A stretch of 64,000 nucleotides of DNA from Halomicrobium zhouii. GTDB lineage: Archaea > Halobacteriota > Halobacteria > Halobacteriales > Haloarculaceae. Made by a program: the position numbers and the translations under genes. Under the pieces are notes generated by a model that worked only from the letters and a program-made list of their open reading frames with translations, was not told where the DNA came from and made no database searches. The stretch covers positions 124,001-188,000 of the forward strand of contig NZ_FOZK01000005.1 in NCBI RefSeq assembly GCF_900114435.1, read 5' to 3'. Shown one piece after another: positions 1 to 64,000 of this stretch (positions within the stretch are counted from its first letter, which is position 1; each line of letters opens with the position of its first letter).

Positions 1-1
1 C

Positions 2-3000
2 GACTGGAGCGAGACGTTCGAACGGATGCTGGGGCTCGAACCGGGCACCTTCGAGGGGACCTACGACGACTTCGAACGGCGGGTTCACCCGGACGACGTG
101 TCACGAATCGACGCGGCGGTTGACCGGGCGCTCGAGAACGACGAACTGTTTCTGACGGAGTTCAGGCTCCGCCACGAGGACGGACGGTGGATCTGGGTCA
201 ACGCTCGTGGTTGGGTCGTCGTCGACGAGGAGGGCCACCGGCGGATGGTCGGGATCAACCACGACATCACCGAACGCAAGGAACGAGAACAGCAGTTACA
301 GCGCTACAAGGAGTACACCGACGACATCCTCGACGCGCTCGACGACGTGTTCTACGTGCTCGACTCGAACGGCAACCTCCAGCGGTGGAACGAGAGCATG
401 AGCGAGGTGACCGGCTACACGGACGACGAGCTGCGGGGGAAGCAGGCGCTGGAGTTCTTCTCGGAGCAGGACGTGGAAGCCGTCTCCGCCGCGATCGAGG
501 AGGTGTTCGAGACGGGAAACACCCGCATCGAAGTAGAGGCCCTGACCAAAGACGGACGGTCGATACCCTACGAGCTCGTCGCTGCCAGGCTGGAAGACCC
601 CGAGGGAAACCAGGTACTGGCCGGCATCGGGCGGGACGTCAGCGAGCGCAGGCGCCTCGAGCAGGACCTTCGGACCGAGAAGGAACACTTTCGCGTGGCC
701 CTCGAGAACTCCCCCCTCGTCGCGTTCAGGCAAGATACCGACCTCCGCTACACGTGGGTCGGCAACCCGCAACGTGACTTCAGGGACCACGAGGTGATCG
801 GGAAGCGTGACGACGAAATATTCCCGCCCCAGTCGGCGGAAACGCTCACGGAGATCAAACGGAGCGCGCTCGAGACCGGTGACGCCGTGCGCGAGGAGGT
901 GACGTACGAACTCCCCTCCGGCGAGGAGGTGACGTACGACCTCACGGTCGAACCGTTCCGGAACGAGTCCGGGGAGATCGTCGGCCTGACCATCGCTGCC
1001 CTGGACATAACTGAACGCAGGGAACGGGAGGCGGAGATCGAACGGACCACGGACCTCCTCGAACAGGCGGGACGGATCGCCCGCATCGGCGGGTGGGAAC
1101 TCGACCTCACCACCGACCCGCCCGAGATGACGTGGACCGACGAACTGTACGACATCCACGGCGTCGAACCCGGGACGCCGGTCGACGTCGAGACGGTCGT
1201 CGACCGCTATCACCCCGAGGACCGGGAGTACATCGAGAACCGGCTCGAGGCGGCCATCGAGCGGGGCGAGAGCTACGACATGGAGGTCCGGATCCAGTCC
1301 GGCTCGGACCAGCACCGCTGGGTGCGCGCGCTGGGCGAGGCCGTCTCCGAGGACGGCGAGGTCGTCAAACTCCGCGGCTCGATACAGGACATCACCGAAC
1401 AGAAAGAGCGCGAAGCGGAACTGCGGGCGACCAAGAACCGGATGCAGAAGTTCATCGAGACGTCACCGGTCGGCGTCGTCGGGACGACCCCGGAGGGCAT
1501 CGTCACGCTCTGGAACGACGCGATGGAGCAGATATTCGGGTGGTCCGCCGAGGAGGTGCTGGGAGAGCCGTACCCGGCGATCTCCGACGGCGACGACGAC
1601 CCGGACCCGGTCCGCCAGCGTGTCCTCGACGGCGAGGCCATCTCGCAGGTCGAACTCGAACGGGTGACGAAAGACGGCGAGCAGATCGACGTCTCGCTGT
1701 CGACGGGACCGGTGTACGACGCGGCGGGGGACATCAGCGAGGTCGTGGGGTACATCGAGGACATCACCGAACGAAAGGAGCGCGAGCGCGAACTGCAGGA
1801 GACGAACGAACGGCTCAACGCCGTCATCGACGCCTCGCCGGACGCCATCGTCGCCCTCGACACGGACGGGACCGTCACGCTGTGGAACCCGGCGGCCGAG
1901 CGAATCTTCGGCTGGCGCGAAGACGAGATACTCGGCGAACCGATGCCCATCGTCCCGCCGGAGCGGGCCGAGGAACACGCAGACATCCTGCGTCGTCTCG
2001 CCGACGGCGAGACGGTCCGGGGCGCCGAAGTCCTCCGCCAGACCAGGGACGGGGAGCGCATCGAGCTGAGTCTCTCCGCCGCGCCGCTGCGCGACGCCGA
2101 CGGCACCATCGTCGGCAATCTCGGTGTCAGCGAGGACATCTCGAGGCGCAAGGAGCGCCAGCGGGAACTCGAACGGACGAAGGACATGCTCGCCCAGGCC
2201 CAGCAACTCGCCGCGGTCGGCGGGTGGGAACTCGACCTGGCGGGCGACGAGCCGGTCCTCGAGTGGACCGACGAACTGTATCGCATTCACGGCCTCCCGC
2301 CAGGGGCGGACGTGACTCTCGACGAGGCTCTCGACTTCTACCACACCGAGGACAGGCCCCGCATTCGCGACGCCATCGATCGCGTCGTCGAGACGGGCGG
2401 TACTTACGACGAGGAGACCCGGTTTTACGCCGCGGACGGCGAGCAGCGGTGGGTCAGGGCCATCGGTAAGGCGATCCAGCAAGACGGGGAGACCGTCAAG
2501 CTCCGCGGGGCGTTCCAGGATATCACCAGACAGAAGGAGCGCGAACTGGCCCTGCAATCGCTCCACGACGCCACGAGGGGCCTGCTCCACACCGAGTCCG
2601 AGACGGAGGTCGCCGAACTGGTCGTCGAGACGGCGGCGGAGCTGTTCGACGTCTCGGGCGTCGCCGTCTACACCATCGACGACGCCTCGAACCGGCTCGT
2701 CCCGGCGGCCTACACGGACGCGTTCGATGCGCTCTCCGACGGGGCCCCCTCGGTCGGCGTCGGCGACGACGCGGCCGTGTGGAACTGCTTCGCGACGGGA
2801 GAGCGAGTGGTGTTCGACGACGCCGAGACCGCCCGCCAGTCGCGGGTGTTCGGCGAGTCCGTCGACGGCGGCCTGCTCGTCCCGATGGGCGACCACGGCG
2901 TGTTCGTCGTGGCGACCGACGGCCCCCGCATCGACGACGACACCCGGCGGCTAGCCGAGACGCTCGTGGCGACGACGGAGGCAGCCTTCGACCGCCTGGC

Positions 3001-4267
3001 CAGCGAGGCCGACCTCCGGAAGCGCGACGAGGAACTCGAGGCCCAGAACCGGCGGCTCCGCCGGCAGATCCAGATCAACGACATCATCCGCCGGGTCGAC
3101 CAGTCGCTCGTCGGCGCGACCAGCCGCGAGGAGGTGGAGTCGGCCGTCTGCGACCGCCTCGTCGAGTCCGACGACGTCGCCTTCGCCTGGATCGGCGGGT
3201 TCGACGGTGACGGCGACGAACTCGTCCCCCGGGCGTGGGCGGGGCCCGGCCAGACCTACCTCGACACGCTCGCGCTGGACGACCTGAAAGACTCGACCGA
3301 GCCGTCGCTGGCGACCGCCCGCTCCGGGGAGGCGACGGTCGTCGGCAACGTCGTCGACCGGTTGCGCGAGGACGCCTGGCGCCGGGGAGCGCTGGCCAAC
3401 GACTTCCACTCGGTGATCAGCGTCCCGCTGGCCGTCGACGAGTACAGCCACGGCGCCCTCACCGTCTACGCCGGCGAGCCGGACACCTTCGGCGACCTCG
3501 AACGGACGGTGTTCGCCGAACTCGGCCGGTCCATCGCCAACGCCATCAACGCCGTCTCGGCCCGCGAAGCGCTCCACGCAGACACCGTCGTCGAGCTGAC
3601 GCTCCGGTTCGACGACCCGAACGGCGTGCTGTCGCGGGTCGCCCGCGACGCCGACTGCGACGTCGAGTACGAGGGCATCTCGACCCGGTCGGCCGACGAG
3701 ACCCGGCTGTTCTTCGCCACCACCGGCGCGGCCGCCGACGCCGTCGCCGACGTCCTCGAGGGCCTCTACGCGGTGACGGAGTGCCGACTCGTGAGCGAGA
3801 GCGACGACGGCCGGTGCCTGTTCGAAGTCACCGTCACCGGGACGGTCCTCCCGTCGGCGCTGGTCGACCAGGGCGCCTCCCCGCGCTCCATCCGCGCCAC
3901 GCCGATTGGGACGGAAGTCGTCGTCGACCTGCCGACGTCGACGGACGTCCGCGAGTTCGTCGAGACCCTCGGCGAGGAGTTCCCCTCCGTCGAACTCGCC
4001 GGCCGGCGCAACGTCGAGCGCGGCATGGGGACTCGCCAGCAACTGCTCTCCTCGCTACTGGGCGAGTTGACCGACCGACAGCTGGAGGTGCTGCGGACGG
4101 CCTACTTCGCCGGCTTCTTCGAGTGGCCCCGCCAGAGCACCGGCGAGGAGGTGGCCGAGATGCTCGACGTCACCCAGCCGACGGTGAACCGGCACCTCCG
4201 CCTGGGCCAGCAGCGGCTGCTCGCGCAGCTGTTCGACGAAGAAGCGCCGGACCTGGTGGCGGCGTAG
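2..4267 (+). CDS. Multi-PAS/GAF sensor regulator with bacterio-opsin-activator HTH (5' partial)
   Basis: The reading frame is open to the left edge and already encodes PAS sequence there, so the true start lies outside; the ATG at 26 is internal. Domains by nucleotide position: a partial PAS to ~285, then PAS repeats at ~305-650, 680-1015, 1055-1395, 1440-1780, 1810-2140 and 2190-2545, each followed by the PAC-type ending DIT(E/R)..KERE. GAF domains follow at ~2565-2990 and ~3085-3560, a Bat-type domain at ~3585-4010, and a HTH_10 segment at ~4060-4215 beginning LTDRQLEVL. No histidine kinase H-box or ATPase motifs are visible. By family knowledge such proteins are cytoplasmic one-component transcription regulators that read redox, light or small ligands through PAS/GAF modules. 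The specific signal is unknown. PAS4 and PAS7 resemble each other closely (both GGWELDL), suggesting internal duplication. Confidence 0.93.
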   Translation, partial: DWSETFERMLGLEPGTFEGTYDDFERRVHPDDVSRIDAAVDRALENDELFLTEFRLRHEDGRWIWVNARGWVVVDEEGHRRMVGINHDITERKEREQQLQRYKEYTDDILDALDDVFYVLDSNGNLQRWNESMSEVTGYTDDELRGKQALEFFSEQDVEAVSAAIEEVFETGNTRIEVEALTKDGRSIPYELVAARLEDPEGNQVLAGIGRDVSERRRLEQDLRTEKEHFRVALENSPLVAFRQDTDLRYTWVGNPQRDFRDHEVIGKRDDEIFPPQSAETLTEIKRSALETGDAVREEVTYELPSGEEVTYDLTVEPFRNESGEIVGLTIAALDITERREREAEIERTTDLLEQAGRIARIGGWELDLTTDPPEMTWTDELYDIHGVEPGTPVDVETVVDRYHPEDREYIENRLEAAIERGESYDMEVRIQSGSDQHRWVRALGEAVSEDGEVVKLRGSIQDITEQKEREAELRATKNRMQKFIETSPVGVVGTTPEGIVTLWNDAMEQIFGWSAEEVLGEPYPAISDGDDDPDPVRQRVLDGEAISQVELERVTKDGEQIDVSLSTGPVYDAAGDISEVVGYIEDITERKERERELQETNERLNAVIDASPDAIVALDTDGTVTLWNPAAERIFGWREDEILGEPMPIVPPERAEEHADILRRLADGETVRGAEVLRQTRDGERIELSLSAAPLRDADGTIVGNLGVSEDISRRKERQRELERTKDMLAQAQQLAAVGGWELDLAGDEPVLEWTDELYRIHGLPPGADVTLDEALDFYHTEDRPRIRDAIDRVVETGGTYDEETRFYAADGEQRWVRAIGKAIQQDGETVKLRGAFQDITRQKERELALQSLHDATRGLLHTESETEVAELVVETAAELFDVSGVAVYTIDDASNRLVPAAYTDAFDALSDGAPSVGVGDDAAVWNCFATGERVVFDDAETARQSRVFGESVDGGLLVPMGDHGVFVVATDGPRIDDDTRRLAETLVATTEAAFDRLASEADLRKRDEELEAQNRRLRRQIQINDIIRRVDQSLVGATSREEVESAVCDRLVESDDVAFAWIGGFDGDGDELVPRAWAGPGQTYLDTLALDDLKDSTEPSLATARSGEATVVGNVVDRLREDAWRRGALANDFHSVISVPLAVDEYSHGALTVYAGEPDTFGDLERTVFAELGRSIANAINAVSAREALHADTVVELTLRFDDPNGVLSRVARDADCDVEYEGISTRSADETRLFFATTGAAADAVADVLEGLYAVTECRLVSESDDGRCLFEVTVTGTVLPSALVDQGASPRSIRATPIGTEVVVDLPTSTDVREFVETLGEEFPSVELAGRRNVERGMGTRQQLLSSLLGELTDRQLEVLRTAYFAGFFEWPRQSTGEEVAEMLDVTQPTVNRHLRLGQQRLLAQLFDEEAPDLVAA

Positions 4268-4297
4268 GAGTCCGCGCCCCACTCTTCCGGTTCCGGA

Positions 4298-4675
4298 TTA
4301 CCGCGACTCGACGCACTCACCGGCCACTTCGACGCGCTCGTCGGTGACCCTGACGGTGCCGTCGAAGCGCGCGCACGTACCCGCGTCCCAGGCGAGTTCG
4401 CCGCCCCAGTCCTCGCCCGAGACGGTTACTTCGTGGCGCCCGCTCGTTCCGACCGTCATCTCGAAGGCGCGAGCGACGCCGCTATCGATTCGGTCGGACT
4501 CGTCCTCGTAGGTCGTCCCCTCGTCGTCGAAGACCGTCACCTGGGCGGTGACCGGGTCGGCGCGGTCGTTCTGCACGGTCAGGTCGAGCCGACTGGGATC
4601 CTCGTTCCCGGCGATGCCCAGACAGCCGGCGAGCGACGCGGTCGCGGCGACGCCGAGGAAGCGACGACGGTTCAT
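4298..4675 (-). CDS. Small Tat-type lipoprotein of unknown function
   Basis: This is a 125-residue protein. The N-terminus has RRRFLG followed by a short hydrophobic stretch and the lipobox LAGC with Cys18, so it is predicted to be exported by the Tat route and lipid-anchored outside the cell. The mature part (about 105 residues) is acidic and looks like a small beta-sandwich of haloarchaeal lipoprotein type (LDLTVQNDRADPVTAQVTVFD, a strand pattern common in proteins handling extracellular ligands). It contains two further Cys residues (~105 and ~121) that could form a disulfide. It starts 45 bases after the stop of the ABC gene on the same strand, so co-transcription is possible. It converges with the PAS regulator. 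No function can be assigned. Confidence 0.8.
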   Translation of the reverse strand: MNRRRFLGVAATASLAGCLGIAGNEDPSRLDLTVQNDRADPVTAQVTVFDDEGTTYEDESDRIDSGVARAFEMTVGTSGRHEVTVSGEDWGGELAWDAGTCARFDGTVRVTDERVEVAGECVESR

Positions 4676-4720
4676 ATCCTACGACGGGCGGTCCGACACT
4701 TGAGTCGTCCTACTGGTAGC

Positions 4721-8610
<3,890 letters not shown>

Positions 8611-8848
8611 GTGTTTCCTCGCGAACTGCGGTGGTCGAACCGCTCGGGAGCGGGCGGTGATCTGCAACCGACGGAGACGACGTGTCGGTCCAGAACCCTG
8701 TGGTTTATGTGGGTGTGACTAGCACAGGCACGCTGCACCGCCTGGCGACTGTGTGGGGTCGAACCGGATCCGGCAGCGTCGCTCTGAGGCTGAAGAGAAC
8801 CTGGTCGACGGACCTGACAGTAGTGAGCCATCGGTGGGTTCGAGTTCG

Positions 8849-10321
8849 TCAGTCGGCCGGCGTCGGCGCCAGGTCGTCTTCGTCGACGACCCGGTCCGAC
8901 CAGGTGTCGCGGGCGAACCACGCGGTCACGAGCAGCGCCGCGCCGGCGTGCATCAGGGCGATGGCCCACCAGGCGCCGTCGGTGCCCATGTCGAACCACG
9001 CGAGGAGGACGTACGCGGGGACGACCTGCAGCCCCCACACGGCGGTGACCGAGAAGATCATCGCCGCGCGGGTGGAGCCGGCGCCGTTGAAACAGCCCTT
9101 GATGACGTGGAAGACGCCCATCAGCCCCCACGTCGGCGCGACGATGTAGAGGAACCGGACGCCGATGTTGACCACCTCGCCGGACCTGGGGTCGTCACCC
9201 TCGATGAACACCGAGACGATGGGTTCGGCGTAGGCGACGGCGACCAGCGTCAGGACGAGGTAGACGGAGACGAGGATTCCGACGGCCATGAAGACGACGC
9301 GGCGAGCGCGCTGGGCGCGTTCGGCCCCGAGGTTCTGGCCGACGGCGGTCTCGACGCCCATCCCGAGGCCGACCGCCAGCAGGAAGACCAGCGAGTTGAT
9401 CCGCGAGGAGATGCCGAAGGAGGCGACCGCGGTCGGGCCGACGATGGCGACGATGGCCGTCATGGCGCTGTAGGACAGCGCCCCGGAGCTCTGCTCGATG
9501 CTGGCGGGGTAACCGATCTCGACGATCCGCTTCATCGTCTCCAGTTCCAGGCGAAGGTCCGAGAAGGACAGCGAGAGGCCCAGATGGCCGGTGAACAGGA
9601 GCGCGACGCCCGGAATCGTCGCGAGCGAGCGCGAGATGATGGTCGCGATGGCCGCGCCCTGGACGCCGTAGCCGGTGAAGCCGGTGGCGGCGTACAGCGG
9701 CGCCTGCAGCGACTCCAGGCCGACCAGCGCGAACAGCGGATTCTCCTGGAACCCGAAGATGAAGATCGGGTCGAGGACGATGTTGACGGCGACGCTGAGT
9801 GCCATCAGATACATCGGCGTCTTCGTGTCGCCCCATCCGCGCAGCAGCGACTGGAAGACGAAGAAGCCGAACATGAACCAGACGCCCACGAAGATGACGC
9901 GCATGTACTCGACGGAGTAGGTGAACACGTCGGTGCCCGGCTCTGCGCCGATGAGTCGCAGGAACGTCGGGGCCATGAAGTACCCGACGACGCCGAGGAC
10001 CAGCGAGAACAGGGTGACGAACGCCAGCGTCTGGCCGGCGACCTCGTTTACCCGGTCCAGCTTGTCGGCGCCCTTGTTCTGGGCGACCAGGACGCTCCCG
10101 GCCAGCGTCAGCCCGCCGCCCAGCGAGATGAGGACGAACACGGGCGGCCAGGAAAAGGAGAGGGCGCTCACCGCGTCCGTCCCCAGTTGACCGACCCAGA
10201 TGGTGTCGACGAGGTTGTACAGCACCTGCAGGAGCTGCGTGACGACGATGGGCGCAGAGAGGGCGAGCAGGGGGCGCCACAGCGACCCCGAGGTCAGGTC
10301 GCGGTCCGCGTCCTCGCTCAC
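8849..10321 (-). CDS. MATE family multidrug/cation antiporter
   Basis: This 490-residue integral membrane protein has about 12 predicted helices and strong MATE character: an N-terminal SAPIVVTQLLQVLYNLVDTI-type segment, the matching GYPASIEQSSGAL segment opening the second half, and an internal twofold repeat. By family knowledge it exchanges H+ or Na+ for cationic drugs, dyes or toxic metabolites. Its start overlaps the stop of the TetR gene by 4 bases (10318-10321), so regulator and pump are one transcription unit. That makes the pump the obvious regulatory target. A short acidic tail (DEDDLAPTPAD) ends the protein. Confidence 0.94.
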   Translation of the reverse strand: MSEDADRDLTSGSLWRPLLALSAPIVVTQLLQVLYNLVDTIWVGQLGTDAVSALSFSWPPVFVLISLGGGLTLAGSVLVAQNKGADKLDRVNEVAGQTLAFVTLFSLVLGVVGYFMAPTFLRLIGAEPGTDVFTYSVEYMRVIFVGVWFMFGFFVFQSLLRGWGDTKTPMYLMALSVAVNIVLDPIFIFGFQENPLFALVGLESLQAPLYAATGFTGYGVQGAAIATIISRSLATIPGVALLFTGHLGLSLSFSDLRLELETMKRIVEIGYPASIEQSSGALSYSAMTAIVAIVGPTAVASFGISSRINSLVFLLAVGLGMGVETAVGQNLGAERAQRARRVVFMAVGILVSVYLVLTLVAVAYAEPIVSVFIEGDDPRSGEVVNIGVRFLYIVAPTWGLMGVFHVIKGCFNGAGSTRAAMIFSVTAVWGLQVVPAYVLLAWFDMGTDGAWWAIALMHAGAALLVTAWFARDTWSDRVVDEDDLAPTPAD

Positions 10322-10950
10322 TCGCCGCCCTCCTCGCCGTCCGCTTCACCGCCTTCTCCGCCGACCAGCAGCCGGTTCACGAGCAGGTCGTCGACGGCAG
10401 CCATCACCTCGTCGGTGGGGGCCGCGTCACCGAGGACGACGCCGTGTGCCTGGGCGCCCTCGATGGCCGAGCGAAACAGCGCGGCGAACTCCTCGGGGTC
10501 GACCGACTCGTCGAACTGTCCCTGCTCCTGTCCGTCACGAACGATGTCGGCGATCAGTTCGCGGATCCGCGCGTCGTTGCGCGCCAGTTGGTCGCGCAGC
10601 TTCTCGTCGTACGGCGCCTGGGCACGCAGGCCGAGTAGCGCCGTGTGGAAGTCGTTGGCGTCGTTGCCGTCGTCAGCACCGACGACGACGATATCGGCCA
10701 TCCTGCGGAGTTCCTCGACCGGGTCCTGGCCGCCGCAGCCGGTGACCATCTCGACGAAGTTCTCCAGCAGGTGGTCCATGAACGCCGCCAGCAGGTCGTC
10801 CTTGGAGTCGTAGTGGTAGTGGATGAGCGACTTGCTCTTGTCGAACTCGTCCGCGATCGACTGCATCGTGAGGTTCGCGTAGCCGTGCTCACAGAGGGCG
10901 TCGAACGTGGCCGACATTATCTCCTCTTTCGACGAGTCCTCCGCGGTCAT
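10318..10950 (-). CDS. TetR/AcrR family transcription regulator
   Basis: The protein is 210 residues long. The N-terminal third is a TetR helix-turn-helix: an ATFDALCEHGYANLTMQSIADEF run followed by the recognition helix and the very conserved LIHYHYDSKDDLL. The rest is an all-helical ligand-binding domain ending in a Gly/Glu-rich tail. The start codon is only ~28 bases from the TATA element and a CTGAC-N6-GTCAG palindrome lies between them, an arrangement that suggests autorepression. The gene leads an operon with the MATE pump. The inducer is presumably a pump substrate, which is inference from the family. Confidence 0.93.
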   Translation of the reverse strand: MTAEDSSKEEIMSATFDALCEHGYANLTMQSIADEFDKSKSLIHYHYDSKDDLLAAFMDHLLENFVEMVTGCGGQDPVEELRRMADIVVVGADDGNDANDFHTALLGLRAQAPYDEKLRDQLARNDARIRELIADIVRDGQEQGQFDESVDPEEFAALFRSAIEGAQAHGVVLGDAAPTDEVMAAVDDLLVNRLLVGGEGGEADGEEGGE

Positions 10951-10956
10951 TACCGA

Positions 10957-10983
10957 CTGACTATCTGGTCAGTATACAAATAG
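10957..10983 (-). promoter_or_regulatory. TetR-MATE promoter with putative TetR operator
   Basis: Read on the minus strand, an AT-rich TATA-like element (about 10973-10983) lies ~25-30 bases before the TetR ATG, so the transcript would be leaderless or nearly so. Between TATA and ATG sits CTGAC-N6-GTCAG (10957-10972), with perfect 5-base half-sites. A repressor bound there would cover the transcription start. No DNase or binding evidence; this reading rests on position and symmetry. Confidence 0.55.
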
Positions 10984-11156
10984 GCGTCGGTCGTCGGCCG
11001 CGCCCGCGCGGTCACCCTGCACTCGTCGACGCCGGCTCGGGGTTACGGGATCCGTGCGTGGTGCTTGCCAGGAACGCCCCGGACAGTCAGCGAGATGCCA
11101 CGAGCCGGCCGGACGCGTCGTGAAACGAGCGGTACCACTAAGCAACTCGCCACCAC

Positions 11157-12527
11157 ATGCCCAGTTGGATGCAAGTGTTCGGGTCGAGCGGCGTCCGGGG
11201 AGTCGCTAACGAGGAGCTGACGCCGTCGTACGTCCTCCAGATCGCGCAGGCGGCGGGGACGGTGTGGGAGGCCGACCGCGCCGCGCTCGCGCGCGACACC
11301 CGGACGACGGGACAGCTGTTCGCGAACGCGGCCGCCAGCGGCCTGGCCAGCGTCGGCCTCGACGTCGACCGGCTCGGCGAACTGCCGACGCCGGGGCTGC
11401 AGGCCTACTGCGCCGCGGAGGGGGTACCGGGACTGATGATCACCGCCTCGCACAACCCGCCGGCGTACAACGGCGTGAAGCTGGTCGGTCCGGACGGCGT
11501 CGAACTCGACCGGGCGACGCTCGACAGCGTGGAGGAGCGACTCGCGGCCGAGTCCTGGGAGCGGGTCTCCTGGGCCGACGTCGGCGCGGCCCGCCACGTC
11601 GACGGCGTCGGCGAGTCCTACGTCGAGGGGATCCTCGACGCCGTCGACCGCGAGGCCATCGCCGACGCCGACCTCACCGTCGTCGTCGACCCCGGCCACG
11701 GCGCTGGCTGTCACACCAGCCCCGACTTCTTCCGGGAGCTGGGCTGTACGGTCCACACCGTCAACGCCCAGCCCGACGGCCACTTCCCCGGCCGGGACCC
11801 GGAGCCCGTCGCCGCCAACCTCGCCGACCTGGCCGAACACGTGAAGGCGACCGACGCGGACCTGGGCGTCGCTCACGACGGCGACGCCGACCGGGCGACG
11901 TTCGTCGACGAGGACGGCGCGTTCGTCAACGGCGACGCCGCGCTGGCCGCGCTGGTCGAGGCCGCCGTCGAACCCGGCGACGCGGTCGTCTCGGCGGTCA
12001 ACGCCTCCCAGCGCGTCGCCGACGTCGTCGAGGCGGCCGGCGCCGACCTCACGCTGACCGCCATCGGCAGTACGAACATCATCACCCGGGTCAGGGAGCT
12101 CCAGGCCGACGGCGAGCGCGTCGCCGTCGCCGGCGAGGGCAACGGTGGCGTCATCTACCCCGACTACCGCATCGCCCGGGACGGCGCCTACACCGCCGCG
12201 AAGTTCTGCGAACTGGTCGCCGAGCGGCCGGCCAGCGAGATCGCCGGCGCCTTCGACGGCTACGCCAACGTCCGCGAGGCCGTCGGCTACGCCGACGAGA
12301 CCGAGGAGACGGCGATGATCGGGGCCATCGAGGAGACCGCCCGCGACGCCGTCGCCGAACTGGACACGACCGACGGCTATCGCCTGGACTACGGCGACGG
12401 CTGGGTGCTGGCTCGTCCCTCGGGGACCGAACCGGTGATCCGTATCTACGCCGAGGCCCGGACCGAGAAGCGGGCGGAAGAACTGGCGGCGATGTTCGGC
12501 GACGCGGTGCGGCGCGTGCAGGACTAG
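11157..12527 (+). CDS. glmM: Phosphoglucosamine mutase / phosphohexomutase
   Basis: This 456-residue alpha-D-phosphohexomutase is expected to interconvert glucosamine-6-P and glucosamine-1-P, or the mannose/glucose equivalents, for sugar-nucleotide synthesis in the cytoplasm. The phosphoserine loop TASHNPPAYNG (Ser98), the metal-binding DGDADR (~240), the sugar-selecting GEGNGG and the phosphate-binding RPSGTEPVIRIY near the C-terminus are all present and in order. Length is normal for the family. Archaeal members often act on more than one sugar, so GlmM versus ManB/Pgm cannot be decided from motifs alone. The 3' end overlaps the convergent winged-helix gene by 4 bases. Confidence 0.9.
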   Translation: MPSWMQVFGSSGVRGVANEELTPSYVLQIAQAAGTVWEADRAALARDTRTTGQLFANAAASGLASVGLDVDRLGELPTPGLQAYCAAEGVPGLMITASHNPPAYNGVKLVGPDGVELDRATLDSVEERLAAESWERVSWADVGAARHVDGVGESYVEGILDAVDREAIADADLTVVVDPGHGAGCHTSPDFFRELGCTVHTVNAQPDGHFPGRDPEPVAANLADLAEHVKATDADLGVAHDGDADRATFVDEDGAFVNGDAALAALVEAAVEPGDAVVSAVNASQRVADVVEAAGADLTLTAIGSTNIITRVRELQADGERVAVAGEGNGGVIYPDYRIARDGAYTAAKFCELVAERPASEIAGAFDGYANVREAVGYADETEETAMIGAIEETARDAVAELDTTDGYRLDYGDGWVLARPSGTEPVIRIYAEARTEKRAEELAAMFGDAVRRVQD

Positions 12528-12877
12528 TCGGTCCCGTCGTAGTCGACGTCGTCCCGGTTCTCTAGCAGCTTCGATAATACTGTGCCGTCGAGTTTGTAGA
12601 GGAAGTCCGCGATCTCGCTATCGGCGTTGAACTGGTAGCGTTTGCTCGGACCGGTCTCTCTGGTGAACTCGACGACGCCGAGTTCGACGAAGTCGTCGAG
12701 GTGGTCGTAGACGGTGCTCCGGGCGACGCCGGCCTGGCGAGCTATCTCGCTGACGCTCAGGTCGCGCGTGCGCTCGTCGACGAAGACGCTGAGCATTCGC
12801 GCCCTGGCTCCGTCGCCGAACAGTTCGACGAGCGGGGTTCCGTCGGCGTAGGCCTCTTCGTGCGCTGTCTCGGACAT
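12524..12877 (-). CDS. Winged helix-turn-helix transcription regulator
   Basis: The protein is 117 residues long. A winged-helix fold is clear: ARMLSVFVDE, then SVSEIARQAGVARSTVYDHL as helix-turn-helix, and the wing ELGVVEFTRETGPSKRYQFN. The C-terminus is a short acidic helix that may dimerise. Such small ArsR/TrmB-like regulators are common in haloarchaea, and the ligand here is unknown. It is divergent from the small gene at 13001, with an 18-base inverted repeat in the shared intergenic space, so it may regulate itself and that neighbour. Confidence 0.87.
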   Translation of the reverse strand: MSETAHEEAYADGTPLVELFGDGARARMLSVFVDERTRDLSVSEIARQAGVARSTVYDHLDDFVELGVVEFTRETGPSKRYQFNADSEIADFLYKLDGTVLSKLLENRDDVDYDGTD

Positions 12878-12913
12878 TGTGGTCTCCGTACACGCAAGTG
12901 GGTTCTGGAAGCA

Positions 12914-12974
12914 ACATAAATGTTTGTACGAGACTGCACTATTGTAGCTTTCAAACTACACACTTCGGTTTATC
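12914..12974. promoter_or_regulatory. Divergent promoter region with an 18-base inverted repeat
   Basis: A minus-strand TATA-like CATTTATG (about 12914-12921) precedes the winged-helix gene. A plus-strand TTTATC (12969-12974) lies ~29 bases before the ATG at 13001. Between them is TGTAG-N8-CTACA (12943-12960), whose inner bases are also partly symmetric (GTAGnTTnnAAnCTAC). The position equidistant between two TATA elements suggests an operator acting on both genes. Confidence 0.5.
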
Positions 12975-13000
12975 TATGGAGACGGGGCCAGGCAGTCCCG

Positions 13001-13282
13001 ATGCAAGCACAGGCGATCCGGAATTGTCTCGTTCGAAAGATGCTCCGCAAGGATGTGGTTGGCGCGCACAAGATACAAATCGACACCATCGTCGGGTATT
13101 CACTCCCGACCGACGAGCGAGGGCGTGGACGGACGTTACTCGAAGAGATGGCCACGGATCCGGAGTGTCCAGTCGAATCGTACGGTGGTGGTCATCGTGA
13201 AAACGTCAGGTTGACCAGTATCGAAGCTGCGGTTCGATATCTCGAATCGAACGACGGCGACGTGCCCTTCGGATTCGGATAA
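13001..13282 (+). CDS. Conserved-looking small haloarchaeal protein, function unknown
   Basis: This is a 93-residue protein starting MQAQAIRNCL. The ATG at 13001 was chosen because it sits ~29 bases after a TATA element; the frame extends 27 codons upstream but across that promoter. The sequence is basic at the N-terminus (LVRKMLRKDVVGAHKIQID) and ends DGDVPFGFG. It has no signal peptide, membrane segment or cysteine cluster apart from two single Cys. The motif ESYGGGHRENVRL and the closing AAVRYLE helix look conserved in style, but I do not recognise the family. It is divergent from a winged-helix regulator with a shared operator-like repeat. Confidence 0.72.
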   Translation: MQAQAIRNCLVRKMLRKDVVGAHKIQIDTIVGYSLPTDERGRGRTLLEEMATDPECPVESYGGGHRENVRLTSIEAAVRYLESNDGDVPFGFG

Positions 13283-13294
13283 GTGAGACAGCGC

Positions 13295-14404
13295 TCACCG
13301 GTCCGGATACGTCTCCAGCGCGTCTTCCAGTTGCTCGCGTTCCTCGCGCAGCTCCGCGAGTTCTTCCTCGACGGCACCGCTCCGGAGCCGCTCGCGTTCC
13401 GCGTCGGTCAACTGGTCGCGGGCCTGCGCACTGGTCCGCAACCGGTCGTAGTCCTCGCGCCGGGTGAGTTCCCGGACCGCGCGCAGATCGGGCACTACGT
13501 CCGGGGCGAACCGGCCGACAACCGAGATGCGCTCGTTACACTGCCAGCGTAGCACGTCGGCTTCCGGCGGCGGCCAGCCGACGGTGAGCGGGTCGGCGTC
13601 GAGGCGCTCCAGGTAGGTCTGCTGGGTAGCCACCGCCCGTTTGAGCGCGTCGGGGTCGTCGACGTAGTGGTCCAGCTTCGACCGGGAGAAGCCCGCGTAC
13701 TCCAGCAACTGGGGGATCGACTCGGTCCCGGCCTCGTGGGTCCGGACGAACGTCCGGAGGTCGTCGGGCGGCCGCTCGAAGGGGACGAGCGGAAAGTTGG
13801 CCGTCGTCGCCAGGAAGTCGAGCACCTCGCGGGCCGAGGAGTCGGATCTGAACGACGCGAACGCCTCGCGCACGTTCTGGTCGTACGTCTCGATAGGGTC
13901 TCGAAGGCGTTCGACGGGTGCGTCCAGGTCGGCCTCGCCGAGACGCTGGAGGCGTTCCCGCTCGGCGATTTCGTCCCGGACCTCGTCGAGTCGGCGGCCC
14001 ACGGCGCGGCGGGCTTCGCGGTAGCGGTCGGTGGCGTCCTCCCAGTCTTCCAGGGGCGCCAGCGCGGATTCGGCGTCCGCCAGGCGCTCCCTGGCGTCCT
14101 CGAAGTCGCTCTCGACGAGGCGGCGCTGCTGGAGCAGGTCGTCGATGTCCTCGAAGGTCTCTCGCTCGGGCAGGTCCTCCGGGAGGTCGTTCGTGAAGTG
14201 GCCGATGCGGTCCTGGAACTCGATGAAGGCCGCGAAGTCCTCGTCGCGGACGGCCCGGTCCTCGTAGGCGGTGAGGATCTCCCGCAGGTCGCCGACGGCC
14301 TCGCGGAGGTCGCGGAGGTTCTCCTCGCCGACGGACTCGACCTGTGATTTCGCCTCCCGCCGGTCCGCGTCCGCGCGTTCGAGGCGGGCGACCGACTCGA
14401 CCAT
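13295..14404 (-). CDS. Long coiled-coil protein, haloarchaeal, function unknown
   Basis: The protein is 369 residues long, starting at ATG 14404. The frame continues upstream but only across the end of hisI. It is strongly helical and charged: residues ~1-175 and ~330-369 have the heptad character of coiled coils, with many Arg/Glu/Asp. The middle (residues ~185-300) is more globular (FLATTANFPLVPFERPPDDLRTF, and YVDDPDALKRAV). No ATPase, zinc or membrane motif is visible, so SMC- or Rad50-like function is not supported. It follows hisI by 4 bases on the same strand and is probably co-transcribed with it. A DNA- or complex-scaffolding role would be a guess. Confidence 0.82.
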   Translation of the reverse strand: MVESVARLERADADRREAKSQVESVGEENLRDLREAVGDLREILTAYEDRAVRDEDFAAFIEFQDRIGHFTNDLPEDLPERETFEDIDDLLQQRRLVESDFEDARERLADAESALAPLEDWEDATDRYREARRAVGRRLDEVRDEIAERERLQRLGEADLDAPVERLRDPIETYDQNVREAFASFRSDSSAREVLDFLATTANFPLVPFERPPDDLRTFVRTHEAGTESIPQLLEYAGFSRSKLDHYVDDPDALKRAVATQQTYLERLDADPLTVGWPPPEADVLRWQCNERISVVGRFAPDVVPDLRAVRELTRREDYDRLRTSAQARDQLTDAERERLRSGAVEEELAELREEREQLEDALETYPDR

Positions 14405-14408
14405 CGGC

Positions 14409-14792
14409 CTACTCGTACACCTCGTCCGGGTCGAAGACGCGCTCGCCGACCACATCGCCGTCGACGGTCCGGTAGAAACAGGACTCGTAGCCGGTGTGGC
14501 AGGCGCCGCCGTCCTGGTCGACGAGGTAGAGGATGGCGTCGCCGTCGCAGTCGACGCGAACCTCCTCGATTGCCTGGGTGTGACCGCTGGAGCCACCCTT
14601 CTTCCAGAGTTCGTCGCGGCTGCGCGAGTAGTAGTGGGCCAGCCCCGTCTCGCGAGTGTGCTCGAGGGCCTCCTCGGTGACGTACGCGAGCATCAGCACT
14701 TCGCCGGTGTCGGCGTCCTGTGCCACCGCGGGCAGCAACTCCTGCTCGTCGAAGGCCAGGTCTGGCTCGGTGGTCTCGGCGGCGTCGCTCAT
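14409..14792 (-). CDS. hisI: Phosphoribosyl-AMP cyclohydrolase
   Basis: This 127-residue protein opens the purine ring of phosphoribosyl-AMP in the third step of histidine synthesis. The metal centres are clear: [16 protein letters not shown] gives the Asp triad for Mg2+, and [12 protein letters not shown] together with an upstream Cys-poor segment gives the Zn ligands His/Cys. The HTQAIEEVR and [13 protein letters not shown] motifs are typical. There is no fused pyrophosphatase (HisE) domain, as expected in archaea. The start at 14792 gives [11 protein letters not shown], a normal acidic N-terminus; a longer frame to 15335 overlaps the peptidase gene and was not used. The gene lies apart from hisA and hisB in this window. 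Confidence 0.95.
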
Positions 14793-14871
14793 GGACGAGC
14801 GGAGGCGCGTGGCCCGGATAGGCTTTCTGCTAGCGACGGTCGACGACGGCAGCGGGCGTCGGCGCCCGGAA

Positions 14872-15870
14872 CTAGGCGAATCCGAGGGCCGCGACCGCGG
14901 TGAACAGCACGTCGCCGTAGGTGAGCGAGAGGACCAGTCCGAAGAACATGGGGACGATGAAGGGGATGCCCGGCGATATCCACACCTCGTCGGCGGTCGT
15001 GAGCACCTCCAGGCCCTCGCGCAGTTGCGCCGGCGAGGTGCCGTAGGCCGAGTGGTCGATGTCGTCGAGGAACGCCTGGGCGCCCCAGGGGTCCTCGGCT
15101 CGCGGTGCGGGGGGAACAGCGCCGCTCCCACCGTCGTCCGGCGCGGCCGTCCCATCGACGGGCACGCCGCCGTCGGTGGCCATCCCGCCGTCACCCGGCG
15201 CGTTGGGGACCCTGGGGAGACTGTCGGGATGGCGGAGTCGCTCCGGGTCCTCGCGGAGCGCGGCCAGCGACTCGTCGCGCCACTGGAGGTACATCCGGAG
15301 CGCGTCGAGGTCGAGGCCACCGCGGGTGAACCCATCGGGCGTCTCCAGGAGCATCCCGTACTCGTCGGTCGTCCGGTCCCAGGCGACGGGTTTGCCGATG
15401 AGCATCGGCCAGGCGACGTGGCCCCGGAGGAGGTTCCCCAGCGCGACCGCCAGCGGGTAGGCGGCGCCGACGACGACCGTGTTCGAGAGGATGGTCAGCG
15501 AGAAGACGCCGACCCGCGTCGGTTCGAGCGGCAGCGCCGCCCACGGCAGGTAGAACACGGGATACACCGGGAACAGTATCGCGACGACGTAGAACGCCTT
15601 GGCGTCCGCGCCGCCGAAACTCCCCACGTACCAGAACGCCGTCGACAGCGGCACGATGAACCCGACGCTGATGGCCACCTGCAGGAAGAACAGCCGGTCG
15701 CCCGTCGCCCAGGCCTGCGGCGCTTCCCAGAGGAGGAGCACGACGGCCAGGACGGCCAGCGGTTTCCAGGTCCGGTTGGGGACGCGACGGGTCTTCACGT
15801 CGCGCCAGGCGGCCCACCCCAGGACCGGGACGGCGACGAGTCGGAGCAGGTCGGGCGTCGATGCAAGCAC
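14872..15870 (-). CDS. pibD: Prepilin/prearchaellin peptidase (A24 family, PibD-like)
   Basis: This 332-residue membrane aspartyl protease cleaves class III signal peptides of archaellins and pilins at the cytoplasmic membrane face. The two catalytic aspartates are visible: [13 protein letters not shown] near residue 23, and GGADAKA near residue 87. There are about six to seven membrane helices. A long hydrophilic segment (residues ~165-290, rich in Asp, Pro and Gly) interrupts the last helices and must form a large loop; it is bigger than in bacterial TFPP enzymes, although haloarchaeal ones often have one. No pilin genes are adjacent here. Confidence 0.88.
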
Positions 15871-15928
15871 GATTCGGTGATGCGACCGGTCCGGTATAGC
15901 GTTTGCGGCGCTGCATACCGCTCCCCGA

Positions 15929-16648
15929 TCAGCCGCGCTGACCGGGAGACTGACCGACGAGACGCTCGGCTCGCGTTCGGATCCCTCGAAGCATGCCGTG
16001 GGTCATGACGAACGAAACTGGATCCAGCACTCCGAGGGCGCTGAACCGGACGATCGGATTCTCGGGCAGTCGGATTCGCGAGCGGACGAGTAGTCGGGTC
16101 GTCGCCTCGTCAACCGGATGCAAGACGAACGACCAGACCCACCACGTCGGTTCTGCCGGTGTCTGGAGTACCAGTGAGCGATTCGGTTCGAACTCGACCA
16201 CTTCGAGCGTCGCGTCGGGGAACCGGTCGGCAGTGCCGAGTCGAACGGTGTCACCCACTGCGAGACCTTGCCACTCGTCGACGATCCGGTCCGCGTTGTG
16301 AATGTCGAGGCCGGCGAGGTTCTCGGCCCACTCGTAGCTATAGAATCCACCGCGGTCCTGGCCTATCTGTCGAAGCCACGGCCAGATGGCGTCGGGGGGT
16401 GCGTCGATACGAATCGCCATGGTCGACTCGGCATCCGGGTCCGGAAGGCGGCGGTCACCGGGGAGTGACGCTTTGGCTTCCGTTTCGGAGGCCCCCCAGT
16501 TCAGCAGCCGCGGCCGAACGAGCGTCCAGTAGCCGACTCCGACTACGGCTGCGCCAACGATCCGTCGAAGGCGTCGCTTCTCCGTACCCGTCTCTGACGT
16601 AGCTGTCTGCTGTAACACGCGGTGGTCTGATTCACGAGGTGGGGCCAT
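15929..16648 (-). CDS. SRPBCC-superfamily (polyketide cyclase-like) protein with membrane anchor
   Basis: The protein is 239 residues long. A single hydrophobic helix (residues ~29-46, [14 protein letters not shown]) is followed by a START/SRPBCC-like domain: [43 protein letters not shown] is its characteristic opening, with WPWLRQIGQ and GGFYSYE as core motifs. The C-terminal helix [14 protein letters not shown] closes the fold. Such proteins bind hydrophobic ligands in a deep cavity, and the ligand here is unknown. The domain side of the membrane cannot be settled; basic residues before the helix favour a cytoplasmic N-terminus. Confidence 0.82.
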
Positions 16649-16964
16649 GATTCATCCTCGGTGTGAACGTACGTGGCGAGAACACCTGAACCAGGGGGTC
16701 ACTCCGCCGTTCGGGTCCCGTTCGCGCTCCGTCTACCGAGCGGCACTCACTGCCGAGCAATCCGTTTGCAGACGGTCGAACGCGTGACTCCCGCCGTTCC
16801 GATTCTTCCAGCACCGGGGGCGACGCGAGAGCGACGAGAACGGCGATGGGTAGGTCTCTGGAGTGACCAGCTCGCACTCGAGCGATCAGATCGCGCTGTG
16901 CTCGCAGTAGCGCCGCCGAAACCCGGCACAGGCTACGGATTCCACGACGGCCGTTCGGTTCGAG
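16649..16964. other. Intergenic stretch without a supported gene
   Basis: These 316 bases separate two minus-strand genes. Open frames on both strands exist, but they have compositions unlike the acidic neighbours (Arg/Ser/Pro rich) and no start context. No convincing TATA-plus-leader, tRNA or long hairpin was seen. The promoter of the SRPBCC gene should lie at its left end. Confidence 0.5.
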
Positions 16965-17834
16965 TTACAGGCCGTCGCTAACTGTGATGACGGGAACAGG
17001 CGCAGACCGGACGGTCTTCTCAGTGACACTCCCGAGGAGGATTCGCTCGGTCCCACGCCGTCCCGTCGTCCCCATCACGACGGCGTTGATCTCGTTCGAG
17101 TCGATCGTATCGAGTATCTTCCGGACGGGTGAGCCGCGTTCGATGTGACGGACCGTGTTCCTGACTCCCACGGCCTCCGCCCTGGTGACGACGTCCTCGA
17201 CGGCATCGGTCGCCGCCCGCTCACGGTCCTGGCTACCCTTGCTCGAACGAACGTCCACTCCGAGCGGTCCCTCCTTCACGACGGACAGCGCGTGAACGGT
17301 CGCGTCGAGAGCCGATGCGAGGGAGATGGCGTACTCGGCGGCACGAGCGGCGTCGTCGCTCCCATCAGTCGGTACCAGAATATTCTCGTAGGGAAACGTC
17401 AGCTGTTCGTCGGCGTGCATCCGCACTGTGAGAACAGGGACAGAAGCCAGACGGACGACCTTCTCGGTGACGCTTCCGAGAAGGTATCGTGACACTCCCT
17501 TCCGACCGTGCGTCGGCAGTACGATCAGGTCGTGGTCGTATCGCTCGGCGTACTCGACGATCATCGGCGCAGGATTCCCCTGGACGACGTCGGACTCGGA
17601 GTCCGAACCGAGCGTGTGCAGCGTCTTCTCCGCATCTTCGACGACGGCCTCGCCTTTCTGGACGAGCACGTCGACGGCCTGATTCTCGACGACGGTGACG
17701 CTATCGCGCGTCGTGTCCGCGACGAAGAGCACGTGGATCGTAGCGTCGCTCCAGTGAGCGATTTCGGCGGCGTGATGCAGCGCCGCCGCCGCCCCATCGC
17801 TTCCGTCGAACGGGAGCAGGATGTCCTCGTACAT
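16965..17834 (-). CDS. Universal stress protein with two UspA domains
   Basis: The 289-residue protein contains two tandem UspA domains. Domain 1 (1-~142) begins ILLPFDGSDGA and has the nucleotide-binding loop HGRKGVSRYLLGSVTEKVV. Domain 2 (~148-289) begins ILVPTDGSDDA and ends TGRRGTERILLGSVTEKTV. Both keep the G-x2-G-x9-G(S) ATP-binding pattern, so both may bind ATP. It is cytoplasmic and by family a stress-tolerance factor. It is divergent from the sodium/calcium exchanger gene, with ~225 bases of shared upstream DNA. Confidence 0.94.
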   Translation of the reverse strand: MYEDILLPFDGSDGAAAALHHAAEIAHWSDATIHVLFVADTTRDSVTVVENQAVDVLVQKGEAVVEDAEKTLHTLGSDSESDVVQGNPAPMIVEYAERYDHDLIVLPTHGRKGVSRYLLGSVTEKVVRLASVPVLTVRMHADEQLTFPYENILVPTDGSDDAARAAEYAISLASALDATVHALSVVKEGPLGVDVRSSKGSQDRERAATDAVEDVVTRAEAVGVRNTVRHIERGSPVRKILDTIDSNEINAVVMGTTGRRGTERILLGSVTEKTVRSAPVPVITVSDGL

Positions 17835-18012
17835 CTCTGTGAGTGGCTACGGGAATTACGTTCAAATGGCTTGTCACCGACCAGATTTCGACGCACGGAC
17901 CCACTGTGCCCGGACCGCTCCAGTGGGGCGGTCTCGTTCCCGTGCCGCCCGTCCTGTCTCGGCTGAAACAGGAGTTCAGGCCGGACCGGGGAGTCACGCG
18001 ACCGCGTGCTGG

Positions 18013-18020
18013 TGATTATA
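18013..18020 (+). promoter_or_regulatory. TATA element of the exchanger gene
   Basis: The AT-rich GATTATAC sits ~45 bases before the ATG at 18061 in otherwise GC-rich DNA, at a distance consistent with a short leader. Assigned by composition and position only. Confidence 0.4.
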
Positions 18021-18060
18021 CACGTGCGGTGAGAAATGCCGACACCGGGCACGAGGCCAG

Positions 18061-18990
18061 ATGACCGACAGCGGACTCCTCGCATTCGTCACGTTCGGCG
18101 TAAGCATCGGAGCCCTGTGGCTCGGCGCGGACGCGTTCGTGTCGAACGCGGCGAGGGTGGCGCGCCGCTTCGGGCTCTCGGAGCTCGTCGTCGGCCTCAC
18201 TGTCGTCGCGATGGGCACCTCGGCACCGGAGGCCGCCGTCAGTATCGACGCCGCGCTCGTCGGCAACGGGAACATCGCGGTCGCGAACGTCGTCGGTTCG
18301 AACCTCTTCAACGTCGGTATCGTTCTCGGCGGGACCGCCGCTCTCGTCGGCGTTCGAAGCTCCTCTCGAATGGTCCGCCGGGACGGACTGGCAATGGTAC
18401 TCTCGGCAGTGCTGATGCTGGCGTTACTGTGGGACCTGCGGGTAACCCGTCTCGATGGAGTCGTCCTGCTCGTCGCGTTCGCCGGCTACCTCTTCATTCT
18501 GTTCGACCGACCGGACGAATCGGCGAGAGGACCGGCCGACGAGCGTCGGGCAACGTGGTACACGGCGCTCTTTCTTCTGGGCGGACTCGGTACCATCGTC
18601 GTCGCTGCGCACTTCCTGGTGGCGTCGGCAGTGGTCATCGCCGAGGCGGCGGGGCTCTCCGAGTGGGTCATCGGGGAAACGATTGTCGCAGTCGGTACTT
18701 CGACCCCGGAGATCGCCGCCTCCGTCGCCGCCGCCCGGAAAGGATTGGGCGACATCGCCGCCGGAAATCTCATCGGGAGCAACGTCTTCAACACGTTGCT
18801 CGTCTTGGGCGTCACGTCGACCCTGACGCCCGTCCTCGTCGTCGAGACCGCCATCGGAACCACGGTCTGGCTGCTCGGGCTCTCCGTGCTCGCCGTCGTC
18901 CTCCTCGGAACGAACGGGCGGCTGGGGCGGCTCGAAGGGGCGGTACTCGTGGCGATCAATCTGATCCGGTGGATACTGGACATCGCGTGA
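18061..18990 (+). CDS. Sodium/calcium exchanger family antiporter
   Basis: This 309-residue membrane protein has about ten helices arranged as two inverted halves, each with the alpha-repeat signature of the CaCA superfamily. The first has GTSAPEAAVS plus GSNLFN (residues ~51-92), the second GTSTPEIAAS plus GSNVFN (~213-250). The acidic residue in each GTS(A/T)PE motif binds cation. The usual reaction is exchange of Na+ or H+ for Ca2+ across the cytoplasmic membrane; haloarchaea use it in ion homeostasis. A weakly hydrophilic loop (FDRPDESARGPADERR) separates the halves. Ion choice cannot be read from sequence alone. Confidence 0.93.
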   Translation: MTDSGLLAFVTFGVSIGALWLGADAFVSNAARVARRFGLSELVVGLTVVAMGTSAPEAAVSIDAALVGNGNIAVANVVGSNLFNVGIVLGGTAALVGVRSSSRMVRRDGLAMVLSAVLMLALLWDLRVTRLDGVVLLVAFAGYLFILFDRPDESARGPADERRATWYTALFLLGGLGTIVVAAHFLVASAVVIAEAAGLSEWVIGETIVAVGTSTPEIAASVAAARKGLGDIAAGNLIGSNVFNTLLVLGVTSTLTPVLVVETAIGTTVWLLGLSVLAVVLLGTNGRLGRLEGAVLVAINLIRWILDIA

Positions 18991-19220
18991 CCGCCGAACG
19001 AGCGTCCCGCAGCGTTCGCCAACAGCTCTCAACGCGCGCCGACTGTGCGCCGTGTGTCCAGAGTACGCCGAGATCTGTCACCGGTGGTGGTTTCAACGGG
19101 GCCGCTCCGCTCGTTCCCACGGTCCTCGTTCCGGACGACTCGCCCCGATCGCTTCCCGACGGTCGGCTCACCGTCGCCGGGGTTCGTCCGGAACGCCGCC
19201 CCGTTCGGTCCCCGAAGACG

Positions 19221-20552
19221 CTACTCGTAGGCCTCGAACTCCTCGCCGAACAGGAGGAAGTAGCCCGTCCCGAGGAGGCCGATGGCAGCGGCGACGGTGA
19301 AGGCGACCTCGGGGGTGACGTACTGCCAGAGGTACCCACCGAGGGCGGCGCTGGGGATGACGACGGTGTTGCGCAGGAGGTAGTAGGTCCCCGTGACGCG
19401 GCCGCCGGCGTCCTGTTCGGCGGGGCCGACGATGAGGGCCTTGTGGGATGGCAGGCCGGCGAAGCGGAGGCCCGAGAAGGCGAAGACGAGGACCATCGCC
19501 GTCGCGCTGGCGGGCGCGTTGATGAGGACGACCGGGAAGATCGCGTAGACGGCGAAGCCCAGCGCGACGACGGGTTTGAGGCCGACCCGCTCGGCGGCCT
19601 TGGCGGCGGGGGCCATCACCAGGAGGGCTATCAGCATCTCGACGCCGAGCAGGTAGCCGAAGAAGGCCGCCGGCGAGAGGTCGATAGTCTGGGAGAACCC
19701 CGCGACCGAGACAGTCGTCTCCAGGCCGACCTGGAGGTACTGGGTGACCACGAGCACGAAGAAGACGTACACCATCCCGTTGGCGAAGCGGACGAGCGTG
19801 TCGCCGACGAGCAGCGGGCGGAGTTCGTCGGGCATGTCCCGGAGGTCACGGCGGATCTGGTCGACTCCTTCGAAGGAGCCGCCGATGGTGTCCGAGGAGG
19901 CGTCGTACAGGAGGTGCTGGACGACGGTGCCGAGAATCCCGAACAGGACGGCGACGGCGAGGACGTACTGGAAGCTCACCGTGAACGCGGGGTGGAAGCC
20001 GATGAGGACGGCGGCCAGCACCGGGCCGACCAGGAACGCCGTCCGGCGGAACGTCTCGGTGCTGGCGAAGCCCGCCGCCAGCCGCGAGGGGTCGGTGGCC
20101 TGCTTGACGACGGCGAAGGTGGCGCCGAGGCCGAAGGACTTCCAGGCCTGCGCGAGGACGAGGCCGACGAAGATCCAGATCCACGGTTCGACGGTGACGC
20201 CGCCGAACTCGAACGCGCCGATGCCGGGTGCCACGAGCCAGACCGCGAAGCCGAGCGTCGAGAGGAGGCCGAAGAGGGTGAGGGCGTACCGGGAGCCGAT
20301 GCGGTCCGAGACGGCCCCGCCGGGGTAGGGGAACACCGCCGAGATGACGTTACCGAAGGTGCCGAACAGGCCGACGACGAAGCCCGAGGCCCCGAGCGCG
20401 ACCATGTACTCCGGCAGGAACCGGCTGGTCATCTGGAACCCCAGGCTGAAGGCGAACATCGCCAGCGAGAGGACCAGGACGTCCCGCCGGAGCGCGAAGA
20501 ACTGCCGGAACGCGTCGATCGGTCCCGCGGCCTCGGCCCGTTCCTGTGTCAT
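19221..20552 (-). CDS. MFS transporter
   Basis: This 443-residue carrier has 12 predicted membrane helices. The hallmark loop between helices 2 and 3 is GAVSDRIGSRYAL, and a central cytoplasmic loop (residues ~205-235, YDASSDTIGGSFEGVDQIRRDLRD) separates the halves. No substrate-specific signature is recognised. It stands alone between the exchanger and ferredoxin genes, with its own intergenic space on both sides. Confidence 0.9.
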   Translation of the reverse strand: MTQERAEAAGPIDAFRQFFALRRDVLVLSLAMFAFSLGFQMTSRFLPEYMVALGASGFVVGLFGTFGNVISAVFPYPGGAVSDRIGSRYALTLFGLLSTLGFAVWLVAPGIGAFEFGGVTVEPWIWIFVGLVLAQAWKSFGLGATFAVVKQATDPSRLAAGFASTETFRRTAFLVGPVLAAVLIGFHPAFTVSFQYVLAVAVLFGILGTVVQHLLYDASSDTIGGSFEGVDQIRRDLRDMPDELRPLLVGDTLVRFANGMVYVFFVLVVTQYLQVGLETTVSVAGFSQTIDLSPAAFFGYLLGVEMLIALLVMAPAAKAAERVGLKPVVALGFAVYAIFPVVLINAPASATAMVLVFAFSGLRFAGLPSHKALIVGPAEQDAGGRVTGTYYLLRNTVVIPSAALGGYLWQYVTPEVAFTVAAAIGLLGTGYFLLFGEEFEAYE

Positions 20553-20721
20553 ATTCTGGGTGTCCCGCGCGCGTACTAAATCGTTGTCGTGGCGACGGGG
20601 TCGCGGGACTGGCGGGAGACAGAGGCAGCGCGACGGCTCCGAGAAGATCGCATAAGAACGACAGAGTTGCCGAGTGCAACCCTGGGTGGCCGACTCTCGA
20701 CCGGTGGTCGAACGTCGACGT

Positions 20722-21111
20722 TCAGATGACGCGGTTCTGCAGGTAGTCGAGGTGCTTGGCGTTGTAGACGATCTTGACCTCGTCCTCCGCGGCCGACCCG
20801 ATGCAGGTCAGGCGGACGTTCTTCTCCTCGACCTCCTCGTCGGAGAGGATCTGCTGCATGTCCATGTCGATGTCGCCCTCGAGGACGATGGCGGCGCAGT
20901 TCGCACAGGCGCCGGCGCGACAGGAGAAGGGCCAGTCGTAGCCCTGTGCCTCGGCGGCCTCGAGGATGTACTCGCCTTCGTTGACGTCGAGGGTACCGTA
21001 GTCCTCGTCGTCGAGGCCCATATCGGCGGCCTCGCCGAAGACGTCGTCGTCGTACATGTCCCAGCCCTGATCGTCGACTACTTCGTAATTTAGGTATTCT
21101 ACCGTGGGCAT
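20722..21111 (-). CDS. fdx: 2Fe-2S ferredoxin, haloarchaeal plant-type
   Basis: This 129-residue electron carrier has Cys64, Cys69, Cys72 and Cys103 in the CRAGACANC...C pattern, binding a [2Fe-2S] cluster. An acidic N-terminal extension (residues ~10-40, [21 protein letters not shown]) is the hallmark of the haloarchaeal ferredoxin that serves 2-oxoacid:ferredoxin oxidoreductases and adapts the protein to high salt. Many Asp/Glu residues cover the surface. It is monocistronic, with an A/T-rich element about 60-70 bases upstream (GGATATTTTCC) as a possible promoter. Confidence 0.96.
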
Positions 21112-21288
21112 CAGTAGACCAGTTCGCCCGCCCTACTGTTAGACTTTGCTGTTCGTTCAAGCGAAAGCGGAAAATATCCTCTCTATCGTAACCCAGGCCC
21201 CGTTTCGCTACCGCGGGTGACAACCTGGTTGGCACGAGAGTGGTAGATACTCACACCCACTGCGGAGGCGGGCGCGCTGGTGATCACC

Positions 21289-22491
21289 TCACGCTATCGG
21301 GGTGAACCGGAAGACCAGAAACGCGGCGACCGTCGCGACCATCGGGACGATGTTCTGGAGCAGGATGATCCGGGCGGTGGCCTCGGGTTCGAACAGGTCC
21401 GAGGACCGGGGAATGTCCTCGCGTGCTTCGTCGCCGATGGGCGCTCGTTTGCCCGGCGTCGGCGTCGACTTGCCGCCGCCGACGGTCGGCGCGTCCTCGG
21501 CGTCGGCCTTGAGCGCGCCGGGTGAGGCGCCGGGCACCTCGCCGCGGACCGTCTGGGAGAGCTTCGTGGTCCGCGTCGCCCGTCCCCAGCCGAGGCCGAC
21601 GATGCTCATCGTGGCGATGATGACGAAACTCGCCGGGACGCCCAGCGCCGAGAGGAACGTGACGATGGTGGAACTGACGACAGCGACGAGCAGCGCAGCC
21701 AGCAGCGGCAGGTCGGTCAGGTCGTTGCCGACGGTGTCCATCGTCCGGCGGGCGATGGTGAACGCGCCCAGCCCGATGGCCCCGCCGCCCAGCAGGATGG
21801 CCGGCGTCATCTCTAGCGATTCGTTACCCACCAGCGGCGCGACCGCGTTGGCGATGTTCGAGGCTCCCGCCGAGAACGCCATGTAACAGCCGATGCCGAC
21901 GACGAGGACGGTCCCGACGAACTCCCGCCGGTTCGTGTTCTCGCCGAGCACGGGCCGCGGGACGGTACCCGACCGGTCGAGTACGACCAGCGACCCCTCG
22001 GACTGGGGGATGGCGAACCGCTCGACCAGCGCGGGGTAGAAGTAGCGGCCGACGACGCCGCTGACCCAGAACGCCAGGATGGGAGAGACGAGCCACCAGG
22101 CGACGATGCGCCCCATCTGGTCCCAGTTCAGCGTGCCCTGGGCGATGCCGAGTCCGGCCATCGCGCCCACGGCAGTCATCGACGTGGAGGCCGGGACTCC
22201 GATGATGTTCGAGAGGAACAGCGCGAAGCCGATGAAGAACAGCACGACGATGCTGACGACCATCGTGAACTCCGAGTCGACGAGGCCGCTTCCCAGGGTG
22301 TCGACGACTTCGCGACCGACGAAGTGACCGCCGGCGAGCGCGAACACAGTCATCAGCGCGGCGGCGCCGAACTTCGACACCGTGCCGGCGCCCACCGCGG
22401 GCCCGAAGGCGACGCCCGTCGACGATCCGCCGATGTTGAACCCGACGAACACGGCGACGAGAAGGCCGAACAGGAAGAGGACCTCGACCAT
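21289..22491 (-). CDS. PiT-family inorganic phosphate (anion) permease, copy 1
   Basis: This 400-residue membrane protein has ~10 helices and two inverted PiT repeats: FNIGGSSTGVAFGPAVG near the N-terminus and SAGASNIANAVAPLVG in the second half (~205). A hydrophilic segment rich in Gly, Pro and Glu (residues ~315-370) precedes the final helix. By family it couples phosphate uptake to Na+ or H+; the exact anion is not proved. A second paralogue of very similar layout lies 580 bases upstream on the same strand, with a small membrane gene between them. Confidence 0.9.
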   Translation of the reverse strand: MVEVLFLFGLLVAVFVGFNIGGSSTGVAFGPAVGAGTVSKFGAAALMTVFALAGGHFVGREVVDTLGSGLVDSEFTMVVSIVVLFFIGFALFLSNIIGVPASTSMTAVGAMAGLGIAQGTLNWDQMGRIVAWWLVSPILAFWVSGVVGRYFYPALVERFAIPQSEGSLVVLDRSGTVPRPVLGENTNRREFVGTVLVVGIGCYMAFSAGASNIANAVAPLVGNESLEMTPAILLGGGAIGLGAFTIARRTMDTVGNDLTDLPLLAALLVAVVSSTIVTFLSALGVPASFVIIATMSIVGLGWGRATRTTKLSQTVRGEVPGASPGALKADAEDAPTVGGGKSTPTPGKRAPIGDEAREDIPRSSDLFEPEATARIILLQNIVPMVATVAAFLVFRFTPIA

Positions 22492-22639
22492 ACCGATCGG
22501 TGGACGACCGGCGGTTAAAGGCTACCGACAGCGGACTCGGCGAGGTTGCAGTCCGGCACGAGCGGTCGAGAGTCCGGTACGAGCGAGCGAGAGTCCGGAG
22601 CGACGGCGGGATGGAAGGGACGCCGACGGCTGGCGGCGG

Positions 22640-22828
22640 TCACGCCACCCTGACGGCGGTGGCGACCACGCCGAACGACAGGAGCGCGGCGGCGGCAGCG
22701 GTCGGGTGCTCGATCGCGTACAGTATCGCGGGGAACGCAGCGATGCCTGCGGCGATCGCCAGCAAGCGCGGCGGCGTTATCGGCGGCGGTGGCGGTGGCG
22801 GTTCGTGCGGATTGCGTGTGTCTCTCAT
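22640..22828 (-). CDS. Small proline-rich two-helix membrane protein
   Basis: This is a 62-residue reading frame starting MRDTRNPHE. A polyproline run (seven Pro) at residues 10-16 is followed by two hydrophobic helices (~22-37 and ~42-60). The ATG at 22828 follows a pyrimidine/purine-poor leader; a GTG at 22912 would extend it by 28 Arg/Pro-rich residues. An AT-rich promoter-like stretch lies upstream at 22972-22981. It sits between two PiT permease genes in the same direction, so it could be an accessory of the permeases, but nothing in the sequence proves it. Confidence 0.5.
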   Translation of the reverse strand: MRDTRNPHEPPPPPPPITPPRLLAIAAGIAAFPAILYAIEHPTAAAAALLSFGVVATAVRVA

Positions 22829-22971
22829 TGGCAGGGGAGTACGTGTAGACGGTCGGCGGACTGTACTCGCGAACGGGGAGCCCTGCCACGGTAGTCTCGG
22901 CTGCACCACCACGACGGGCTCGCGGTCAGCTAGTCACGTCTGGCATGGTACTCCGACCTGTGAGTGCCGAT

Positions 22972-22981
22972 ATATTAAATT
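22972..22981 (-). promoter_or_regulatory. AT-rich promoter upstream of the small membrane gene
   Basis: TTTAATATAT on the minus strand stands out in DNA that is mostly ~67% GC. Transcription would begin near 22948-22955 and read the small membrane gene and possibly the PiT gene after it. A six-codon ATG frame (22945 downward) would be the first start on such a transcript. Confidence 0.4.
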
Positions 22982-23066
22982 TGCTTCAGGTTTGGGAGGG
23001 CGACACACGGCGGTCCCTGGGTGAGAGGAGAGCATCTGACCGCGGACCGGCGAGGTCGAGGCCGGC

Positions 23067-24236
23067 TCAGAAGACTGGGAGGTACTCGAAGACGAGGAAC
23101 GACGCCGTCGCGGCGATGGTCGGGGTGAGAATCCACAGCATCACGACCCGGCCGGTCGCGTCCGGGTCGAACAGGTCGGCCGCACTGGCGACGTCGCCCG
23201 GGTCCTCCTCGCCGATCGGTGCGACGTCTCTGGTGCCGCCGTTGGCGGTGGCGTCGGTGCCGTCGTCCGCCGCGATGGCGTTGACGGAGACGCCGCCCCC
23301 GTCACCGCTCCCCACGGTCGCTTTCCCGGTGACGGCGGCCCCCGCGGCGTCGGCGAGGCGCGTCGTCCGCGTGGCCCGGCCCCAGCCGAGGCCGACGATA
23401 CACATCGTCGCGGAGACGGCCAGGCTCGCCGGGATGCCGATCTGGGAGAGCCCGGTGATGATGCTCGCGCTCACGATCTCGACGATGAGCGACGCCAGTA
23501 TCGGGAGCTGCGTGAGGCCGCTGCCCACCGTGTCCAGCGTCCGGCGAGCGATGGTGAACGCACCGAGGCCGATGGCCGCACCGGCGAGCGCGACCCCCGG
23601 GTAGAGGCCGAGGTCGCCGCTCCCGACCAGCGGGGCGACGGCGTTGGCGACGTTCGACGCGCCGGCCGCGAACGCCATGTAACAGGCGATGAGGACGACG
23701 AGTATCCCGCCGACCCGCTCGCGCATCGTCTTCTCCTCCCCCGGCGATTCGATCGCGAACCGGGCTTCGAGGTGGGGATAGAGGTAGCGGCCGATCATCG
23801 CACACACCCAGAACGCGGTGATGGGCGCGACGAGCCACCAGGTGACGATCTGGCCCATCACCTCCCAGTCGATGGTGCCCGAGGCGACGCCGAGGCCGGC
23901 GATGGCGCCGACGGCGGTCATCGACGTGGAGGCGGGGACGCCGAAGAGGTTCGAGATCAGCAGCGCGAGGCCGACGAAGAAGAGGACCGTGACGCTGGCC
24001 GCCAGGGTGAACTCGGCCTGGGGGACGATGTCGCCGCCCATCGTCTCGATGACGCGCGTGCCCACGGTCGCCCCGCCCAGCAGCGCGAACCCGGTCATCA
24101 GGCCCGCGGCGGCCGTCTTCGAGATGATACCGCTCCCGACCGCGGGCCCGAAGGCGACGCCCGTCGACGACCCGCCGATGTTGAAGCCGACGAACACGGC
24201 GACGAGGAGACCGACGACGAGAAGAACCTCGACCAT
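23067..24236 (-). CDS. PiT-family inorganic phosphate (anion) permease, copy 2
   Basis: This 389-residue membrane protein begins MVEVLLVVGLLVAVFVGFNIGG, nearly the same N-terminus as copy 1 at 21289, and keeps FNIGGSSTGVAFGPAVG and AAGASNVANAVAPLVG. A hydrophilic insert (residues ~300-355, containing VGSGDGGGVSVN) is less similar to copy 1. The two genes are clear paralogues in the same orientation, so tandem duplication with divergence is likely. Same predicted role: Na+- or H+-coupled anion uptake. It is preceded by the membrane-anchored coiled-coil gene, 80 bases away. Confidence 0.9.
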   Translation of the reverse strand: MVEVLLVVGLLVAVFVGFNIGGSSTGVAFGPAVGSGIISKTAAAGLMTGFALLGGATVGTRVIETMGGDIVPQAEFTLAASVTVLFFVGLALLISNLFGVPASTSMTAVGAIAGLGVASGTIDWEVMGQIVTWWLVAPITAFWVCAMIGRYLYPHLEARFAIESPGEEKTMRERVGGILVVLIACYMAFAAGASNVANAVAPLVGSGDLGLYPGVALAGAAIGLGAFTIARRTLDTVGSGLTQLPILASLIVEIVSASIITGLSQIGIPASLAVSATMCIVGLGWGRATRTTRLADAAGAAVTGKATVGSGDGGGVSVNAIAADDGTDATANGGTRDVAPIGEEDPGDVASAADLFDPDATGRVVMLWILTPTIAATASFLVFEYLPVF

Positions 24237-24317
24237 ACACGGGCAACGCCGTGGCTCGGTTAAATGGTGTCGACATCCGGAGAAATTGTACGGGTCGGTG
24301 GGCCTCGGCGGGGCCGC

Positions 24318-25001
24318 CTACGTCCGGTCTTCGTCGTTCGTCCCGCCTTCGTCGCCCTGCGGGAGATGTTCTTTCTCCTTCTCGACGGTCTCCTTGACCG
24401 AGTCGGCCGTCTCCTTGGCCTCACCGGTCTTCTGTTTGGCCTCGCTGGCCTGCTCGACGGCCTGGTCGACCTGTTCGGTCACCTCGTCGACCTGCTCGGT
24501 GGCTTCCTTCACCTGCTCGGTGGCCGCCTCCGCCTTCTCCGGGTCGGCGGCGACGTCGTCGGCCTGCTCGACGACCTCCTCGACCGTCTCGGCGCTCTGG
24601 TCGACCTGGCCCGCCGCCTCGTCGACCTGCTCGGCGGCCTTCTCCACGGTCTCGACGGTCTCGTCGAGTTCGTCGGCCGTCTTCGCGACGGTGTCGGCCG
24701 CCTCTTCCAGTTCCTCGGCGGTCTGGGCGACCTCCGTCGCGCCGCGGTCGTACGCGCGGGCGAGCACGACGAACTGGACCATCCCCATCACGACGTAGGC
24801 CGCGACGGCGACCCCCGCGGCGGTGGCGAACAGCGACGACAGCGCCGGGTCGAGGCCGAAGACGCCGAACCGGGTGAGCAGCCAGGCCAGTACCAGCGCG
24901 ATCGTGACGACCGTAATCGCTCTGACGAACTGGCGATAGGTCGACTTCTCTCGGCCGACCATGGTCCGTTCGAGCCGCGACATGGGTGAGTCCGCAGTCA
25001 T
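24318..25001 (-). CDS. Membrane-anchored coiled-coil protein
   Basis: This 227-residue protein starts at ATG 25001. Two hydrophobic helices at ~30-48 and ~58-78 are followed by ~130 residues of coiled coil built from repeating heptads rich in Glu, Val and Ala (for example EEVVEQADDV and EQVDEVTEQVDQ). It ends in a charged tail. Methyl-accepting or kinase motifs are absent. The shape is that of an apolipoprotein- or MCP-like stalk on the cytoplasmic membrane surface. The function is unknown. Confidence 0.8.
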   Translation of the reverse strand: MTADSPMSRLERTMVGREKSTYRQFVRAITVVTIALVLAWLLTRFGVFGLDPALSSLFATAAGVAVAAYVVMGMVQFVVLARAYDRGATEVAQTAEELEEAADTVAKTADELDETVETVEKAAEQVDEAAGQVDQSAETVEEVVEQADDVAADPEKAEAATEQVKEATEQVDEVTEQVDQAVEQASEAKQKTGEAKETADSVKETVEKEKEHLPQGDEGGTNDEDRT

Positions 25002-25084
25002 TGGCTGGGAATGACGGACGGCGCGGATAAGGCTTCGGGAGCGATTGTTCGAGGTGATAGCGCCAGCGCTGGTTCCAACAAGAG

Positions 25085-25250
25085 CAAGAAGGGCCGACCC
25101 TTGCAATACTGCTCGACGGTCAATCCACGGGACGGGACTGAAAGGGGCCGGTCGCTGGGGGGAAGCACGACGAAGTAAGCACGCGAGCGCAAGCGAGCGC
25201 GCACAGCGAGTCGTGCGACTCCAGCGACCGGGGGCTTTCGTGCTGTTCTT
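25085..25250. repeat. Structured intergenic repeat, short copy A (upstream of hisA)
   Basis: It contains the family signature GACTGAAAGGGG (25135-25147), AAGTAAGCAC, CAGCGAG and GGGCTTTCG (25231-25240). The stem CCGGTCGCTGG (25148-25158) pairs with CCAGCGACCGG (25221-25231), and an inner stem GCACGAC (25165-25171) pairs with GTCGTGC (25210-25216). The outer arms are degenerate (GTTCCAACAAGAGCAAGAAGG-like versus the complement of CTTTCGTGCTGTTCTTGGTAAC). No protein is encoded. It ends ~85 bases before hisA. Confidence 0.7.
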
Positions 25251-25335
25251 GGTAACGTCTACTGCTCCGGCGGTAGCGGTCACTCCAACACACGGGACCG
25301 ACACGCTTTCACGGGCACCGCGACCACCACAAGCC

Positions 25336-26055
25336 ATGTTCGAGACGTTCGAGGTGATTCCGGCGGTGGACATGCAGGACGGGCAGGTCGTCCAGCTCGT
25401 CGGGGGCGAGCGCGGGACCGGGAAGACGTACGGCGACCCCGTCGAGGCCGCCGAGCGGTGGGTCGCGGCGGGCGCCGAGACGCTCCACCTGGTCGACCTC
25501 GACGGAGCGTTCGAGGGGGAGCGACAGAACGCCGACGCCATCGACGCCGTGCTCGACGCGGTCGACGTGGACGTCCAGCTTGGTGGAGGGATTCGCACTG
25601 CCGAGGACGCCGTTTCGCTGCTCGACCGCGGCGTCGACCGCGTCATCCTCGGGACGGCAGCGGTCGAGGAGCCGGACCTCGTGGCCGAGATCAGCGACGA
25701 GCACCCCGGCAGCGTCGTCGTCAGTCTGGACGCGAAGGACGGGGAAGTCGTCGTCTCGGGGTGGACCGAGGGGACCGGACTCGACCCCGCCGAGGCCGCC
25801 GCGCGGTACGAGGACCTGGGCGCCGGTGCCATCCTGTTCACGGACGTCGACGTCGAGGGGCAGCTGGAGGGAGTCCGGACCGAGCCGGTCAGGGACGTCG
25901 TCGACGCGGTGGAGATTCCAGTGATCGCCAGCGGCGGCGTCGCGACGGTCGACGACGTCGTGGCGCTGCGGGACGCCGGTGCCGGCGCGGTCGTCGTCGG
26001 GAGCGCGCTGTACGAGGGACGCTTCTCACTGGCGGACGCGCGCGACGCGCTGTAG
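25336..26055 (+). CDS. hisA: Phosphoribosylformimino-5-aminoimidazole carboxamide ribotide isomerase
   Basis: This 239-residue (beta/alpha)8 barrel catalyses the Amadori-type ring-opening isomerisation in the fourth step of histidine synthesis. The catalytic Asp pair is visible: VIPAVDMQDG near residue 12 and FTDVDVEG near residue 177. Phosphate-binding loops are QLGGGIR and VIASGGV plus GSALYEG. The ATG at 25336 was chosen because the longer frame to 25045 crosses the repeat element and encodes Arg/Ser-rich sequence. It is monocistronic, with the structured repeat directly upstream. Confidence 0.95.
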   Translation: MFETFEVIPAVDMQDGQVVQLVGGERGTGKTYGDPVEAAERWVAAGAETLHLVDLDGAFEGERQNADAIDAVLDAVDVDVQLGGGIRTAEDAVSLLDRGVDRVILGTAAVEEPDLVAEISDEHPGSVVVSLDAKDGEVVVSGWTEGTGLDPAEAAARYEDLGAGAILFTDVDVEGQLEGVRTEPVRDVVDAVEIPVIASGGVATVDDVVALRDAGAGAVVVGSALYEGRFSLADARDAL

Positions 26056-26111
26056 AGCCGCCGTAGTCGTGCAGGGTGGGGCCGCCGCAGTCGGGCGCTT
26101 CGGCCCGGCTG

Positions 26112-26125
26112 ACTGACTAGTCAGT
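26112..26125. promoter_or_regulatory. Perfect 14-base palindrome upstream of the MFS gene
   Basis: ACTGACTAGTCAGT reads the same on both strands and lies 110 bases before the GTG start of the MFS carrier, just after hisA. It is a candidate operator, or a small hairpin ending the hisA transcript. Its CTGAC/GTCAG half-sites match those before the TetR gene, but the spacing is 2 instead of 6 bases. Confidence 0.35.
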
Positions 26126-26234
26126 GAGGATCTCGAAACGCTTTTGCCGACCGGTACGCAGGAACGGGCATGACCGCACAGATAGCCCCTGCTGGCCGGC
26201 GCGTGGGACCGTCGGCGTCGTGGGAGGGTGGGGC

Positions 26235-27554
26235 GTGACGCGGTCGGACGACCGGGCCGATACGTCGTCGTCGGACGAGCCGTCGTCGGACGAGCCGTCG
26301 TCGGCCGATGCGTCGTCGGAGTCTTCGTCGGCTGTTCCGTCGGATGGCTCGCCTGCCGACGACGGGCCGGCCAGCGACGTCGGGTCGAACAGGCGGCTCT
26401 GGACGCTCGCGATCTTCGCGGCGATGGTGCTGGCCGGCATCGCGATGATGGCCCGCGGTCCGGTCATCGTCGAACTCGGCGAGACGTTCGACGCGCCGGA
26501 GTGGCAACTCGGCCTCATCGCGCCCGCCGGGACCGCCGGCTACCTCGTCGTCATCGCGTTCGTCGGCTTCGGCGCCGGCCACCTCGACGCCCAGCGCTTC
26601 GTCACGCTCGGGCTCGTGGGGAGCGCCCTCGCCTTGCTGGCGATGGCGATCGCTCCCATGCTCGCCGTCTTCCTGCTGGCCGTCCTCGTCCGCGGGACGA
26701 TGAACGGCGTCGTCCGCGGGCTCAACCGGCCGCTGCTGAGCCACTTCTACCCCGACAGTCGCGGGCGGGTGTACGGCTACTACGACATGGCGTGGGCCGC
26801 CGGCGCCGTCGTCGGCCCGCTGCTGGTCATCGTCGCCGTCGCCCTCCTCGACTGGCGGCTCACCTACTACGCGCTGGCCGCCGGCATGGGCGCGCTCGCC
26901 CTGCTGGTCTGGCGCCTCGACGCGCCCGCCGTCGAGTCCTCCGAGGAACCGATCGACCGCGCGGAGGTCGCCCAGCTCCTCCGCCGGCCGGAGGTCGTCG
27001 GCATGGCCGCGGCGATGTTCTTCGGCACCGGCGTCGAGGGCGGCCTGTTCATCTGGCTGCCCACCTACGCCAGCGGCGAACTCCCCTCCCACCTGGCGAG
27101 CATCACGCTCTCTGTGATGATCGCCGGCTACGTCCCCGCACGATTCGTCTACGGCCGCGTCGCCGACCGCATCGGGTACCTTCGACTCCTGCTTCCCATC
27201 CTCGTCGGCCTCGTCCCGCTGTTCTACGTCACGTTCGCCTACGCCGAGGGACTGTGGATACTCGCCTGCGTCGCCGCCATCGGCGCCGGCATCGGCGGCA
27301 TCTTCCCGCTCCTGATCAGCTACGCGACGGAGGCGGTGCCCCACCACAGCGGCCCCGTCACCGCCATCGCCGCCGTCTCCTCCTCGCTCGGCGTCGGCTC
27401 CGTGCCGGCCCTGATGGGCGTCGTCATCAGCGGCTCCGACGCCACACTCGCGATGCAACTCCTGCTCGTCCCGCTCGGGCTGGCCCTCGTCGTCCTCGTC
27501 GCGGCCCGCGTCGCCGAACGCCGCCGGGAGGCGATCGCGAGCCCCGACGCCTGA
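26235..27554 (+). CDS. MFS transporter with acidic Ser-rich N-terminal tail
   Basis: This 439-residue carrier has 12 helices; GHLDAQRFVTLGLVG represents the loop 2-3 motif, and VYGRVADRIGYLRLL its counterpart in the second half. The GTG at 26235 follows a GGAGGG ribosome-binding site and begins VTRSDDRADTSSSDEP. The first ~45 residues are a low-complexity Ser/Asp/Glu tail created by a 15-base tandem repeat (GTCGTCGGACGAGCC, 26267 onward). The substrate is unknown. It is convergent with the small membrane gene at 27555. Confidence 0.88.
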   Translation: MTRSDDRADTSSSDEPSSDEPSSADASSESSSAVPSDGSPADDGPASDVGSNRRLWTLAIFAAMVLAGIAMMARGPVIVELGETFDAPEWQLGLIAPAGTAGYLVVIAFVGFGAGHLDAQRFVTLGLVGSALALLAMAIAPMLAVFLLAVLVRGTMNGVVRGLNRPLLSHFYPDSRGRVYGYYDMAWAAGAVVGPLLVIVAVALLDWRLTYYALAAGMGALALLVWRLDAPAVESSEEPIDRAEVAQLLRRPEVVGMAAAMFFGTGVEGGLFIWLPTYASGELPSHLASITLSVMIAGYVPARFVYGRVADRIGYLRLLLPILVGLVPLFYVTFAYAEGLWILACVAAIGAGIGGIFPLLISYATEAVPHHSGPVTAIAAVSSSLGVGSVPALMGVVISGSDATLAMQLLLVPLGLALVVLVAARVAERRREAIASPDA

Positions 27555-27746
27555 TTACCACGACGTCGACGTCCCGGACCGGACGACCCGGGGGAGCACC
27601 ATCGCCCACGCGCCGACGGTGACCAGCACCGCGCCGACGATATCGGGCTCCAGCGTCACGTAGAAGAAAAACCCCGACGCCATCAGCAACGCTCCACCCA
27701 CCTCCGTCTCGTAGTTCACGTCCACTCGTGGCCGAAAATCGGGCAT
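27555..27746 (-). CDS. Small two-helix membrane protein
   Basis: This 63-residue protein starts MPDFRPRVDVN at ATG 27746. Hydrophobic segments at ~18-33 (GGALLMASGFFFYVTL) and ~37-53 predict two membrane helices. The coding strand is separated by one base from the convergent MFS stop. A longer frame to 27953 crosses the repeat and was not used. The function is unknown. Confidence 0.6.
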   Translation of the reverse strand: MPDFRPRVDVNYETEVGGALLMASGFFFYVTLEPDIVGAVLVTVGAWAMVLPRVVRSGTSTSW

Positions 27747-27827
27747 AAACCCCCAGCAGACGCCCCGATGACGAGTGTCTGACGATGAGATGGTTACTAT
27801 ACGAACTGACCAGTTGGGAGTGACTTG

Positions 27828-28466
27828 ACCGCAAACACTTCGAAAGCCCTCGGCGGGCTCCAGTCCCGGGGCTCGTTGCGCTCCTCGCTGCGCTCCGGTG
27901 CTTACTGCGCCCGGGTTCCCGGAGCGGACGGTCGGCTCCGCCGACCGTCGCATGAGCTGGCGGCTACGCCGCCAGCCGCCCCTCGCCCTTTCAGTCCACC
28001 GGAAGACTCACTCTGTTCGTCTTCCGAGCCCTGCTTCGCTTCGCTCAGCAGGACACCAGGCACAGCACCGCAGCCTGCCCTTCCCCTGGTCGCGGCATGA
28101 AAGCCGCTCCCGGCCGGGCGGTTGCGGGGCGGTCAGGAAGCGTGTCGCGCCGCGAGGGTGGCGCGTCAGCGCCACCTCACCGCGAACGGCGCCAGCCGTG
28201 AGCAAGGCGCGACCGGGGAGGTTTGGCGGCATCAATCGCGAGCGCAGGAAGGCGCCGAGCAGAGCGAGGGGCCTTCGGATGAGCGAACGGCGAGCGAAGC
28301 GAGCCGTGAGCGCGTGCCGAAGGCCGCGCGAGCAAGGCTGGTCCTGGCGGATGAAAGGGCGAGGCTCGGTCGGGGAAGCCGGGACTCTCAAGCACCGCAA
28401 CGGAGTGAGGAGCGCAGAGTGGTCCCCGCGACCCGAGCGGGCCGAGGGCTTTCCTCTGTTCGCGGT
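27828..28466. repeat. Structured intergenic repeat, long composite copy B (upstream of hisB)
   Basis: This 639-base element has terminal inverted repeats: ACCGCAAACA...CGAAAGCCCTCGGC on the left mirrors GCCGAGGGCTTTC...TTCGCGGT on the right. The left arm (27828-28000) and right arm (~28341-28466) are inverted versions of the same unit as copies A and D. The core between them contains blocks shared with copy C: CTGCCCTTCCCCTGGTCGC, CTCCCGGCC, GGTCAGGA, CGGGGAGGTTT and TCAATCGCGAGCGC. Hairpins include GCGGC/GCCGC (28092-28107) and GTCGCGCC/GGCGCGAC (28144-28151 with 28206-28213). Frames inside it are not protein-like. It ends ~117 bases before hisB. Confidence 0.8.
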
Positions 28467-28582
28467 GCTGTGATCGATTGCTAGGGGGTAGGCCGAAGAA
28501 TCCCCACCTCAACCGACACTCTCACCCAAAACAACCTCTCCTAGACGCAATCGCCAAGTACGAGGGCCGAAACAGTCGAACC

Positions 28583-29170
28583 ATGACCGACAGAACCGCG
28601 GCCGTCGCCCGGGAGACCGCCGAGACCGACGTGGAGGTCACCCTGGACCTCGACGGCGACGGCGACTCCACGGTCGACACCGGCGTCGGCTTCCTCGACC
28701 ACATGCTGGATTCGTTCGCGACGCACGGGCTGTTCGACCTCACCGTCACCTGCGACGGGGACCTGGAGGTGGACGAGCACCACACCGTCGAGGACGTCGC
28801 CATCACGCTGGGCGAGGCCCTGGAGGAGGCGCTGGGCGACAAGCGCGGCATCGTCCGCTTCGCCGACCGCCGGGTGCCCCTTGACGAGGCCGTCGCGAGC
28901 GTCGTCGTGGACGTCTCGGGCCGGCCGTACTTCGAGTTCGAGGGCGAGTTCTCCCAGGGCCGGGTCGGCGGGCTGACGAGCACCATGGCCGAGCACTTCT
29001 GTCGCTCGCTGGCGCACAACGCCGGCCTCACGCTCCACGTCGAGGTTTCGGGCGAGAACGCCCACCACGAGATCGAGGCGCTGTTCAAGGGCCTCGCGCG
29101 CTCGCTGGACGACGCGACCCGCATCGACGAGCGCCGCGGCGACGTGGCGAGCACGAAAGGGGAGCTGTAG
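28583..29170 (+). CDS. hisB: Imidazoleglycerol-phosphate dehydratase
   Basis: This 195-residue enzyme performs the sixth step of histidine synthesis. The Mn-binding His/Glu clusters are complete: [30 protein letters not shown], then [17 protein letters not shown] and [17 protein letters not shown]. It is the stand-alone dehydratase without a fused phosphatase. The ATG at 28583 matches the usual haloarchaeal [17 protein letters not shown] opening. It leads a tight group with the ACT regulator 18 bases downstream. Confidence 0.96.
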
Positions 29171-29188
29171 GCGGATGCGAGGGAAGCG

Positions 29189-29722
29189 ATGAGCGACGGC
29201 GGCCCACCGGGCGGCGCGACGTTCGACGAGATCATGGAGAAGTTCTCCGACTCCCCCGGCCAGCAGGCCGTCATCCGCCTGCTGCTCGAACGGGGCTTCT
29301 CCGTCAACGAGGAGGGCCGGGTCGTCTCGGGGGGGATCGAGATCCCCAACACCGGCATCGCCCGCGAGGTGGGCGTCGACCGCCGGGTCGTCGACGCGAC
29401 GACGAGCGCTATCCTCGACGACGAGGAACTGACGCGCATCTTCACGAACATCTCGGCCATCCCGAGCCTGATGGATCTCGCGCCGGTGCTCGACCTCACC
29501 GTCCTCACCGTCGCGGTGCGGGACGCCGAGGAGACGGGCATCGTCGCCACCGTCACCGACGCCATCGCCGACCACGAGCTCACCATCCGCCAGGTCATCT
29601 CTGAGGACCCGGAGTTCACCGACGAACCCGTGCTGTACGTCATCACCGACGAGGACCTGCCCGGGGAACTCATCAACGAACTCCGCGCGTTCGAGTTCGT
29701 GCGGCGTATCGAAATCGAGTGA
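29189..29722 (+). CDS. ACT-domain protein, predicted regulator of amino acid metabolism
   Basis: This 177-residue protein matches the layout of the archaeal family described as predicted regulator of amino acid metabolism with ACT domain (COG2150 type). An N-terminal helical part (residues ~10-75, QQAVIRLLLERGFSVNEEG and VDRRVVDATTSAI) may bind DNA or a partner. A C-terminal ACT domain (~90-175, LTVLTVAVRDAEETGIVATV and LTIRQVISEDPEF) probably binds an amino acid. It follows hisB by 18 bases, which suggests co-transcription and a role in histidine or general amino acid control; that link is inference. Confidence 0.88.
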   Translation: MSDGGPPGGATFDEIMEKFSDSPGQQAVIRLLLERGFSVNEEGRVVSGGIEIPNTGIAREVGVDRRVVDATTSAILDDEELTRIFTNISAIPSLMDLAPVLDLTVLTVAVRDAEETGIVATVTDAIADHELTIRQVISEDPEFTDEPVLYVITDEDLPGELINELRAFEFVRRIEIE

Positions 29723-29724
29723 GA

Positions 29725-30582
29725 ATGAAACTGGTTCACGGGGTGGCGCGGTCTTCCCTTCCAAGGCGGCTATTAGTGCTTGCCCTGTGCACTGTGTGTC
29801 TCGTTGCGTCGCTCTCTGTCGCCCCTGTGTCGGCAACCGGGGCAGGTGACTCCGGTGACGTTGCTGTGTACAGTACGACGGAGACTGACTTAGATAACGC
29901 CACCGCAGTCCACACGGGGATAACGAGCGGATCTATCCTCCCCACCGAGCGGATGGTTGCCGGTGAAACGCTTGTCGTGGTCGTCGACTCCAAGCGACTC
30001 GCAACTGACCTCGACGCAGGTGCCGGCTCGCCGACCGCGCGGTTCTTCGACGCGCTCGACGGGGAGGCAGGGTTCCGAATCGTCCAGACGAACATGGATA
30101 GTCACAGCCCGCCGAAGGTCCCACGGTTGGGGCCCGAGAACGTGACGATCTACCGGAACGGGGCAACGACGTACTTCCTCGTCGACACGGGGGTGCTTGA
30201 GTTCCCCCAATATCTGGCCGGGAAAGACAAATACGAACCAGCCGGGCTACAGGACGGGGATCGGTTTGCCGTAGAGTTCGGTTACGGGCTCGGCGAGGTG
30301 CCGTTCCACGGGGCGAGCAAGTACGAACCTGCAGGCCCGGCCGTCACCCTGTACACAGCCGAAAGCGGACTGCCCGAGACGCCGACGGAGTCGGCCACTG
30401 CGGCCCAGACTGCGACGCCGGGTGAAACAGAGACGGCACCGCCGGTCGATTCACGCACGAATGAGACGGAGGAACGAACGCCGTACGCGACCGGGGAAGA
30501 TGGTGCTGGCTTTACGCTAACCGCTGCCTCCGCTGCCCTGATCTTACTGGCCGCTGCTGTGGCACGTCGCCAGTCCGGATAA
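29725..30582 (+). CDS. Secreted surface protein with C-terminal sorting-like tail
   Basis: This 285-residue protein has a Sec-type signal peptide (residues ~1-38, ending PVSATGAG). A folded extracellular domain follows (~40-215), then a Thr/Glu/Pro-rich linker (~215-255). The C-terminus is a hydrophobic helix followed by ARRQ. The last part resembles a PGF-CTERM archaeosortase signal, but the tripeptide is AGF instead of PGF. The ATG at 29725 is preferred to a GTG two codons earlier. It follows the ACT gene by two bases. The function is unknown; the extracellular domain type resembles haloarchaeal surface adhesion-like domains. Confidence 0.78.
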   Translation: MKLVHGVARSSLPRRLLVLALCTVCLVASLSVAPVSATGAGDSGDVAVYSTTETDLDNATAVHTGITSGSILPTERMVAGETLVVVVDSKRLATDLDAGAGSPTARFFDALDGEAGFRIVQTNMDSHSPPKVPRLGPENVTIYRNGATTYFLVDTGVLEFPQYLAGKDKYEPAGLQDGDRFAVEFGYGLGEVPFHGASKYEPAGPAVTLYTAESGLPETPTESATAAQTATPGETETAPPVDSRTNETEERTPYATGEDGAGFTLTAASAALILLAAAVARRQSG

Positions 30583-30645
30583 CCGTTCAGGATGAATCGA
30601 AGCAAGCCACGCGATGTGAGTCTCCAGTTACCGACGATCCCAAAC

Positions 30646-31155
30646 TCACAGATACTCGAACAGATCGGCCCGATCCTGCTCCGAAAACCGATAGCCGTCG
30701 TTCTCACGGAGTGAATCGATCACCGATGAAAGGGCCGACTTCGACGCAATGAGGTCTCTCACAAGCGCCGCTTCCAGAAGTAGTTTCAGATCCCACACCT
30801 CAACACCACGTTGAGCAGCCATTTCGCCCGCATGTCCGTCGTCGGTTAGGAGCCGCTCGTCACGATTCTGTGCCACTGCAATACATTCTGCGTCGGTAAA
30901 CGCGAGCGTCGCATCGGCAACGTCGTCGGCCAACTGGAGTTCGGCTTCGGTCAGCGAGCGAATTTCTAGCCACCCGCCTCGATAGGCTTTGACGTCGTCG
31001 ATCCGTCCGACAAACTCGTATCCGGCGACGGCGTCCTGACTGAGTTCGTCGAAGACGGACGAAACTGTGCCGACGTCGTCGAACAGGCCGGGAAGCAGTT
31101 CCAGACGGCTGATCTTCGCCAGCGAACTCAAAACGTTGTTATCGACGACGACCAT
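30646..31155 (-). CDS. PIN-domain ribonuclease-like toxin
   Basis: This 169-residue protein opens VVVDNNVLSSLAKI, the typical first PIN acidic centre (Asp5), and has the second and third acidic motifs FTDAECIAVA and LLTDDGHAG. PIN domains cut RNA with Mg2+ or Mn2+ held by these acidic residues. The partner gene upstream belongs to UPF0175, and the two are 11 bases apart, a VapBC-like toxin-antitoxin arrangement in which the antitoxin is made first. Whether it is toxic in this host is inference. Confidence 0.88.
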   Translation of the reverse strand: MVVVDNNVLSSLAKISRLELLPGLFDDVGTVSSVFDELSQDAVAGYEFVGRIDDVKAYRGGWLEIRSLTEAELQLADDVADATLAFTDAECIAVAQNRDERLLTDDGHAGEMAAQRGVEVWDLKLLLEAALVRDLIASKSALSSVIDSLRENDGYRFSEQDRADLFEYL

Positions 31156-31166
31156 CTGAAAACCTC

Positions 31167-31460
31167 CTACTCCAGTCCTTCGAGGCGACTCTCACGTTCG
31201 TCTTCGTCGAGGAAGCCAATATTCCGGCCGACGCCGCGGTCCTGCAGTATCTCCTTGAACTCCTCCGGGCTATACCCGGCGAGCTCTGCCGCGCGATTGA
31301 GGCTCACGTCCCCGGTTTTGTACTGCTCGACGGCGAGTTCGACGCGGAGCTCCGGTCGCTTCTCCAGTAACGCCCGGAACGCTTCTTCGAGGAACTCCTC
31401 CTCGGTGTCGAAGCGTCCTGACTTCCTGAGAAGGTCGATGTTTTCCTGAACGTCGATCAT
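31167..31460 (-). CDS. UPF0175 family antitoxin-like protein
   Basis: The 97-residue protein starts MIDVQENIDLLRKSGRF at ATG 31460; an A/G-rich site (AAGGAG) lies ~12 bases upstream. UPF0175 features are clear: YKTGDVSLNRAAELAGYSPEEFKEILQDRGV as a helix-turn-helix-like segment, and the DEDERESRLEGLE tail that could wrap the toxin. It is probably a DNA-binding antitoxin that autoregulates the pair. A TTTATTA stretch near 31499 may be the promoter. Confidence 0.88.
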   Translation of the reverse strand: MIDVQENIDLLRKSGRFDTEEEFLEEAFRALLEKRPELRVELAVEQYKTGDVSLNRAAELAGYSPEEFKEILQDRGVGRNIGFLDEDERESRLEGLE

Positions 31461-31568
31461 TGACTGGGGACTCCTTGCGGGGACTTCTATCTTCAGCGTA
31501 ATAAACGGTGAGGCAGACACGATGCCCCTCGTCAACTCGGTTTTCCGGCCGGCGACCCAACCATACGC

Positions 31569-32654
31569 ATGCGCATCCACCGACGAGCCGGGGCCCTCGG
31601 CCGGGCCGTCTGGCGAGAGATTCGCGCCGAGCGGCTGACGTTCATGGCGGGCTCGATCGCTTACCACGCGTTCGTCTCGCTGCTCCCGTTCATGCTCGTC
31701 GTCCTGTTGCTCGTCAGCAGAGTCGACGACCAGGCCACCGCCGTCGAGGTGATTACGGCGATGACCACGTACCTCTCGCCGAACGCCAGCGACCTGGTGA
31801 CCAGCACCGTCAGAGAGGCGACCGCCCAGACCAGCCTCTCGGTCCTCGGCGTCGGCGTGCTCCTCTGGGGAGCCATCAAGATCTTCCGGAGCCTCGACGA
31901 GGCCTTCTCCGACATCTACGACGTCACCACAGAGAAGGGGCTAGTCGACTCCTTCACGGACGCCATCGTCGCGCTGGCAGCGGTCGGCCTCGGCCTCGGC
32001 GTCGCGGGGGTCATCGGCTCGGTGGTCACCTTCGGCGACGGGCAGGTGGGGAGCCTCCTCGGCACCGTCGTCTCGACGGCGAGCCTCGCCATCGTCTTCC
32101 TGCCGCTGTTCTACCTCTTCCCCGACGAGGACGTCACCGTCCGCGAGATCGTGCCGGGAACAATCCTGGCGGCCGTCGGCTGGACGGTCCTGGAGTTCCT
32201 CTTTCGCTACTACGTCGCCGTCGCCAGCGTCGGCGAGCGCTACGGCGTCCTCGGCACCGTCCTCCTGCTCCTGACGTGGCTCTACTTCAGCGGGTTCGTC
32301 CTGCTGGTCGGCGCAGCGGTCAACGCCGTCCTCGCCGGGCGGTCGGTCGATAGCTCCGAGGCCGGGTGGGGCGAGAACCGCGACGCGAAGGAACGGGCGC
32401 CCTTTACCGACCCCCTCCGCAGAATCGAGGACGCACTCGACGCCGGCGAGCCCCTGTCGGTCGCCGTCCGCGACGAGTCGGTGGCCCTGCCGACCCCGGA
32501 CGAACACGAGGTCACGGTGTCGGCGCCGAACCGCCCCGAGTCGCTCGGTGGCGACGAGGTGGAGGGACGACTCATCCTCCGATGGGTCTACGGCCGCTCC
32601 GTCGGCGAGGGCAAGAGCGAAGAGCGGGAGGTCCCAACCGACGGACGTGAGTAG
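31569..32654 (+). CDS. YihY/BrkB family inner membrane protein
   Basis: The 361-residue protein has six membrane helices within residues ~28-260 and family motifs FMAGSIAYHAFVSLLPFMLVV, WGAIKIFRSLDEAFSDIY, and LLTWLYFSGFVLLVGAAVNAV. A hydrophilic acidic C-terminal tail of ~85 residues follows. BrkB-type proteins are annotated as putative ribonuclease BN in older literature, but that is not supported by sequence. The function of YihY proteins in archaea is unknown. Its stop overlaps the start of the IMPACT gene by 8 bases. Confidence 0.9.
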   Translation: MRIHRRAGALGRAVWREIRAERLTFMAGSIAYHAFVSLLPFMLVVLLLVSRVDDQATAVEVITAMTTYLSPNASDLVTSTVREATAQTSLSVLGVGVLLWGAIKIFRSLDEAFSDIYDVTTEKGLVDSFTDAIVALAAVGLGLGVAGVIGSVVTFGDGQVGSLLGTVVSTASLAIVFLPLFYLFPDEDVTVREIVPGTILAAVGWTVLEFLFRYYVAVASVGERYGVLGTVLLLLTWLYFSGFVLLVGAAVNAVLAGRSVDSSEAGWGENRDAKERAPFTDPLRRIEDALDAGEPLSVAVRDESVALPTPDEHEVTVSAPNRPESLGGDEVEGRLILRWVYGRSVGEGKSEEREVPTDGRE

Positions 32655-33252
32655 CGACGACGAGGCGTACCGGACGGTGGGGGAGCGAGGCCGGGCCGCC
32701 TTCGAAGTCCGGGGCTCGGAGTTCATCGGCCACGTCGCGCCCGTCACGACCGTCGACGAGGCGGAGTCGTTCGTCGCGAGGGTCGCGGACGAGTACGACG
32801 ACGCCACCCACAACGTCCCGGCCTATCGCGTCCGGGCCGACCCGCTCCGGGAGTATTCCAGCGACGACGGCGAACCCTCGGGCAGCGCCGGCAAGCCCGC
32901 GCTCAACGTCCTCCAGCAGCGCGACGTCGAGAACGCCGTCGCCGTCGTCACCCGCTACTACGGCGGGACGAACCTCGGCGTCGGCGGCCTCGCCCGCTCG
33001 TACTCCCGGGCCGTGAAGGATGCCGTCGACGACGCCGGCGTCGTCACCGAACGGCCCCACGAGCGCTTCTCCGTCACCGTCGAGTACGACGACTCCGGCG
33101 ACGTCAGGGGCATCCTGGAGAGCGCCGGCGTCGAGTTCGATGCCGACTACGCCGAGGAAGTGGTGTTCGACGTTCGCGTGCCGGTCGTCGAGAGCGACGA
33201 CCTGCGAGACAGGATCGCTAGCGCGACGAGCGGTCGGGCGCGAACGGAGTGA
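32647..33252 (+). CDS. IMPACT/YigZ family protein
   Basis: This 201-residue protein starts at GTG 32647, overlapping the previous stop (GTGAGTAG). The UPF0029 N-domain is complete: FEVRGSEFIGHVAP, YDDATHNVPAYRVRA, DDGEPSGSAGKPAL and VTRYYGGTNLGVGGLARSY. A C-terminal ferredoxin-like domain follows (residues ~145-200). Eukaryotic IMPACT acts on translation control through GCN1, while the prokaryotic role is unknown. The overlap with the YihY gene implies co-translation, though the pair has no known shared task. Confidence 0.93.
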   Translation: MSSDDEAYRTVGERGRAAFEVRGSEFIGHVAPVTTVDEAESFVARVADEYDDATHNVPAYRVRADPLREYSSDDGEPSGSAGKPALNVLQQRDVENAVAVVTRYYGGTNLGVGGLARSYSRAVKDAVDDAGVVTERPHERFSVTVEYDDSGDVRGILESAGVEFDADYAEEVVFDVRVPVVESDDLRDRIASATSGRARTE

Positions 33253-33482
33253 GCGGTCGGCGGACAAGCCAGCGCCGACCAGAGGGAGCCGCGAGCAGCA
33301 GGCGTCCACTCACAGGCAGCACGGTTCGTCGTCCGACTAGTTTTCGCGCACGTTCGAAATACGACCACCGTTTCAAATGGAGAATAATACCGATTTTTCG
33401 GATCTGTCGTCCTACCCACTGGTGGTTTCCACCCGAAACGAGAGGGTTCGCGGATCGTCGAAGTAGGCGGTGGCTTCCGGGC

Positions 33483-34160
33483 TCACGTCGTCCGGAACGC
33501 GCGGTCGCCGGCGTCGCCGAGGCCGGGGACGATGAAGCCGTCGTCGTCGAGTTCGTCGTCGATAGAGACGGTGAGCAGGTCGACGTCGGGGAACCGTTCG
33601 TTCAGTCGCACGAGCCCCGGCGGCGCGCTCACCGCGGAGAGGACGATCAGGTTCTCGGGCTCGGGCGACCCAGACAGTATCTCGTCGAGGACGGCGACCA
33701 TCGTCGACCCCGTCGCCAGCATCGGGTCGGCGACGATGACGGTGTCCTCTTCGGTGATCTCCGGCATCTTCACGTAGTCGACGGAGATGGGGAAGCTCCC
33801 GTCCTCGCCCTGGCCGGCCTCCTCGTCCCGGCTGGCGGAGATGACACCCTGGCGGGCCCGCGGGAACGCCTTGAGCAACCCCTCGACGAACGGGGTCGCC
33901 GCCCGGAGCACGTTGACGATGACGACGTCGTCGAGCCCCTTGACGCGCTCGCCCATGGTCTCGGTCAGCGGCGTCTGTATCTCGACGTACTCGGTCTCCA
34001 TCCGGCCGTCGATGATCTCGTAGCCGCAGATGCGGCCCAGGCGGACCAGCCCCTTCCGGAAGGCGACCTGTTCGGTGTCGACGTCGCGCAGCGTCGAGAG
34101 CTGATCGCGTGCGAGGGCGTGCGTGACAACGGACGCGTCGCCCCGGTCCTCGATTGTCAT
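33483..34160 (-). CDS. upp: Uracil phosphoribosyltransferase
   Basis: The 225-residue enzyme makes UMP from uracil and PRPP in pyrimidine salvage. The PRPP loop [18 protein letters not shown] is present (~residues 140-157), and the uracil-binding end [12 protein letters not shown] is intact. The dimer-type N-terminal region [32 protein letters not shown] is also typical. ATG 34160 is chosen; seven upstream codons from 34181 are possible. A structured repeat (copy C) lies ~130 bases upstream of the start. Confidence 0.95.
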
Positions 34161-34289
34161 TGGAGGGTCGTTGCCCGCCACGGTCTAAACGATGTTGGGT
34201 TCCCGCGAGTGGGGTTGGTGAGCGTGAATGTGTTTTAGAGTGTGTGGTGTGTGTGGGCGATTCTCAACTGCATTGGTTAAACGATCGCC

Positions 34290-34777
34290 AACAGCAAGAC
34301 GTCGAAAGCCCTCGGCGGGCTCGACTCGCGCGCCACAGTCTGCGCTCCTCGCTGCGCTCCGGTGCTTGACGTGGCGTGCTTCGTCGACCCCGCCTCGCCC
34401 TTTCAGTCCACCAGGTCAGCACCGCTCCTGCCCTTCCCCTGGTCGCGCGTCCCTCGCGTCTGCTCGGGGACGCGCTCCCGGCCAAGCGGTTGCGGAGCGG
34501 TCAGGATGCGTGATTCGCGCCAGACGGCGCGAATCCGGGGAGGTTTTGGTGTCTTGGCGAGCGAAGCGAGCCAAGGCTCGTCAGAGCTCGCTCTGACGGT
34601 GGAGTCAATCGCGAGCGCGTGGCGAACGACGTGAGGCCGCGCGAGCGACGCAGTTCCTGGAGGAATGAAAGGGCGAGGGGCGGTCGGCGATGCCGGACGA
34701 AGTAAGCACCGGAACGAAGTGAGGAGCGCAGCGAGTCCCGTGAGTCGAGCGCGCCGAGGGCTTTCAAGATGTTGCTG
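34290..34777. repeat. Structured intergenic repeat, long composite copy C (upstream of upp)
   Basis: These 488 bases are flanked by inverted arms: AACAGCAAGACGTCGAAAGCCCT on the left matches the complement of the right end AGGGCTTTCAAGATGTTGCTG. The core shares blocks with copy B in the same order. Hairpins differ in sequence but sit at the same places: GCGCGTCCC/GGGACGCGC (34445-34453 with 34467-34475) where B has GCGGC/GCCGC, and GATTCGCGCC/GGCGCGAATC (34512-34521 with 34526-34535) where B has GTCGCGCC/GGCGCGAC. A third hairpin CGTCAGAGC/GCTCTGACG lies near 34579-34598. It has no protein-like frame. Confidence 0.8.
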
Positions 34778-34865
34778 TCCCCAATCGCGTCTACAATTCG
34801 AATCCACCAAATCGCTCAGTACACATCCTCTACTGATCACGCGAACACACGTCCCCAATCCCCAC

Positions 34866-37547
34866 TCAAACGGCCTCTGCCGTCCGACCCGACTCGGTAC
34901 CCGCACTCCCCCGCCGACGGTTCCGTACGAGCAGGGCGGCGAACAGGAGCAGGCCGACGGCCCGGAGCACCAGGTCGAGAAACAGCGTCACCTCGCCGCT
35001 GGCGACGCCGACGAGTTCGAGGAGGTCGTACGTCCCGGAGACGGCCAGGCTCGGCGCCATCAGGAGGAGCGAACTGAGGGCGAACAGCGCGCGGTCGAGG
35101 CGGGAGACGTCGGCGTAGACGTAGCCGATCACCGTCGCCGCCAGGGCGACGACACCGAGGAAGACGCCGACGACCGGGATCACGACTTCCGGGATGGCCC
35201 AGGCCGGGTCGGTCAGGTCGGCGGCGTCGAGGACCCGGAACTTTTCGCCGGGTGGGAGGTCGGCGGCGTCGGGGTTCTCCCGGAGCAACACGATGCCGGG
35301 CGTGAGGACGAACGCGAAGGGGACGATGGCCTTGTTGAGCGACAGCGAGAACGCCTCGATGCCCGTCTGGAACGGGTCGGACTTCGCGACGCCGGAGGCG
35401 GCGTAGGCCGCGACGGCGACGGGCGGCGTGATGTCGGCGATGACGCCGAAGTAGAGGATGAACAGGTGGGCCGCCAGTTCCGGGATGCCGAAGCCGACCA
35501 GGGCGGGGCCGAGCATCGAGACGAGGATGATGTAGGTGACGGTCGTCGGCATCCCCATCCCGAGGATGATACAGGAGACGGCGGTGATGAGGAGCAAGAG
35601 GACGAGCGACCCGCCGGCGACCGACCGGATGAGCGCGACCAGGTTCGGGCCGAGGCCGGAGACGCTGATGACGCCGGGAATCACACCCGCGGCGGCGACG
35701 GCGATGACGATGGGAACCGCCGTCCGGGCGCCGGCGTCCATGGACTTCCCGATGAACCCGACGAATCGGGCGAGGCCGTTGTCGCGCAGGTCGGGCCGGT
35801 CGATCCAGCCGGTGACGGCGGCCAGCGAGTCGTCGACTTGCTGGTCGAGTTCCAGCAGTGACGAGTCCAGCCGCGGTTTCGACGCCAGCGTGAGCACGCC
35901 GGCGCCCATCAGTATCCAGCCGATCTGGCCGAGCGTCGCGTTCAGGGCCGCGCCGACCGTTCCCGCGTCGGCGCTGCCGACCAGGTTCCAGGCGAACGCG
36001 AGCAGCGAGATCCCGACGAACGAGGCGACGAGTCGGCCGCGCGTCTCGTCGCTATAGGCCGCGACGAGCGCGATGAGCGCCGTGATGGCGATCAGCGTGA
36101 ACCAGGCCGAGCGGGCGACCGACAGGCGCTCGACGATGAGGTAGTACAGCAGCAGGAGGATCGGCGCGAGGTAGAACCAGCCGCTCCGGAGGTGGTTCCA
36201 CGGCTGCACGAGGTCAGCGGGGTCGAGGCCGCCGATGCCGACCCGGGACGCCTCGAAGTGGACCATCACCCAGACGCCGAAGAAGAAGACGATGGCCGGG
36301 ATGGTCGCGACGATGATGACGTCGGCGAACGGCGTCGCCGTGTACTGGACGATGAGGAAGGCGGCGGCGCCCATCACCGGTGGGAGGATCTGGCCGCCGG
36401 AGGAGGCGGAGGACTCGACCCCGCCGGCGAACTCGGGGCTGTACCCCGAGCGCTTCATCAGCGGGATGGTGAACGCGCCCGTCGTCACCGTGTTCGCGAT
36501 GGAGGAGCCGGAGATGGTGCCCATGAAGCCGCTGGCGAGGATGGACGCCTTGGCCGGGCCACCCTTCCGGGTGCCCGTCGCCGCGTAGGCCAGGTCGATG
36601 AACCACTGGCCTGCGCCGGACATCTCCAGGAACGCGCCGAAGAGGATGAAGATGTAGATGAACTGCACCGACACCGTCACCGGGATGCCGAAGACGCCGT
36701 TCTCCGTGTTGTACCAGAGGTTCTGGACGATTGACTCCCAGGAGAGCGGCGGGATGGAGAGCACGCCGACGTAGGCGGCGTCCTGGGGGATCACGAACCC
36801 CCACCGCGCGTAGACGACGAAGGCGGCGACGATGATCATCAGGTAGAGGCTGATCGCCCGCCGGGTCGCCTCCAGGACGAGCAGGACGCCGACGACGCCC
36901 AGCGCGAACGCGTATGAGGTGTCGGCGAGCGGGCCGAACAGCCAGGCGACCGGTTCGAGGAACGTGAACACCTCCACGACCGGGCGGCCGGACCGGAGGC
37001 CGAACACGCGCATGTTCTGGATCTCCTGGAAGTCCGTGACGAAGTAGGCCACCGAGAGGAAAGCGATCGCGATGAGGACCAGATCCATCGGCGTGACCCG
37101 GTCCAGGTCGGGGTCGACGAAGGCCCACCGCAGGCCGTCGCCGACTCGCTCGACGCCGCGGGTCACCGGGTGACCGGCGCCGAACCGATCCCGGACCCCT
37201 TCGCCGAACGCTGCCAGCCGTCGCGTCACCGGCCCGTCGCCGGTCGTCGCGGGGTACATCAGGAAGGTGAGGACCAGGGCGAAGCCGACGTGGATGGCGT
37301 TGACCTGGAGCAACTGGAGCGTCGCCAGTTCGAACTCGCCGTACACCGGGAGCGTCACCTCGAACGCCTGGCCGCGCGCGGCGAACCACAGCTGGAAGGC
37401 CGAGAAGGCGATGCCGATGGTCGCCACGGCGACGGCGAGCCACCCCCGGATGGACCGCTTGCGCTCTATCTCCTGAAGGATGGCGTCGGTGTCTGTCTCC
37501 TCGTCGGCGTCCGGTCGATCTGGGTCGTCTCCTGGGTCGGCAGTCAT
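34866..37547 (-). CDS. TRAP transporter fused permease (4TM + 12TM type)
   Basis: The 893-residue protein with about 20 membrane helices combines the small and large TRAP membrane subunits, as in TAXI-type TRAP systems. The large-subunit signature GAFLEMSGAGQWFIDLAYAATGTRKGGPAKASILASGFMGTISGSSIANTVTTGAFTIP and the later GMGMPTTVTYIILVSMLGPALV are present. By family it is a Na+-coupled secondary transporter that takes up the substrate given by the solute-binding protein, often C4 or aromatic acids or glutamate-like compounds for TAXI proteins. Its ATG overlaps the DUF1850 stop by 4 bases. Confidence 0.94.
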   Translation of the reverse strand: MTADPGDDPDRPDADEETDTDAILQEIERKRSIRGWLAVAVATIGIAFSAFQLWFAARGQAFEVTLPVYGEFELATLQLLQVNAIHVGFALVLTFLMYPATTGDGPVTRRLAAFGEGVRDRFGAGHPVTRGVERVGDGLRWAFVDPDLDRVTPMDLVLIAIAFLSVAYFVTDFQEIQNMRVFGLRSGRPVVEVFTFLEPVAWLFGPLADTSYAFALGVVGVLLVLEATRRAISLYLMIIVAAFVVYARWGFVIPQDAAYVGVLSIPPLSWESIVQNLWYNTENGVFGIPVTVSVQFIYIFILFGAFLEMSGAGQWFIDLAYAATGTRKGGPAKASILASGFMGTISGSSIANTVTTGAFTIPLMKRSGYSPEFAGGVESSASSGGQILPPVMGAAAFLIVQYTATPFADVIIVATIPAIVFFFGVWVMVHFEASRVGIGGLDPADLVQPWNHLRSGWFYLAPILLLLYYLIVERLSVARSAWFTLIAITALIALVAAYSDETRGRLVASFVGISLLAFAWNLVGSADAGTVGAALNATLGQIGWILMGAGVLTLASKPRLDSSLLELDQQVDDSLAAVTGWIDRPDLRDNGLARFVGFIGKSMDAGARTAVPIVIAVAAAGVIPGVISVSGLGPNLVALIRSVAGGSLVLLLLITAVSCIILGMGMPTTVTYIILVSMLGPALVGFGIPELAAHLFILYFGVIADITPPVAVAAYAASGVAKSDPFQTGIEAFSLSLNKAIVPFAFVLTPGIVLLRENPDAADLPPGEKFRVLDAADLTDPAWAIPEVVIPVVGVFLGVVALAATVIGYVYADVSRLDRALFALSSLLLMAPSLAVSGTYDLLELVGVASGEVTLFLDLVLRAVGLLLFAALLVRNRRRGSAGTESGRTAEAV

Positions 37548-38077
37548 GGAAGCACATCCTCGAACGTCGCGGCTATCGTCGAACGGTTGGTCACGTGGAT
37601 CCGGACCGAGCGCGCGTCGGTCCGGTTCACCAGGTCGTAGGTTCTGTCACCGACGTGGAGGCGGTGGCCGGCGACGCGGCCGGGCTTGACCGTCAGCTCC
37701 GAGACGTTGCCGTCCGGATCGTAGACGAACGTCCCGTTCTCCAGGGTAACGTTCGCGTCGGCGGGCAGCCCCCAGCCGTAGGACTCGAACTCCATGCGGG
37801 TCATCTCCAGGCGGTCGCCCCGGACCGTGTACTCGTCGTAGACGCGGGACTTCTCGACGCTGTGGGTGTACTCCAGCGCCACCGTCGTGCCGTTCTCGAC
37901 CGGTGTCGAGAGGTACCGCTCGCCGGTCTCGACGTCGGCGACGACGAGCGTCCGCTCCGCGGGCCCGTCGAGCGCACCGCTCACCGCGGACCCGACACCG
38001 GCCGCCCCGAGCGCACCTGCTGCGACGACGATGACCAGCACGCCGCACGCGCCGAGGACTGCGCCTGTCCGGACCAT
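37544..38077 (-). CDS. DUF1850 domain protein, TAXI-TRAP accessory
   Basis: The 177-residue protein has an N-terminal membrane anchor or signal (residues ~7-35, VLVIVVAAGALGAAGVGSA) and a DUF1850 domain that includes YLSTPVENGTTVALEYTHSVEKSRVYDEYTV. DUF1850 genes commonly lie between TAXI solute-binding and TRAP permease genes. It is 10 bases after the binding protein and overlaps the permease start, so all three should be translated together. The molecular role of DUF1850 is unknown; an extracytoplasmic chaperone or scaffold is a guess. Confidence 0.9.
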   Translation of the reverse strand: MVRTGAVLGACGVLVIVVAAGALGAAGVGSAVSGALDGPAERTLVVADVETGERYLSTPVENGTTVALEYTHSVEKSRVYDEYTVRGDRLEMTRMEFESYGWGLPADANVTLENGTFVYDPDGNVSELTVKPGRVAGHRLHVGDRTYDLVNRTDARSVRIHVTNRSTIAATFEDVLP

Positions 38078-38087
38078 CCGACGCGGT

Positions 38088-39164
38088 TCAGGCGTCGAAG
38101 TAGGCGGCCGCTCCCTCGTGGAGCTCGATCGACATGCCGTCCTGTGCGGAGTCGGCGGTGATGAAGTCCGTCTTGATCGACAGCTGGTCGGTGTTGTCGA
38201 AGATGGCCGCAGTGACGGTCTCGACGGTCTCGGCGGGCTGTTCGGCGTTGGTGGCGATCATCGCCTGGACGGCGACCGTGGGGACGGCGTCCTCGACGCC
38301 GGAGTACGTCCCGCCGGGGATCTCGTCCTCCGAGAACCAGTCGGCCGCGTCCATGACGGCCTGGCGGTTCTCGCCCTCGATGGGGACGATGTTGATGTCG
38401 TTGGTGTTGGCGAGATCTTCGATGGCACCGACGGGCCAGCCGCCGACGACGAAGGCGGCGTCGATGTCGCCGTTCCGGAGCTGGTCGGCGGCCTGCGAGA
38501 AGGAGGCGTTCTGCTCGTCGAACTCCTCGATGCCGACCGCCTCCAGGATCTGCAGGGCGTTGACCTGCGTCCCCGACCCGAGGTCGCCGGTGTTGATCGT
38601 CGCGCCCGCCAGGCCGGAGAGCTGTTCGATGCCCGTGTCCGCCAGCGTGACGATGGTTATCGTCTCGGGGTACAGCGTCGCGACGCCTCGCAGGTTCTCG
38701 ACGGGGTTGCCCTCGAAGGCCTCGATGCCCGTCCCGTTCTTCGCGAACGACGCGACGTCGTTCTGGATGAGCGCGAAGTCGGCGTCGCCGTTGGCCAGGC
38801 TGCCGACGTTCTCCACGCTCGCGCCCGTCGACTGGACGTTCAGCGTGTAGTCGGTGTTGTCCTCGACGATAGTCTTGAACTCGTTCGAGAGCGGGTAGTA
38901 GGTCCCGCCCTGGCCGCCAGCGTGCCAGGAGAGTCGGGTTTCGGCGCCACCACCGCCGTCGCCGCCGTCTGCCTCGCTCGTCGTCGTCGTCTCCGTGGGA
39001 GAACCGCCGTCCTCGCCGTCGGCCTCGGTCTCCGTCTCGGCGCCACCGTCGCCACCGTCACCGCCATCGCCACCCTCGCCACACCCGGCGAGCGCGACGA
39101 CGCCACTGAGTCCGGCTACTCGAAGAAATCTCCGTCGGGTCTGATCACGCGTCATACCCCACAT
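38088..39164 (-). CDS. TAXI family TRAP transporter solute-binding lipoprotein
   Basis: The 358-residue protein has a Tat-type signal (RRRFLRVAG) and lipobox LAGC, followed by a Thr/Glu/Gly-rich linker (residues ~30-65), then the TAXI binding domain: SWHAGGQGGTYYPL, NTDYTLNVQSTGASVENVGSL and DLGSGTQVNALQILEAVGI. The start may be 39164 or, three codons down, 39155. It captures a small organic solute at the cell surface and hands it to the fused TRAP permease downstream. It leads the three-gene operon. Confidence 0.93.
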   Translation of the reverse strand: MWGMTRDQTRRRFLRVAGLSGVVALAGCGEGGDGGDGGDGGAETETEADGEDGGSPTETTTTSEADGGDGGGGAETRLSWHAGGQGGTYYPLSNEFKTIVEDNTDYTLNVQSTGASVENVGSLANGDADFALIQNDVASFAKNGTGIEAFEGNPVENLRGVATLYPETITIVTLADTGIEQLSGLAGATINTGDLGSGTQVNALQILEAVGIEEFDEQNASFSQAADQLRNGDIDAAFVVGGWPVGAIEDLANTNDINIVPIEGENRQAVMDAADWFSEDEIPGGTYSGVEDAVPTVAVQAMIATNAEQPAETVETVTAAIFDNTDQLSIKTDFITADSAQDGMSIELHEGAAAYFDA

Positions 39165-39177
39165 GTAGCGTAGCCGG

Positions 39178-39193
39178 TCGCATAGTTATGCGA
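39178..39193. promoter_or_regulatory. Inverted repeat at the TRAP operon promoter
   Basis: TCGCATA-GT-TATGCGA (7-base perfect arms, 2-base spacer) lies 14-29 bases before the ATG codons at 39164 and 39155, where the core promoter (TATA region) of a nearly leaderless haloarchaeal transcript would be. A regulator binding here would control the TAXI-TRAP operon. Confidence 0.5.
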
Positions 39194-39218
39194 CGCAAAA
39201 ATCGGCGTATGGGTGTCT

Positions 39219-39908
39219 CTACTGGGCGGCAACGCCCAGTTCGTCGATCAGCGTCTGGGCGGCCTCGGTCGAGGACTCCGGCCCCCGTGCGGTGATCAGG
39301 TCGCCGTCGACCGTGACGCTCGAATCCGCGTCCAGTTCGGCGTCCCAGTTACCGCCCGCCGCGACGACCTCGTCCTCGACCCAGTAGGGGAGTTTCCGGC
39401 CGTCCGGCAGGCGGTCGTACTCGTCGACGATGCCCTCCTCCCACTCGTTCGGGAAGCCGGTGACGTCGCGGCCCTCGACGAGCAACTCGCCGTCGGAGTT
39501 CCTGGTGAAGGCCAGGATGCCGACGGCGTGGCAGACGACCAGCGCCGTGCCCTCCTCGCCCTCGACCGCGTCGCGCAGGAGCGCGCGGGCGTGGGTGTCC
39601 TGATTGACGTCCCACTCAGCCCCGTGGCCGCCCGGGAAGACGACGGCGTCGTAGTCGGCGGCGTCGACCGTCGCGACCGGTTCCGGGTCGTTCAGGCGCT
39701 CGTCGGTCTCGTGGATTTCGCGGATCCGCTCGGCCTCCTCCTCGCCGACGCTGTCGGGGTCGACCGAGCGCTCGTCGATCTCCGGCGGGTCGCCCGACGG
39801 CGTCGCGACGGTGGCGTCGACGTCGGCCGCGTCCAGCGCTGTCAGCGGGTCTATACATTCTTCGCCCCAGTAGCCGTGTTCGCTGACGACGATCAGTGCC
39901 GATGGCAT
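39219..39908 (-). CDS. DJ-1/PfpI family protein (Hsp31/glyoxalase III-like)
   Basis: The 229-residue protein has the DJ-1 fold motifs VVSEHGYWGEECIDPL, YDAVVFPGGHGAEWD and the nucleophile elbow VVCHAVGILAF, with Cys ~124 as the catalytic residue. A further His and acidic residues could complete a triad. The nearest family group by length and motifs includes chaperone/deglycase or glyoxalase III enzymes that detoxify methylglyoxal; it is cytoplasmic. It is not linked to an obvious operon partner. Confidence 0.9.
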   Translation of the reverse strand: MPSALIVVSEHGYWGEECIDPLTALDAADVDATVATPSGDPPEIDERSVDPDSVGEEEAERIREIHETDERLNDPEPVATVDAADYDAVVFPGGHGAEWDVNQDTHARALLRDAVEGEEGTALVVCHAVGILAFTRNSDGELLVEGRDVTGFPNEWEEGIVDEYDRLPDGRKLPYWVEDEVVAAGGNWDAELDADSSVTVDGDLITARGPESSTEAAQTLIDELGVAAQ

Positions 39909-40070
39909 GGTGACTCTGCTTCGGGTGCCACGGCAAAAAATGTCACTGCGGGTGTCACTGTCTCTCCTACTAGAAGGTTTATGGGTCAGTATCGACTACG
40001 GCCTCTAACGACGAATGGCCCCCCGACGCAGCCACCCCTGGGCGGTGCCGCACGAGTATTCTGAGCTACC

Positions 40071-40799
40071 ATGAAGGACATAGAGGAGAGCGTCTCCGGC
40101 TTCAAACGACGCGGCGGCTGGGTCGACGTCGTCGAGCACGGCGAACGCATCACACAGGCGCTACACGACCTGGCCGACGACGAAGACGTGGAAGAGGAAG
40201 TGGGCAGCGACGCCCTCGACGGGTTCGACGAGTGGCGACCCAAGAGCCACGAACGCCTCGACGACGACGTCAACGAGAAGACCGCCGAGCAGGCGAGCGT
40301 CGGCGAAGGCAAGGGCGAGAAGGCCGGCAAGGACCCCGACGACGACCTCCGGACCGCGGGCGAGAAACTGGCCGACTCCTACGAGAACCTCGACGAACCC
40401 GAGGACGCCGTCGAATCCTGGGGCGAGAGCCTGGACTACGTCGCGCGCGCCGCGGACTCGGCCGGCAGAAAGGCCCTGCGCGCCGTCGAGGACAAGGTGT
40501 ACAAGAACGTGATGACCCAGATCGCGCCCTACTACTTCGACAACGAACTCGTCAGCGCGAACCTCCAGCGCGTCAACGGCGACGACCGGCCGGAGTACGT
40601 CTTCGAGGTCAACGTCAACGACGACGACCTGAAGGAACGGGTCTCCAATCGCCTGGCGGACTACGAGACCTCCGTCGACCGCTGGCACGTCAACACCGAG
40701 AAGGAGACCGAGGTCGCCCAGGCCGCCGAGGGGCTCGAAGTCACGGAGGAGGAAGTGATGGCGGAACCGGAGAAGGATCCCGGCGGCAAGACGAACTGA
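40071..40799 (+). CDS. DUF5828 family haloarchaeal protein
   Basis: The 242-residue protein is highly acidic and hydrophilic: residues ~1-130 are predicted helical (KDIEESVSGFKRRGGWVDVVEHGERITQALHDLADD) and residues ~130-215 look more globular (KVYKNVMTQIAPYYFDNELVSANLQR). No catalytic or membrane motif is visible. I recognise it as the DUF5828 family restricted to haloarchaea, whose function is unknown. An A/T element in the ~100 bases before it (TAGAAGGTTTATGGG) may be its promoter. Confidence 0.85.
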   Translation: MKDIEESVSGFKRRGGWVDVVEHGERITQALHDLADDEDVEEEVGSDALDGFDEWRPKSHERLDDDVNEKTAEQASVGEGKGEKAGKDPDDDLRTAGEKLADSYENLDEPEDAVESWGESLDYVARAADSAGRKALRAVEDKVYKNVMTQIAPYYFDNELVSANLQRVNGDDRPEYVFEVNVNDDDLKERVSNRLADYETSVDRWHVNTEKETEVAQAAEGLEVTEEEVMAEPEKDPGGKTN

Positions 40800-40830
40800 C
40801 GAGGCGTTTTATCGCCGCGACCCTTCGGCG

Positions 40831-40977
40831 TCACCACTCCCGTCGTTCGATGCGGTAGCTGTCACAGGTCGGGCAGACCTGTCGGCGGTGTTCGAACGCT
40901 CGTCCGCAGCGCTGGCACTGGTACTCCCCGTGCTCGCCGTCGTCACCGAACAGGCCGCGAACGATCTGTCGAAACAT
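40831..40977 (-). CDS. Small zinc-ribbon protein
   Basis: The protein is 48 residues, starting MFRQIVRGLFGDDGEHG at ATG 40977 with GGAGGAGG immediately before it. It has a CQRCGRAF...VCPTCDSYRI zinc ribbon (four Cys in two CxxC knuckles). A minus-strand TATA-like TTTATATC lies at 41013-41020. Such tiny haloarchaeal zinc-finger proteins are abundant and may bind nucleic acid or protein; no role is known. A longer frame to 41079 crosses this promoter. Confidence 0.78.
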   Translation of the reverse strand: MFRQIVRGLFGDDGEHGEYQCQRCGRAFEHRRQVCPTCDSYRIERREW

Positions 40978-41012
40978 CCTCCTCCCCGGACGTGAAGTGA
41001 CACCTCGAATTG

Positions 41013-41020
41013 ATATAAAT
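41013..41020 (-). promoter_or_regulatory. TATA element of the zinc-ribbon gene
   Basis: TTTATATC on the minus strand lies 36-43 bases upstream of ATG 40977, in an AT-rich patch of otherwise GC-rich DNA. Confidence 0.5.
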
Positions 41021-41136
41021 CTGATCGTAGCCGCCGCGGTGGGTGTCGCTCGCGCTTGGCTCGACACGCTGAACACCACGCAATCGGGACAGGTAACCGG
41101 CAGCCTAATACAGAGTCGACAATAAGTCGGGGGCAG

Positions 41137-42333
41137 ATGGTCGCGACAGCCACACTGGCTACGCTGGTCGTCGCGGCAGCGGCGAGCCTCTTCATGGCGT
41201 GGGCCATCGGCGCCGGGTCCTCCGGCTCCACGCCGTTCGCCCCGGCAGTGGGCGCCAACGCCATCTCGGTGATGCGAGCGGGCTTCTTCGTCGGGATTCT
41301 CGGATTCGCGGGGGCGGTGTTGCAGGGCGCGGCAGTCACCGACACTGTCGGGAACGAGCTGGTCGTACTACCCGGCGGCGGACTAACTGCCGTGGCCGCG
41401 ACGATTGCGTTGACTATCGCCGCGCTCCTGGTCGCCGTCGGCATCTTCGCCGGCTACCCCATCGCGACGGCCTTTACCGTCACGGGCGCAGTCATCGGCG
41501 TCGGGATCGCGATGGGCGGTGGCCCGGCCTGGGACCAGTACGCCGTCATCGGCGGGATGTGGATCGCGATGCCGTTCGTCGGTGCCGCGATGGCGTACCT
41601 GACCGCGCGATTCCTTCGGAACGAGTCCGTGCCCGAACGCCGGGCTGTGGCGCTGCTGGGCGCGCTCGTCGGCCTGGCGCTCGTCCACATCAAGTTCGTG
41701 CTGCTCGCGCCGGGCGAGAACCAGGCCTCTATCGCGACGGCGGTCGCGCGGGCGGTCGGCGGCGGATCGCTGGTCGAAATACTGGTCTCACTCGCCGCCG
41801 TCGTCCTCGCCGCGGGCCTCCTGACGGCCGACATGCGCCGCGACGCGACTGGCGGACAGCGACGGTTCCTGCTTGCGCTCGGCGGGCTGGTGGCCTTCTC
41901 CGCCGGGGGGAGCCAGGTCGGGCTTGCTATCGGACCGCTCCAACCGCTATTACTCTCGGAGTCCGGGCCGACGGTTTCGATAACCGTCCTGCTGGTGTTC
42001 GGCGGCATCGGGCTGATCGCGGGCTCCTGGACCGGCGCACCGCGGATGATCAAGGCCGTCAGCCAGGACTACTCCTCGCTGGGGCCGCGCCGATCCATCG
42101 CGGCGCTGATGGCGGCGTTCGCGCTGGCCCAGTCCGCGGTGTACCTCGGCGTGCCCGTCTCGTTCAACGAGATAATCATCTTCTCGATCATCGGCAGCGG
42201 CTTCGCGGCCGGCGAGGGCGAGGTTAGTGCCCGAAAGATCGGGTACACGGTACTGGCCTGGATCGGGTCGCTGGTGCTCGCGTTCGGTCTGAGCTACGGC
42301 GTGTACACGGGCATCGCGATGGCGTTCTTCTAG
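41137..42333 (+). CDS. PiT-family inorganic phosphate (anion) permease, copy 3
   Basis: The 398-residue membrane protein with about 10 helices has the first repeat MAWAIGAGSSGSTPFAPAVGANAISVMRA and the second FSAGGSQVGLAIGPL, both PiT-like but more divergent than copies 1 and 2 in this window. The ATG at 41137 follows GGGGGCAG and fits the hydrophobic start MVATATLATLVV. It is probably an ion-coupled anion carrier; substrate is less certain than for the other two. It is convergent with the small membrane gene at 42330 (4-base overlap). Confidence 0.88.
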   Translation: MVATATLATLVVAAAASLFMAWAIGAGSSGSTPFAPAVGANAISVMRAGFFVGILGFAGAVLQGAAVTDTVGNELVVLPGGGLTAVAATIALTIAALLVAVGIFAGYPIATAFTVTGAVIGVGIAMGGGPAWDQYAVIGGMWIAMPFVGAAMAYLTARFLRNESVPERRAVALLGALVGLALVHIKFVLLAPGENQASIATAVARAVGGGSLVEILVSLAAVVLAAGLLTADMRRDATGGQRRFLLALGGLVAFSAGGSQVGLAIGPLQPLLLSESGPTVSITVLLVFGGIGLIAGSWTGAPRMIKAVSQDYSSLGPRRSIAALMAAFALAQSAVYLGVPVSFNEIIIFSIIGSGFAAGEGEVSARKIGYTVLAWIGSLVLAFGLSYGVYTGIAMAFF

Positions 42334-42782
42334 TCGACGACGCCGGCGCGGATCAGCACTGCTTCGCTAACGGTCCAGAGGAGCGCAACGGCGACGAGTA
42401 GCGTCCCCGTCGCGACCAGTCCGAGGAAGGTGAGGATGGTGTTGACGATGCCAGTTACCTGGATAGCGACGACCGGGGCGACCAGACTCGCCACGAGAAC
42501 GCTCAGTCCAGCGCCGGAGAGCTGGCGCTGGCGGCGACCCACCGTGAGAAGGCCGCCGCCGTCCGCCCGCGCGGGCGAGATGACCAGTGCGAAGCCGATG
42601 CCTGCGACCCCGACACCGCCGAGCGCGTACGTGCCGAAGTAAGCGAGTCCTGCACCGAACGCTTCACCCTGCGGGGGGGTAGCGTGGAAGCCTGCCACCA
42701 CCCACGCAGAAAGCCCGACGAGAGAGAACCCGAAGAGGAAAGCGAGCGAACTGAGGGCCCCGGTGGCGCTGAGACGTCGCAT
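42330..42782 (-). CDS. Four-helix membrane protein, function unknown
   Basis: The 150-residue protein has hydrophobic helices at ~10-30, ~42-66, ~88-110 and ~115-140. It has no signal for lipid attachment, catalysis or cofactor binding. A short hydrophilic loop GGGLLTVGRRQRQLSGA separates the halves. It overlaps the 3' end of the PiT gene by 4 bases. I do not recognise the family. Confidence 0.72.
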   Translation of the reverse strand: MRRLSATGALSSLAFLFGFSLVGLSAWVVAGFHATPPQGEAFGAGLAYFGTYALGGVGVAGIGFALVISPARADGGGLLTVGRRQRQLSGAGLSVLVASLVAPVVAIQVTGIVNTILTFLGLVATGTLLVAVALLWTVSEAVLIRAGVVD

Positions 42783-42865
42783 AGCAGCCGATCATACAGG
42801 TGACATGAATACCTTCTGTTTCACGCAGCGAGCAGCCACGTCTCGCACGGTCCCGTCACTGACAG

Positions 42866-43045
42866 TCATCGCAACACGACGGCGTACGTCACGACCGCAA
42901 GGAACAGCGTCGACACCGCGACGGTCGGCCAGCTGAACTCGTTGATGCCGGCGAAATCGAGGAGGGTGACGACCATGACGCTGAAGAAAAACGAGAGTGC
43001 CAGGTCGAGCACGAGCAGGACGCGCAGGTCGCCCTCGGCGGCCAT
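42866..43045 (-). CDS. Small two-helix membrane protein (59 residues)
   Basis: It starts MAAEGDLRVLLVLDLALSFF at ATG 43045 and ends AVVTYAVVLR. Two hydrophobic helices (residues ~8-30 and ~40-58) are separated by the loop FAGINEFSWP. Codon use and composition match the surrounding real genes. The third codon positions are almost all G or C. The function is unknown. It is divergent from the DUF/ArsA pair on the plus strand. Confidence 0.68.
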   Translation of the reverse strand: MAAEGDLRVLLVLDLALSFFFSVMVVTLLDFAGINEFSWPTVAVSTLFLAVVTYAVVLR

Positions 43046-43242
43046 ACGGTCGCTGGTCCCACGAACGGCTTTGGTATGTGGCTCCTACCCGGAGAGTACT
43101 TCGCCGATTCCCAGGCGATACCGAAGAGTGGCAGGAGAGCCGCTATCCGTCGCGACCGCACGCTTATGTTTCTCGATTGCGAAGTTCTGGGCATGGTTGT
43201 CATTGACGCCCACGGTTCGCGGTCTGGTGGTGATCGGGGCGT

Positions 43243-43557
43243 ATGAGCGACCGACGCGCCCGGCTCGCCCGTCGTATCGCCGCGTTCCGCGAGTGGGTCG
43301 AAGAGTGGGCCCACGGCCTCTGGCACGGGATGGTCGAACACCCCGCCAGCGAGAAGATAGAGAAGGAGGCCGAGGACGTCGAGGACGCGTTCCTCTTCGC
43401 CTGCTTCGCCGACGCCTTCGGCATCCCGAGCCCCATCTCCTACTACACCGTCGAACTGCTGCCCTCCCTCGGCGACGAGTTCGAGGCCTGGGAGCGGCGG
43501 ATGTGGGACCGCGGGTCGCTCCTCGAACGCAAGGGCCAGCAGTACCACGTCCACTGA
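43243..43557 (+). CDS. Small unknown protein coupled to the ArsA/Get3-type ATPase
   Basis: The 104-residue protein is mainly helical: ARLARRIAAFREWVEEWAHGLWHGMVEHP, then EDVEDAFLFACFADAFGIPSPISYYTVELLP and FEAWERRMWDRGS. It is Trp-rich (five Trp) and has no signal peptide or zinc motif; residues ~50-75 form a mildly hydrophobic patch. Its stop TGA overlaps the ATG of the ATPase gene by one base, so they are translated together and a physical or functional link is plausible. I do not recognise the family. Confidence 0.82.
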   Translation: MSDRRARLARRIAAFREWVEEWAHGLWHGMVEHPASEKIEKEAEDVEDAFLFACFADAFGIPSPISYYTVELLPSLGDEFEAWERRMWDRGSLLERKGQQYHVH

Positions 43558-44525
43558 TGGAACGATTCGTCTTCTTCGGCGGGAAGGGCGGCGTCGGCAA
43601 GACGACCGTTGCCGCCGCCTACGCGACGAAGTGCGCCGCGGCGGGCCTGGAGACGCTCCTCGTCTCGACGGACCCTGCCCACAGCACGTCGGACGTGTTC
43701 GGCCAGCAGTTCGGCGACGACGCCCGGCGAGTCGAGGGGTTCGAGAACCTCTGGGCGATGGAGCTCGACCCCGACGAGGAGGTCGAGCGCCACCTGCAGG
43801 AGGTCCGCCGACGCATGAACGACCAGGTGAGCGCGTCCATCGTCAACGAACTCGACCGACAGATCGAACTCGCTCACCAGACGCCGGGAGCCTACGAGGC
43901 GGCGCTGTTCGACCGGTTTATCGAAGTAATGCGCAGTGCGGGTGAGTACGACCGCGTCGTCTTCGACACCTCGCCGACCGGCGGCACCCTCCGCTTGCTC
44001 GCGCTTCCGGAGTTCCTCGAGAAGTGGATCGAGCGCCTCGTCGCCAAACGCGTCCAGAGCGTCGACCTGTTCGAGAAGGCCGCCATCGGGAAGCAGGCGG
44101 CCCGCCGCCGCCTCGACGACGACCCGATCATCGCCCACCTCCGCGAGCGCAAGGAGAAATTCGAGTTCGCGGCGCGCACCCTCCGCGACGAGTCGGCGTT
44201 CTACCTCGTCCTCAACCCCGACGGACTCTCGGTCGCAGAGACGCGACGCGCCGTCGACCAGCTGGCCGACACCGGCCTGACCGTCGACGGTCTCGTCGTC
44301 AACCGGGTGACGCCGGAACCCGACGACGACGAGCAGGGCCGGGGCGCCCGGTTCCTCCGCGAGCGCGTCGCGACGGAGCGCGAGCACCTGGGGCGCATTC
44401 GCGAAACGTTCGACGAACCCGTCGTCGGGGTCATCGAGACCCGCGCGGGAGACGTCGATTCGGACCTGCTGGCGACTATCGCCGACGAACTGGACGTCAG
44501 CGTCGCCGAGTCAGTGGAGGCGTGA
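43557..44525 (+). CDS. ArsA/Get3 (TRC40) family ATPase
   Basis: The 322-residue single-domain P-loop ATPase has the deviant Walker A GGKGGVGKTT (~8-17), switch 1 STDPAHSTSDVFG and switch 2 DTSPTGGTLRLLALP. The distal part carries the A-loop-like NRVTPEPDDD. The usual CxxC dimer-zinc motif of eukaryotic Get3 is not visible. Archaeal relatives can bind tail-anchored membrane proteins, while ArsA proper has two tandem ATPase halves; this one has a single half. No arsenic genes are near, so a targeting-type role seems likelier. Confidence 0.93.
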   Translation: MERFVFFGGKGGVGKTTVAAAYATKCAAAGLETLLVSTDPAHSTSDVFGQQFGDDARRVEGFENLWAMELDPDEEVERHLQEVRRRMNDQVSASIVNELDRQIELAHQTPGAYEAALFDRFIEVMRSAGEYDRVVFDTSPTGGTLRLLALPEFLEKWIERLVAKRVQSVDLFEKAAIGKQAARRRLDDDPIIAHLRERKEKFEFAARTLRDESAFYLVLNPDGLSVAETRRAVDQLADTGLTVDGLVVNRVTPEPDDDEQGRGARFLRERVATEREHLGRIRETFDEPVVGVIETRAGDVDSDLLATIADELDVSVAESVEA

Positions 44526-44770
44526 CCGGCGCCGTCGCCGCTGTCCGAGGTGGCGGACACTCCTGACGCCCGTCCCTGCGTCTTACGTACCACCCTTTCC
44601 GCAGGACGTCGTCAGATACCTACAGGATATGACATCGCAAGCCCAGAAAGCACTCGCTACTGCCTTCGAACGTGGCAGCAGCAAGGTGTTAGAAGCACCA
44701 TTCGACATATACTTTCTGGTGTAGTTAAGGCGACGCTCGGCGTCCGATTCCTGATAGGTGTTCCCATACC

Positions 44771-46636
44771 ATGGTTCAGGTCATGTGGATGGCGGTTCTG
44801 GCACTGGTCACGTTCTCGGTCGGCTACGTCGGCTACTCCCGGTACCTGGCGAGGTTCGTGGAACTGGACGACGAGAACGAGACGCCGGCGCACAAGTACG
44901 ACGACGGCCAGGAGTACGTGCCCTCGAAGCGGTCCGTACTGCTGGGCCACCACTACTCATCCATCGCGGGCGGCGCGCCCATCGCCGGCCCCATCACGGC
45001 CGCGGCAGCGTTCGGCTGGATCCCGGCGCTAATCTGGATCGCCGTCGGTAACCCGCTGTTCGGCGCGGTCCACGACTTCATGGCGCTGTCGTCGTCGGTC
45101 CGCCACGAGGGGAAGTCGATCGGCTACATCATCGGCGAGTACGTCGGCGAGCGGGGCAAGAACATGTTGCTGTGGTTCGCGTACCTGACGATCATCCTCG
45201 TCATCGCCGCGTTCGCGTACCTCATCGGGCTGGTGTTCGACGCCTTCCCGTGGACCGCGACGGCGTCGCTGGTGTACATCGCCCTGGCGGTCCTGTTCGG
45301 GGTGTACCTCTACCAGCTGAACCTGCCCTTCCTGCCGGGAGCGATCGCCTTCGTCGCGATGGTGTTCGGCGGCGTCTGGGTGGGCCTCCAGTACCCCATC
45401 GCCGTGTTCGCCCGCGAGGGGCTGCCCGCCGGGACCATCGTCCTGCTGGGCGACGGGGGTAGCTGGCTCCCGCTGGCGGCGGCGACGAACGCGAACATGG
45501 CGGCCTGGGTGTTCGTCACCATCCTCTACGCCTTCGCCGCGAGCGTGTTGCCGGTGTGGGTGTTGCTCCAGCCGCGGGACTTCCTCACCTCCAGCCTGCT
45601 GTACGTCGGCGTCGGCGGGATGATCCTCGGGGCCATCGTCGGCACCGTGGTCGGCTTCTCGCCCATCACCGTCGACGTCGCCTCGGCCGGCATCGAGGGC
45701 GTCGAGGTGACGTCGCTGACCACCCAGATCCCGGGCTGGACCGGCTTCGTCCACTCCTCGCTCGGGCCACTGTTCCCGTTCCTCTTCGTGACCATCGCCT
45801 GCGGGACGATCAGCGGCTTCCACTCGCTGGTCTCCTCGGGGACGACGGCCAAGCAACTCGACCGGGAGTCCGACGCGCGCGTCATCGGCTACGGCGGGAT
45901 GCTCGGCGAGGGGCTGCTGGCCATCACTGCCGTCATCGCCGTCTCCATCATCGCGGGCGGCACCGAGACGCTGAGCTCCGCGCTCGTGACCTTCCCGGCC
46001 GGCGGCGGCGCCCTCCTCACGGTGTTCGGCCTCGGCGTCACCGCGGCGGCGACGTTCATCGGCCTCGTGTTCGTCAGCTTCCTCCTGACGAGCACGGACA
46101 CGGCGATGCGCCTGGGCCGGTACATGTACGAGGAGGTCGTCGGGACGCCGGAGACCAGCCTGGAGCGGACGACGACGAATCGCTACGTCAACGCCGGCAT
46201 CCTCGCGCTCGCGGGCTACCTGCTCGTCGCCAGCGGCACCTGGGAGAACATCTGGCCGCTGTTCGGCGGCGCGAACCAGTCGCTCGCGGCCCTGGCCCTG
46301 CTCGTCGCGACGGTGTGGCTGGCCAACTGGGACGACGACAAACAGCTCGTCTCCACCGGCGCGCCGCTGGTGTTCATGCTCGCCGTCACCGTCGTCGCGC
46401 TGCTGTGGATCGGGCTGCTGCGCAACCCCTCGACCATCCTCGCCGGTGAGGCCGGTGGCCTGGTCGCGACCGTGTCGCTCCTGTTCCAGAGCCTCATCGC
46501 GCTCGTGCTGGTCGGCCTCATCTTCGGCCTGGTGCGTTACAGCGTCGACGACATCAGGGAGGCCCGTGGCGGCCTCGACCGCGAGTCGCTCGTCGGCAGC
46601 GGTGGCAGCGGTCCCCCGGAACCGTCCGACGACTAG
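44771..46636 (+). CDS. cstA: Carbon starvation protein CstA family transporter
   Basis: The 621-residue membrane protein has about 16-17 helices with the conserved N-terminal GHHYSSIAGGAPIAGPITAAAAFGWIPALIWI and VHDFMALSSSVRHEGKSIGYI. By family it takes up peptides or pyruvate under carbon limitation. It has a hydrophilic C-terminal tail (VDDIREARGGLDRESLVGSG). ATG 44771 gives MVQVMWMAVLALVTFSVGYVG, which fits a first membrane helix. An AT-rich stretch (44706-44735, containing GACATATACTTTC) is the probable promoter. Confidence 0.94.
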   Translation: MVQVMWMAVLALVTFSVGYVGYSRYLARFVELDDENETPAHKYDDGQEYVPSKRSVLLGHHYSSIAGGAPIAGPITAAAAFGWIPALIWIAVGNPLFGAVHDFMALSSSVRHEGKSIGYIIGEYVGERGKNMLLWFAYLTIILVIAAFAYLIGLVFDAFPWTATASLVYIALAVLFGVYLYQLNLPFLPGAIAFVAMVFGGVWVGLQYPIAVFAREGLPAGTIVLLGDGGSWLPLAAATNANMAAWVFVTILYAFAASVLPVWVLLQPRDFLTSSLLYVGVGGMILGAIVGTVVGFSPITVDVASAGIEGVEVTSLTTQIPGWTGFVHSSLGPLFPFLFVTIACGTISGFHSLVSSGTTAKQLDRESDARVIGYGGMLGEGLLAITAVIAVSIIAGGTETLSSALVTFPAGGGALLTVFGLGVTAAATFIGLVFVSFLLTSTDTAMRLGRYMYEEVVGTPETSLERTTTNRYVNAGILALAGYLLVASGTWENIWPLFGGANQSLAALALLVATVWLANWDDDKQLVSTGAPLVFMLAVTVVALLWIGLLRNPSTILAGEAGGLVATVSLLFQSLIALVLVGLIFGLVRYSVDDIREARGGLDRESLVGSGGSGPPEPSDD

Positions 46637-47298
46637 GGGAGCAGTCGCGACAGGAGTCCCGACGACGAGTCCCCCTCCTCGTCCGACTCCCACAGCGCGA
46701 ACGCGCGGGCGATGTCGGCCGACTCGCTCGCGACGATGTTCTCCCTTTCCGGTGCGACGACGACCAGGTTCACCTCGTAGTGGCCGTGGTAGCCGTACTT
46801 GATCAGCGTCCGATCCGAGAAGCCCGCGACGAACGACCGGACGTCGTCGGGGACCTTCGGCGCGACGACAGCGAACGTGAAGTCGGTGCTGAAGTGCTCT
46901 TCGCTGGGCTCGACCGTCTTGTCGGCCAGGTCGTGACCCAGTTCGACGAGACGCTCTAGGTCGGCGACGGTCACCGACTCGGTCCGGCGCGCGTAGAGGT
47001 GCTCGGTCCGCTCGTGGTGGCCGTAGGTGAGGTTCGGGTGGACGAAGTGCTTCTGCGAGGTCATTGCCAGGCGGCCGTAGAGGTCGAACCGCTCGCCCGC
47101 ACCGCTCTCGCCGGCCTCGACCCGGTGGTCCTTCGCCAGGTCGTAGTTGTGGAACAACCGGTCGCTCACCCGGTCGAAGTACTCGTCCTCCCAGTCGGGA
47201 ACGTCGGGTTCGTTCTCGTCCCTGGCGCTCGCGCCGTCCGCCGACTCCTCGGCGTCTTCCGGTTCTCCGGGTTCGTCGGAATCGCCGGCGGCGCTCAT
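46633..47298 (-). CDS. Conserved haloarchaeal protein of unknown function
   Basis: The 221-residue protein has a low-complexity acidic N-terminus (residues ~1-35, Glu/Asp/Ala) and a folded region that contains DWEDEYFDRVSDRLFHNYDLAKDHRVE, GERFDLYGRLAMTSQKHFVHPNLTYGHHERTEHLY, and FSDRTLIKYGYHGHYEVNLVVVAPERE. It has no membrane helix. The His-rich YGHHERTEHLY stretch might bind metal; that is speculative. The 3' end overlaps cstA by 4 bases, so they converge. Confidence 0.8.
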   Translation of the reverse strand: MSAAGDSDEPGEPEDAEESADGASARDENEPDVPDWEDEYFDRVSDRLFHNYDLAKDHRVEAGESGAGERFDLYGRLAMTSQKHFVHPNLTYGHHERTEHLYARRTESVTVADLERLVELGHDLADKTVEPSEEHFSTDFTFAVVAPKVPDDVRSFVAGFSDRTLIKYGYHGHYEVNLVVVAPERENIVASESADIARAFALWESDEEGDSSSGLLSRLLP

Positions 47299-47442
47299 CT
47301 GACCACCGCCGCGGTGAGCGTCATGATACCGTGGCCCATACGTCCGAAGACGACCGGTTAGTTGAAAAACACGTCGGCGGAGCGAGGGCGGCTACTCGGT
47401 CGGGGCCCACCTTCAAGCCGTCACGAACGCAATATTGCTCGT

Positions 47443-48015
47443 ATGTCCCTCCTCGCCCTCCTCCGCCCGACTCGGGCGATGGCGTTCCCGTTCGCCGCCG
47501 TCCTGTTCCCGCTCCTCTGGTTCGTCTACCGCGACGCGACCGGGGTCGACCGGTTCGCGACGTCGTCCCCCCGGATACTCGCACTCGTCGGCGCGGCGGT
47601 CCTCGTCAGTTACGCCGCTGCCGTCGTCGTCGGGGCAGTTATCGACTCTGCAGCCGGGGCCCCTAGCCGCACGAAACCGCTCTTCGCGCCGTCGAACGGT
47701 GCCCTCACGGTCGTCGCCGTCGTCAGCACGCTCCTGGGTCTGTACCTCCTCGGGGACGCGACGGGCGTCGTCCCGCGCTGGCTCACCACCGTCCTGACCC
47801 CCGTCGGAATCGCAGTGGGCTGGCCGATGCTCGTCGCCATCCTCGCGACCTACGCCGTCGGGAACGCGCTCGGGACCGAACTGCCCCTGGCTGTCGAGGG
47901 GGCGGTCGTCGCCGTCGGGATCGTCGCCAGCGTCGCCTGGCTGTTCGTTCTCGCGTCCTGGTTCGCGGCGTTCGCGACTGGTCGCTCCGCCACGGGCCAC
48001 TCATCGGCGTCGTGA
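47443..48015 (+). CDS. Multi-helix membrane protein, function unknown
   Basis: The 190-residue protein has about five hydrophobic helices (~14-32, ~44-66, ~85-105, ~118-140, ~150-178). No motif is recognised. ATG 47443 is chosen as the first ATG after the convergent gene's start region; GTCG codon use matches neighbours. It is followed by another small membrane gene 72 bases on. Confidence 0.68.
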   Translation: MSLLALLRPTRAMAFPFAAVLFPLLWFVYRDATGVDRFATSSPRILALVGAAVLVSYAAAVVVGAVIDSAAGAPSRTKPLFAPSNGALTVVAVVSTLLGLYLLGDATGVVPRWLTTVLTPVGIAVGWPMLVAILATYAVGNALGTELPLAVEGAVVAVGIVASVAWLFVLASWFAAFATGRSATGHSSAS

Positions 48016-48087
48016 ACGACGCCCCACGCCCTCGCTTCGTCGCTCCGAACCGACGCGCCCATAATCGCCCCCGCCCAACCCGCGGAC

Positions 48088-48351
48088 GTGTCAGAACGCA
48101 CCGAACCGTCGGGGCGGGCCGCGTTCGTCCGCGCGCTAAACGTCCGGCGCAACGCGAAGTGGGGGTTCGCCGTCTCCCTGGTCGTCACGCTGGCAGTCTT
48201 CGGCTTCTTCGTCGTCGTCCCCGGGACGACTCGTCCGTCGGTGCTCTACGTCGCCCTGGGGTTCGTCCTCGCCGTCTCGCTCGGGGGGCTGACGACGGCC
48301 GTCTTCACGCTGTTCTCGGCTATCCGGCTGGCGCGGGAGACGGAGGCGTAG
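48088..48351 (+). CDS. Two-helix membrane protein, function unknown
   Basis: The 87-residue protein starts at GTG 48088 (VSERTEPSGRAAFVRALNVRRNAKW), preceded by a C/G-rich leader. Helices lie at ~28-48 (VSLVVTLAVFGFFVVV) and ~55-80. The N-terminus is basic and should stay in the cytoplasm. No family is recognised. Confidence 0.65.
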   Translation: MSERTEPSGRAAFVRALNVRRNAKWGFAVSLVVTLAVFGFFVVVPGTTRPSVLYVALGFVLAVSLGGLTTAVFTLFSAIRLARETEA

Positions 48352-48601
48352 AGCAGGCGGATGGTGCTAGTTCGGGCTGGCTCTGTTTTCGACCACGTCC
48401 GAGCGAAACCACGGTTCGGAGCGGGCGCCCACAGATCGATGTGCGGGCTGTGGCTCTCAGTCTTCTGCCAGGGACCTTCGCCGGAGATAGCGCGTGCTTT
48501 CGGCCCACGACCAGGCGGTGACTCCTCGAAGGTGAGTACGCGATCAGGGATCCGGTAGTAGTTCCTCAACGTTCTTGATGCTGCCGGCAATTTCGCCGTC
48601 T

Positions 48602-49222
48602 ATGCGCCGTCGCGCATTCCTCGCGTCCGCCCTGACCGCCGCCTCCGCCACCGCTGCGGGGTGTAACGCTGTCGAGTCACGAACCGAACACACGGACCCG
48701 GCGGTAGAGACCGACGACAACCCGCGGGACGACGGCAAATATCTCGAATTTCGCGACGACGGGACCGGTCTCGCTACCGTGGGCGTCGACCCCAGGTTCT
48801 CTCCCTTGCCGGACCATTTCCACGTCTGGATTTCGCACCCCGAGGATACCGAACTGCAGTCGATGACACAGCGGTTCGTGGCCCTGGGCGGTGACGGCAC
48901 CGCGCCACGCCTATCGCTCCAGGGGCCATTCATGGGTGACCACAGACCGCACCCGGCCGTGTCGCTGTTCCGAGAGGGGACCGCTGCAGTCGTCGAAGTC
49001 CACCGGTTCGGCGAAATTGCCGACGAGACCGCGTTCATCGACTTCCCGGTTACCCACTGGCCGGCGTCGGCCCGTCGACTCGTCGTCGAGAACACCGTGG
49101 AACTCGCCGAAGCGGGGCTGGTCGATCGGACACACGTCCTCGACGGATCACTCGAATTCGAGTTTACCGCCGAGACCGAAGCCGGCGAACGGACCGCCGA
49201 CACGCCCGGTTCGTCGGAATAG
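48602..49222 (+). CDS. Tat-type lipoprotein of unknown function
   Basis: The 206-residue protein starts MRRRAFLASALTAASATAAGC at ATG 48602; RRRAFL is a twin-arginine motif and Cys21 the lipid-attachment residue. The mature domain (GKYLEFRDDGTGLATVGVDPRFSPL and HPAVSLFREGTAAVVEVHRF) is beta-rich. It should be anchored to the outer face of the cell membrane. The function is unknown. An upstream ATG at 48575 would hide the twin-arginine motif and was not chosen. Confidence 0.78.
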   Translation: MRRRAFLASALTAASATAAGCNAVESRTEHTDPAVETDDNPRDDGKYLEFRDDGTGLATVGVDPRFSPLPDHFHVWISHPEDTELQSMTQRFVALGGDGTAPRLSLQGPFMGDHRPHPAVSLFREGTAAVVEVHRFGEIADETAFIDFPVTHWPASARRLVVENTVELAEAGLVDRTHVLDGSLEFEFTAETEAGERTADTPGSSE

Positions 49223-49377
49223 GGCCGTCGAGCGCGGGTGCCGCTGGCCCCATTCGAGTGTTTGGACCACGCCGCAGAGCCCCGTCACGGGCGTCTCGAG
49301 CCTCGTCGCTCGCTCGCAAAAACACCGCTGTGGCCTGGCAGTACTCCCGCTCGTCGGTGGATTCCTGCCAGTAACGA

Positions 49378-50598
49378 CTACCCGGCTTTCGCCAGTGCGG
49401 TAAACCGTTCCGCGCCCGAGCGCGTCCCCTTGGCGATGAGGACGTCGCCGCTGCCGAGCGTCGTCGCCGCGCTGGGGGAGACGACCCAGTCGCTCCCCTC
49501 GCGGGTGGCGCGCTCGCTCCCGGCGGCCCGCCGGATCGCGATGACGCGCATCCCGGTCTCCGTCTTCACCTGCTCGGCGCCGATGGTAGTGCCGTCGAAG
49601 GCGCTACCTGACTCCACCGCGACGCGGACGATAATCTCGTCGGACTCCTGGACTGCTTCGGCGACCACGGGGTGGGTCGAGAGCCCGCGCAGGACGCCTT
49701 CACTGATCTCGAGGGCGGCGTCGGAGATGACCTCCGTCGACCGGGCGAGGTGGACCAGCCCCCGGAGGCTCACGGGGTCCTCGACGCGGCCGGCGGCCTG
49801 GAGCGTCCATGCCTCGAAGCGGGACTGGAGGGCGTCGACCTCGGCCTCGAGTTCGACGACCTCCTCGGCGACGTCCTGGCTGTCGAACAGCACGGCGCCG
49901 TAGGCCAGGTCGACGGCGAGTTCGCCCATGTCCTTCATCAGGACGATGGAGTCGACGGCCCGCTCCAGATCGGTGAGTTCGCTCTCGGGCGGTTCCGGCG
50001 GTTCGTAGGTCTCCCCGCCCGTCGCGTCCCGGTAGACGTCCAGAATCCCTTCCTCGGGCCCGCGGAAGAGGACGACGTCGCCGGCCCGGAGCGCCGTCTC
50101 GGCGTCGGGGTTGAGCAGCCAGTCGCCCTGCCGGCGGACGGCGATGGCGCGGACGCCCGTCTCGGTCTCCAGGTTGAGCGTCGCCATCGTCTCGCCCGCG
50201 AACGGCGAGTCCGGGGAAATCGTCGCGCGCACGAGCGTCTCGACGGCCTCGGGCAGGGCCGCCCGCATCGCGTCGGGGAGGCCGATGTCTTCGAGTACTA
50301 CTTTGGCGATGTCGCCGGCGGCGTCGGAGATCTTCTCGGCGGCGCCGACCATCCCAAGCACCGGCGCCAGCGCCTCGGCGTCCTCCGTCGACCGGGCGGC
50401 CATGAGCAGGCTCATCCGGGCCCGTAGCTGGAGGACGTCCATCTGCGCTTCCAGTTCCAGCACCTCGGCGGCCACCTCGTCGCTGCCCAGCAAGACGGCG
50501 GAGTACGACAGGTCGATCAGTAGCTCCGCGGTGTCCTTCATCTCGGCCAGTATCGCCTTGACGCTAACTGGCTCGTACGCCACTTCGTCGCCGGACAT
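49378..50598 (-). CDS. Duplicated PhoU-like/RCK-C (TrkA-C) protein
   Basis: The 406-residue protein contains the same two-part unit twice: a PhoU-like helical bundle (residues ~10-110 and ~215-315) followed by a TrkA-C/RCK-C beta domain (~120-195 and ~325-400). Recognisable RCK-C pieces are LETETGVRAIAVRRQGDWLLNPDAETALRAGDVVLFRG and EQVKTETGMRVIAIRR...GSGDVLIAKG. No membrane helix or Walker/Rossmann motif is present. RCK-C domains bind nucleotides or ions and regulate K+ channels and transporters, so this is probably a cytoplasmic regulator of an ion transporter. It is divergent from the GNAT gene. Confidence 0.85.
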   Translation of the reverse strand: MSGDEVAYEPVSVKAILAEMKDTAELLIDLSYSAVLLGSDEVAAEVLELEAQMDVLQLRARMSLLMAARSTEDAEALAPVLGMVGAAEKISDAAGDIAKVVLEDIGLPDAMRAALPEAVETLVRATISPDSPFAGETMATLNLETETGVRAIAVRRQGDWLLNPDAETALRAGDVVLFRGPEEGILDVYRDATGGETYEPPEPPESELTDLERAVDSIVLMKDMGELAVDLAYGAVLFDSQDVAEEVVELEAEVDALQSRFEAWTLQAAGRVEDPVSLRGLVHLARSTEVISDAALEISEGVLRGLSTHPVVAEAVQESDEIIVRVAVESGSAFDGTTIGAEQVKTETGMRVIAIRRAAGSERATREGSDWVVSPSAATTLGSGDVLIAKGTRSGAERFTALAKAG

Positions 50599-50685
50599 AC
50601 GTTCCTCTCCGGGACCGGCGGGCAAAAAACCGGTCGTTGCAGCACCACCAGAAAACGTATCCTGACCGTGGACGACGATTTCCCC

Positions 50686-51231
50686 ATGCCAGGCACACGC
50701 GTCGCGAGCGGTGAGCGCGTCACCCTCCGGACGGTCGAGAGCGAGGACGTGCCGTTCCTCCAGCGGGGCAACGAGCCCGAACTCCGGTACCCCCTCGGAA
50801 CCCCGGTCAGGACCCGTGACCAGATCGAGACGGCGTTCGAGGAGTCGGACGACGACCGGTTCCTCGTCTGTCTCGACGGCGACGACGCCGACCCGGGCCA
50901 GGTCGACGTCGAGAACGTGGACCGGATTGGCTTCGTCTCCGTGGAGGACGCCGACTGGAAGCGTCCCGAACTGGGCTACTGGCTCGTCCCAGCGGTCCAC
51001 GGCGAGGGATACGGGAGCGAGGCCGTCGCCCTCGCCGTCGACTACACGTTCCGGACCTACGACACGCCGGCCGTCGGGGCGGGTGCGTTCGCGTTCAACG
51101 ACGCCTCCCGGGGCCTGCTGGAGTCCCTGGGATTCACCGAGGAGGGTCGGCGTCGGAAGTTCATGTTCGTCGACGGCGAGCACCGCGACATGGTCCAGTA
51201 CGGCCTGCTGCGGGAGGAGTGGCGCGACTGA
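50686..51231 (+). CDS. GNAT family N-acetyltransferase (RimJ/RimL type)
   Basis: The 181-residue enzyme has GNAT motifs: VTLRTVESEDVPFLQRGNEPE, LGYWLVPAVHGEGYGSEAVALAV (acetyl-CoA pyrophosphate loop with GEGYGSEA), and FNDASRGLLESLGFTEEGR. It uses acetyl-CoA to acetylate an amine; the target (ribosomal protein N-termini or small molecules) is unknown. ATG 50686 is preferred over a GTG at 50668. Confidence 0.92.
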   Translation: MPGTRVASGERVTLRTVESEDVPFLQRGNEPELRYPLGTPVRTRDQIETAFEESDDDRFLVCLDGDDADPGQVDVENVDRIGFVSVEDADWKRPELGYWLVPAVHGEGYGSEAVALAVDYTFRTYDTPAVGAGAFAFNDASRGLLESLGFTEEGRRRKFMFVDGEHRDMVQYGLLREEWRD

Positions 51232-51428
51232 TCTCGCGGGCTATGTTATCACCATTCATACAGTATCGACAGATCCGAAAGATGCTTTCGTTGACCGCCG
51301 ATTCCGACGATCCTCGCCCACTGTTTTCCAGATTATTGAACGAACATCCACAAAATGGGGCGGTCAGTTCGCTCGTGTCGGTCTTCGAAAGATAATGCTT
51401 TTCCCGGCACGTAGTGAACGCTTACCGT

Positions 51429-52568
51429 ATGTCAGACGACCTCAAGAAAGGGCTCGAGGGTGTCCTCGTCGCCGAGTCGGAGCTGAGCGACATCGATGGC
51501 GAGGTTGGCAAGCTCGTCTATCGCGGGTACACGATCGAGGACCTGGCGAAGGGTGCGAGCTACGAGGAGGTGCTCTATCTCCTCTGGTACGGCCACCTCC
51601 CGGACGAGGGCGAACTCGCGGAGTTCACCGACTCGATGGTGGCCGAACGGGCAGTCGACGACGCGGTTATCGAAGTGGTCCGTACGCTCGCCGAGGCCGA
51701 CGAGAATCCGATGGCGGCGCTGCGGACCGGGGTGTCGACGCTGTCGGCGTTCGACCCCGACGACGGCGACGCGGACCCGACCGACGACGAGGCCAACCTC
51801 CGCAAGGCCCGTCGCATCACCGCCAAGATCCCGACCATCCTCGCGGCGTTCGCACGGATCCGCCAGGGGGACGACCCCGTCCAGCCCCGCGAAGACCTCT
51901 CTCACGCCGCGAACTTCCTCTACATGCTCAACGGCGAGGAGCCCGACGACGTCCTCGCGGAGACGTTCGACATGGCGCTGGTGCTCCACGCCGACCACGG
52001 TCTCAACGCCTCGACCTTTTCGGCCATCGTGACGGCGTCGACGCTGTCGGACCTGCACAGCTCGGTCACCTCGGCCATCGGCACCCTCAAGGGCCCGCTC
52101 CACGGCGGCGCCAACCAGGACGTCATGGAGATGCTCAAGGAGGTCGACGACGCCGAGCAGGACCCCCTGGAGTGGGTCAAGGGTGCTCTCGACGAGGGCC
52201 GCCGGGTCTCCGGCTTCGGCCACCGCGTCTACGACGTCAAGGACCCCCGTGCGAGAATCCTCGGCGAGAAGTCCAAGGACCTGGGCGAGGCCGCCGGGTC
52301 TATCAAGTGGTACGAGATGTCCACCACCATCGAGGAGTACATGGCCGAGGAGAAGGGCCTCGCGCCCAACGTCGACTTCTACTCGGCCTCGACGTACTAC
52401 CAGATGGGCATCCCCATCGACATCTACACCCCCATTTTCGCCATGTCCCGCGTCGGCGGCTGGATCGCCCACGTCTTCCAGTACATCGACGACAACCGGC
52501 TCATCCGTCCGCGGGCCCGCTACACCGGCCCGGAGGACCAGGAGTTCGTCCCCATCGAAGAGCGGTAA
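51429..52568 (+). CDS. citZ: Citrate synthase
   Basis: The 379-residue enzyme condenses acetyl-CoA and oxaloacetate in the TCA cycle. Catalytic motifs LHADHGLNASTF, GPLHGGANQDVM and GFGHRVYDVKDPRA with PNVDFYSASTYY are intact. Length is typical of archaeal type II-like dimeric forms. A TATA-like ATAATGCTTTT (51393-51403) lies ~25-35 bases upstream of ATG 51429, which supports a short-leader start. Surrounded by unrelated small genes. Confidence 0.95.
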   Translation: MSDDLKKGLEGVLVAESELSDIDGEVGKLVYRGYTIEDLAKGASYEEVLYLLWYGHLPDEGELAEFTDSMVAERAVDDAVIEVVRTLAEADENPMAALRTGVSTLSAFDPDDGDADPTDDEANLRKARRITAKIPTILAAFARIRQGDDPVQPREDLSHAANFLYMLNGEEPDDVLAETFDMALVLHADHGLNASTFSAIVTASTLSDLHSSVTSAIGTLKGPLHGGANQDVMEMLKEVDDAEQDPLEWVKGALDEGRRVSGFGHRVYDVKDPRARILGEKSKDLGEAAGSIKWYEMSTTIEEYMAEEKGLAPNVDFYSASTYYQMGIPIDIYTPIFAMSRVGGWIAHVFQYIDDNRLIRPRARYTGPEDQEFVPIEER

Positions 52569-52644
52569 TCGTTCGTCGACCGGACCCATTCGAAATCCCT
52601 TTGACACGACGCCGAGTTCTCCCGAGCAACTGCCGGTCTCCCAG

Positions 52645-53061
52645 ATGTCACTCCGTTCCCGAATCGAACGCGCCGTCCGCGAACTCCTTGCGCTCGCCGT
52701 TCTCGCGACACTCGTCCTTGCAACAGGCTGGGCGGCGTACTGGGGGTTCAGGCGGTCCGGACCGTATGCGCTGTCGACCGGTCTCGTCGTCGGTCTCTTC
52801 GTCGTTGGCTTCGAACCGGTCCGGTCGACGCTCGACTCCGCTTGCCAGCGCGTCTCCGATGCGGTCCCACGCGTCGTCGGCTGGCTCTGCTGCATCGGTG
52901 CATCGTCGGCACTGGGACTGGTGGACCGGGCGACTATGGCCCGCTGGGCGCCAGTCATCGCTGGGGTGTTCGGCGGCCTCCTCGTCGTCTGGTGCTGGTC
53001 GATAGCCACGTCCCTCCCGCGCCTCAGGGACGCAATCGCCGGTGAGACCGGGAAGGCCTGA
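52645..53061 (+). CDS. Membrane protein of unknown function
   Basis: The 138-residue protein starts MSLRSRIERAVRELL at ATG 52645. Hydrophobic segments at ~14-33, ~44-60, ~88-105 and ~108-128 suggest four helices. Cysteines cluster near residue ~85 (WLCC). No family is recognised. It is followed by the GGCT-like gene after six bases, so the two may be co-transcribed. Confidence 0.68.
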   Translation: MSLRSRIERAVRELLALAVLATLVLATGWAAYWGFRRSGPYALSTGLVVGLFVVGFEPVRSTLDSACQRVSDAVPRVVGWLCCIGASSALGLVDRATMARWAPVIAGVFGGLLVVWCWSIATSLPRLRDAIAGETGKA

Positions 53062-53067
53062 CCCATC

Positions 53068-53451
53068 ATGCACGTCTTCGTCTACGGCACACTCTGTGAC
53101 CCCGACACCGCCAGCGGCGTCCTCGACGATTTCGCGTACGAGGGGCCGGCCACGCTCGACGGCCTCCACCGCGTCGACGGCGAGTACCCGACGCTCGCGC
53201 CCGGCGGCGAGGTCGACGGACGGATCATCGTCACCGACGACGTCGCTGCGCTGGACCGGTACGAGGGCGTCGACCGCGGCCTGTACGTCCGCGTCCCGAT
53301 ACCCCACGCCGACGGCGGGACGGTCCAGACGTACGTCGGCGACCCGGAGCGACTCGGCGCGTCCGCGGCGTGGCCGGGTGAGGGCCCGTTCCGCGAGCGC
53401 GTACGGGCCTGCGCCACGGACGAGGACGTCCTCGTTCACTCCTCGCCGTGA
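53068..53451 (+). CDS. Gamma-glutamylcyclotransferase-like protein
   Basis: The 127-residue protein opens MHVFVYGTLCDPDTASGVL, the YGTL motif of the GGCT/AIG2 fold, and ends in a short beta-rich tail. The usual catalytic Glu falls near ALDRYEGVDRGLYVR. Family members make 5-oxoproline from gamma-glutamyl amino acids or are gamma-glutamylamine cyclotransferases; the substrate here is unknown. Haloarchaea use gamma-glutamylcysteine as thiol, which makes a thiol-turnover role thinkable but unproven. Confidence 0.87.
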   Translation: MHVFVYGTLCDPDTASGVLDDFAYEGPATLDGLHRVDGEYPTLAPGGEVDGRIIVTDDVAALDRYEGVDRGLYVRVPIPHADGGTVQTYVGDPERLGASAAWPGEGPFRERVRACATDEDVLVHSSP

Positions 53452-53827
53452 GAACCGTTCGCAACGCGCTGTCGTCATTCGATCTCCATACGAAATGGTG
53501 GGGGCTGCCTGGCGATTTATTCCAGGCGATTCTCCCCGATGACGGGCGTCTGACGTTCGTCGCACGGCCGTTCTGTGGCCACTCAGTCTGGCACTTTCAC
53601 TTTCACTCCGCACGGGTGGCCTTTATGACCCATCCACCCATCGCTTCGGCTGCAGTCACACAATCTATTCGTTCCCCCCTCGAAGTACAACTCGTGAGCC
53701 GTGGCTGTGGGATGTCGAGTGTATAGACCGCTGTAGCAATGCAGGTAGCAACCTGAACGCTCCACATTACACTCACACGACCACGAACACCGGATCGTTA
53801 CGTAGCCGCAGGTCCAACGCTCGGGCA
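53452..53827. other. Gene-poor stretch before ilvA
   Basis: These 376 bases have lower GC than the surroundings from ~53640 to 53780. Short frames in it (a 92-codon plus-strand one and a Cys-rich 81-codon minus-strand one) have unusual composition and no start context. The ilvA promoter must lie near its right end, but no clear TATA box was seen. No repeat or RNA gene was recognised. Confidence 0.45.
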
Positions 53828-55039
53828 ATGCTGACTTTCGAGGACGTGCTGGCGGCCCAGGACCGCGTTTCCGCGACGGCCCGGCACACGCCGCTGGACT
53901 ACTCGCACACCTTCTCGGCGATGACCGGGGCCGACGTCCACCTCAAGCTCGAACTGTTCCAGCGGACGGGGTCGTTCAAGATCCGCGGGGCGACCAACCG
54001 CATCGCGACGCTCTCGGAGGCCGAGCAGGACGCCGGCGTCGTCACGGCCAGCGCGGGCAACCACGCCCAGGGCGTGGCGCTGGCGGCGACGCGCATCGGC
54101 GTCGACTCGACCATCGTCATGCCCGAGCACGCGCCCATCTCCAAGGTGCGGGCGACGCGCAACTACGGCGGCGAGGTCGAACTCTCCGGCCAGGACTACG
54201 ACGCGGCGGCCGAGCGCGCCCACGAGATAGAGCGTGCGGAGGGGAAGACCTACGTCCACGCCTTCGACGACTGGCAGGTGATGGCCGGCCAGGGGACCAT
54301 CGGCCTGGAGATCGCCGAGGACCTGCCCGGCGTCGACACCGTCGTCGTCCCCATCGGTGGCGGCGGGCTGATCAGCGGCATCGCGACGGCGCTGAAGGGC
54401 AAGGTCGACGACGTCCGCGTGGTGGGGGTCCAGGCCGAGGGCGCCGCCAGCGTCGCGGACTCGCTCCAGAAGGGCGAGGTCGTCGCTCGCGACTCCGTCG
54501 AGACAATCGCCGACGGCATCGCGACGCGGAAGGTCGGCGAGAAGACCTTCGAGGTCATCCAGGAGCGCGTCGACGAGGTCGTCACCGTCTCCGACTCGGA
54601 GATCGCCGTCGCCCTGACGACGCTGCTCGAACGTGGGAAGACGCTCGCGGAGGGCGCCGGCGCGGTGCCGCTCGCGGCCGTTCTCGAAGAACGCTTCGAC
54701 TACGCCGACGACGAGACCATCGTCCCGGCGCTCTGCGGCGGCAACATCGACCTGAACATGCTGACGAACGTGATCATGCGCGGCCTCGTCGAGACCGGCC
54801 GCTACCTCAAACTCCGGACCGTCCTCAAGGACCGCCCCGGCGCCCTCGAACGCCTCGTCGAGGTGCTCACAGAGTACGACGCCAACATCTACGCCATCGA
54901 GCACGACCGCACCTCCCGGGACATCGCGATGAACGACGCCGAAGTCGAACTCGACCTGGAGACCCGCGGCCACGACCACGTCGCGACGATTATCGACGGC
55001 CTCGAGGACGCCGGCTACGAAGTCGAAATTCTGGTGTAG
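53828..55039 (+). CDS. ilvA: Threonine ammonia-lyase with C-terminal ACT domain
   Basis: The 403-residue PLP enzyme converts threonine to 2-oxobutyrate and ammonia, the first step towards isoleucine. The PLP lysine is in GSFKIRGATNRI (~residue 54), substrate-binding SAGNHAQGVA is intact and the glycine loop is GGGGLISGIAT. The C-terminal ~75 residues (KLRTVLKDRPGALERLVEVL) are an ACT domain for allosteric control. The length is that of the catabolic/short biosynthetic class. RidA follows 72 bases downstream. Confidence 0.94.
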   Translation: MLTFEDVLAAQDRVSATARHTPLDYSHTFSAMTGADVHLKLELFQRTGSFKIRGATNRIATLSEAEQDAGVVTASAGNHAQGVALAATRIGVDSTIVMPEHAPISKVRATRNYGGEVELSGQDYDAAAERAHEIERAEGKTYVHAFDDWQVMAGQGTIGLEIAEDLPGVDTVVVPIGGGGLISGIATALKGKVDDVRVVGVQAEGAASVADSLQKGEVVARDSVETIADGIATRKVGEKTFEVIQERVDEVVTVSDSEIAVALTTLLERGKTLAEGAGAVPLAAVLEERFDYADDETIVPALCGGNIDLNMLTNVIMRGLVETGRYLKLRTVLKDRPGALERLVEVLTEYDANIYAIEHDRTSRDIAMNDAEVELDLETRGHDHVATIIDGLEDAGYEVEILV

Positions 55040-55111
55040 CAGTCCGCGACTCGTTCTGCCTCCTTTCGTTGCCCCGCTGGTTTCAAGGCCGTCCCCGCCG
55101 CTCCTTCGGGT

Positions 55112-55489
55112 ATGAAACGCATCGTCAGCACCGACGCGGCCCCCGCCGCCGTGGGGGCGTACAGCCAGGCGACCGCCACCGACGACCTCGTGTTCACCGC
55201 CGGCCAGATCCCCCTCACCCCCGACGGGGACCTGCTCGACGCCGCCGCCATCGACGTCCAGACCGAACAGGCCCTGGAGAACGTCGAGGCCGTCCTCGAG
55301 GAAGCCGACGCGAGCATGGCGGACGTGCTCAAGGTGACCGTCTTCCTCGACGACATCGACGACTTCGACGCGATGAACGACACCTACCAGTCGTTCTTCG
55401 ACGAGGACCCGCCGGCCCGGAGCGCCGTCGGCGTCGACGAACTCCCCAAGGGCGTCGGCGTCGAGATAGAGGCGATTGCGACGAAGTGA
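55112..55489 (+). CDS. ridA: RidA family enamine/imine deaminase
   Basis: The 125-residue protein has the RidA/YjgF fold with AVGAYSQATA, FTAGQIPLTPDGDLL and the active-site Arg in PPARSAVGVDELPKG. RidA hydrolyses 2-aminocrotonate and 2-aminoacrylate, the reactive products released by threonine/serine dehydratases, so its position right after ilvA is functionally matched. Same strand, with a 72-base gap. Confidence 0.93.
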   Translation: MKRIVSTDAAPAAVGAYSQATATDDLVFTAGQIPLTPDGDLLDAAAIDVQTEQALENVEAVLEEADASMADVLKVTVFLDDIDDFDAMNDTYQSFFDEDPPARSAVGVDELPKGVGVEIEAIATK

Positions 55490-55514
55490 AGGCCGTCCGC
55501 GCGTGAGTGAGGCC

Positions 55515-55754
55515 ATGGACCCGCGCACGAAGAGCCGCCTCCTCTGGGGCGTCGTCGGCCTGCTCTCCTTTCTCGTCCTGATCCAGGCCTACGAACTGGC
55601 GACGAGCGACCTCGTCGACTGGGGCGTCAAACTCGGCGTCGCAGTCGTGGTTGGCATCGCCGCTGCCCTGGTCACCGGTCAGTCCCAGAAGCGACTGGTC
55701 GAAGACGAGGCGGACTCCCGTTCCACCGACGCGACTGAGAACGAAAGCCCTTAA
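55515..55754 (+). CDS. Small two-helix membrane protein
   Basis: The 79-residue protein starts MDPRTKSRLLWGVVGLLSFL. Helices lie at ~9-28 and ~36-53, followed by a hydrophilic acidic tail (QKRLVEDEADSRSTDATENESP). An in-frame GTG four codons upstream (55503) is an alternative start. It follows ridA by 25 bases. The function is unknown. Confidence 0.72.
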   Translation: MDPRTKSRLLWGVVGLLSFLVLIQAYELATSDLVDWGVKLGVAVVVGIAAALVTGQSQKRLVEDEADSRSTDATENESP

Positions 55755-55782
55755 GCGACCGACCGCAGAATTACCGATGCGA

Positions 55783-55864
55783 GCCAGGATGGCCGAACGG
55801 TAAGGCGCACGCCTGGAAAGCGTGTTCCCTTTCGGGATTCTGGGTTCAAATCCCAGTCCTGGCG
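55783..55864 (+). tRNA. tRNA-Ser (anticodon GGA)
   Basis: The acceptor stem GCCAGGA (55783-55789) pairs with TCCTGGC (55857-55863), with discriminator G. The anticodon stem CACGC/GCGTG flanks loop CTGGAAA with anticodon GGA at 55815-55817. A long variable arm (TCCC/GGGA) marks class II and therefore Ser (Leu is excluded by the anticodon). The T arm is CTGGG-TTCAAAT-CCCAG. No CCA is encoded and no intron is present. A CTTAAG-like promoter lies ~30 bases upstream, just after the 79-residue gene. Confidence 0.96.
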
Positions 55865-55870
55865 TCTTCT

Positions 55871-55921
55871 GCGACTGCAATGCGAACGAGGAGCGATAGC
55901 GACGAGTAAGCCAGCAGTCGC
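55871..55921. other. Hairpin behind tRNA-Ser
   Basis: GCGACTGC (55871-55878) pairs with GCAGTCGC (55914-55921), enclosing a GAACGAGGAGCGA-type loop reminiscent of the intergenic repeat family. It could end the tRNA transcript or be part of the repeat array. Confidence 0.4.
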
Positions 55922-55932
55922 GAAGCAACAGT

Positions 55933-55945
55933 GACTGGGATTTGA
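55933..55945 (-). repeat. Inverted copy of the tRNA-Ser T-arm
   Basis: GACTGGGATTTGA is the exact reverse complement of TCAAATCCCAGTC from the T arm of the tRNA-Ser upstream. It lies between the real tRNA and its degenerate direct copy. Confidence 0.6.
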
Positions 55946-55959
55946 GCACGCGAGTCGCA

Positions 55960-56034
55960 GCCCCGGAACGGCCGAACGGAGTGAGGCCGCACGCCCGGAA
56001 CGTCTCGCATCTGTTCAAATCCCAGCCCTGGCGC
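55960..56034 (+). pseudogene. Degenerate tRNA-Ser-like copy
   Basis: A GGCCGAACGG block, a GGCCGCACGCCCGGAACG block and TTCAAATCCCAGCCCTGGCG (56014-56033) align in order with the D-arm, anticodon region and T-arm/acceptor of the tRNA-Ser 169 bases upstream. The last 20 bases differ at one position only. The 5' acceptor strand no longer pairs properly and the anticodon loop is destroyed, so it cannot be a functional tRNA. Confidence 0.65.
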
Positions 56035-56035
56035 T

Positions 56036-56185
56036 CCACGTTTTTCTTCGTCGGGTTTCCTCGCGAGCCTTCGGCTCGCTGTGGAGAGGGCTCCTCGAAA
56101 AACGTGGGCGAAAAAGGCCGGACGACTCGCTCACTTCGTTCGCTCGCGCCCGGGGAAACCGCGCCTTCGGCGCGGTCTGCTGGCG
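56036..56185. other. Array of hairpins between the tRNA region and the DCC gene
   Basis: CCACGTTTTTC (56036-56046) pairs with GAAAAACGTGG (56097-56107), enclosing GCGAGCC-TTC-GGCTCGC. A second compact hairpin ACCGCGCC-TTC-GGCGCGGT lies near 56159-56177. No protein-like frame spans the region. The T-rich and TTC-loop palindromes suggest transcription termination or a small structured RNA. Confidence 0.45.
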
Positions 56186-56334
56186 TGGGAATTTCGGCCT
56201 GTAAACTACATGTGGGAAGAGTTTGAGCCGACTTTCCACGACGGTTCGTTTCCGCGCCGGCCGCAGATCGCTCCGGTTACGCCGAGGGACCGCCCTCCAC
56301 AACGCCTTTCTCCGGCCGCGACCGAACGTCGGGT

Positions 56335-56838
56335 ATGTCTCGGTCCGACTCTCCGTCGACGGACGACGCCGACCAGACGGCTGACGAGTCGGATCTCCTC
56401 GCGGACGTTCCACCGACCGACGAACATCCGATCCTGCTGTTCGACGGCGTCTGCAACCTCTGTAATTCGATAGTGCAGTTCGTCGTCGAGCGCGACGCCG
56501 CGGGGACGTTCCGGTTCGCGTCGCTCCAGTCGCCCGTCGGCCAGGCGCTGCTGGAGGAACACGACCTGCCCACCGACGACTTCGACACGTTCGTCCTGAT
56601 CGAGGACGGCGAGGCGTACACGAAGTCGGAGGGCGGTCTCCGCGCCGCGCGACACTTCGACGGGCTCTACCCCCTTCTCAGGCACTTCCTCCTCGTGCCG
56701 CGGCCAATTCGGGACCGGGTATACGAGCTCGTCGCGAACAATCGCTACGACTGGTTCGGCCGGAAAGACGCCTGCATGCTCCCGAGCGGTGACGTCGGGG
56801 AGCGCTTCCTCGACGACGGCGTCGGGCCGGAGGCGTGA
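56335..56838 (+). CDS. DCC family thiol-disulfide oxidoreductase-like protein (DUF393)
   Basis: The 167-residue protein has an acidic N-terminal tail (residues ~1-30) and the DCC signature LLFDGVCNLCNSIVQF, with the CxxC pair for which the family is named. Later come FRFASLQSPVGQALL and RYDWFGRKDACML. The predicted activity is thiol-disulfide exchange in the cytoplasm; the substrate is unknown. It is followed by an unrelated small gene 75 bases on. Confidence 0.9.
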   Translation: MSRSDSPSTDDADQTADESDLLADVPPTDEHPILLFDGVCNLCNSIVQFVVERDAAGTFRFASLQSPVGQALLEEHDLPTDDFDTFVLIEDGEAYTKSEGGLRAARHFDGLYPLLRHFLLVPRPIRDRVYELVANNRYDWFGRKDACMLPSGDVGERFLDDGVGPEA

Positions 56839-56913
56839 GACGGCTCCTCTGGACCGTCCGATCCGCCCGAATCGTCCCGAACCTTCGAGTAGCTGCCGCG
56901 TGACGTGTCATCT

Positions 56914-57306
56914 ATGGCAGAGTACCGCGCCAACTACGCGCTGGTGTCGTTTCAGGAGCACCTCGGGCCGGACGAGGACGGCCTCGACGTCCCCTGGGCG
57001 TCCTACTCGGGCGACAAGACCGACCAGCACACGTTCGACGTTCCAACCGGTGACCCGCAGGACGCCTACGTCCAGATGCAGGTGTACGACGTGGGAACGT
57101 ACGACCACGACGTGCTCGTCAACGACACGCCCCTCTCGGGGTTCGACGTCCCCGCGCGCGAGGGCTGGCAGTACTGGATGGACACCGTCACCGCGGCCAG
57201 GTTGACGAAGGGCGAGAACACCATCCGATTCCGCCGGGACACCGACACGGACGATAGCTTCGTCGTCGGGACCGTCACAGTCCACTGGAGAGAGCCGGTC
57301 GACTGA
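56914..57306 (+). CDS. Small beta-rich haloarchaeal protein, function unknown
   Basis: The 130-residue protein starts MAEYRANYALVSFQEHLG at ATG 56914 (an in-frame ATG nine bases earlier is less likely). The sequence alternates short strands (HTFDVPTGDPQDAYVQMQVYDVGTYDHDVLVNDTPL) and ends TIRFRRDTDTDDSFVVGTVTVHWREPVD, the look of a small jelly-roll or carbohydrate-binding-like fold. It has no signal peptide. Function unknown. Confidence 0.75.
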   Translation: MAEYRANYALVSFQEHLGPDEDGLDVPWASYSGDKTDQHTFDVPTGDPQDAYVQMQVYDVGTYDHDVLVNDTPLSGFDVPAREGWQYWMDTVTAARLTKGENTIRFRRDTDTDDSFVVGTVTVHWREPVD

Positions 57307-57436
57307 TCGCATATAAACGTCCGATTCGTTCCGACCGGGCCCGTGCCAATTGTTGTCACGGCACCGCGGGTGGAGGCGCTCTGTCCGGCGATTACTTGCT
57401 CGACGGGTCGCGAGGCGGTCGCGTCGCCGCCGCCGC

Positions 57437-57455
57437 CGAACCCTCACTTTTATAT
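57437..57455 (+). promoter_or_regulatory. Thermosome promoter with CGAA element
   Basis: CGAA (57437-57440) is followed seven bases later by TTTATATA (57448-57455), ~28-35 bases before the ATG at 57483. In Haloferax a CGAA element next to a TTTATA box is required for heat induction of a chaperonin gene; finding the same pair here is consistent with a heat-shock promoter. Confidence 0.6.
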
Positions 57456-57482
57456 AGAATCACATTCAATCAATCAGTGACT

Positions 57483-59162
57483 ATGAGCCAGCGACAGATG
57501 GGCGGCCAGCCCATGATCATCCTGGGTGAGGACTCCCAGCGGATGAAAGACAAGGACGCACAGAGCCACAACATCTCGGCGGCCCGCGCCGTGGCCGAGT
57601 CGGTACGCTCGACGCTCGGGCCGAAGGGGATGGACAAGATGCTCGTCTCCTCGCTCGGTGACGTCACCGTCACGAACGACGGCGTCACCATCCTCACGGA
57701 GATGGACATCGACAACCCGACCGCGGAGATGATCGTCGAAGTCGCCGAGGCCCAGGAGGACGAGGCCGGCGACGGGACGACGACCGCGGTCGCCATCGCT
57801 GGCGAACTCCTGAAGAACGCCGAGGAACTGCTGGACCAGGACATCCACCCGACGGCGATCATCAAGGGCTTCGACATGGCCGCCAAGGAGGCCAAGTCCC
57901 AGATCAACGAGATCGCCACCTCGGTCGACCCCGACGACGAGGAACTGCTCCGGAAGGTCGCCGAGACCTCCATGACCGGCAAGGGCGCCGAACTCAACAA
58001 GGAGCTGCTCTCCCAGCTCATCGTCGACGCGGTCGACGCCGTCACCGTCGAGGCCGAGGACGGCTCCGTCGTCGCCGACCTCGAGTTCCTCAACATCGAG
58101 ACCCAGACCGGCTCCACGGTCGGCAACTCCGAGCTCATCGAGGGCGGCGTCGTCGACAAGGACCCCGTCCACGAGGGGATGCCCACCGACTTCGACGACG
58201 CCGACGTCCTCCTGCTGGACAACCCCATCGAACTCGACGAGGCTGACGTCGACGCCCAGCTCTCCGTCGACGACCCGAGCCAGCTCCAGAACTTCCTCGA
58301 CAAGGAAGAAGAGCAGCTCCAGGAACTGGTCGACGCGATCGTCGACACCGGCGCCGACGTCGTCTTCTGCCAGAAGGGCATCGACGACATGGCCCAGCAC
58401 TACCTCGCCAAGGAGGGCATCCTGGCCATCCGCCGCGCCAAGAAGTCCGACATCGAGTTCCTCCGCGAGGTGCTCGGCGCCAACATCGTCTCGGACATCC
58501 GCTCGGCGTCGGCCGACGACCTCGGCCGCGGCTCCATCCGCCGCGACGAGTCCGAGGGCCTCTTCTACGTCGAGGGCACCGGTGACGAGTCCCACGGTGT
58601 CACGCTCCTGCTGCGCGCCTCGACCGACCACGTCGTCGACGAGCTCGAACGCGGCGTCACTGACGCACTCGACGTCGTCTCCTCCACCGTCGCCGACGGC
58701 CGCGTCCTCGGTGGCGGCGGCGCCCCCGAAGTCGAGGTCGCCCGACGCCTGCGCGACTACGCCGACGGCGTCGAGGGCCGCGAACAGCTGGCCGTCGAGG
58801 CCTTCGCCGACGCGCTCGAACTCGTGCCCCGCACGCTCGCCGAGAACGCCGGGCTCGACTCCATCGACGCGCTGGTTGACCTCCGCGCCGCCCACGAGGA
58901 CGGCGACGTCTCCGCGGGCCTGAACGTCTTCACCGGCGACGTCGTCGACACGCTCGACGCCGGCGTCGTCGAACCGGCCCACGCGAAGACCCAGGCCGTG
59001 TCCTCCGCTGCAGAAGCCGCGAACCTGGTGCTCAAAATCGACGACATCATCGCTGCCGGCGACCTGTCGACCTCCGGCGGCGACGAGGGCGGTGCAGGCG
59101 GCCCCGGTGGCGCCCCCGGCGGCATGGGCGGCATGGGTGGCGGCATGGGCGGCATGATGTAG
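57483..59162 (+). CDS. ths: Thermosome (group II chaperonin) subunit
   Basis: The 559-residue ATPase subunit forms the double-ring folding machine in the cytoplasm. Motifs: RSTLGPKGMDKMLV, NDGVTILTEMDI, EAGDGTTTAVAIAGELL and GGGGAPEVEVARRL. The C-terminus has the haloarchaeal GGMGGMGGGMGGMM repeat. Haloarchaea have two or three subunit genes; which one this is cannot be decided here. ATG 57483 lies ~28 bases after a strong TATA box, and a frame to 57396 crosses this promoter. Confidence 0.97.
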   Translation: MSQRQMGGQPMIILGEDSQRMKDKDAQSHNISAARAVAESVRSTLGPKGMDKMLVSSLGDVTVTNDGVTILTEMDIDNPTAEMIVEVAEAQEDEAGDGTTTAVAIAGELLKNAEELLDQDIHPTAIIKGFDMAAKEAKSQINEIATSVDPDDEELLRKVAETSMTGKGAELNKELLSQLIVDAVDAVTVEAEDGSVVADLEFLNIETQTGSTVGNSELIEGGVVDKDPVHEGMPTDFDDADVLLLDNPIELDEADVDAQLSVDDPSQLQNFLDKEEEQLQELVDAIVDTGADVVFCQKGIDDMAQHYLAKEGILAIRRAKKSDIEFLREVLGANIVSDIRSASADDLGRGSIRRDESEGLFYVEGTGDESHGVTLLLRASTDHVVDELERGVTDALDVVSSTVADGRVLGGGGAPEVEVARRLRDYADGVEGREQLAVEAFADALELVPRTLAENAGLDSIDALVDLRAAHEDGDVSAGLNVFTGDVVDTLDAGVVEPAHAKTQAVSSAAEAANLVLKIDDIIAAGDLSTSGGDEGGAGGPGGAPGGMGGMGGGMGGMM

Positions 59163-59279
59163 GAAGGCGAGGAGCGCAGCGACTCGCCTTCGAAATGCCG
59201 AGCGGGAGCGGAGCGACACGCGAGGCTCGCGGTGCGGTCTCGCGGGATTTTCTGCAGGCGGGCGAGATTTTCTGCAGGC
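59163..59279. repeat. Hairpin and 20-base tandem repeat behind the thermosome gene
   Basis: GAAGGCGAG (59163-59171) pairs with CTCGCCTTC (59183-59191), right after the stop codon, and could help end transcription. At 59246-59260 and 59266-59280 the unit GATTTTCTGCAGGC occurs twice with a 20-base period. The remaining DNA to 59473 holds no recognisable gene. Confidence 0.5.
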
Positions 59280-59473
59280 ACGCGGTAGTCGCCCTCGCGC
59301 CCGCTCGCACGCTTCGCGTGCTCGCGGTACTTCGAACTCTTGCGGTGCGTTCCGGTTTCTGATTCGACTCACACTTCCAGCAGTCACTCGGTAACGGTAG
59401 TTCACACTCCAGCGGGCGGAAGTTGCACCAGCAAGTCCAGCGCTTAACCGATTCACGCTCCTAACCGACCTCG

Positions 59474-60040
59474 ATGAGCCAGACCCAACAGCCACAGCTA
59501 GACGGCGCCACGGTCGGCGTGTTCATCGCGCCGGAGGGCACCGAAGAGGTGGAGTTCGTCGAACCGAAGGAGACCGTCTCCGAGGCGGGGGCGACCGTCG
59601 ACGTCCTCGGGAGCGAGACTGGCGAGGCCCAGGCCGTCGAGAACGACCTGGAGGCGGCCGGCACCTACGAGGTGGAGACGACGTTCGACGACGTCTCCGC
59701 CGACGACTACGACGCGCTGGTCGTCCCCGGAGGGACCGTCGGCGCGGACAAACTCCGGGTGGAGGAGGCCGCCGTTGACCTCATCGAATCGCACGTGGCC
59801 GACGAGAAGCCAATCGGCGTCATCTGTCACGGGCCGTGGACGCTGGTCGAGGCCGACGTCGTCGAGGGGCGGACGCTCACCTCCTATCCCAGCCTGCAGA
59901 CCGACGTCCGCAACGCCGGCGGCGAGTGGGTCGACGAGGAAGTGGTCACCGACGGCGGGCTGATCACGAGCCGGAAGCCCGACGACCTCGACGCCTTCTG
60001 CGAGACGCTCGTCGAGGAGATTGCCGCGATATCGTCCTGA
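59474..60040 (+). CDS. PfpI/DJ-1 family protein
   Basis: The 188-residue protein has the class I glutamine amidotransferase-like fold with APEGTEEVEF (Glu at ~24), ALVVPGGTVGADKLR and the nucleophile elbow GVICHGPWTLVEA (Cys118). The His that follows (CH) and the early Glu are the usual PfpI triad. Members act as intracellular proteases or as deglycases/glyoxalases; the actual substrate is unknown. A second DJ-1-like gene occurs at 39219. Confidence 0.92.
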   Translation: MSQTQQPQLDGATVGVFIAPEGTEEVEFVEPKETVSEAGATVDVLGSETGEAQAVENDLEAAGTYEVETTFDDVSADDYDALVVPGGTVGADKLRVEEAAVDLIESHVADEKPIGVICHGPWTLVEADVVEGRTLTSYPSLQTDVRNAGGEWVDEEVVTDGGLITSRKPDDLDAFCETLVEEIAAISS

Positions 60041-60127
60041 CGGCTGCCCGTTCGTCGACTCGGGTTGTCCGGGCTGGTGGTCGTTCGGCGACAGTGATTT
60101 GTTGCAGACGATACAAGTTCGGGTGTC

Positions 60128-60580
60128 ATGACGGACGACCGCGTAATCGACCTTCTCAAGAAGGCCTACGGCGACGAGATTGAGACCGTGATGAACTACC
60201 AGACGCTGTCGATCGTCCTCGACGGCATCCACGCCGAGGAGATCAAGGAGAGCCTCCGGGCCGACGTCCAGGAGGAACTCGGCCACGCCGAACAGATCGG
60301 CCAGCGGCTCAAACAGCTGGACGCGCGGCCGCCGGGTTCCGAGGAGTTCGTCGCTCGCCAGGAGACGCTCCAGCCGCCCGAAGACACCACCGACGTCCTC
60401 TCGGTCATCGAGGGCGTCCTCGACGCCGAACACGACGCCATCCAGACCTATCGGGACCTGATCGACGCGGCGAGGGACGGCAACGACCCGGTCACGGAGG
60501 ACCTGGCGGTGACCATCCTCACCGACGAGGAGGCTCACCGGACGGAGTTCCGCGGGTTCCAGAAGGAGTACGACGACTGA
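60128..60580 (+). CDS. Ferritin-like diiron protein
   Basis: The 150-residue four-helix bundle has diiron ligands in DEIETVMNYQ, DVQEELGHAEQIGQRL, VLDAEHDAIQTYRDL and ILTDEEAHRTEFRGF: the pattern Glu, ExxH, Glu, ExxH of ferritin-like/rubrerythrin proteins. It has no rubredoxin zinc domain or haem Met. It probably oxidises Fe2+ or removes peroxide in the cytoplasm. The ATG at 60128 follows a short AT-rich leader. Confidence 0.9.
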   Translation: MTDDRVIDLLKKAYGDEIETVMNYQTLSIVLDGIHAEEIKESLRADVQEELGHAEQIGQRLKQLDARPPGSEEFVARQETLQPPEDTTDVLSVIEGVLDAEHDAIQTYRDLIDAARDGNDPVTEDLAVTILTDEEAHRTEFRGFQKEYDD

Positions 60581-60610
60581 CGGCGCCGTTTTTTCGGTAT
60601 CGGATTCGGC

Positions 60611-61498
60611 TCAGACCGCCGGCGGTTCGACGTCCTCGTCGGCGGCCTCGCGCCACGACCGCGTCGGTTCCCAGCCGAGCAACTTCGTCGCCTTCGCCGT
60701 CGCGTAGGCCGCGGCGTCGCCCTCGACGTCGCAGTCATCGGGGAGGGCGCCGTAGTGGGTTTCCATCAGTTCGGCGAGCGGCCGGCCGAGCGCGTTGTCC
60801 GGCCCGACGCAGTTGAATGCCTCGTGGCCGTCGACGTCGCCGTCACTGACACCGGACAGCGCCGCCTCGACCAGGTCGACGATGTCCCGGACGTCGACGT
60901 AGGACCAGTAGTTCCCGGCGCCGGCGCTCAGGTCCTCGACGTAGTCGCCGTCTCGGCAGAGATAGTTTCCGGGCTCCTGGATCCACGAGGGCCGGATGGA
61001 GGCCACGGAGACGCCGTCCCGACGGGCGATGGTCTTCCCGATCTCCTCGGTCACGATCTTCGACAGTCCGTAGTCGTCCTCGGGCCGCAGGGTGTGGTCC
61101 TCGGTGATCGGGAGTTCGTCCGGGACGGGGGTCTCCTCGGCGAAGAAGAAGCCGTAGGCGCCGTCGGAGGAGGCCTGGACCACGTCGGCGCCGACGCGAC
61201 CCGCCGCGGTGAGGACGCCGTGGGCCGCGAGCGTGTTGTTCCGGTAGAGGTCGACGCCGGGGTGGTTGCCGGCGACGGGGATGGCCGCCCAGTGGACGAC
61301 GGCGTCGGGGTCGATTTCAGTGAGCGCGTCGAAGACGCCACCGGGTTCGGTGAGGTCGAGGGCTCGATAGGAGACCTCGGCGTGGCCGTCTGGTCCGGGG
61401 TGCTTCTGGTCGAAGACGGTGACCTCGTGGTCGGCGGCGAGACGGTCGACGATCCATCGCCCTGATTGCCCGCGCCCGCCCGTGACGACGACGTTCAT
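60611..61498 (-). CDS. NAD-dependent epimerase/dehydratase (extended SDR)
   Basis: The 295-residue protein has a Rossmann nucleotide loop VTGGRGQSGRWIV, the catalytic YGLSK pair (Tyr ~155, Lys ~159), and SSDGAYG carrying the catalytic Ser. The NHPGVDLYRNNTLAAHGVL segment is typical of nucleotide-sugar epimerases. Substrate unknown; UDP-glucose-4-epimerase, uronate dehydrogenase or similar are possible. The ATG at 61498 was chosen; a frame to 61909 passes through repeat copy D. It is divergent from ahcY. Confidence 0.9.
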   Translation of the reverse strand: MNVVVTGGRGQSGRWIVDRLAADHEVTVFDQKHPGPDGHAEVSYRALDLTEPGGVFDALTEIDPDAVVHWAAIPVAGNHPGVDLYRNNTLAAHGVLTAAGRVGADVVQASSDGAYGFFFAEETPVPDELPITEDHTLRPEDDYGLSKIVTEEIGKTIARRDGVSVASIRPSWIQEPGNYLCRDGDYVEDLSAGAGNYWSYVDVRDIVDLVEAALSGVSDGDVDGHEAFNCVGPDNALGRPLAELMETHYGALPDDCDVEGDAAAYATAKATKLLGWEPTRSWREAADEDVEPPAV

Positions 61499-61588
61499 GG
61501 ATGATGTGTCTGCGGTGTGCAGCGCCCAAAGTCTGGTGGTCTCTCTGGAGTGGTTGAAACTGGAACGACAGGAATTGAGGGGACAGCT

Positions 61589-61754
61589 GCAAACAACTCG
61601 AAAGCCCCACCCACGCCGGTTGATCAGCCGCTGTGGGCGGGACTGAAAGGGGCGGCTGGCTGACCGAACCCCGGCGAAGCAAGCACCGCAGGCGAAGCCG
61701 AGGAGCGCAGCGAGCCGCGGGAGGTCAGCCAGCCGGGGCTTTCGAGTTGTTTGC
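61589..61754. repeat. Structured intergenic repeat, short copy D (between epimerase and ahcY)
   Basis: This 166-base element is bounded by a perfect 20-base inverted repeat: GCAAACAACTCGAAAGCCCC (61589-61608) and its complement at 61735-61754. The interior has the family motifs GACTGAAAGGGGC, GAAGCAAGCACCGC, GAGGAGCGCAGCGAG. A perfect 12-base stem GGCTGGCTGACC (61654-61665) with GGTCAGCCAGCC (61723-61734) abuts the right arm. Another small hairpin CCCAC/GTGGG lies near 61608-61638. No coding capacity. Confidence 0.8.
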
Positions 61755-61847
61755 GGTGTCAGATCCGTCGGTTTCAGGCCCACTTCCGCTGATTCATAGC
61801 TTCCGGATTCACAGCGCTTAACCCCTGTCACGGAGTACCACTCTCGA

Positions 61848-63101
61848 ATGTCTCCGGTATCGCACGACGCCGACGACCCGCTGGCATGGGCGCGCGAGTA
61901 CACCCCCATCCTCCGCTCGTATCAGGAGGAGTACGGCGAGACGAAGCCGCTTTCGGGGTACACGGTCGCCTTCGCCTCGCACCTGGAAACGAAGTCCGGC
62001 GTCGCCATCGAGACGCTCCGCGAAGCGGGCGCGGAGGTCCTGTTCGCGCCGAGCGAACCCCAGAGCACCCACGGCGACGTCGTCGACGCGCTGGACGCCC
62101 GGGAGGGGATCACCGCCTTCGCCTGGGAGGGGATGACCGACGACGAGTTCGACGCGGCCCAGCACGAACTGCTCGAGGAGGAACCCGACTTCATCCTCGA
62201 CGACGGCTGTGAACTCATCGCGAAGGTCCACGCCGAACACCCCGACGTCGCGGCACAGGTCATCGGCGGCGGCGAGCAGACGACGGCTGGCATCACCCGT
62301 CTCGAAGCGATGGAGGAGGAGGGCATCCTGCAGTTCCCCGTCTACGGCGTCAACGACACGCCGATGAAGCACTTCTTCGACAACGTCCACGGGACAGGCG
62401 AGTCCTCGCTCACCAACATCGCCATCACGACGAACTCCATCGTCTCCGGGAAGGACGTCGTGGTCTGTGGCTACGGCTACTGCGGCCGCGGCATCGCTCG
62501 CAAGGCACGCGGGATGGGCGGCCAGACCATCGTCACCGAAGTCGACCCCCGGAAGGCGCTCCAGGCGCACATGGACGGCCACCGCGTGATGGACATGGCC
62601 GAGGCCAGCGAGGTGGGCGACCTGTTCATCTCCGCGACGGGCAACCGCGAGGTGATGCGCGAAGAGCACTTCGAGAAGATGCAGGACGGCGCCATCCTCG
62701 CGAACTCGGGGCACTTCGACGTCGAAATCGACCTGGAAGCGCTGGAGGCGGCGGCCGAATCGACCTCGACTCCCAAGGAGGGCGTCACCCAGTACCACAT
62801 GCCAGATGGCCGGCGCCTGAACCTCCTCGCGGAGGGTCGCCTCGTCAACCTCACCGGCCCGTTCAGCCAGGGCCACCCCGCCGAGGTGATGGACACGACG
62901 TTCGCGATGATGTTCGTCGCCGCCTACGACATGCTCGTCGACGGGCCGGACCTGGAACCCGGGCTGTACAACATTCCCGACCGCCTGGACCGCGCCGTCG
63001 CCGAGCGGAAACTGGAGACGCTGGGCGTCTCTATCGACGACATGACCGAGAGCCAGCAGGCCTACACCGAGGAGTGGGAACACCCCGACAGTAGCTTCTG
63101 A
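61848..63101 (+). CDS. ahcY: Adenosylhomocysteinase
   Basis: The 417-residue NAD-dependent enzyme splits S-adenosylhomocysteine into homocysteine and adenosine, removing the product of methylations. Motifs: ILDDGCELI, GGGEQTTAGI, NDTPMKHFFDN (substrate Asn, Lys, Asp, Asn), the NAD loop VVCGYGYCGRGIA and NSGHFDVEID. The site usually read as FAWKG has FAWEG here, so the Lys-to-Glu change should be noted, although archaeal members vary. In some archaea the enzyme prefers S-inosylhomocysteine; motif reading cannot decide. ATG 61848 follows an AT-poor leader behind repeat D. Confidence 0.94.
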   Translation: MSPVSHDADDPLAWAREYTPILRSYQEEYGETKPLSGYTVAFASHLETKSGVAIETLREAGAEVLFAPSEPQSTHGDVVDALDAREGITAFAWEGMTDDEFDAAQHELLEEEPDFILDDGCELIAKVHAEHPDVAAQVIGGGEQTTAGITRLEAMEEEGILQFPVYGVNDTPMKHFFDNVHGTGESSLTNIAITTNSIVSGKDVVVCGYGYCGRGIARKARGMGGQTIVTEVDPRKALQAHMDGHRVMDMAEASEVGDLFISATGNREVMREEHFEKMQDGAILANSGHFDVEIDLEALEAAAESTSTPKEGVTQYHMPDGRRLNLLAEGRLVNLTGPFSQGHPAEVMDTTFAMMFVAAYDMLVDGPDLEPGLYNIPDRLDRAVAERKLETLGVSIDDMTESQQAYTEEWEHPDSSF

Positions 63102-63153
63102 AGCGGCGGTGACGAAGCGACGGTGACTGCGGCAGGCTGGTGTTCCTCTTCTC

Positions 63154-63618
63154 TCAGGCCGAGTCGCTCCTGCGATAGTCGACGTACTCGACGAGCGTCC
63201 GGACCAACGTCCCCACCAGCACCAGCGCCGCGAGGCCGACCACGACGAAGAACACCCCGATAGCGCCCGGGCCCGCCATCGGACCCTCGGGGATCCAGGC
63301 GACCAGTGCGAGGAACCCCGCGACGGCGGCGACGGCGAGGCCCGCTTCGAGCGTCCGGGCGGCGCCGTACAGCGGCCGGTCGGCGAGTCGGTCGGTCACC
63401 CCTCGACCGTCGCCCAGCGCGCGATAGCCGGCGACCAGCGCCTCGGCGACGACGACCATCGTCAGGACGAACGCGACGAGCGGCGCGAGGAAGAGCGTCG
63501 TGATGCCGGCGTTCGGCGCGACGCCGAAGAAGACGGCGGCGCTCGCGAGGAGGGTGAGGATCACGGCGACGAGTTTGCCGGCCTGGAGGGGTCTGGACCG
63601 GTGGAACGGGGAGACCAT
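63154..63618 (-). CDS. Four-helix membrane protein, function unknown
   Basis: The 154-residue protein has hydrophobic helices at ~16-32, ~36-62, ~90-108 and ~115-142. Basic residues at the N-terminus (MVSPFHRSRPLQAGK) suggest a cytoplasmic start, and the C-terminus is charged (YVDYRRSDSA). No motif is recognised. Upstream (minus strand) of the aldo/keto reductase stop by 78 bases. Confidence 0.72.
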   Translation of the reverse strand: MVSPFHRSRPLQAGKLVAVILTLLASAAVFFGVAPNAGITTLFLAPLVAFVLTMVVVAEALVAGYRALGDGRGVTDRLADRPLYGAARTLEAGLAVAAVAGFLALVAWIPEGPMAGPGAIGVFFVVVGLAALVLVGTLVRTLVEYVDYRRSDSA

Positions 63619-63696
63619 CTCTGCGAACCGTCAGACCGATCCGGTATCGGTCTTGTGGTGGCCGTCTCCGCGTTCGAAACCGCGTCCGCGGTGGTC

Positions 63697-64000
63697 CTAC
63701 TGGTTCCAGGGCGCGCCCTCGAAGTCGACCTCGCGGTGGCCGCGGTCCAGCTCCGCGATTCTGTCCAGGTCCTCCTCGTCCAGGTCGACGTCGTAGGCCC
63801 CCCAGTTCGCCCGGATGTGTTCCTCGCTGGTGGCCTTCGGAATCGCGGTGACGTTGTCCAGCGCGAGGAACCAGGCCAGCGTCACCTGGGGAATCGTCGC
63901 GTCGTGTTTCTCGGCGACGTCTTCGAGGACTGGGTCGTCGAGGACCTTCGTCCGGGCCAGCGGCGAGTAGGCCACGACGTGGTGGCCGTGGTCGGCGGCG
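63697..64000 (-). CDS. Aldo/keto reductase, C-terminal part (5' end outside window)
   Basis: The frame is open at the right edge; the visible 3' part includes HGHHVVAYSPLAR, followed by VTLAWFLALDNVTAIPKATSEEHIRANWGAYDVDLDEEDLDRI, the conserved C-terminal NADPH-binding strand and helix of the AKR fold (IPKATSEEHIRAN binds the 2'-phosphate). The catalytic Tyr/Lys/Asp/His are outside the window. Substrate unknown. Confidence 0.9.
   Translation of the reverse strand, partial: AADHGHHVVAYSPLARTKVLDDPVLEDVAEKHDATIPQVTLAWFLALDNVTAIPKATSEEHIRANWGAYDVDLDEEDLDRIAELDRGHREVDFEGAPWNQ

Follow-up and report, generated by a model that had tools for sequence, protein, structure and literature searches.

The tyrT repeats of Escherichia coli (RtT RNA) are 178-bp repeats that occupy one locus in enteric bacteria and are not known to carry an inverted arm. 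We take this arrangement to be the closest known system to the haloarchaeal repeat described here, and both consist of tandem repeats behind a tRNA gene, each of which carries the 3ʹ end of that tRNA. To our knowledge, no usual class of dispersed repeat, whether transposon-derived, att-site or simple palindrome, accommodates one that draws its arms from the adjacent gene.

We analysed a 64,000-nucleotide stretch of a 4.25-Mb haloarchaeal genome (G000), hereafter called the window (G000:C5:124001-188000). A preliminary description of this DNA had pointed out a tRNA-Ser gene followed by an inverted fragment of its T arm and by a degenerate copy of the tRNA, and had noted that repeated 3ʹ tRNA ends are typical of integration sites, although it judged the interval far too short for an element.

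The locus behind tRNA-Ser(GGA)

A single tRNA gene, Ser(GGA) at positions 55783-55864, is called at this locus by ARAGORN and by Rfam. It is followed by a gene-free insert of 169 nt, and the parts of the locus are as follows (positions are those of the window).

55783..55864, + strand: tRNA-Ser(GGA) gene (ARAGORN; RF00005, 61.8 bits)
55844..55864, + strand: tail, G53 to N73 of the tRNA, the segment of which a copy lies downstream (sequence comparison; tail copies behind tRNAs of G000 and G146)
55866..55925, + strand: spacer hairpin with arms 55866-55878 and 55914-55925 (sequence; spacer pairing in first units)
55926..55947, + strand: antitail, the inverted tail copy, with a decayed acceptor part and an exact T-arm part at 55933-55945
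55950..56008, + strand: hairpin core (fold and covariation)
55950-55954/56004-56008, + strand: core stem P1 (fold and covariation)
55955/56003, + strand: T.T mismatch of the core
55956-55957/56001-56002, + strand: two pairs of the core, followed by an internal loop
55963-55966/55995-55998, + strand: core stem P2
55969-55973/55985-55989, + strand: core stem P3
56013..56033, + strand: direct tail copy, 20/21 identical, which pairs with the antitail
56034..56060, no strand assigned: flank, which directly adjoins the tRNA at the empty site of congener G146 (locus comparison, L092 versus L099)

Both repeated pieces are present as had been described. The inverted piece at 55933-55945 is the exact reverse complement of 55846-55858 (13/13), and the direct copy at 56013-56033 matches the final 21 bases of the tRNA (55844-55864) at 20 positions. 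When 55865-56060 was shuffled 2000 times, the top direct match was 15/21 and the top inverted match 11/13; because neither real match was ever reached, the pattern is not a product of chance. The inverted fragment is real, but it is not an isolated piece: it is the retained part of a longer, partly decayed inverted tail copy. The sense strand folds as a single long hairpin (z -2.57), in which inverted piece and direct copy form the outer stem by pairing of 55935-55948 with 56012-56025.

The second copy is indeed non-functional as a tRNA, in that the tRNA finders call only Ser(GGA). Its interpretation as a degenerate tRNA-Ser has to be abandoned, since no tRNA is called and the stretch between the arms is a core that is much alike in units behind Phe, Ala, Asn, Arg, Gly and other tRNAs. 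A known Rfam RNA was likewise rejected as an identity for the repeat. At E <= 1, Rfam finds only the tRNA in this stretch of the window, with no RtT match, and at 20 loci of the repeat it finds only tRNAs and one L4 leader. Inspection by eye revealed no bulge-helix-bulge, box C/D or kink-turn motifs.

A class-wide family of tRNA-linked hairpin repeats

The feature that follows tRNA-Ser(GGA) belongs, as a single unit, to a family of tRNA-linked hairpin repeats of the class Halobacteria. Each unit reads, from 5ʹ to 3ʹ, tRNA tail (G53-N73), spacer hairpin, inverted tail copy, conserved hairpin core and direct tail copy, and tandem arrays take the form tail, antitail, tail, antitail, tail. Inserts across the family are about 80-230 nt long and contain no gene. 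A BLAST comparison of the region with its own genome returned 52 places, of which 12 others match the core at E 4.8e-5 or better, and the neighbours of these cores are tRNA genes of many kinds. A covariance model built from 15 units (R1) gave 46 matches at E <= 1 in the same genome. All but five of these lie 35-462 nt downstream of a tRNA gene on the same strand, which amounts to 41 units behind 30 tRNA genes; RF00005 lists 53 tRNA genes in this genome and misses some ARAGORN calls, for example Trp. The five remaining matches comprise one orphan with an E value of 4.6e-13 and four with E >= 0.056. The orphan core (G000:C2:782871-782925; L010/L054) has no called tRNA and adjoins A+T-rich DNA. 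As a separate observation, a cluster of at least a dozen tRNA genes (G000:C2:253014-258675; L116) carries an R1 unit only at Arg-TCG.

At E <= 0.001, R1 finds the repeat in 141 of 145 Halobacteria genomes and in 56 of 58 genera. Matches in a sample of the phylum, searched at E <= 1e-4, occur in 31 of 33 members of the class versus 1 of 163 other genomes, this sole outside match being a candidate in G216 (2.4e-5). An exact core pattern searched against genomes of named species recovered 15 stretches, all with haloarchaeal names; a tRNA lies just upstream on the same strand in 14, and the other stretch (L070) starts 124 bases before the match. When one listed match per genome was inspected in 60 genomes, 58 were downstream of a tRNA on the same strand. 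The sole inverted core in this sample lies between the antitail and tail of a tRNA-Glu (L209), and at one site no tRNA was called, yet tail-like sequence is there (L233).

The preliminary description had considered integration debris as the origin of the arrangement, a view that it held to be incompatible with conservation in many genera. Given its presence in 56 of the 58 sampled genera, the feature belongs to a class-wide family of repeats and represents neither debris left by a single integration nor a tRNA copy that has broken down. Conservation across genera alone is no proof of function, because units come and go between congeners.

The arms of the units match the tRNA genes that they follow. 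Among 57 units, the tail copy agrees with its own tRNA at 19.8 of 21 positions versus 14.2 for other tRNAs, and the own tRNA is strictly the best match in 50. The inverted T part also tracks the own tRNA, to a degree reached in 0/1000 permutations for the 57 units and in 0/500 for 97 first units; because the T loop is so uniform among tRNAs, no more than 10/57 single units have their own tRNA as the strictly best match. Since the acceptor part of the inverted arm retains a weak own-tRNA signal (3.87 versus 3.38, 0/500), the arm looks like a formerly complete inverted tail copy whose acceptor part has decayed, and by eye it is nearly whole at Lys-TTT and Gly-GCC. In 73 of 96 first units, versus 41% of shuffles, the beginning of the spacer pairs with the 3ʹ half of the spacer. 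This beginning is T-rich and could terminate transcription ahead of the unit, which would count against a structure in a trailer RNA.

The core stems covary strongly. A MAFFT alignment of 15 units, made without any fitting to the structure, shows changes on both sides in 7 of 12 predicted pairs, and two P1 pairs vary in 8 and 9 sequences without a single broken pair. Among 75 distinct sequences from the class, in an alignment that leans towards the structure because it is fitted to the model, 94.9% of cells are paired, versus 80.0% when shuffled and 27-58% when slid, and 111 cells are changed on both sides versus 31 in shuffles. The units of G000 and G146, a set that includes a few weak and opposite-strand matches, are 93.1% paired, with 168 two-sided changes versus 46. 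The covariation of either set was reached in 0/500 shuffles. Recurrent features of the cores are a T.T mismatch and an internal loop of CAG/AA. Taken as a test of the sense strand, counts of G.U versus A.C are mixed, with 28 to 3 in alignment A2 but 11 to 2 once the outer stem is removed; alignment A3 gives 33 to 13 and 9 to 8.

The orientation of the core is almost invariant. Among 102 matches from three genomes, 90 follow a listed tRNA and share its orientation, none is opposite to its tRNA, 2 are nearest a same-orientation tRNA further on, and 10 are without a listed tRNA. Because the core is bounded by inverted repeats, DNA exchange via the arms alone should yield both orientations. The fixed polarity therefore points either to selection on the sense strand or to a polar copying step, and its near invariance suggests that the repeat is probably kept for its sense-strand structure.

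Turnover at tRNA loci and sharing of cores

Comparison of the Ser-GGA locus in seven congeners shows that units differ between close relatives. Units occur at this tRNA in the window’s genome, G059, G114 and G147, where they are not of one kind, and no unit is seen in G041 and G145. In G146, whose neighbouring gene is 95% identical to that of the window, the tRNA end runs directly into the flank that follows the tail copy in the window. Empty and filled sites join exactly at N73. The suggestion that a repeated tRNA 3ʹ end marks integration thus holds to the extent that the empty site of G146 reveals an insertion-like event, but this event is not the debris of one integration. A second pair of sites is found at Gly-GCC, which is empty in G146 and filled in G000, where 57 nt of flank occur on both sides of the insert; flank duplication is clear in 8 of 51 units. 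Tail copy number also varies between congeners (Ile 0 versus 2, Glu-TTC 2 versus 5). Pairs of empty and filled sites fit gain and loss alike, because deletion between tail copies restores the empty site exactly. Paired units are 95.8% identical versus 88.8% and 79.3% for their flanks, an excess that is biased because the pairs were picked for similar cores.

Cores are shared among different tRNA genes. The nearest core in another genome lies behind a tRNA of a different anticodon for 128 of 166 units. It lies at the same anticodon for the other 38, versus 5.4 expected at random, which argues for some descent in place; likewise, the nearest G000 core is at the same tRNA for 21 of 47 G146 units, and to that extent the pattern reflects simple inheritance. 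The idea that every tRNA locus has passed on its unit by vertical descent alone is only partly true and was rejected as a general rule. At Arg-GCG, arms and flanks agree between genomes and the core differs, as in a core swap within conserved arms.

Several further arrangements were encountered. A second hairpin module, which ends with GCTCAGT or GCTCACT, is connected to the tail of the host tRNA at index 8 (about C61) and not at G53. It was found downstream of tRNAs at nine loci (L108, L114, L115, L116, L121, L130, L145, L152 and L220), versus a mean of 0.12 with shuffled tails. Two congeners have the same arms at Arg-CCT with different modules between them. In L100 (Ser-GGA, G147) and L150 (Gly-CCC, G146), another hairpin is inserted into the core, and a short GAAGTC/GAGTC-type duplication flanks this insert. 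The L013 unit, which follows tRNA-Ser(CGA), stops right before an open frame, whose product we take to resemble a TnpB-type protein.

Possible origins and comparison with known systems

The best reading of the data as a whole, which we consider somewhat probable, is that a modular core moves between tRNA loci and that its arms are rewritten from the recipient tRNA. The core would be copied as a module from locus to locus via the T-loop sequence common to most tRNAs, the arms would be rewritten by recombination or by fold-back template switching, and losses would result when direct copies of the tail recombine. Exchange via the T loop by itself would be expected to produce cores of either orientation, and such a process therefore calls for selection or for an additional polar step. 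The fixed polarity and the recurrent internal loops hint that the folded sense strand matters, perhaps most simply as a structure in the 3ʹ trailer RNA of the tRNA.

A site-specific micro-element is an unlikely alternative in which a short circle would be inserted at the T arm by a trans-acting tyrosine recombinase, such that the tail duplication would represent an att repeat. Tail duplication, exact joining and empty sites are the outcome of tRNA integration, a recombinase would account for the polarity, and PMC8371274 names the T stem-loop and the 3ʹ end as known integrase targets. The genome has three PF00589 integrase genes. However, none of them is on contig C5, and there is no PF00589 match within the window, in agreement with the preliminary description. 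No core was found in viral contigs (searched with one exact pattern) or in phages, and a plasmid search gave only five weak partial matches (two Haladaptatus, three Rhizobium or Agrobacterium). Neither an integrase or cargo between the repeats nor a free viral or phage form was found. Moreover, a carried att site leaves unexplained how an inverted arm and a tail copy come to match each of 30 tRNAs around a shared core. Prophage or att debris as a full account was rejected, given the class-wide spread, the host-matched inverted arm and the lack of viral copies in these searches.

It is also conceivable, if improbable, that the repeat is a selfish or domesticated structured RNA that lacks its own enzyme and spreads over tRNA genes throughout the class. 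Its core would enter 3ʹ ends in one polarity, and its arms would be rewritten by copying templated by the tRNA or pre-tRNA, which would build the tail-antitail-tail arrays.

We think it quite doubtful that the units are plain inherited trailer elements, in other words an old functional RNA structure that has repeatedly been lost, in which selection maintains the pairing of the arms and nothing is exchanged between tRNAs. Class-wide spread, covariation, fixed polarity and the excess of nearest cores at the same anticodon would all suit such an origin. It fits poorly with congeners whose units at one and the same tRNA differ in kind, with the majority of nearest cores at another anticodon, and with array sizes that change between congeners.

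A purely mutational product of fold-back template switching at tRNA ends, neither mobile nor functional, would yield the order of tail, inverted tail and tail, and would agree with the flank duplicated at Gly-GCC and in other units. We nevertheless judge it very unlikely, since a conserved core with the same internal loops and fixed polarity across the class would be unexpected, and copying errors would tend to repair mismatches.

Finally, imperfect hairpins in arrays recall REP/BIME and palindrome-associated elements, but a reverse transcriptase or Y1 (HUH) transposase as the driving enzyme, as for REP or IS200/IS605-like repeats, is largely refuted and barely credible, in that RVT_1 (reverse transcriptase) occurs in 4/145 class genomes versus units in 141/145, and Y1_Tnp, present in 99/145 genomes, is unrelated to unit number (Spearman 0.09, p 0.30). 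Because unit numbers derive from 30 scored candidates in each genome, they are minimum values for the richest genomes; on this count, G144, G089 and G023 have 27, 28 and 20 units without a Y1 match, and G014 has 8 Y1 matches and no unit. Neither enzyme is thus supported as a driver, and only families missed by the RVT_1 and Y1_Tnp profiles would revive the idea.

The preferred reading, a core that moves between tRNA loci with arms rewritten from each recipient, would make this repeat a testable case of host-templated spread; alternatively, it would allow the idea of a trailer RNA structure common to many tRNAs to be tested. The repeat adjoins essential genes in nearly all sampled haloarchaea, turns over between congeners and retains a covarying hairpin of fixed polarity. 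Its existence also cautions against taking a repeated tRNA 3ʹ end in a haloarchaeon, on its own, as proof of an integrated virus.

We found no description of these repeats in the open-access literature searched, including the parts of PMC3119063, PMC8371274 and PMC7714728 that were consulted, although an earlier description elsewhere is possible. Like the haloarchaeal palindrome-associated elements (PATEs; treated in PMC3119063), the SMR elements and REP/BIME, the units are short, gene-free, palindromic, dispersed and arrayed. Unlike those elements, they are tied to tRNA genes, have arms that track the host gene and bear no relation to Y1. They resemble tRNA-integrated viruses and plasmids in the duplicated tail, the intact tRNA and the empty sites in relatives, but differ in that the inserts are gene-free, have an inverted arm and a core shared class-wide, and have no carrier that we could find. 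Integron attC sites are similar in their imperfect hairpin with recurrent unpaired positions, variable tip, outer stem starting with GTT and occurrence in arrays, whereas the haloarchaeal units lack cassette genes and have arms that track the host tRNA. The tyrT/RtT repeats differ in that the haloarchaeal units occur at dozens of tRNA genes throughout a class and possess a shared covarying core and an inverted arm. We therefore rate the haloarchaeal repeat as a new kind, set apart from tyrT by its inverted arm, its shared core, its association with many tRNAs and its spread through a whole class.

What the first reader, a model, noticed from the sequence alone, without database searches (positions are those of the whole stretch)
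61589..61754. Copy D: a 166-base element closed by a perfect 20-base inverted repeat and a 12-base inner stem
The terminal arms (61589-61608 and 61735-61754) are perfect complements, and GGCTGGCTGACC/GGTCAGCCAGCC adjoins the right arm. The same place in copy A holds a different, also perfect, stem (CCGGTCGCTGG/CCAGCGACCGG). This copy looks like the minimal unit from which the long ones are built as inverted pairs. It could be a non-autonomous insertion (MITE-like) or an RNA.
Basis: seen in the sequence. Interest (0 to 1): 0.62.

Follow-up and report, generated by a model that had tools for sequence, protein, structure and literature searches.

The report
Swapping, flipping hairpin repeats in haloarchaea
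The 166-base element is a damaged, one-armed copy of a non-coding repeat found more than a hundred times between genes in this salt-loving archaeon; the repeats stay at fixed sites, while their hairpins seem to be swapped between sites and flipped in place, behaviour that I did not find described for this family.

Summary
The host is a haloarchaeon. A full element is two ~105-nt hairpin arms in inverted orientation around a small centre hairpin, closed by an outer inverted repeat. D keeps the outer stem, centre and right arm. A relative with ~92% identical flanks (HArc-gm2) has the complete two-armed element at the same site, and at the site of copy A, so both window copies lack a left hairpin that the relative keeps.

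The genome holds at least 149 arms at 106 sites, none inside a called gene (99 scored). The family is common in Halobacteriales (55 of 77 genomes) and was not found in 85 other genomes of the phylum. Stems vary greatly but stay complementary (97% of cells paired; 0 of 500 shuffles).

Sites are inherited vertically (63 orthologous pairs), but arms are not: 75 of 88 resemble an unlinked copy in their own genome more than any arm at the orthologous site, and 8 of 27 two-armed elements align better inverted.

Best reading: an old, now largely immobile MITE/BIME-like repeat whose hairpins are exchanged between loci by ectopic recombination and flipped in place. Recent transposition is not supported. 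An RNA role is not excluded.

The parts
61589..61608 (+). Copy D: left half of the outer stem, the only remnant of the left arm
   Evidence: Perfect complement of 61735-61754; in the relative the intact left arm follows here
61610..61637 (.). Copy D: centre palindrome CCCAC...TTGATCAG...GTGGG
   Evidence: Read; folds as a hairpin; the relative has the matching centre CCCACCCGTGCCGGTCGATCAGCCACTGTGGGCGGG
61640..61743 (+). Copy D: right arm (type 1 hairpin), GGACTGAAAGGGGC...GGGGCTTTC
   Evidence: Covariance model match 108.3 bits, E 1.2e-21 (G000:C5:185640-185743)
61654..61665 (+). Copy D: 5' side of the hypervariable stem
61723..61734 (+). Copy D: 3' side of the hypervariable stem
61735..61754 (+). 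Copy D: right half of the outer stem
25135..25239 (+). Copy A: right arm (type 1); left arm absent here but present at the orthologous site of the relative
27843..27942 (-). Copy B: left arm (type 2)
   Evidence: 63.4 bits
28348..28453 (+). Copy B: right arm (type 2)
   Evidence: 82 bits
34304..34409 (-). Copy C: left arm (type 2)
   Evidence: 85.6 bits
34662..34765 (+). Copy C: right arm (type 2)
   Evidence: 94.5 bits

Best explanation
Copy D is a one-armed derivative of an old, haloarchaea-wide family of non-coding intergenic repeats. The full unit is two ~105-bp hairpin arms in inverted orientation around a centre hairpin, so one strand can fold into a cloverleaf or cruciform. Shown here: sites are inherited vertically; stems vary greatly yet stay self-complementary; near-identical arms sit at unlinked sites while arms at orthologous sites are little more alike than random family members; cores are found flipped in place between two sister species; one arm is often missing. 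Inferred: extruded hairpins are nicked or broken (Mre11-Rad50 or Hjc-type enzymes) and repair copies an arm from another dispersed copy without crossover. Such ectopic gene conversion would replace a hairpin as a unit and so keep it self-complementary. Recombination or strand switching between the inverted arms would flip the core, and slippage across a hairpin would delete one arm, as in D and A. How the family first spread is unknown; old MITE-like transposition is the likeliest guess.
For: 149 arms at 106 sites, 41 of them as divergent '-+' pairs against one '++' and one '+-'. Intact two-armed element at the orthologous sites of D and A in G006/HArc-gm2, with D joined through a short CCC microhomology. 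63 elements pair with orthologous sites. Best arm at the orthologous site: median identity 0.829; best unlinked paralog 0.915; equally many random paralogs 0.784; 75 of 88 arms closer to a paralog, 11 closer to the orthologous site. 21 of 78 stems identical to an unlinked paralog, 1 identical to its ortholog. 57 pairs of unlinked arms at least 95% identical, with outer 70 nt only 0.68 identical (random 0.60). 8 of 27 two-armed elements align better inverted; centre identity forward/inverted 0.69/0.97 and 0.57/0.94 with collinear outer flanks; the opposite-orientation arm is the better match in 27 of 50. Covariation 0.522 against 0.146 shuffled. No element inside a called ORF among 99, all gene orientations represented.
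Against: No repair or recombination gene was tested; the conversion mechanism is inference. Two genomes were compared in depth, so direction of change is not polarised by an outgroup. Best-of-148 paralog search favours paralogs; the random control (0.784) and the identical unlinked arms answer this only in part. Intergenic orthologous identity next to the elements is itself only ~0.77-0.80, so part of the arm divergence is ordinary drift. The G006 list stops at 150 arms. The G-T excess in stems hints at selection on one strand, which conversion alone does not predict.
Confidence: 0.6

Rival explanations
1. A dedicated site-specific recombination system acts on the arms: an enzyme recognises the arm ends or the folded arm, inverts the core and exchanges hairpin cassettes between loci, like a genome-wide shufflon.
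For: Orientation near equilibrium (27 of 50); very conserved arm borders GGACTGAAAGGG and GGGCTTTC and an invariant T-A pair inside an otherwise hypervariable stem; near-identical arms with dissimilar flanks.
Against: No recombinase is linked to the elements; the OB-fold gene seen beside some arms has an arm at only 2 of 8 unselected loci. Synteny of ~180 kb is kept between the two species, although crossovers among so many sites should scramble it.
Confidence: 0.13
2. The arm is a functional structured RNA (or a processing or termination signal) transcribed outward from the centre; pairing is kept by selection on the RNA.
For: Strand-specific wobble: G-T 21 against A-C 6 in type 1 and 99 against 17 in type 2 distinct stems; conserved internal-loop and apical sequence with covarying helices.
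Against: No Rfam match even at E up to 1. Elements lie between convergent, tandem and divergent genes alike (27/48/24), not at fixed positions relative to genes. Wobble pairs are still rare and shared ancestry inflates the counts. Some genomes of the same family have none.
Confidence: 0.12
3. Recently active MITE or IS200/IS605-derived PATE: arms move by a transposase in trans, and identical unlinked arms are recent insertions.
For: Dispersed, 100+ copies, terminal and subterminal palindromes, near-identical copies at unlinked loci; PATEs and small mobile repeats are known from Haloquadratum (PMC3119063).
Against: Orthologous sites are occupied in the sister species (C5/C18 comparison); no clean empty site was found; no target duplication seen; near-identical arms sit inside older, locus-specific elements.
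Confidence: 0.1
4. Stems are kept complementary only by mutation: quasipalindrome template switching copies one side of a stem onto the other at each site.
For: Both sides change together (295 cells), as template switching would give.
Against: It does not explain near-identical arms, loop included, at unlinked loci or core inversion. Imperfect inner parts of the hairpin are not made perfect.
Confidence: 0.05

Closest known systems
Small mobile repeats type A (SMR-A) and 'SwitchRepeats' of Haloquadratum walsbyi (Dyall-Smith et al. 2011, PMC3119063)
   Same: About 110 bp, inverted terminal repeats, no target duplication, many copies; [quoted passage not shown]
   Different: Sequence identity not testable here (supplements not readable, genome not identified among handles). 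SMR-A insert into PATE palindromes and show strain-specific insertions; here the arms form fixed inverted pairs and sites are shared.
[quoted passage not shown]
   Same: Short, non-coding, dispersed, long inverted repeats, intergenic.
   Different: No target duplication, empty site or parent transposase was found; arms rather than whole elements are exchanged.
PATEs / IS200-IS605 derived elements
   Same: Near-terminal palindromes, no target duplication, haloarchaeal.
   Different: PATEs lack terminal inverted repeats (PMC3119063); these elements are inverted pairs. No TnpA/TnpB association was established.
REP / BIME elements of bacteria
   Same: High-copy extragenic palindromes arranged as inverted pairs.
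   Different: Arms are ~105 nt against 20-40 nt for a REP (PMC3733652 abstract), stems vary fully between copies, no REP-associated tyrosine transposase tested.
Integron attC sites (from general knowledge, not tested)
   Same: Hairpins kept by structure while the stem sequence varies.
   Different: No integron integrase, gene cassettes or attC core sites were looked for or seen.

Membership tests
MITE | Inverted repeats at both ends of a short non-coding element | tested here: met
   Arm pairs in inverted orientation, 41 '-+' pairs; type-1 outer ends share GATCAACACAGTAGTT on both sides
MITE | Target site duplication | tested here: inconclusive
   None seen by eye at three full type-1 copies, but the exact element ends are not defined
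MITE | Empty sites in relatives (mobility) | tested here: not met
   Sites shared with G006; apparent differences were deletions or replacements
MITE | Parent transposase with matching ends | not tested
   No coding sequence between arms in this genome (largest gap 405 nt); no search for transposases with these ends was made
PATE (IS200/IS605 derived) | No terminal inverted repeats, near-terminal palindromes | tested here: not met
   The element is an inverted pair with a 20-nt perfect outer stem in D
PATE (IS200/IS605 derived) | Ends similar to an IS605-type transposon | not tested
   No IS605 end comparison was run
SMR-A of Haloquadratum | Sequence similarity to HqIRS42/43/55 | not testable with these tools
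SMR-A of Haloquadratum | ~110 bp with inverted terminal repeats and no target duplication | tested here: inconclusive
   Arms ~105 nt with GAAAG/CTTTC ends; independent mobility of single arms not shown
REP/BIME | High-copy extragenic palindromes in alternating orientation | tested here: met
   149 arms, none inside ORFs in 99 scored elements
REP/BIME | Associated tyrosine transposase (RAYT) | not tested
   No RAYT search was run
Known RNA family (Rfam 15) | Match to a curated covariance model | tested here: not met
   No match over copies A-D or at E up to 1 over three loci
Invertible DNA segment | Same segment in both orientations at one site | tested here: met
   8 of 27 two-armed orthologs align better inverted; centre 0.69 forward against 0.97 inverted
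Invertible DNA segment | Dedicated invertase | not tested
   No recombinase search was run

The most novel reading that the evidence does not exclude
Halobacteriales carry a genome-wide network of invertible, interchangeable hairpin cassettes that is driven by a dedicated recombination system acting on folded single-stranded DNA, so that more than a hundred intergenic sites per genome continually flip and trade hairpins while staying in place.
Probability: 0.13. Interest if true: 0.85.

Novelty: new variant of a known kind. Interest (0 to 1): 0.5.

Why it matters
If hairpins really are exchanged between more than a hundred fixed sites, they are a natural recorder of ectopic recombination in polyploid archaea, and one that does not scramble gene order. 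The family also gives a clear warning: perfect covariation across copies can come from whole-hairpin exchange and need not mean a functional RNA. Flipping of 250-550 bp segments between genes could change the surroundings of nearby promoters and is easy to test by PCR.

Tried and rejected
Rfam searches gave only a tRNA in the window, nothing on three loci at E up to 1, and no match at the arms of four further loci. Phage records: no match; viral contigs: one exact pattern hit. Clean empty sites were sought in the 180-kb syntenic stretch and not found: the site at C5:202.5k is a collapsed remnant, C5:194k and copy C differ by replacement with other sequence, and C18:110.8k faces a 3.3-kb unrelated stretch. 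A plasmid module (OB-fold gene plus ~400 bp conserved intergenic DNA) beside many plasmid arms looked like a partner gene, but among 8 loci chosen by the gene alone only 2 have an arm nearby, so it is kept as a lead only. A terminator or leader role was considered and dropped because elements occur between convergent, tandem and divergent genes. Comparing arm divergence (0.81) with gene flanks (0.92) first suggested hypermutable stems, but intergenic DNA next to the elements is also only 0.77-0.80 identical, so that claim was dropped. Left and right arms of one element are not more alike than random arms (0.77 against 0.80), so exchange within an element is not the main route. Five literature searches beyond the Haloquadratum paper found no description of this family.

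Full report
Observation. The strand folds far better than shuffled sequence (z -8.4 as RNA, -7.1 as DNA). The window is haloarchaeal: its closest named match at ahcY is 'Halobacteria archaeon HArc-gm2' with 97% protein identity. Copy D lies in the intergenic stretch between a minus-strand NAD-epimerase-like gene and a plus-strand adenosylhomocysteinase-like gene (names from the sequence and neighbourhood).

Anatomy. D has three parts: an outer stem (61589-61608 with 61735-61754), a centre palindrome (61610-61637) and one hairpin arm (61640-61743). Arms start with GGACTGAAAGGG and end with GGGCTTTC. Inside is a ~12-bp stem that differs from copy to copy, a second covarying helix, a conserved AAGCACC...GAGGAGCGCAG internal part and a small apical hairpin. 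Two types exist: type 1 (GGGGC...GGGGCTTTC, centre ~27-60 nt) and type 2 (GGGCGA...GAGGGCTTTC, centre ~170-400 nt). On 60 arms 97.3% of cells form standard pairs against 75.7% in shuffles, with 295 both-side changes against 92 (0 of 500 shuffles reach it), and slid pairings fall to 29-50%. One T-A pair within the variable stem is invariant in the 60 arms.

D is not the minimal unit. The orthologous site in G006 (the same locus as HArc-gm2, L060/L059) holds a left arm, the same kind of centre and the right arm; D's sequence runs from GAAAGCCCC straight into ACCCAC, consistent with deletion of the left hairpin through a short C-run. Copy A shows the same: two arms in the relative, one here. An outgroup at these sites was not available, so loss rather than gain is inferred from the retained left terminal 20 nt and from the family anatomy. 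Copies B and C in the window are two-armed type 2 elements.

Family size and spread. A covariance model from the 60 arms finds 149 arms in this genome (output cap 150), forming 106 sites: 41 '-+' pairs, 63 single arms, one '++', one '+-'. Of 77 relatives 55 have at least one arm, with copy numbers from one to more than 50, and some genera none. In a sample of the phylum, 14 of 15 Halobacteriales genomes and 0 of 85 others match. Plasmids of many haloarchaea carry one or two; phage records carry none.

Context. Of 99 scored elements none lies inside a called ORF; 27 lie between convergent, 48 between tandem and 24 between divergent genes (ORF calling by a simple codon score of my own). This argues against a fixed role as terminator or leader.

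Sites are old. On the one contig compared without selection (C5 against C18, ~180 kb) nearly all sites are occupied in both, and the exceptions are deletions or replacements.

Arms are exchanged. For 88 arms the best arm at the orthologous place, in either orientation, has median identity 0.829; the best unlinked arm in the same genome 0.915; equally many random arms 0.784. 75 arms are closer to a paralog and 11 to the orthologous place. Stems show it best: 21 of 78 are identical to an unlinked stem and 1 to its ortholog. 57 pairs of unlinked arms are at least 95% identical, three of them 100%, while the adjacent outer 70 nt average 0.68 (random 0.60) and the centre side 0.73 (random 0.61). 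So the hairpin behaves as the exchanged piece. A caution: intergenic identity near the elements is only 0.77-0.80, so part of the divergence of orthologous arms is ordinary; the near-identical unlinked arms carry the argument.

Cores flip. Of 27 two-armed orthologous elements 8 align better inverted, including all four short type-1 elements tested. At C1:1300284 the centre is 0.69 identical forward and 0.97 inverted, at C2:593511 0.57 and 0.94, while the outer flanks stay collinear. Where both orientations exist, the opposite arm is the better match in 27 of 50.

Mechanism. The simplest account that fits is breakage of extruded hairpins followed by repair from another copy without crossover, which would replace whole hairpins, keep them self-complementary and leave gene order intact. 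Flipping would follow from recombination or strand switching between the inverted arms. None of these steps was observed directly. Left and right arms of one element are, if anything, less alike than random arms (0.77 against 0.80 for type 2, 0.69 against 0.72 for type 1), which fits instability of perfect long palindromes.

RNA or DNA. Stems tolerate G-T more than A-C when read on the arm's plus strand: 21 to 6 and 99 to 17, an asymmetry that a double-stranded cruciform alone would not give. Apical loops are often C(GNA)G (95 of 205 triloops against 143 of 5947 in the contig; crude parse), a motif known from general knowledge to be very stable in single-stranded DNA and also found in RNA. Shared ancestry inflates both counts. 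I take them as a hint that one strand in folded form matters, without deciding between RNA and single-stranded DNA.

Comparison with the known. [quoted passage not shown] That is the closest published behaviour; whether the sequences are related could not be tested. PATEs are excluded as a class by the terminal inverted repeats. MITE or BIME is the nearest general class by anatomy, but mobility was not shown.

Verdict.

Noticed in passing
L157, L158, L160-L163 around 2590-4110; own genome C2:808891-810276 and C2:339479-340848 (L172, L283): A ~288-aa OB-fold (Ssb-like, weak Pfam) gene with a conserved ~400-bp structured upstream region has an arm ~480-550 bp from its start in many haloarchaeal plasmids and twice in this genome; among 8 loci chosen by the gene alone only 2 have the arm.
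   Followed up: partly
G000:C5:202521-202590 against G006:C18:53239-53741: A full element in the relative is reduced here to a ~60-bp hairpin remnant, another internal deletion at a shared site.
   Followed up: yes
window 34291-34778 against G006:C18:97964-98468: Where copy C lies, the relative has unrelated sequence of similar length; by eye it may hold a short zinc-ribbon gene, not checked.
   Followed up: no
L003, L005, L032, L033 and similar arms: Some arms carry extra nested hairpins in the apical part (arms of 150-220 nt), as if small palindromes inserted into the loop.
   Followed up: no
window 4736-5461 and 6790-7452; 21565-22493 and 23361-24238: Two pairs of long direct repeats (70-79% identity), probably duplicated genes.
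   Followed up: no
L163 5999-6194 (-): Near-threshold Rfam match to sot2652 (59.6 bits, cut-off 61) overlapping the 3' side of a transposase gene on a Natrinema plasmid.
   Followed up: no
L155 4970-5050 (-): One arm in a predicted viral contig (IMGVR_UViG_2931652883_000002) found by exact pattern; the covariance model gave no match there at E 0.01.
   Followed up: partly
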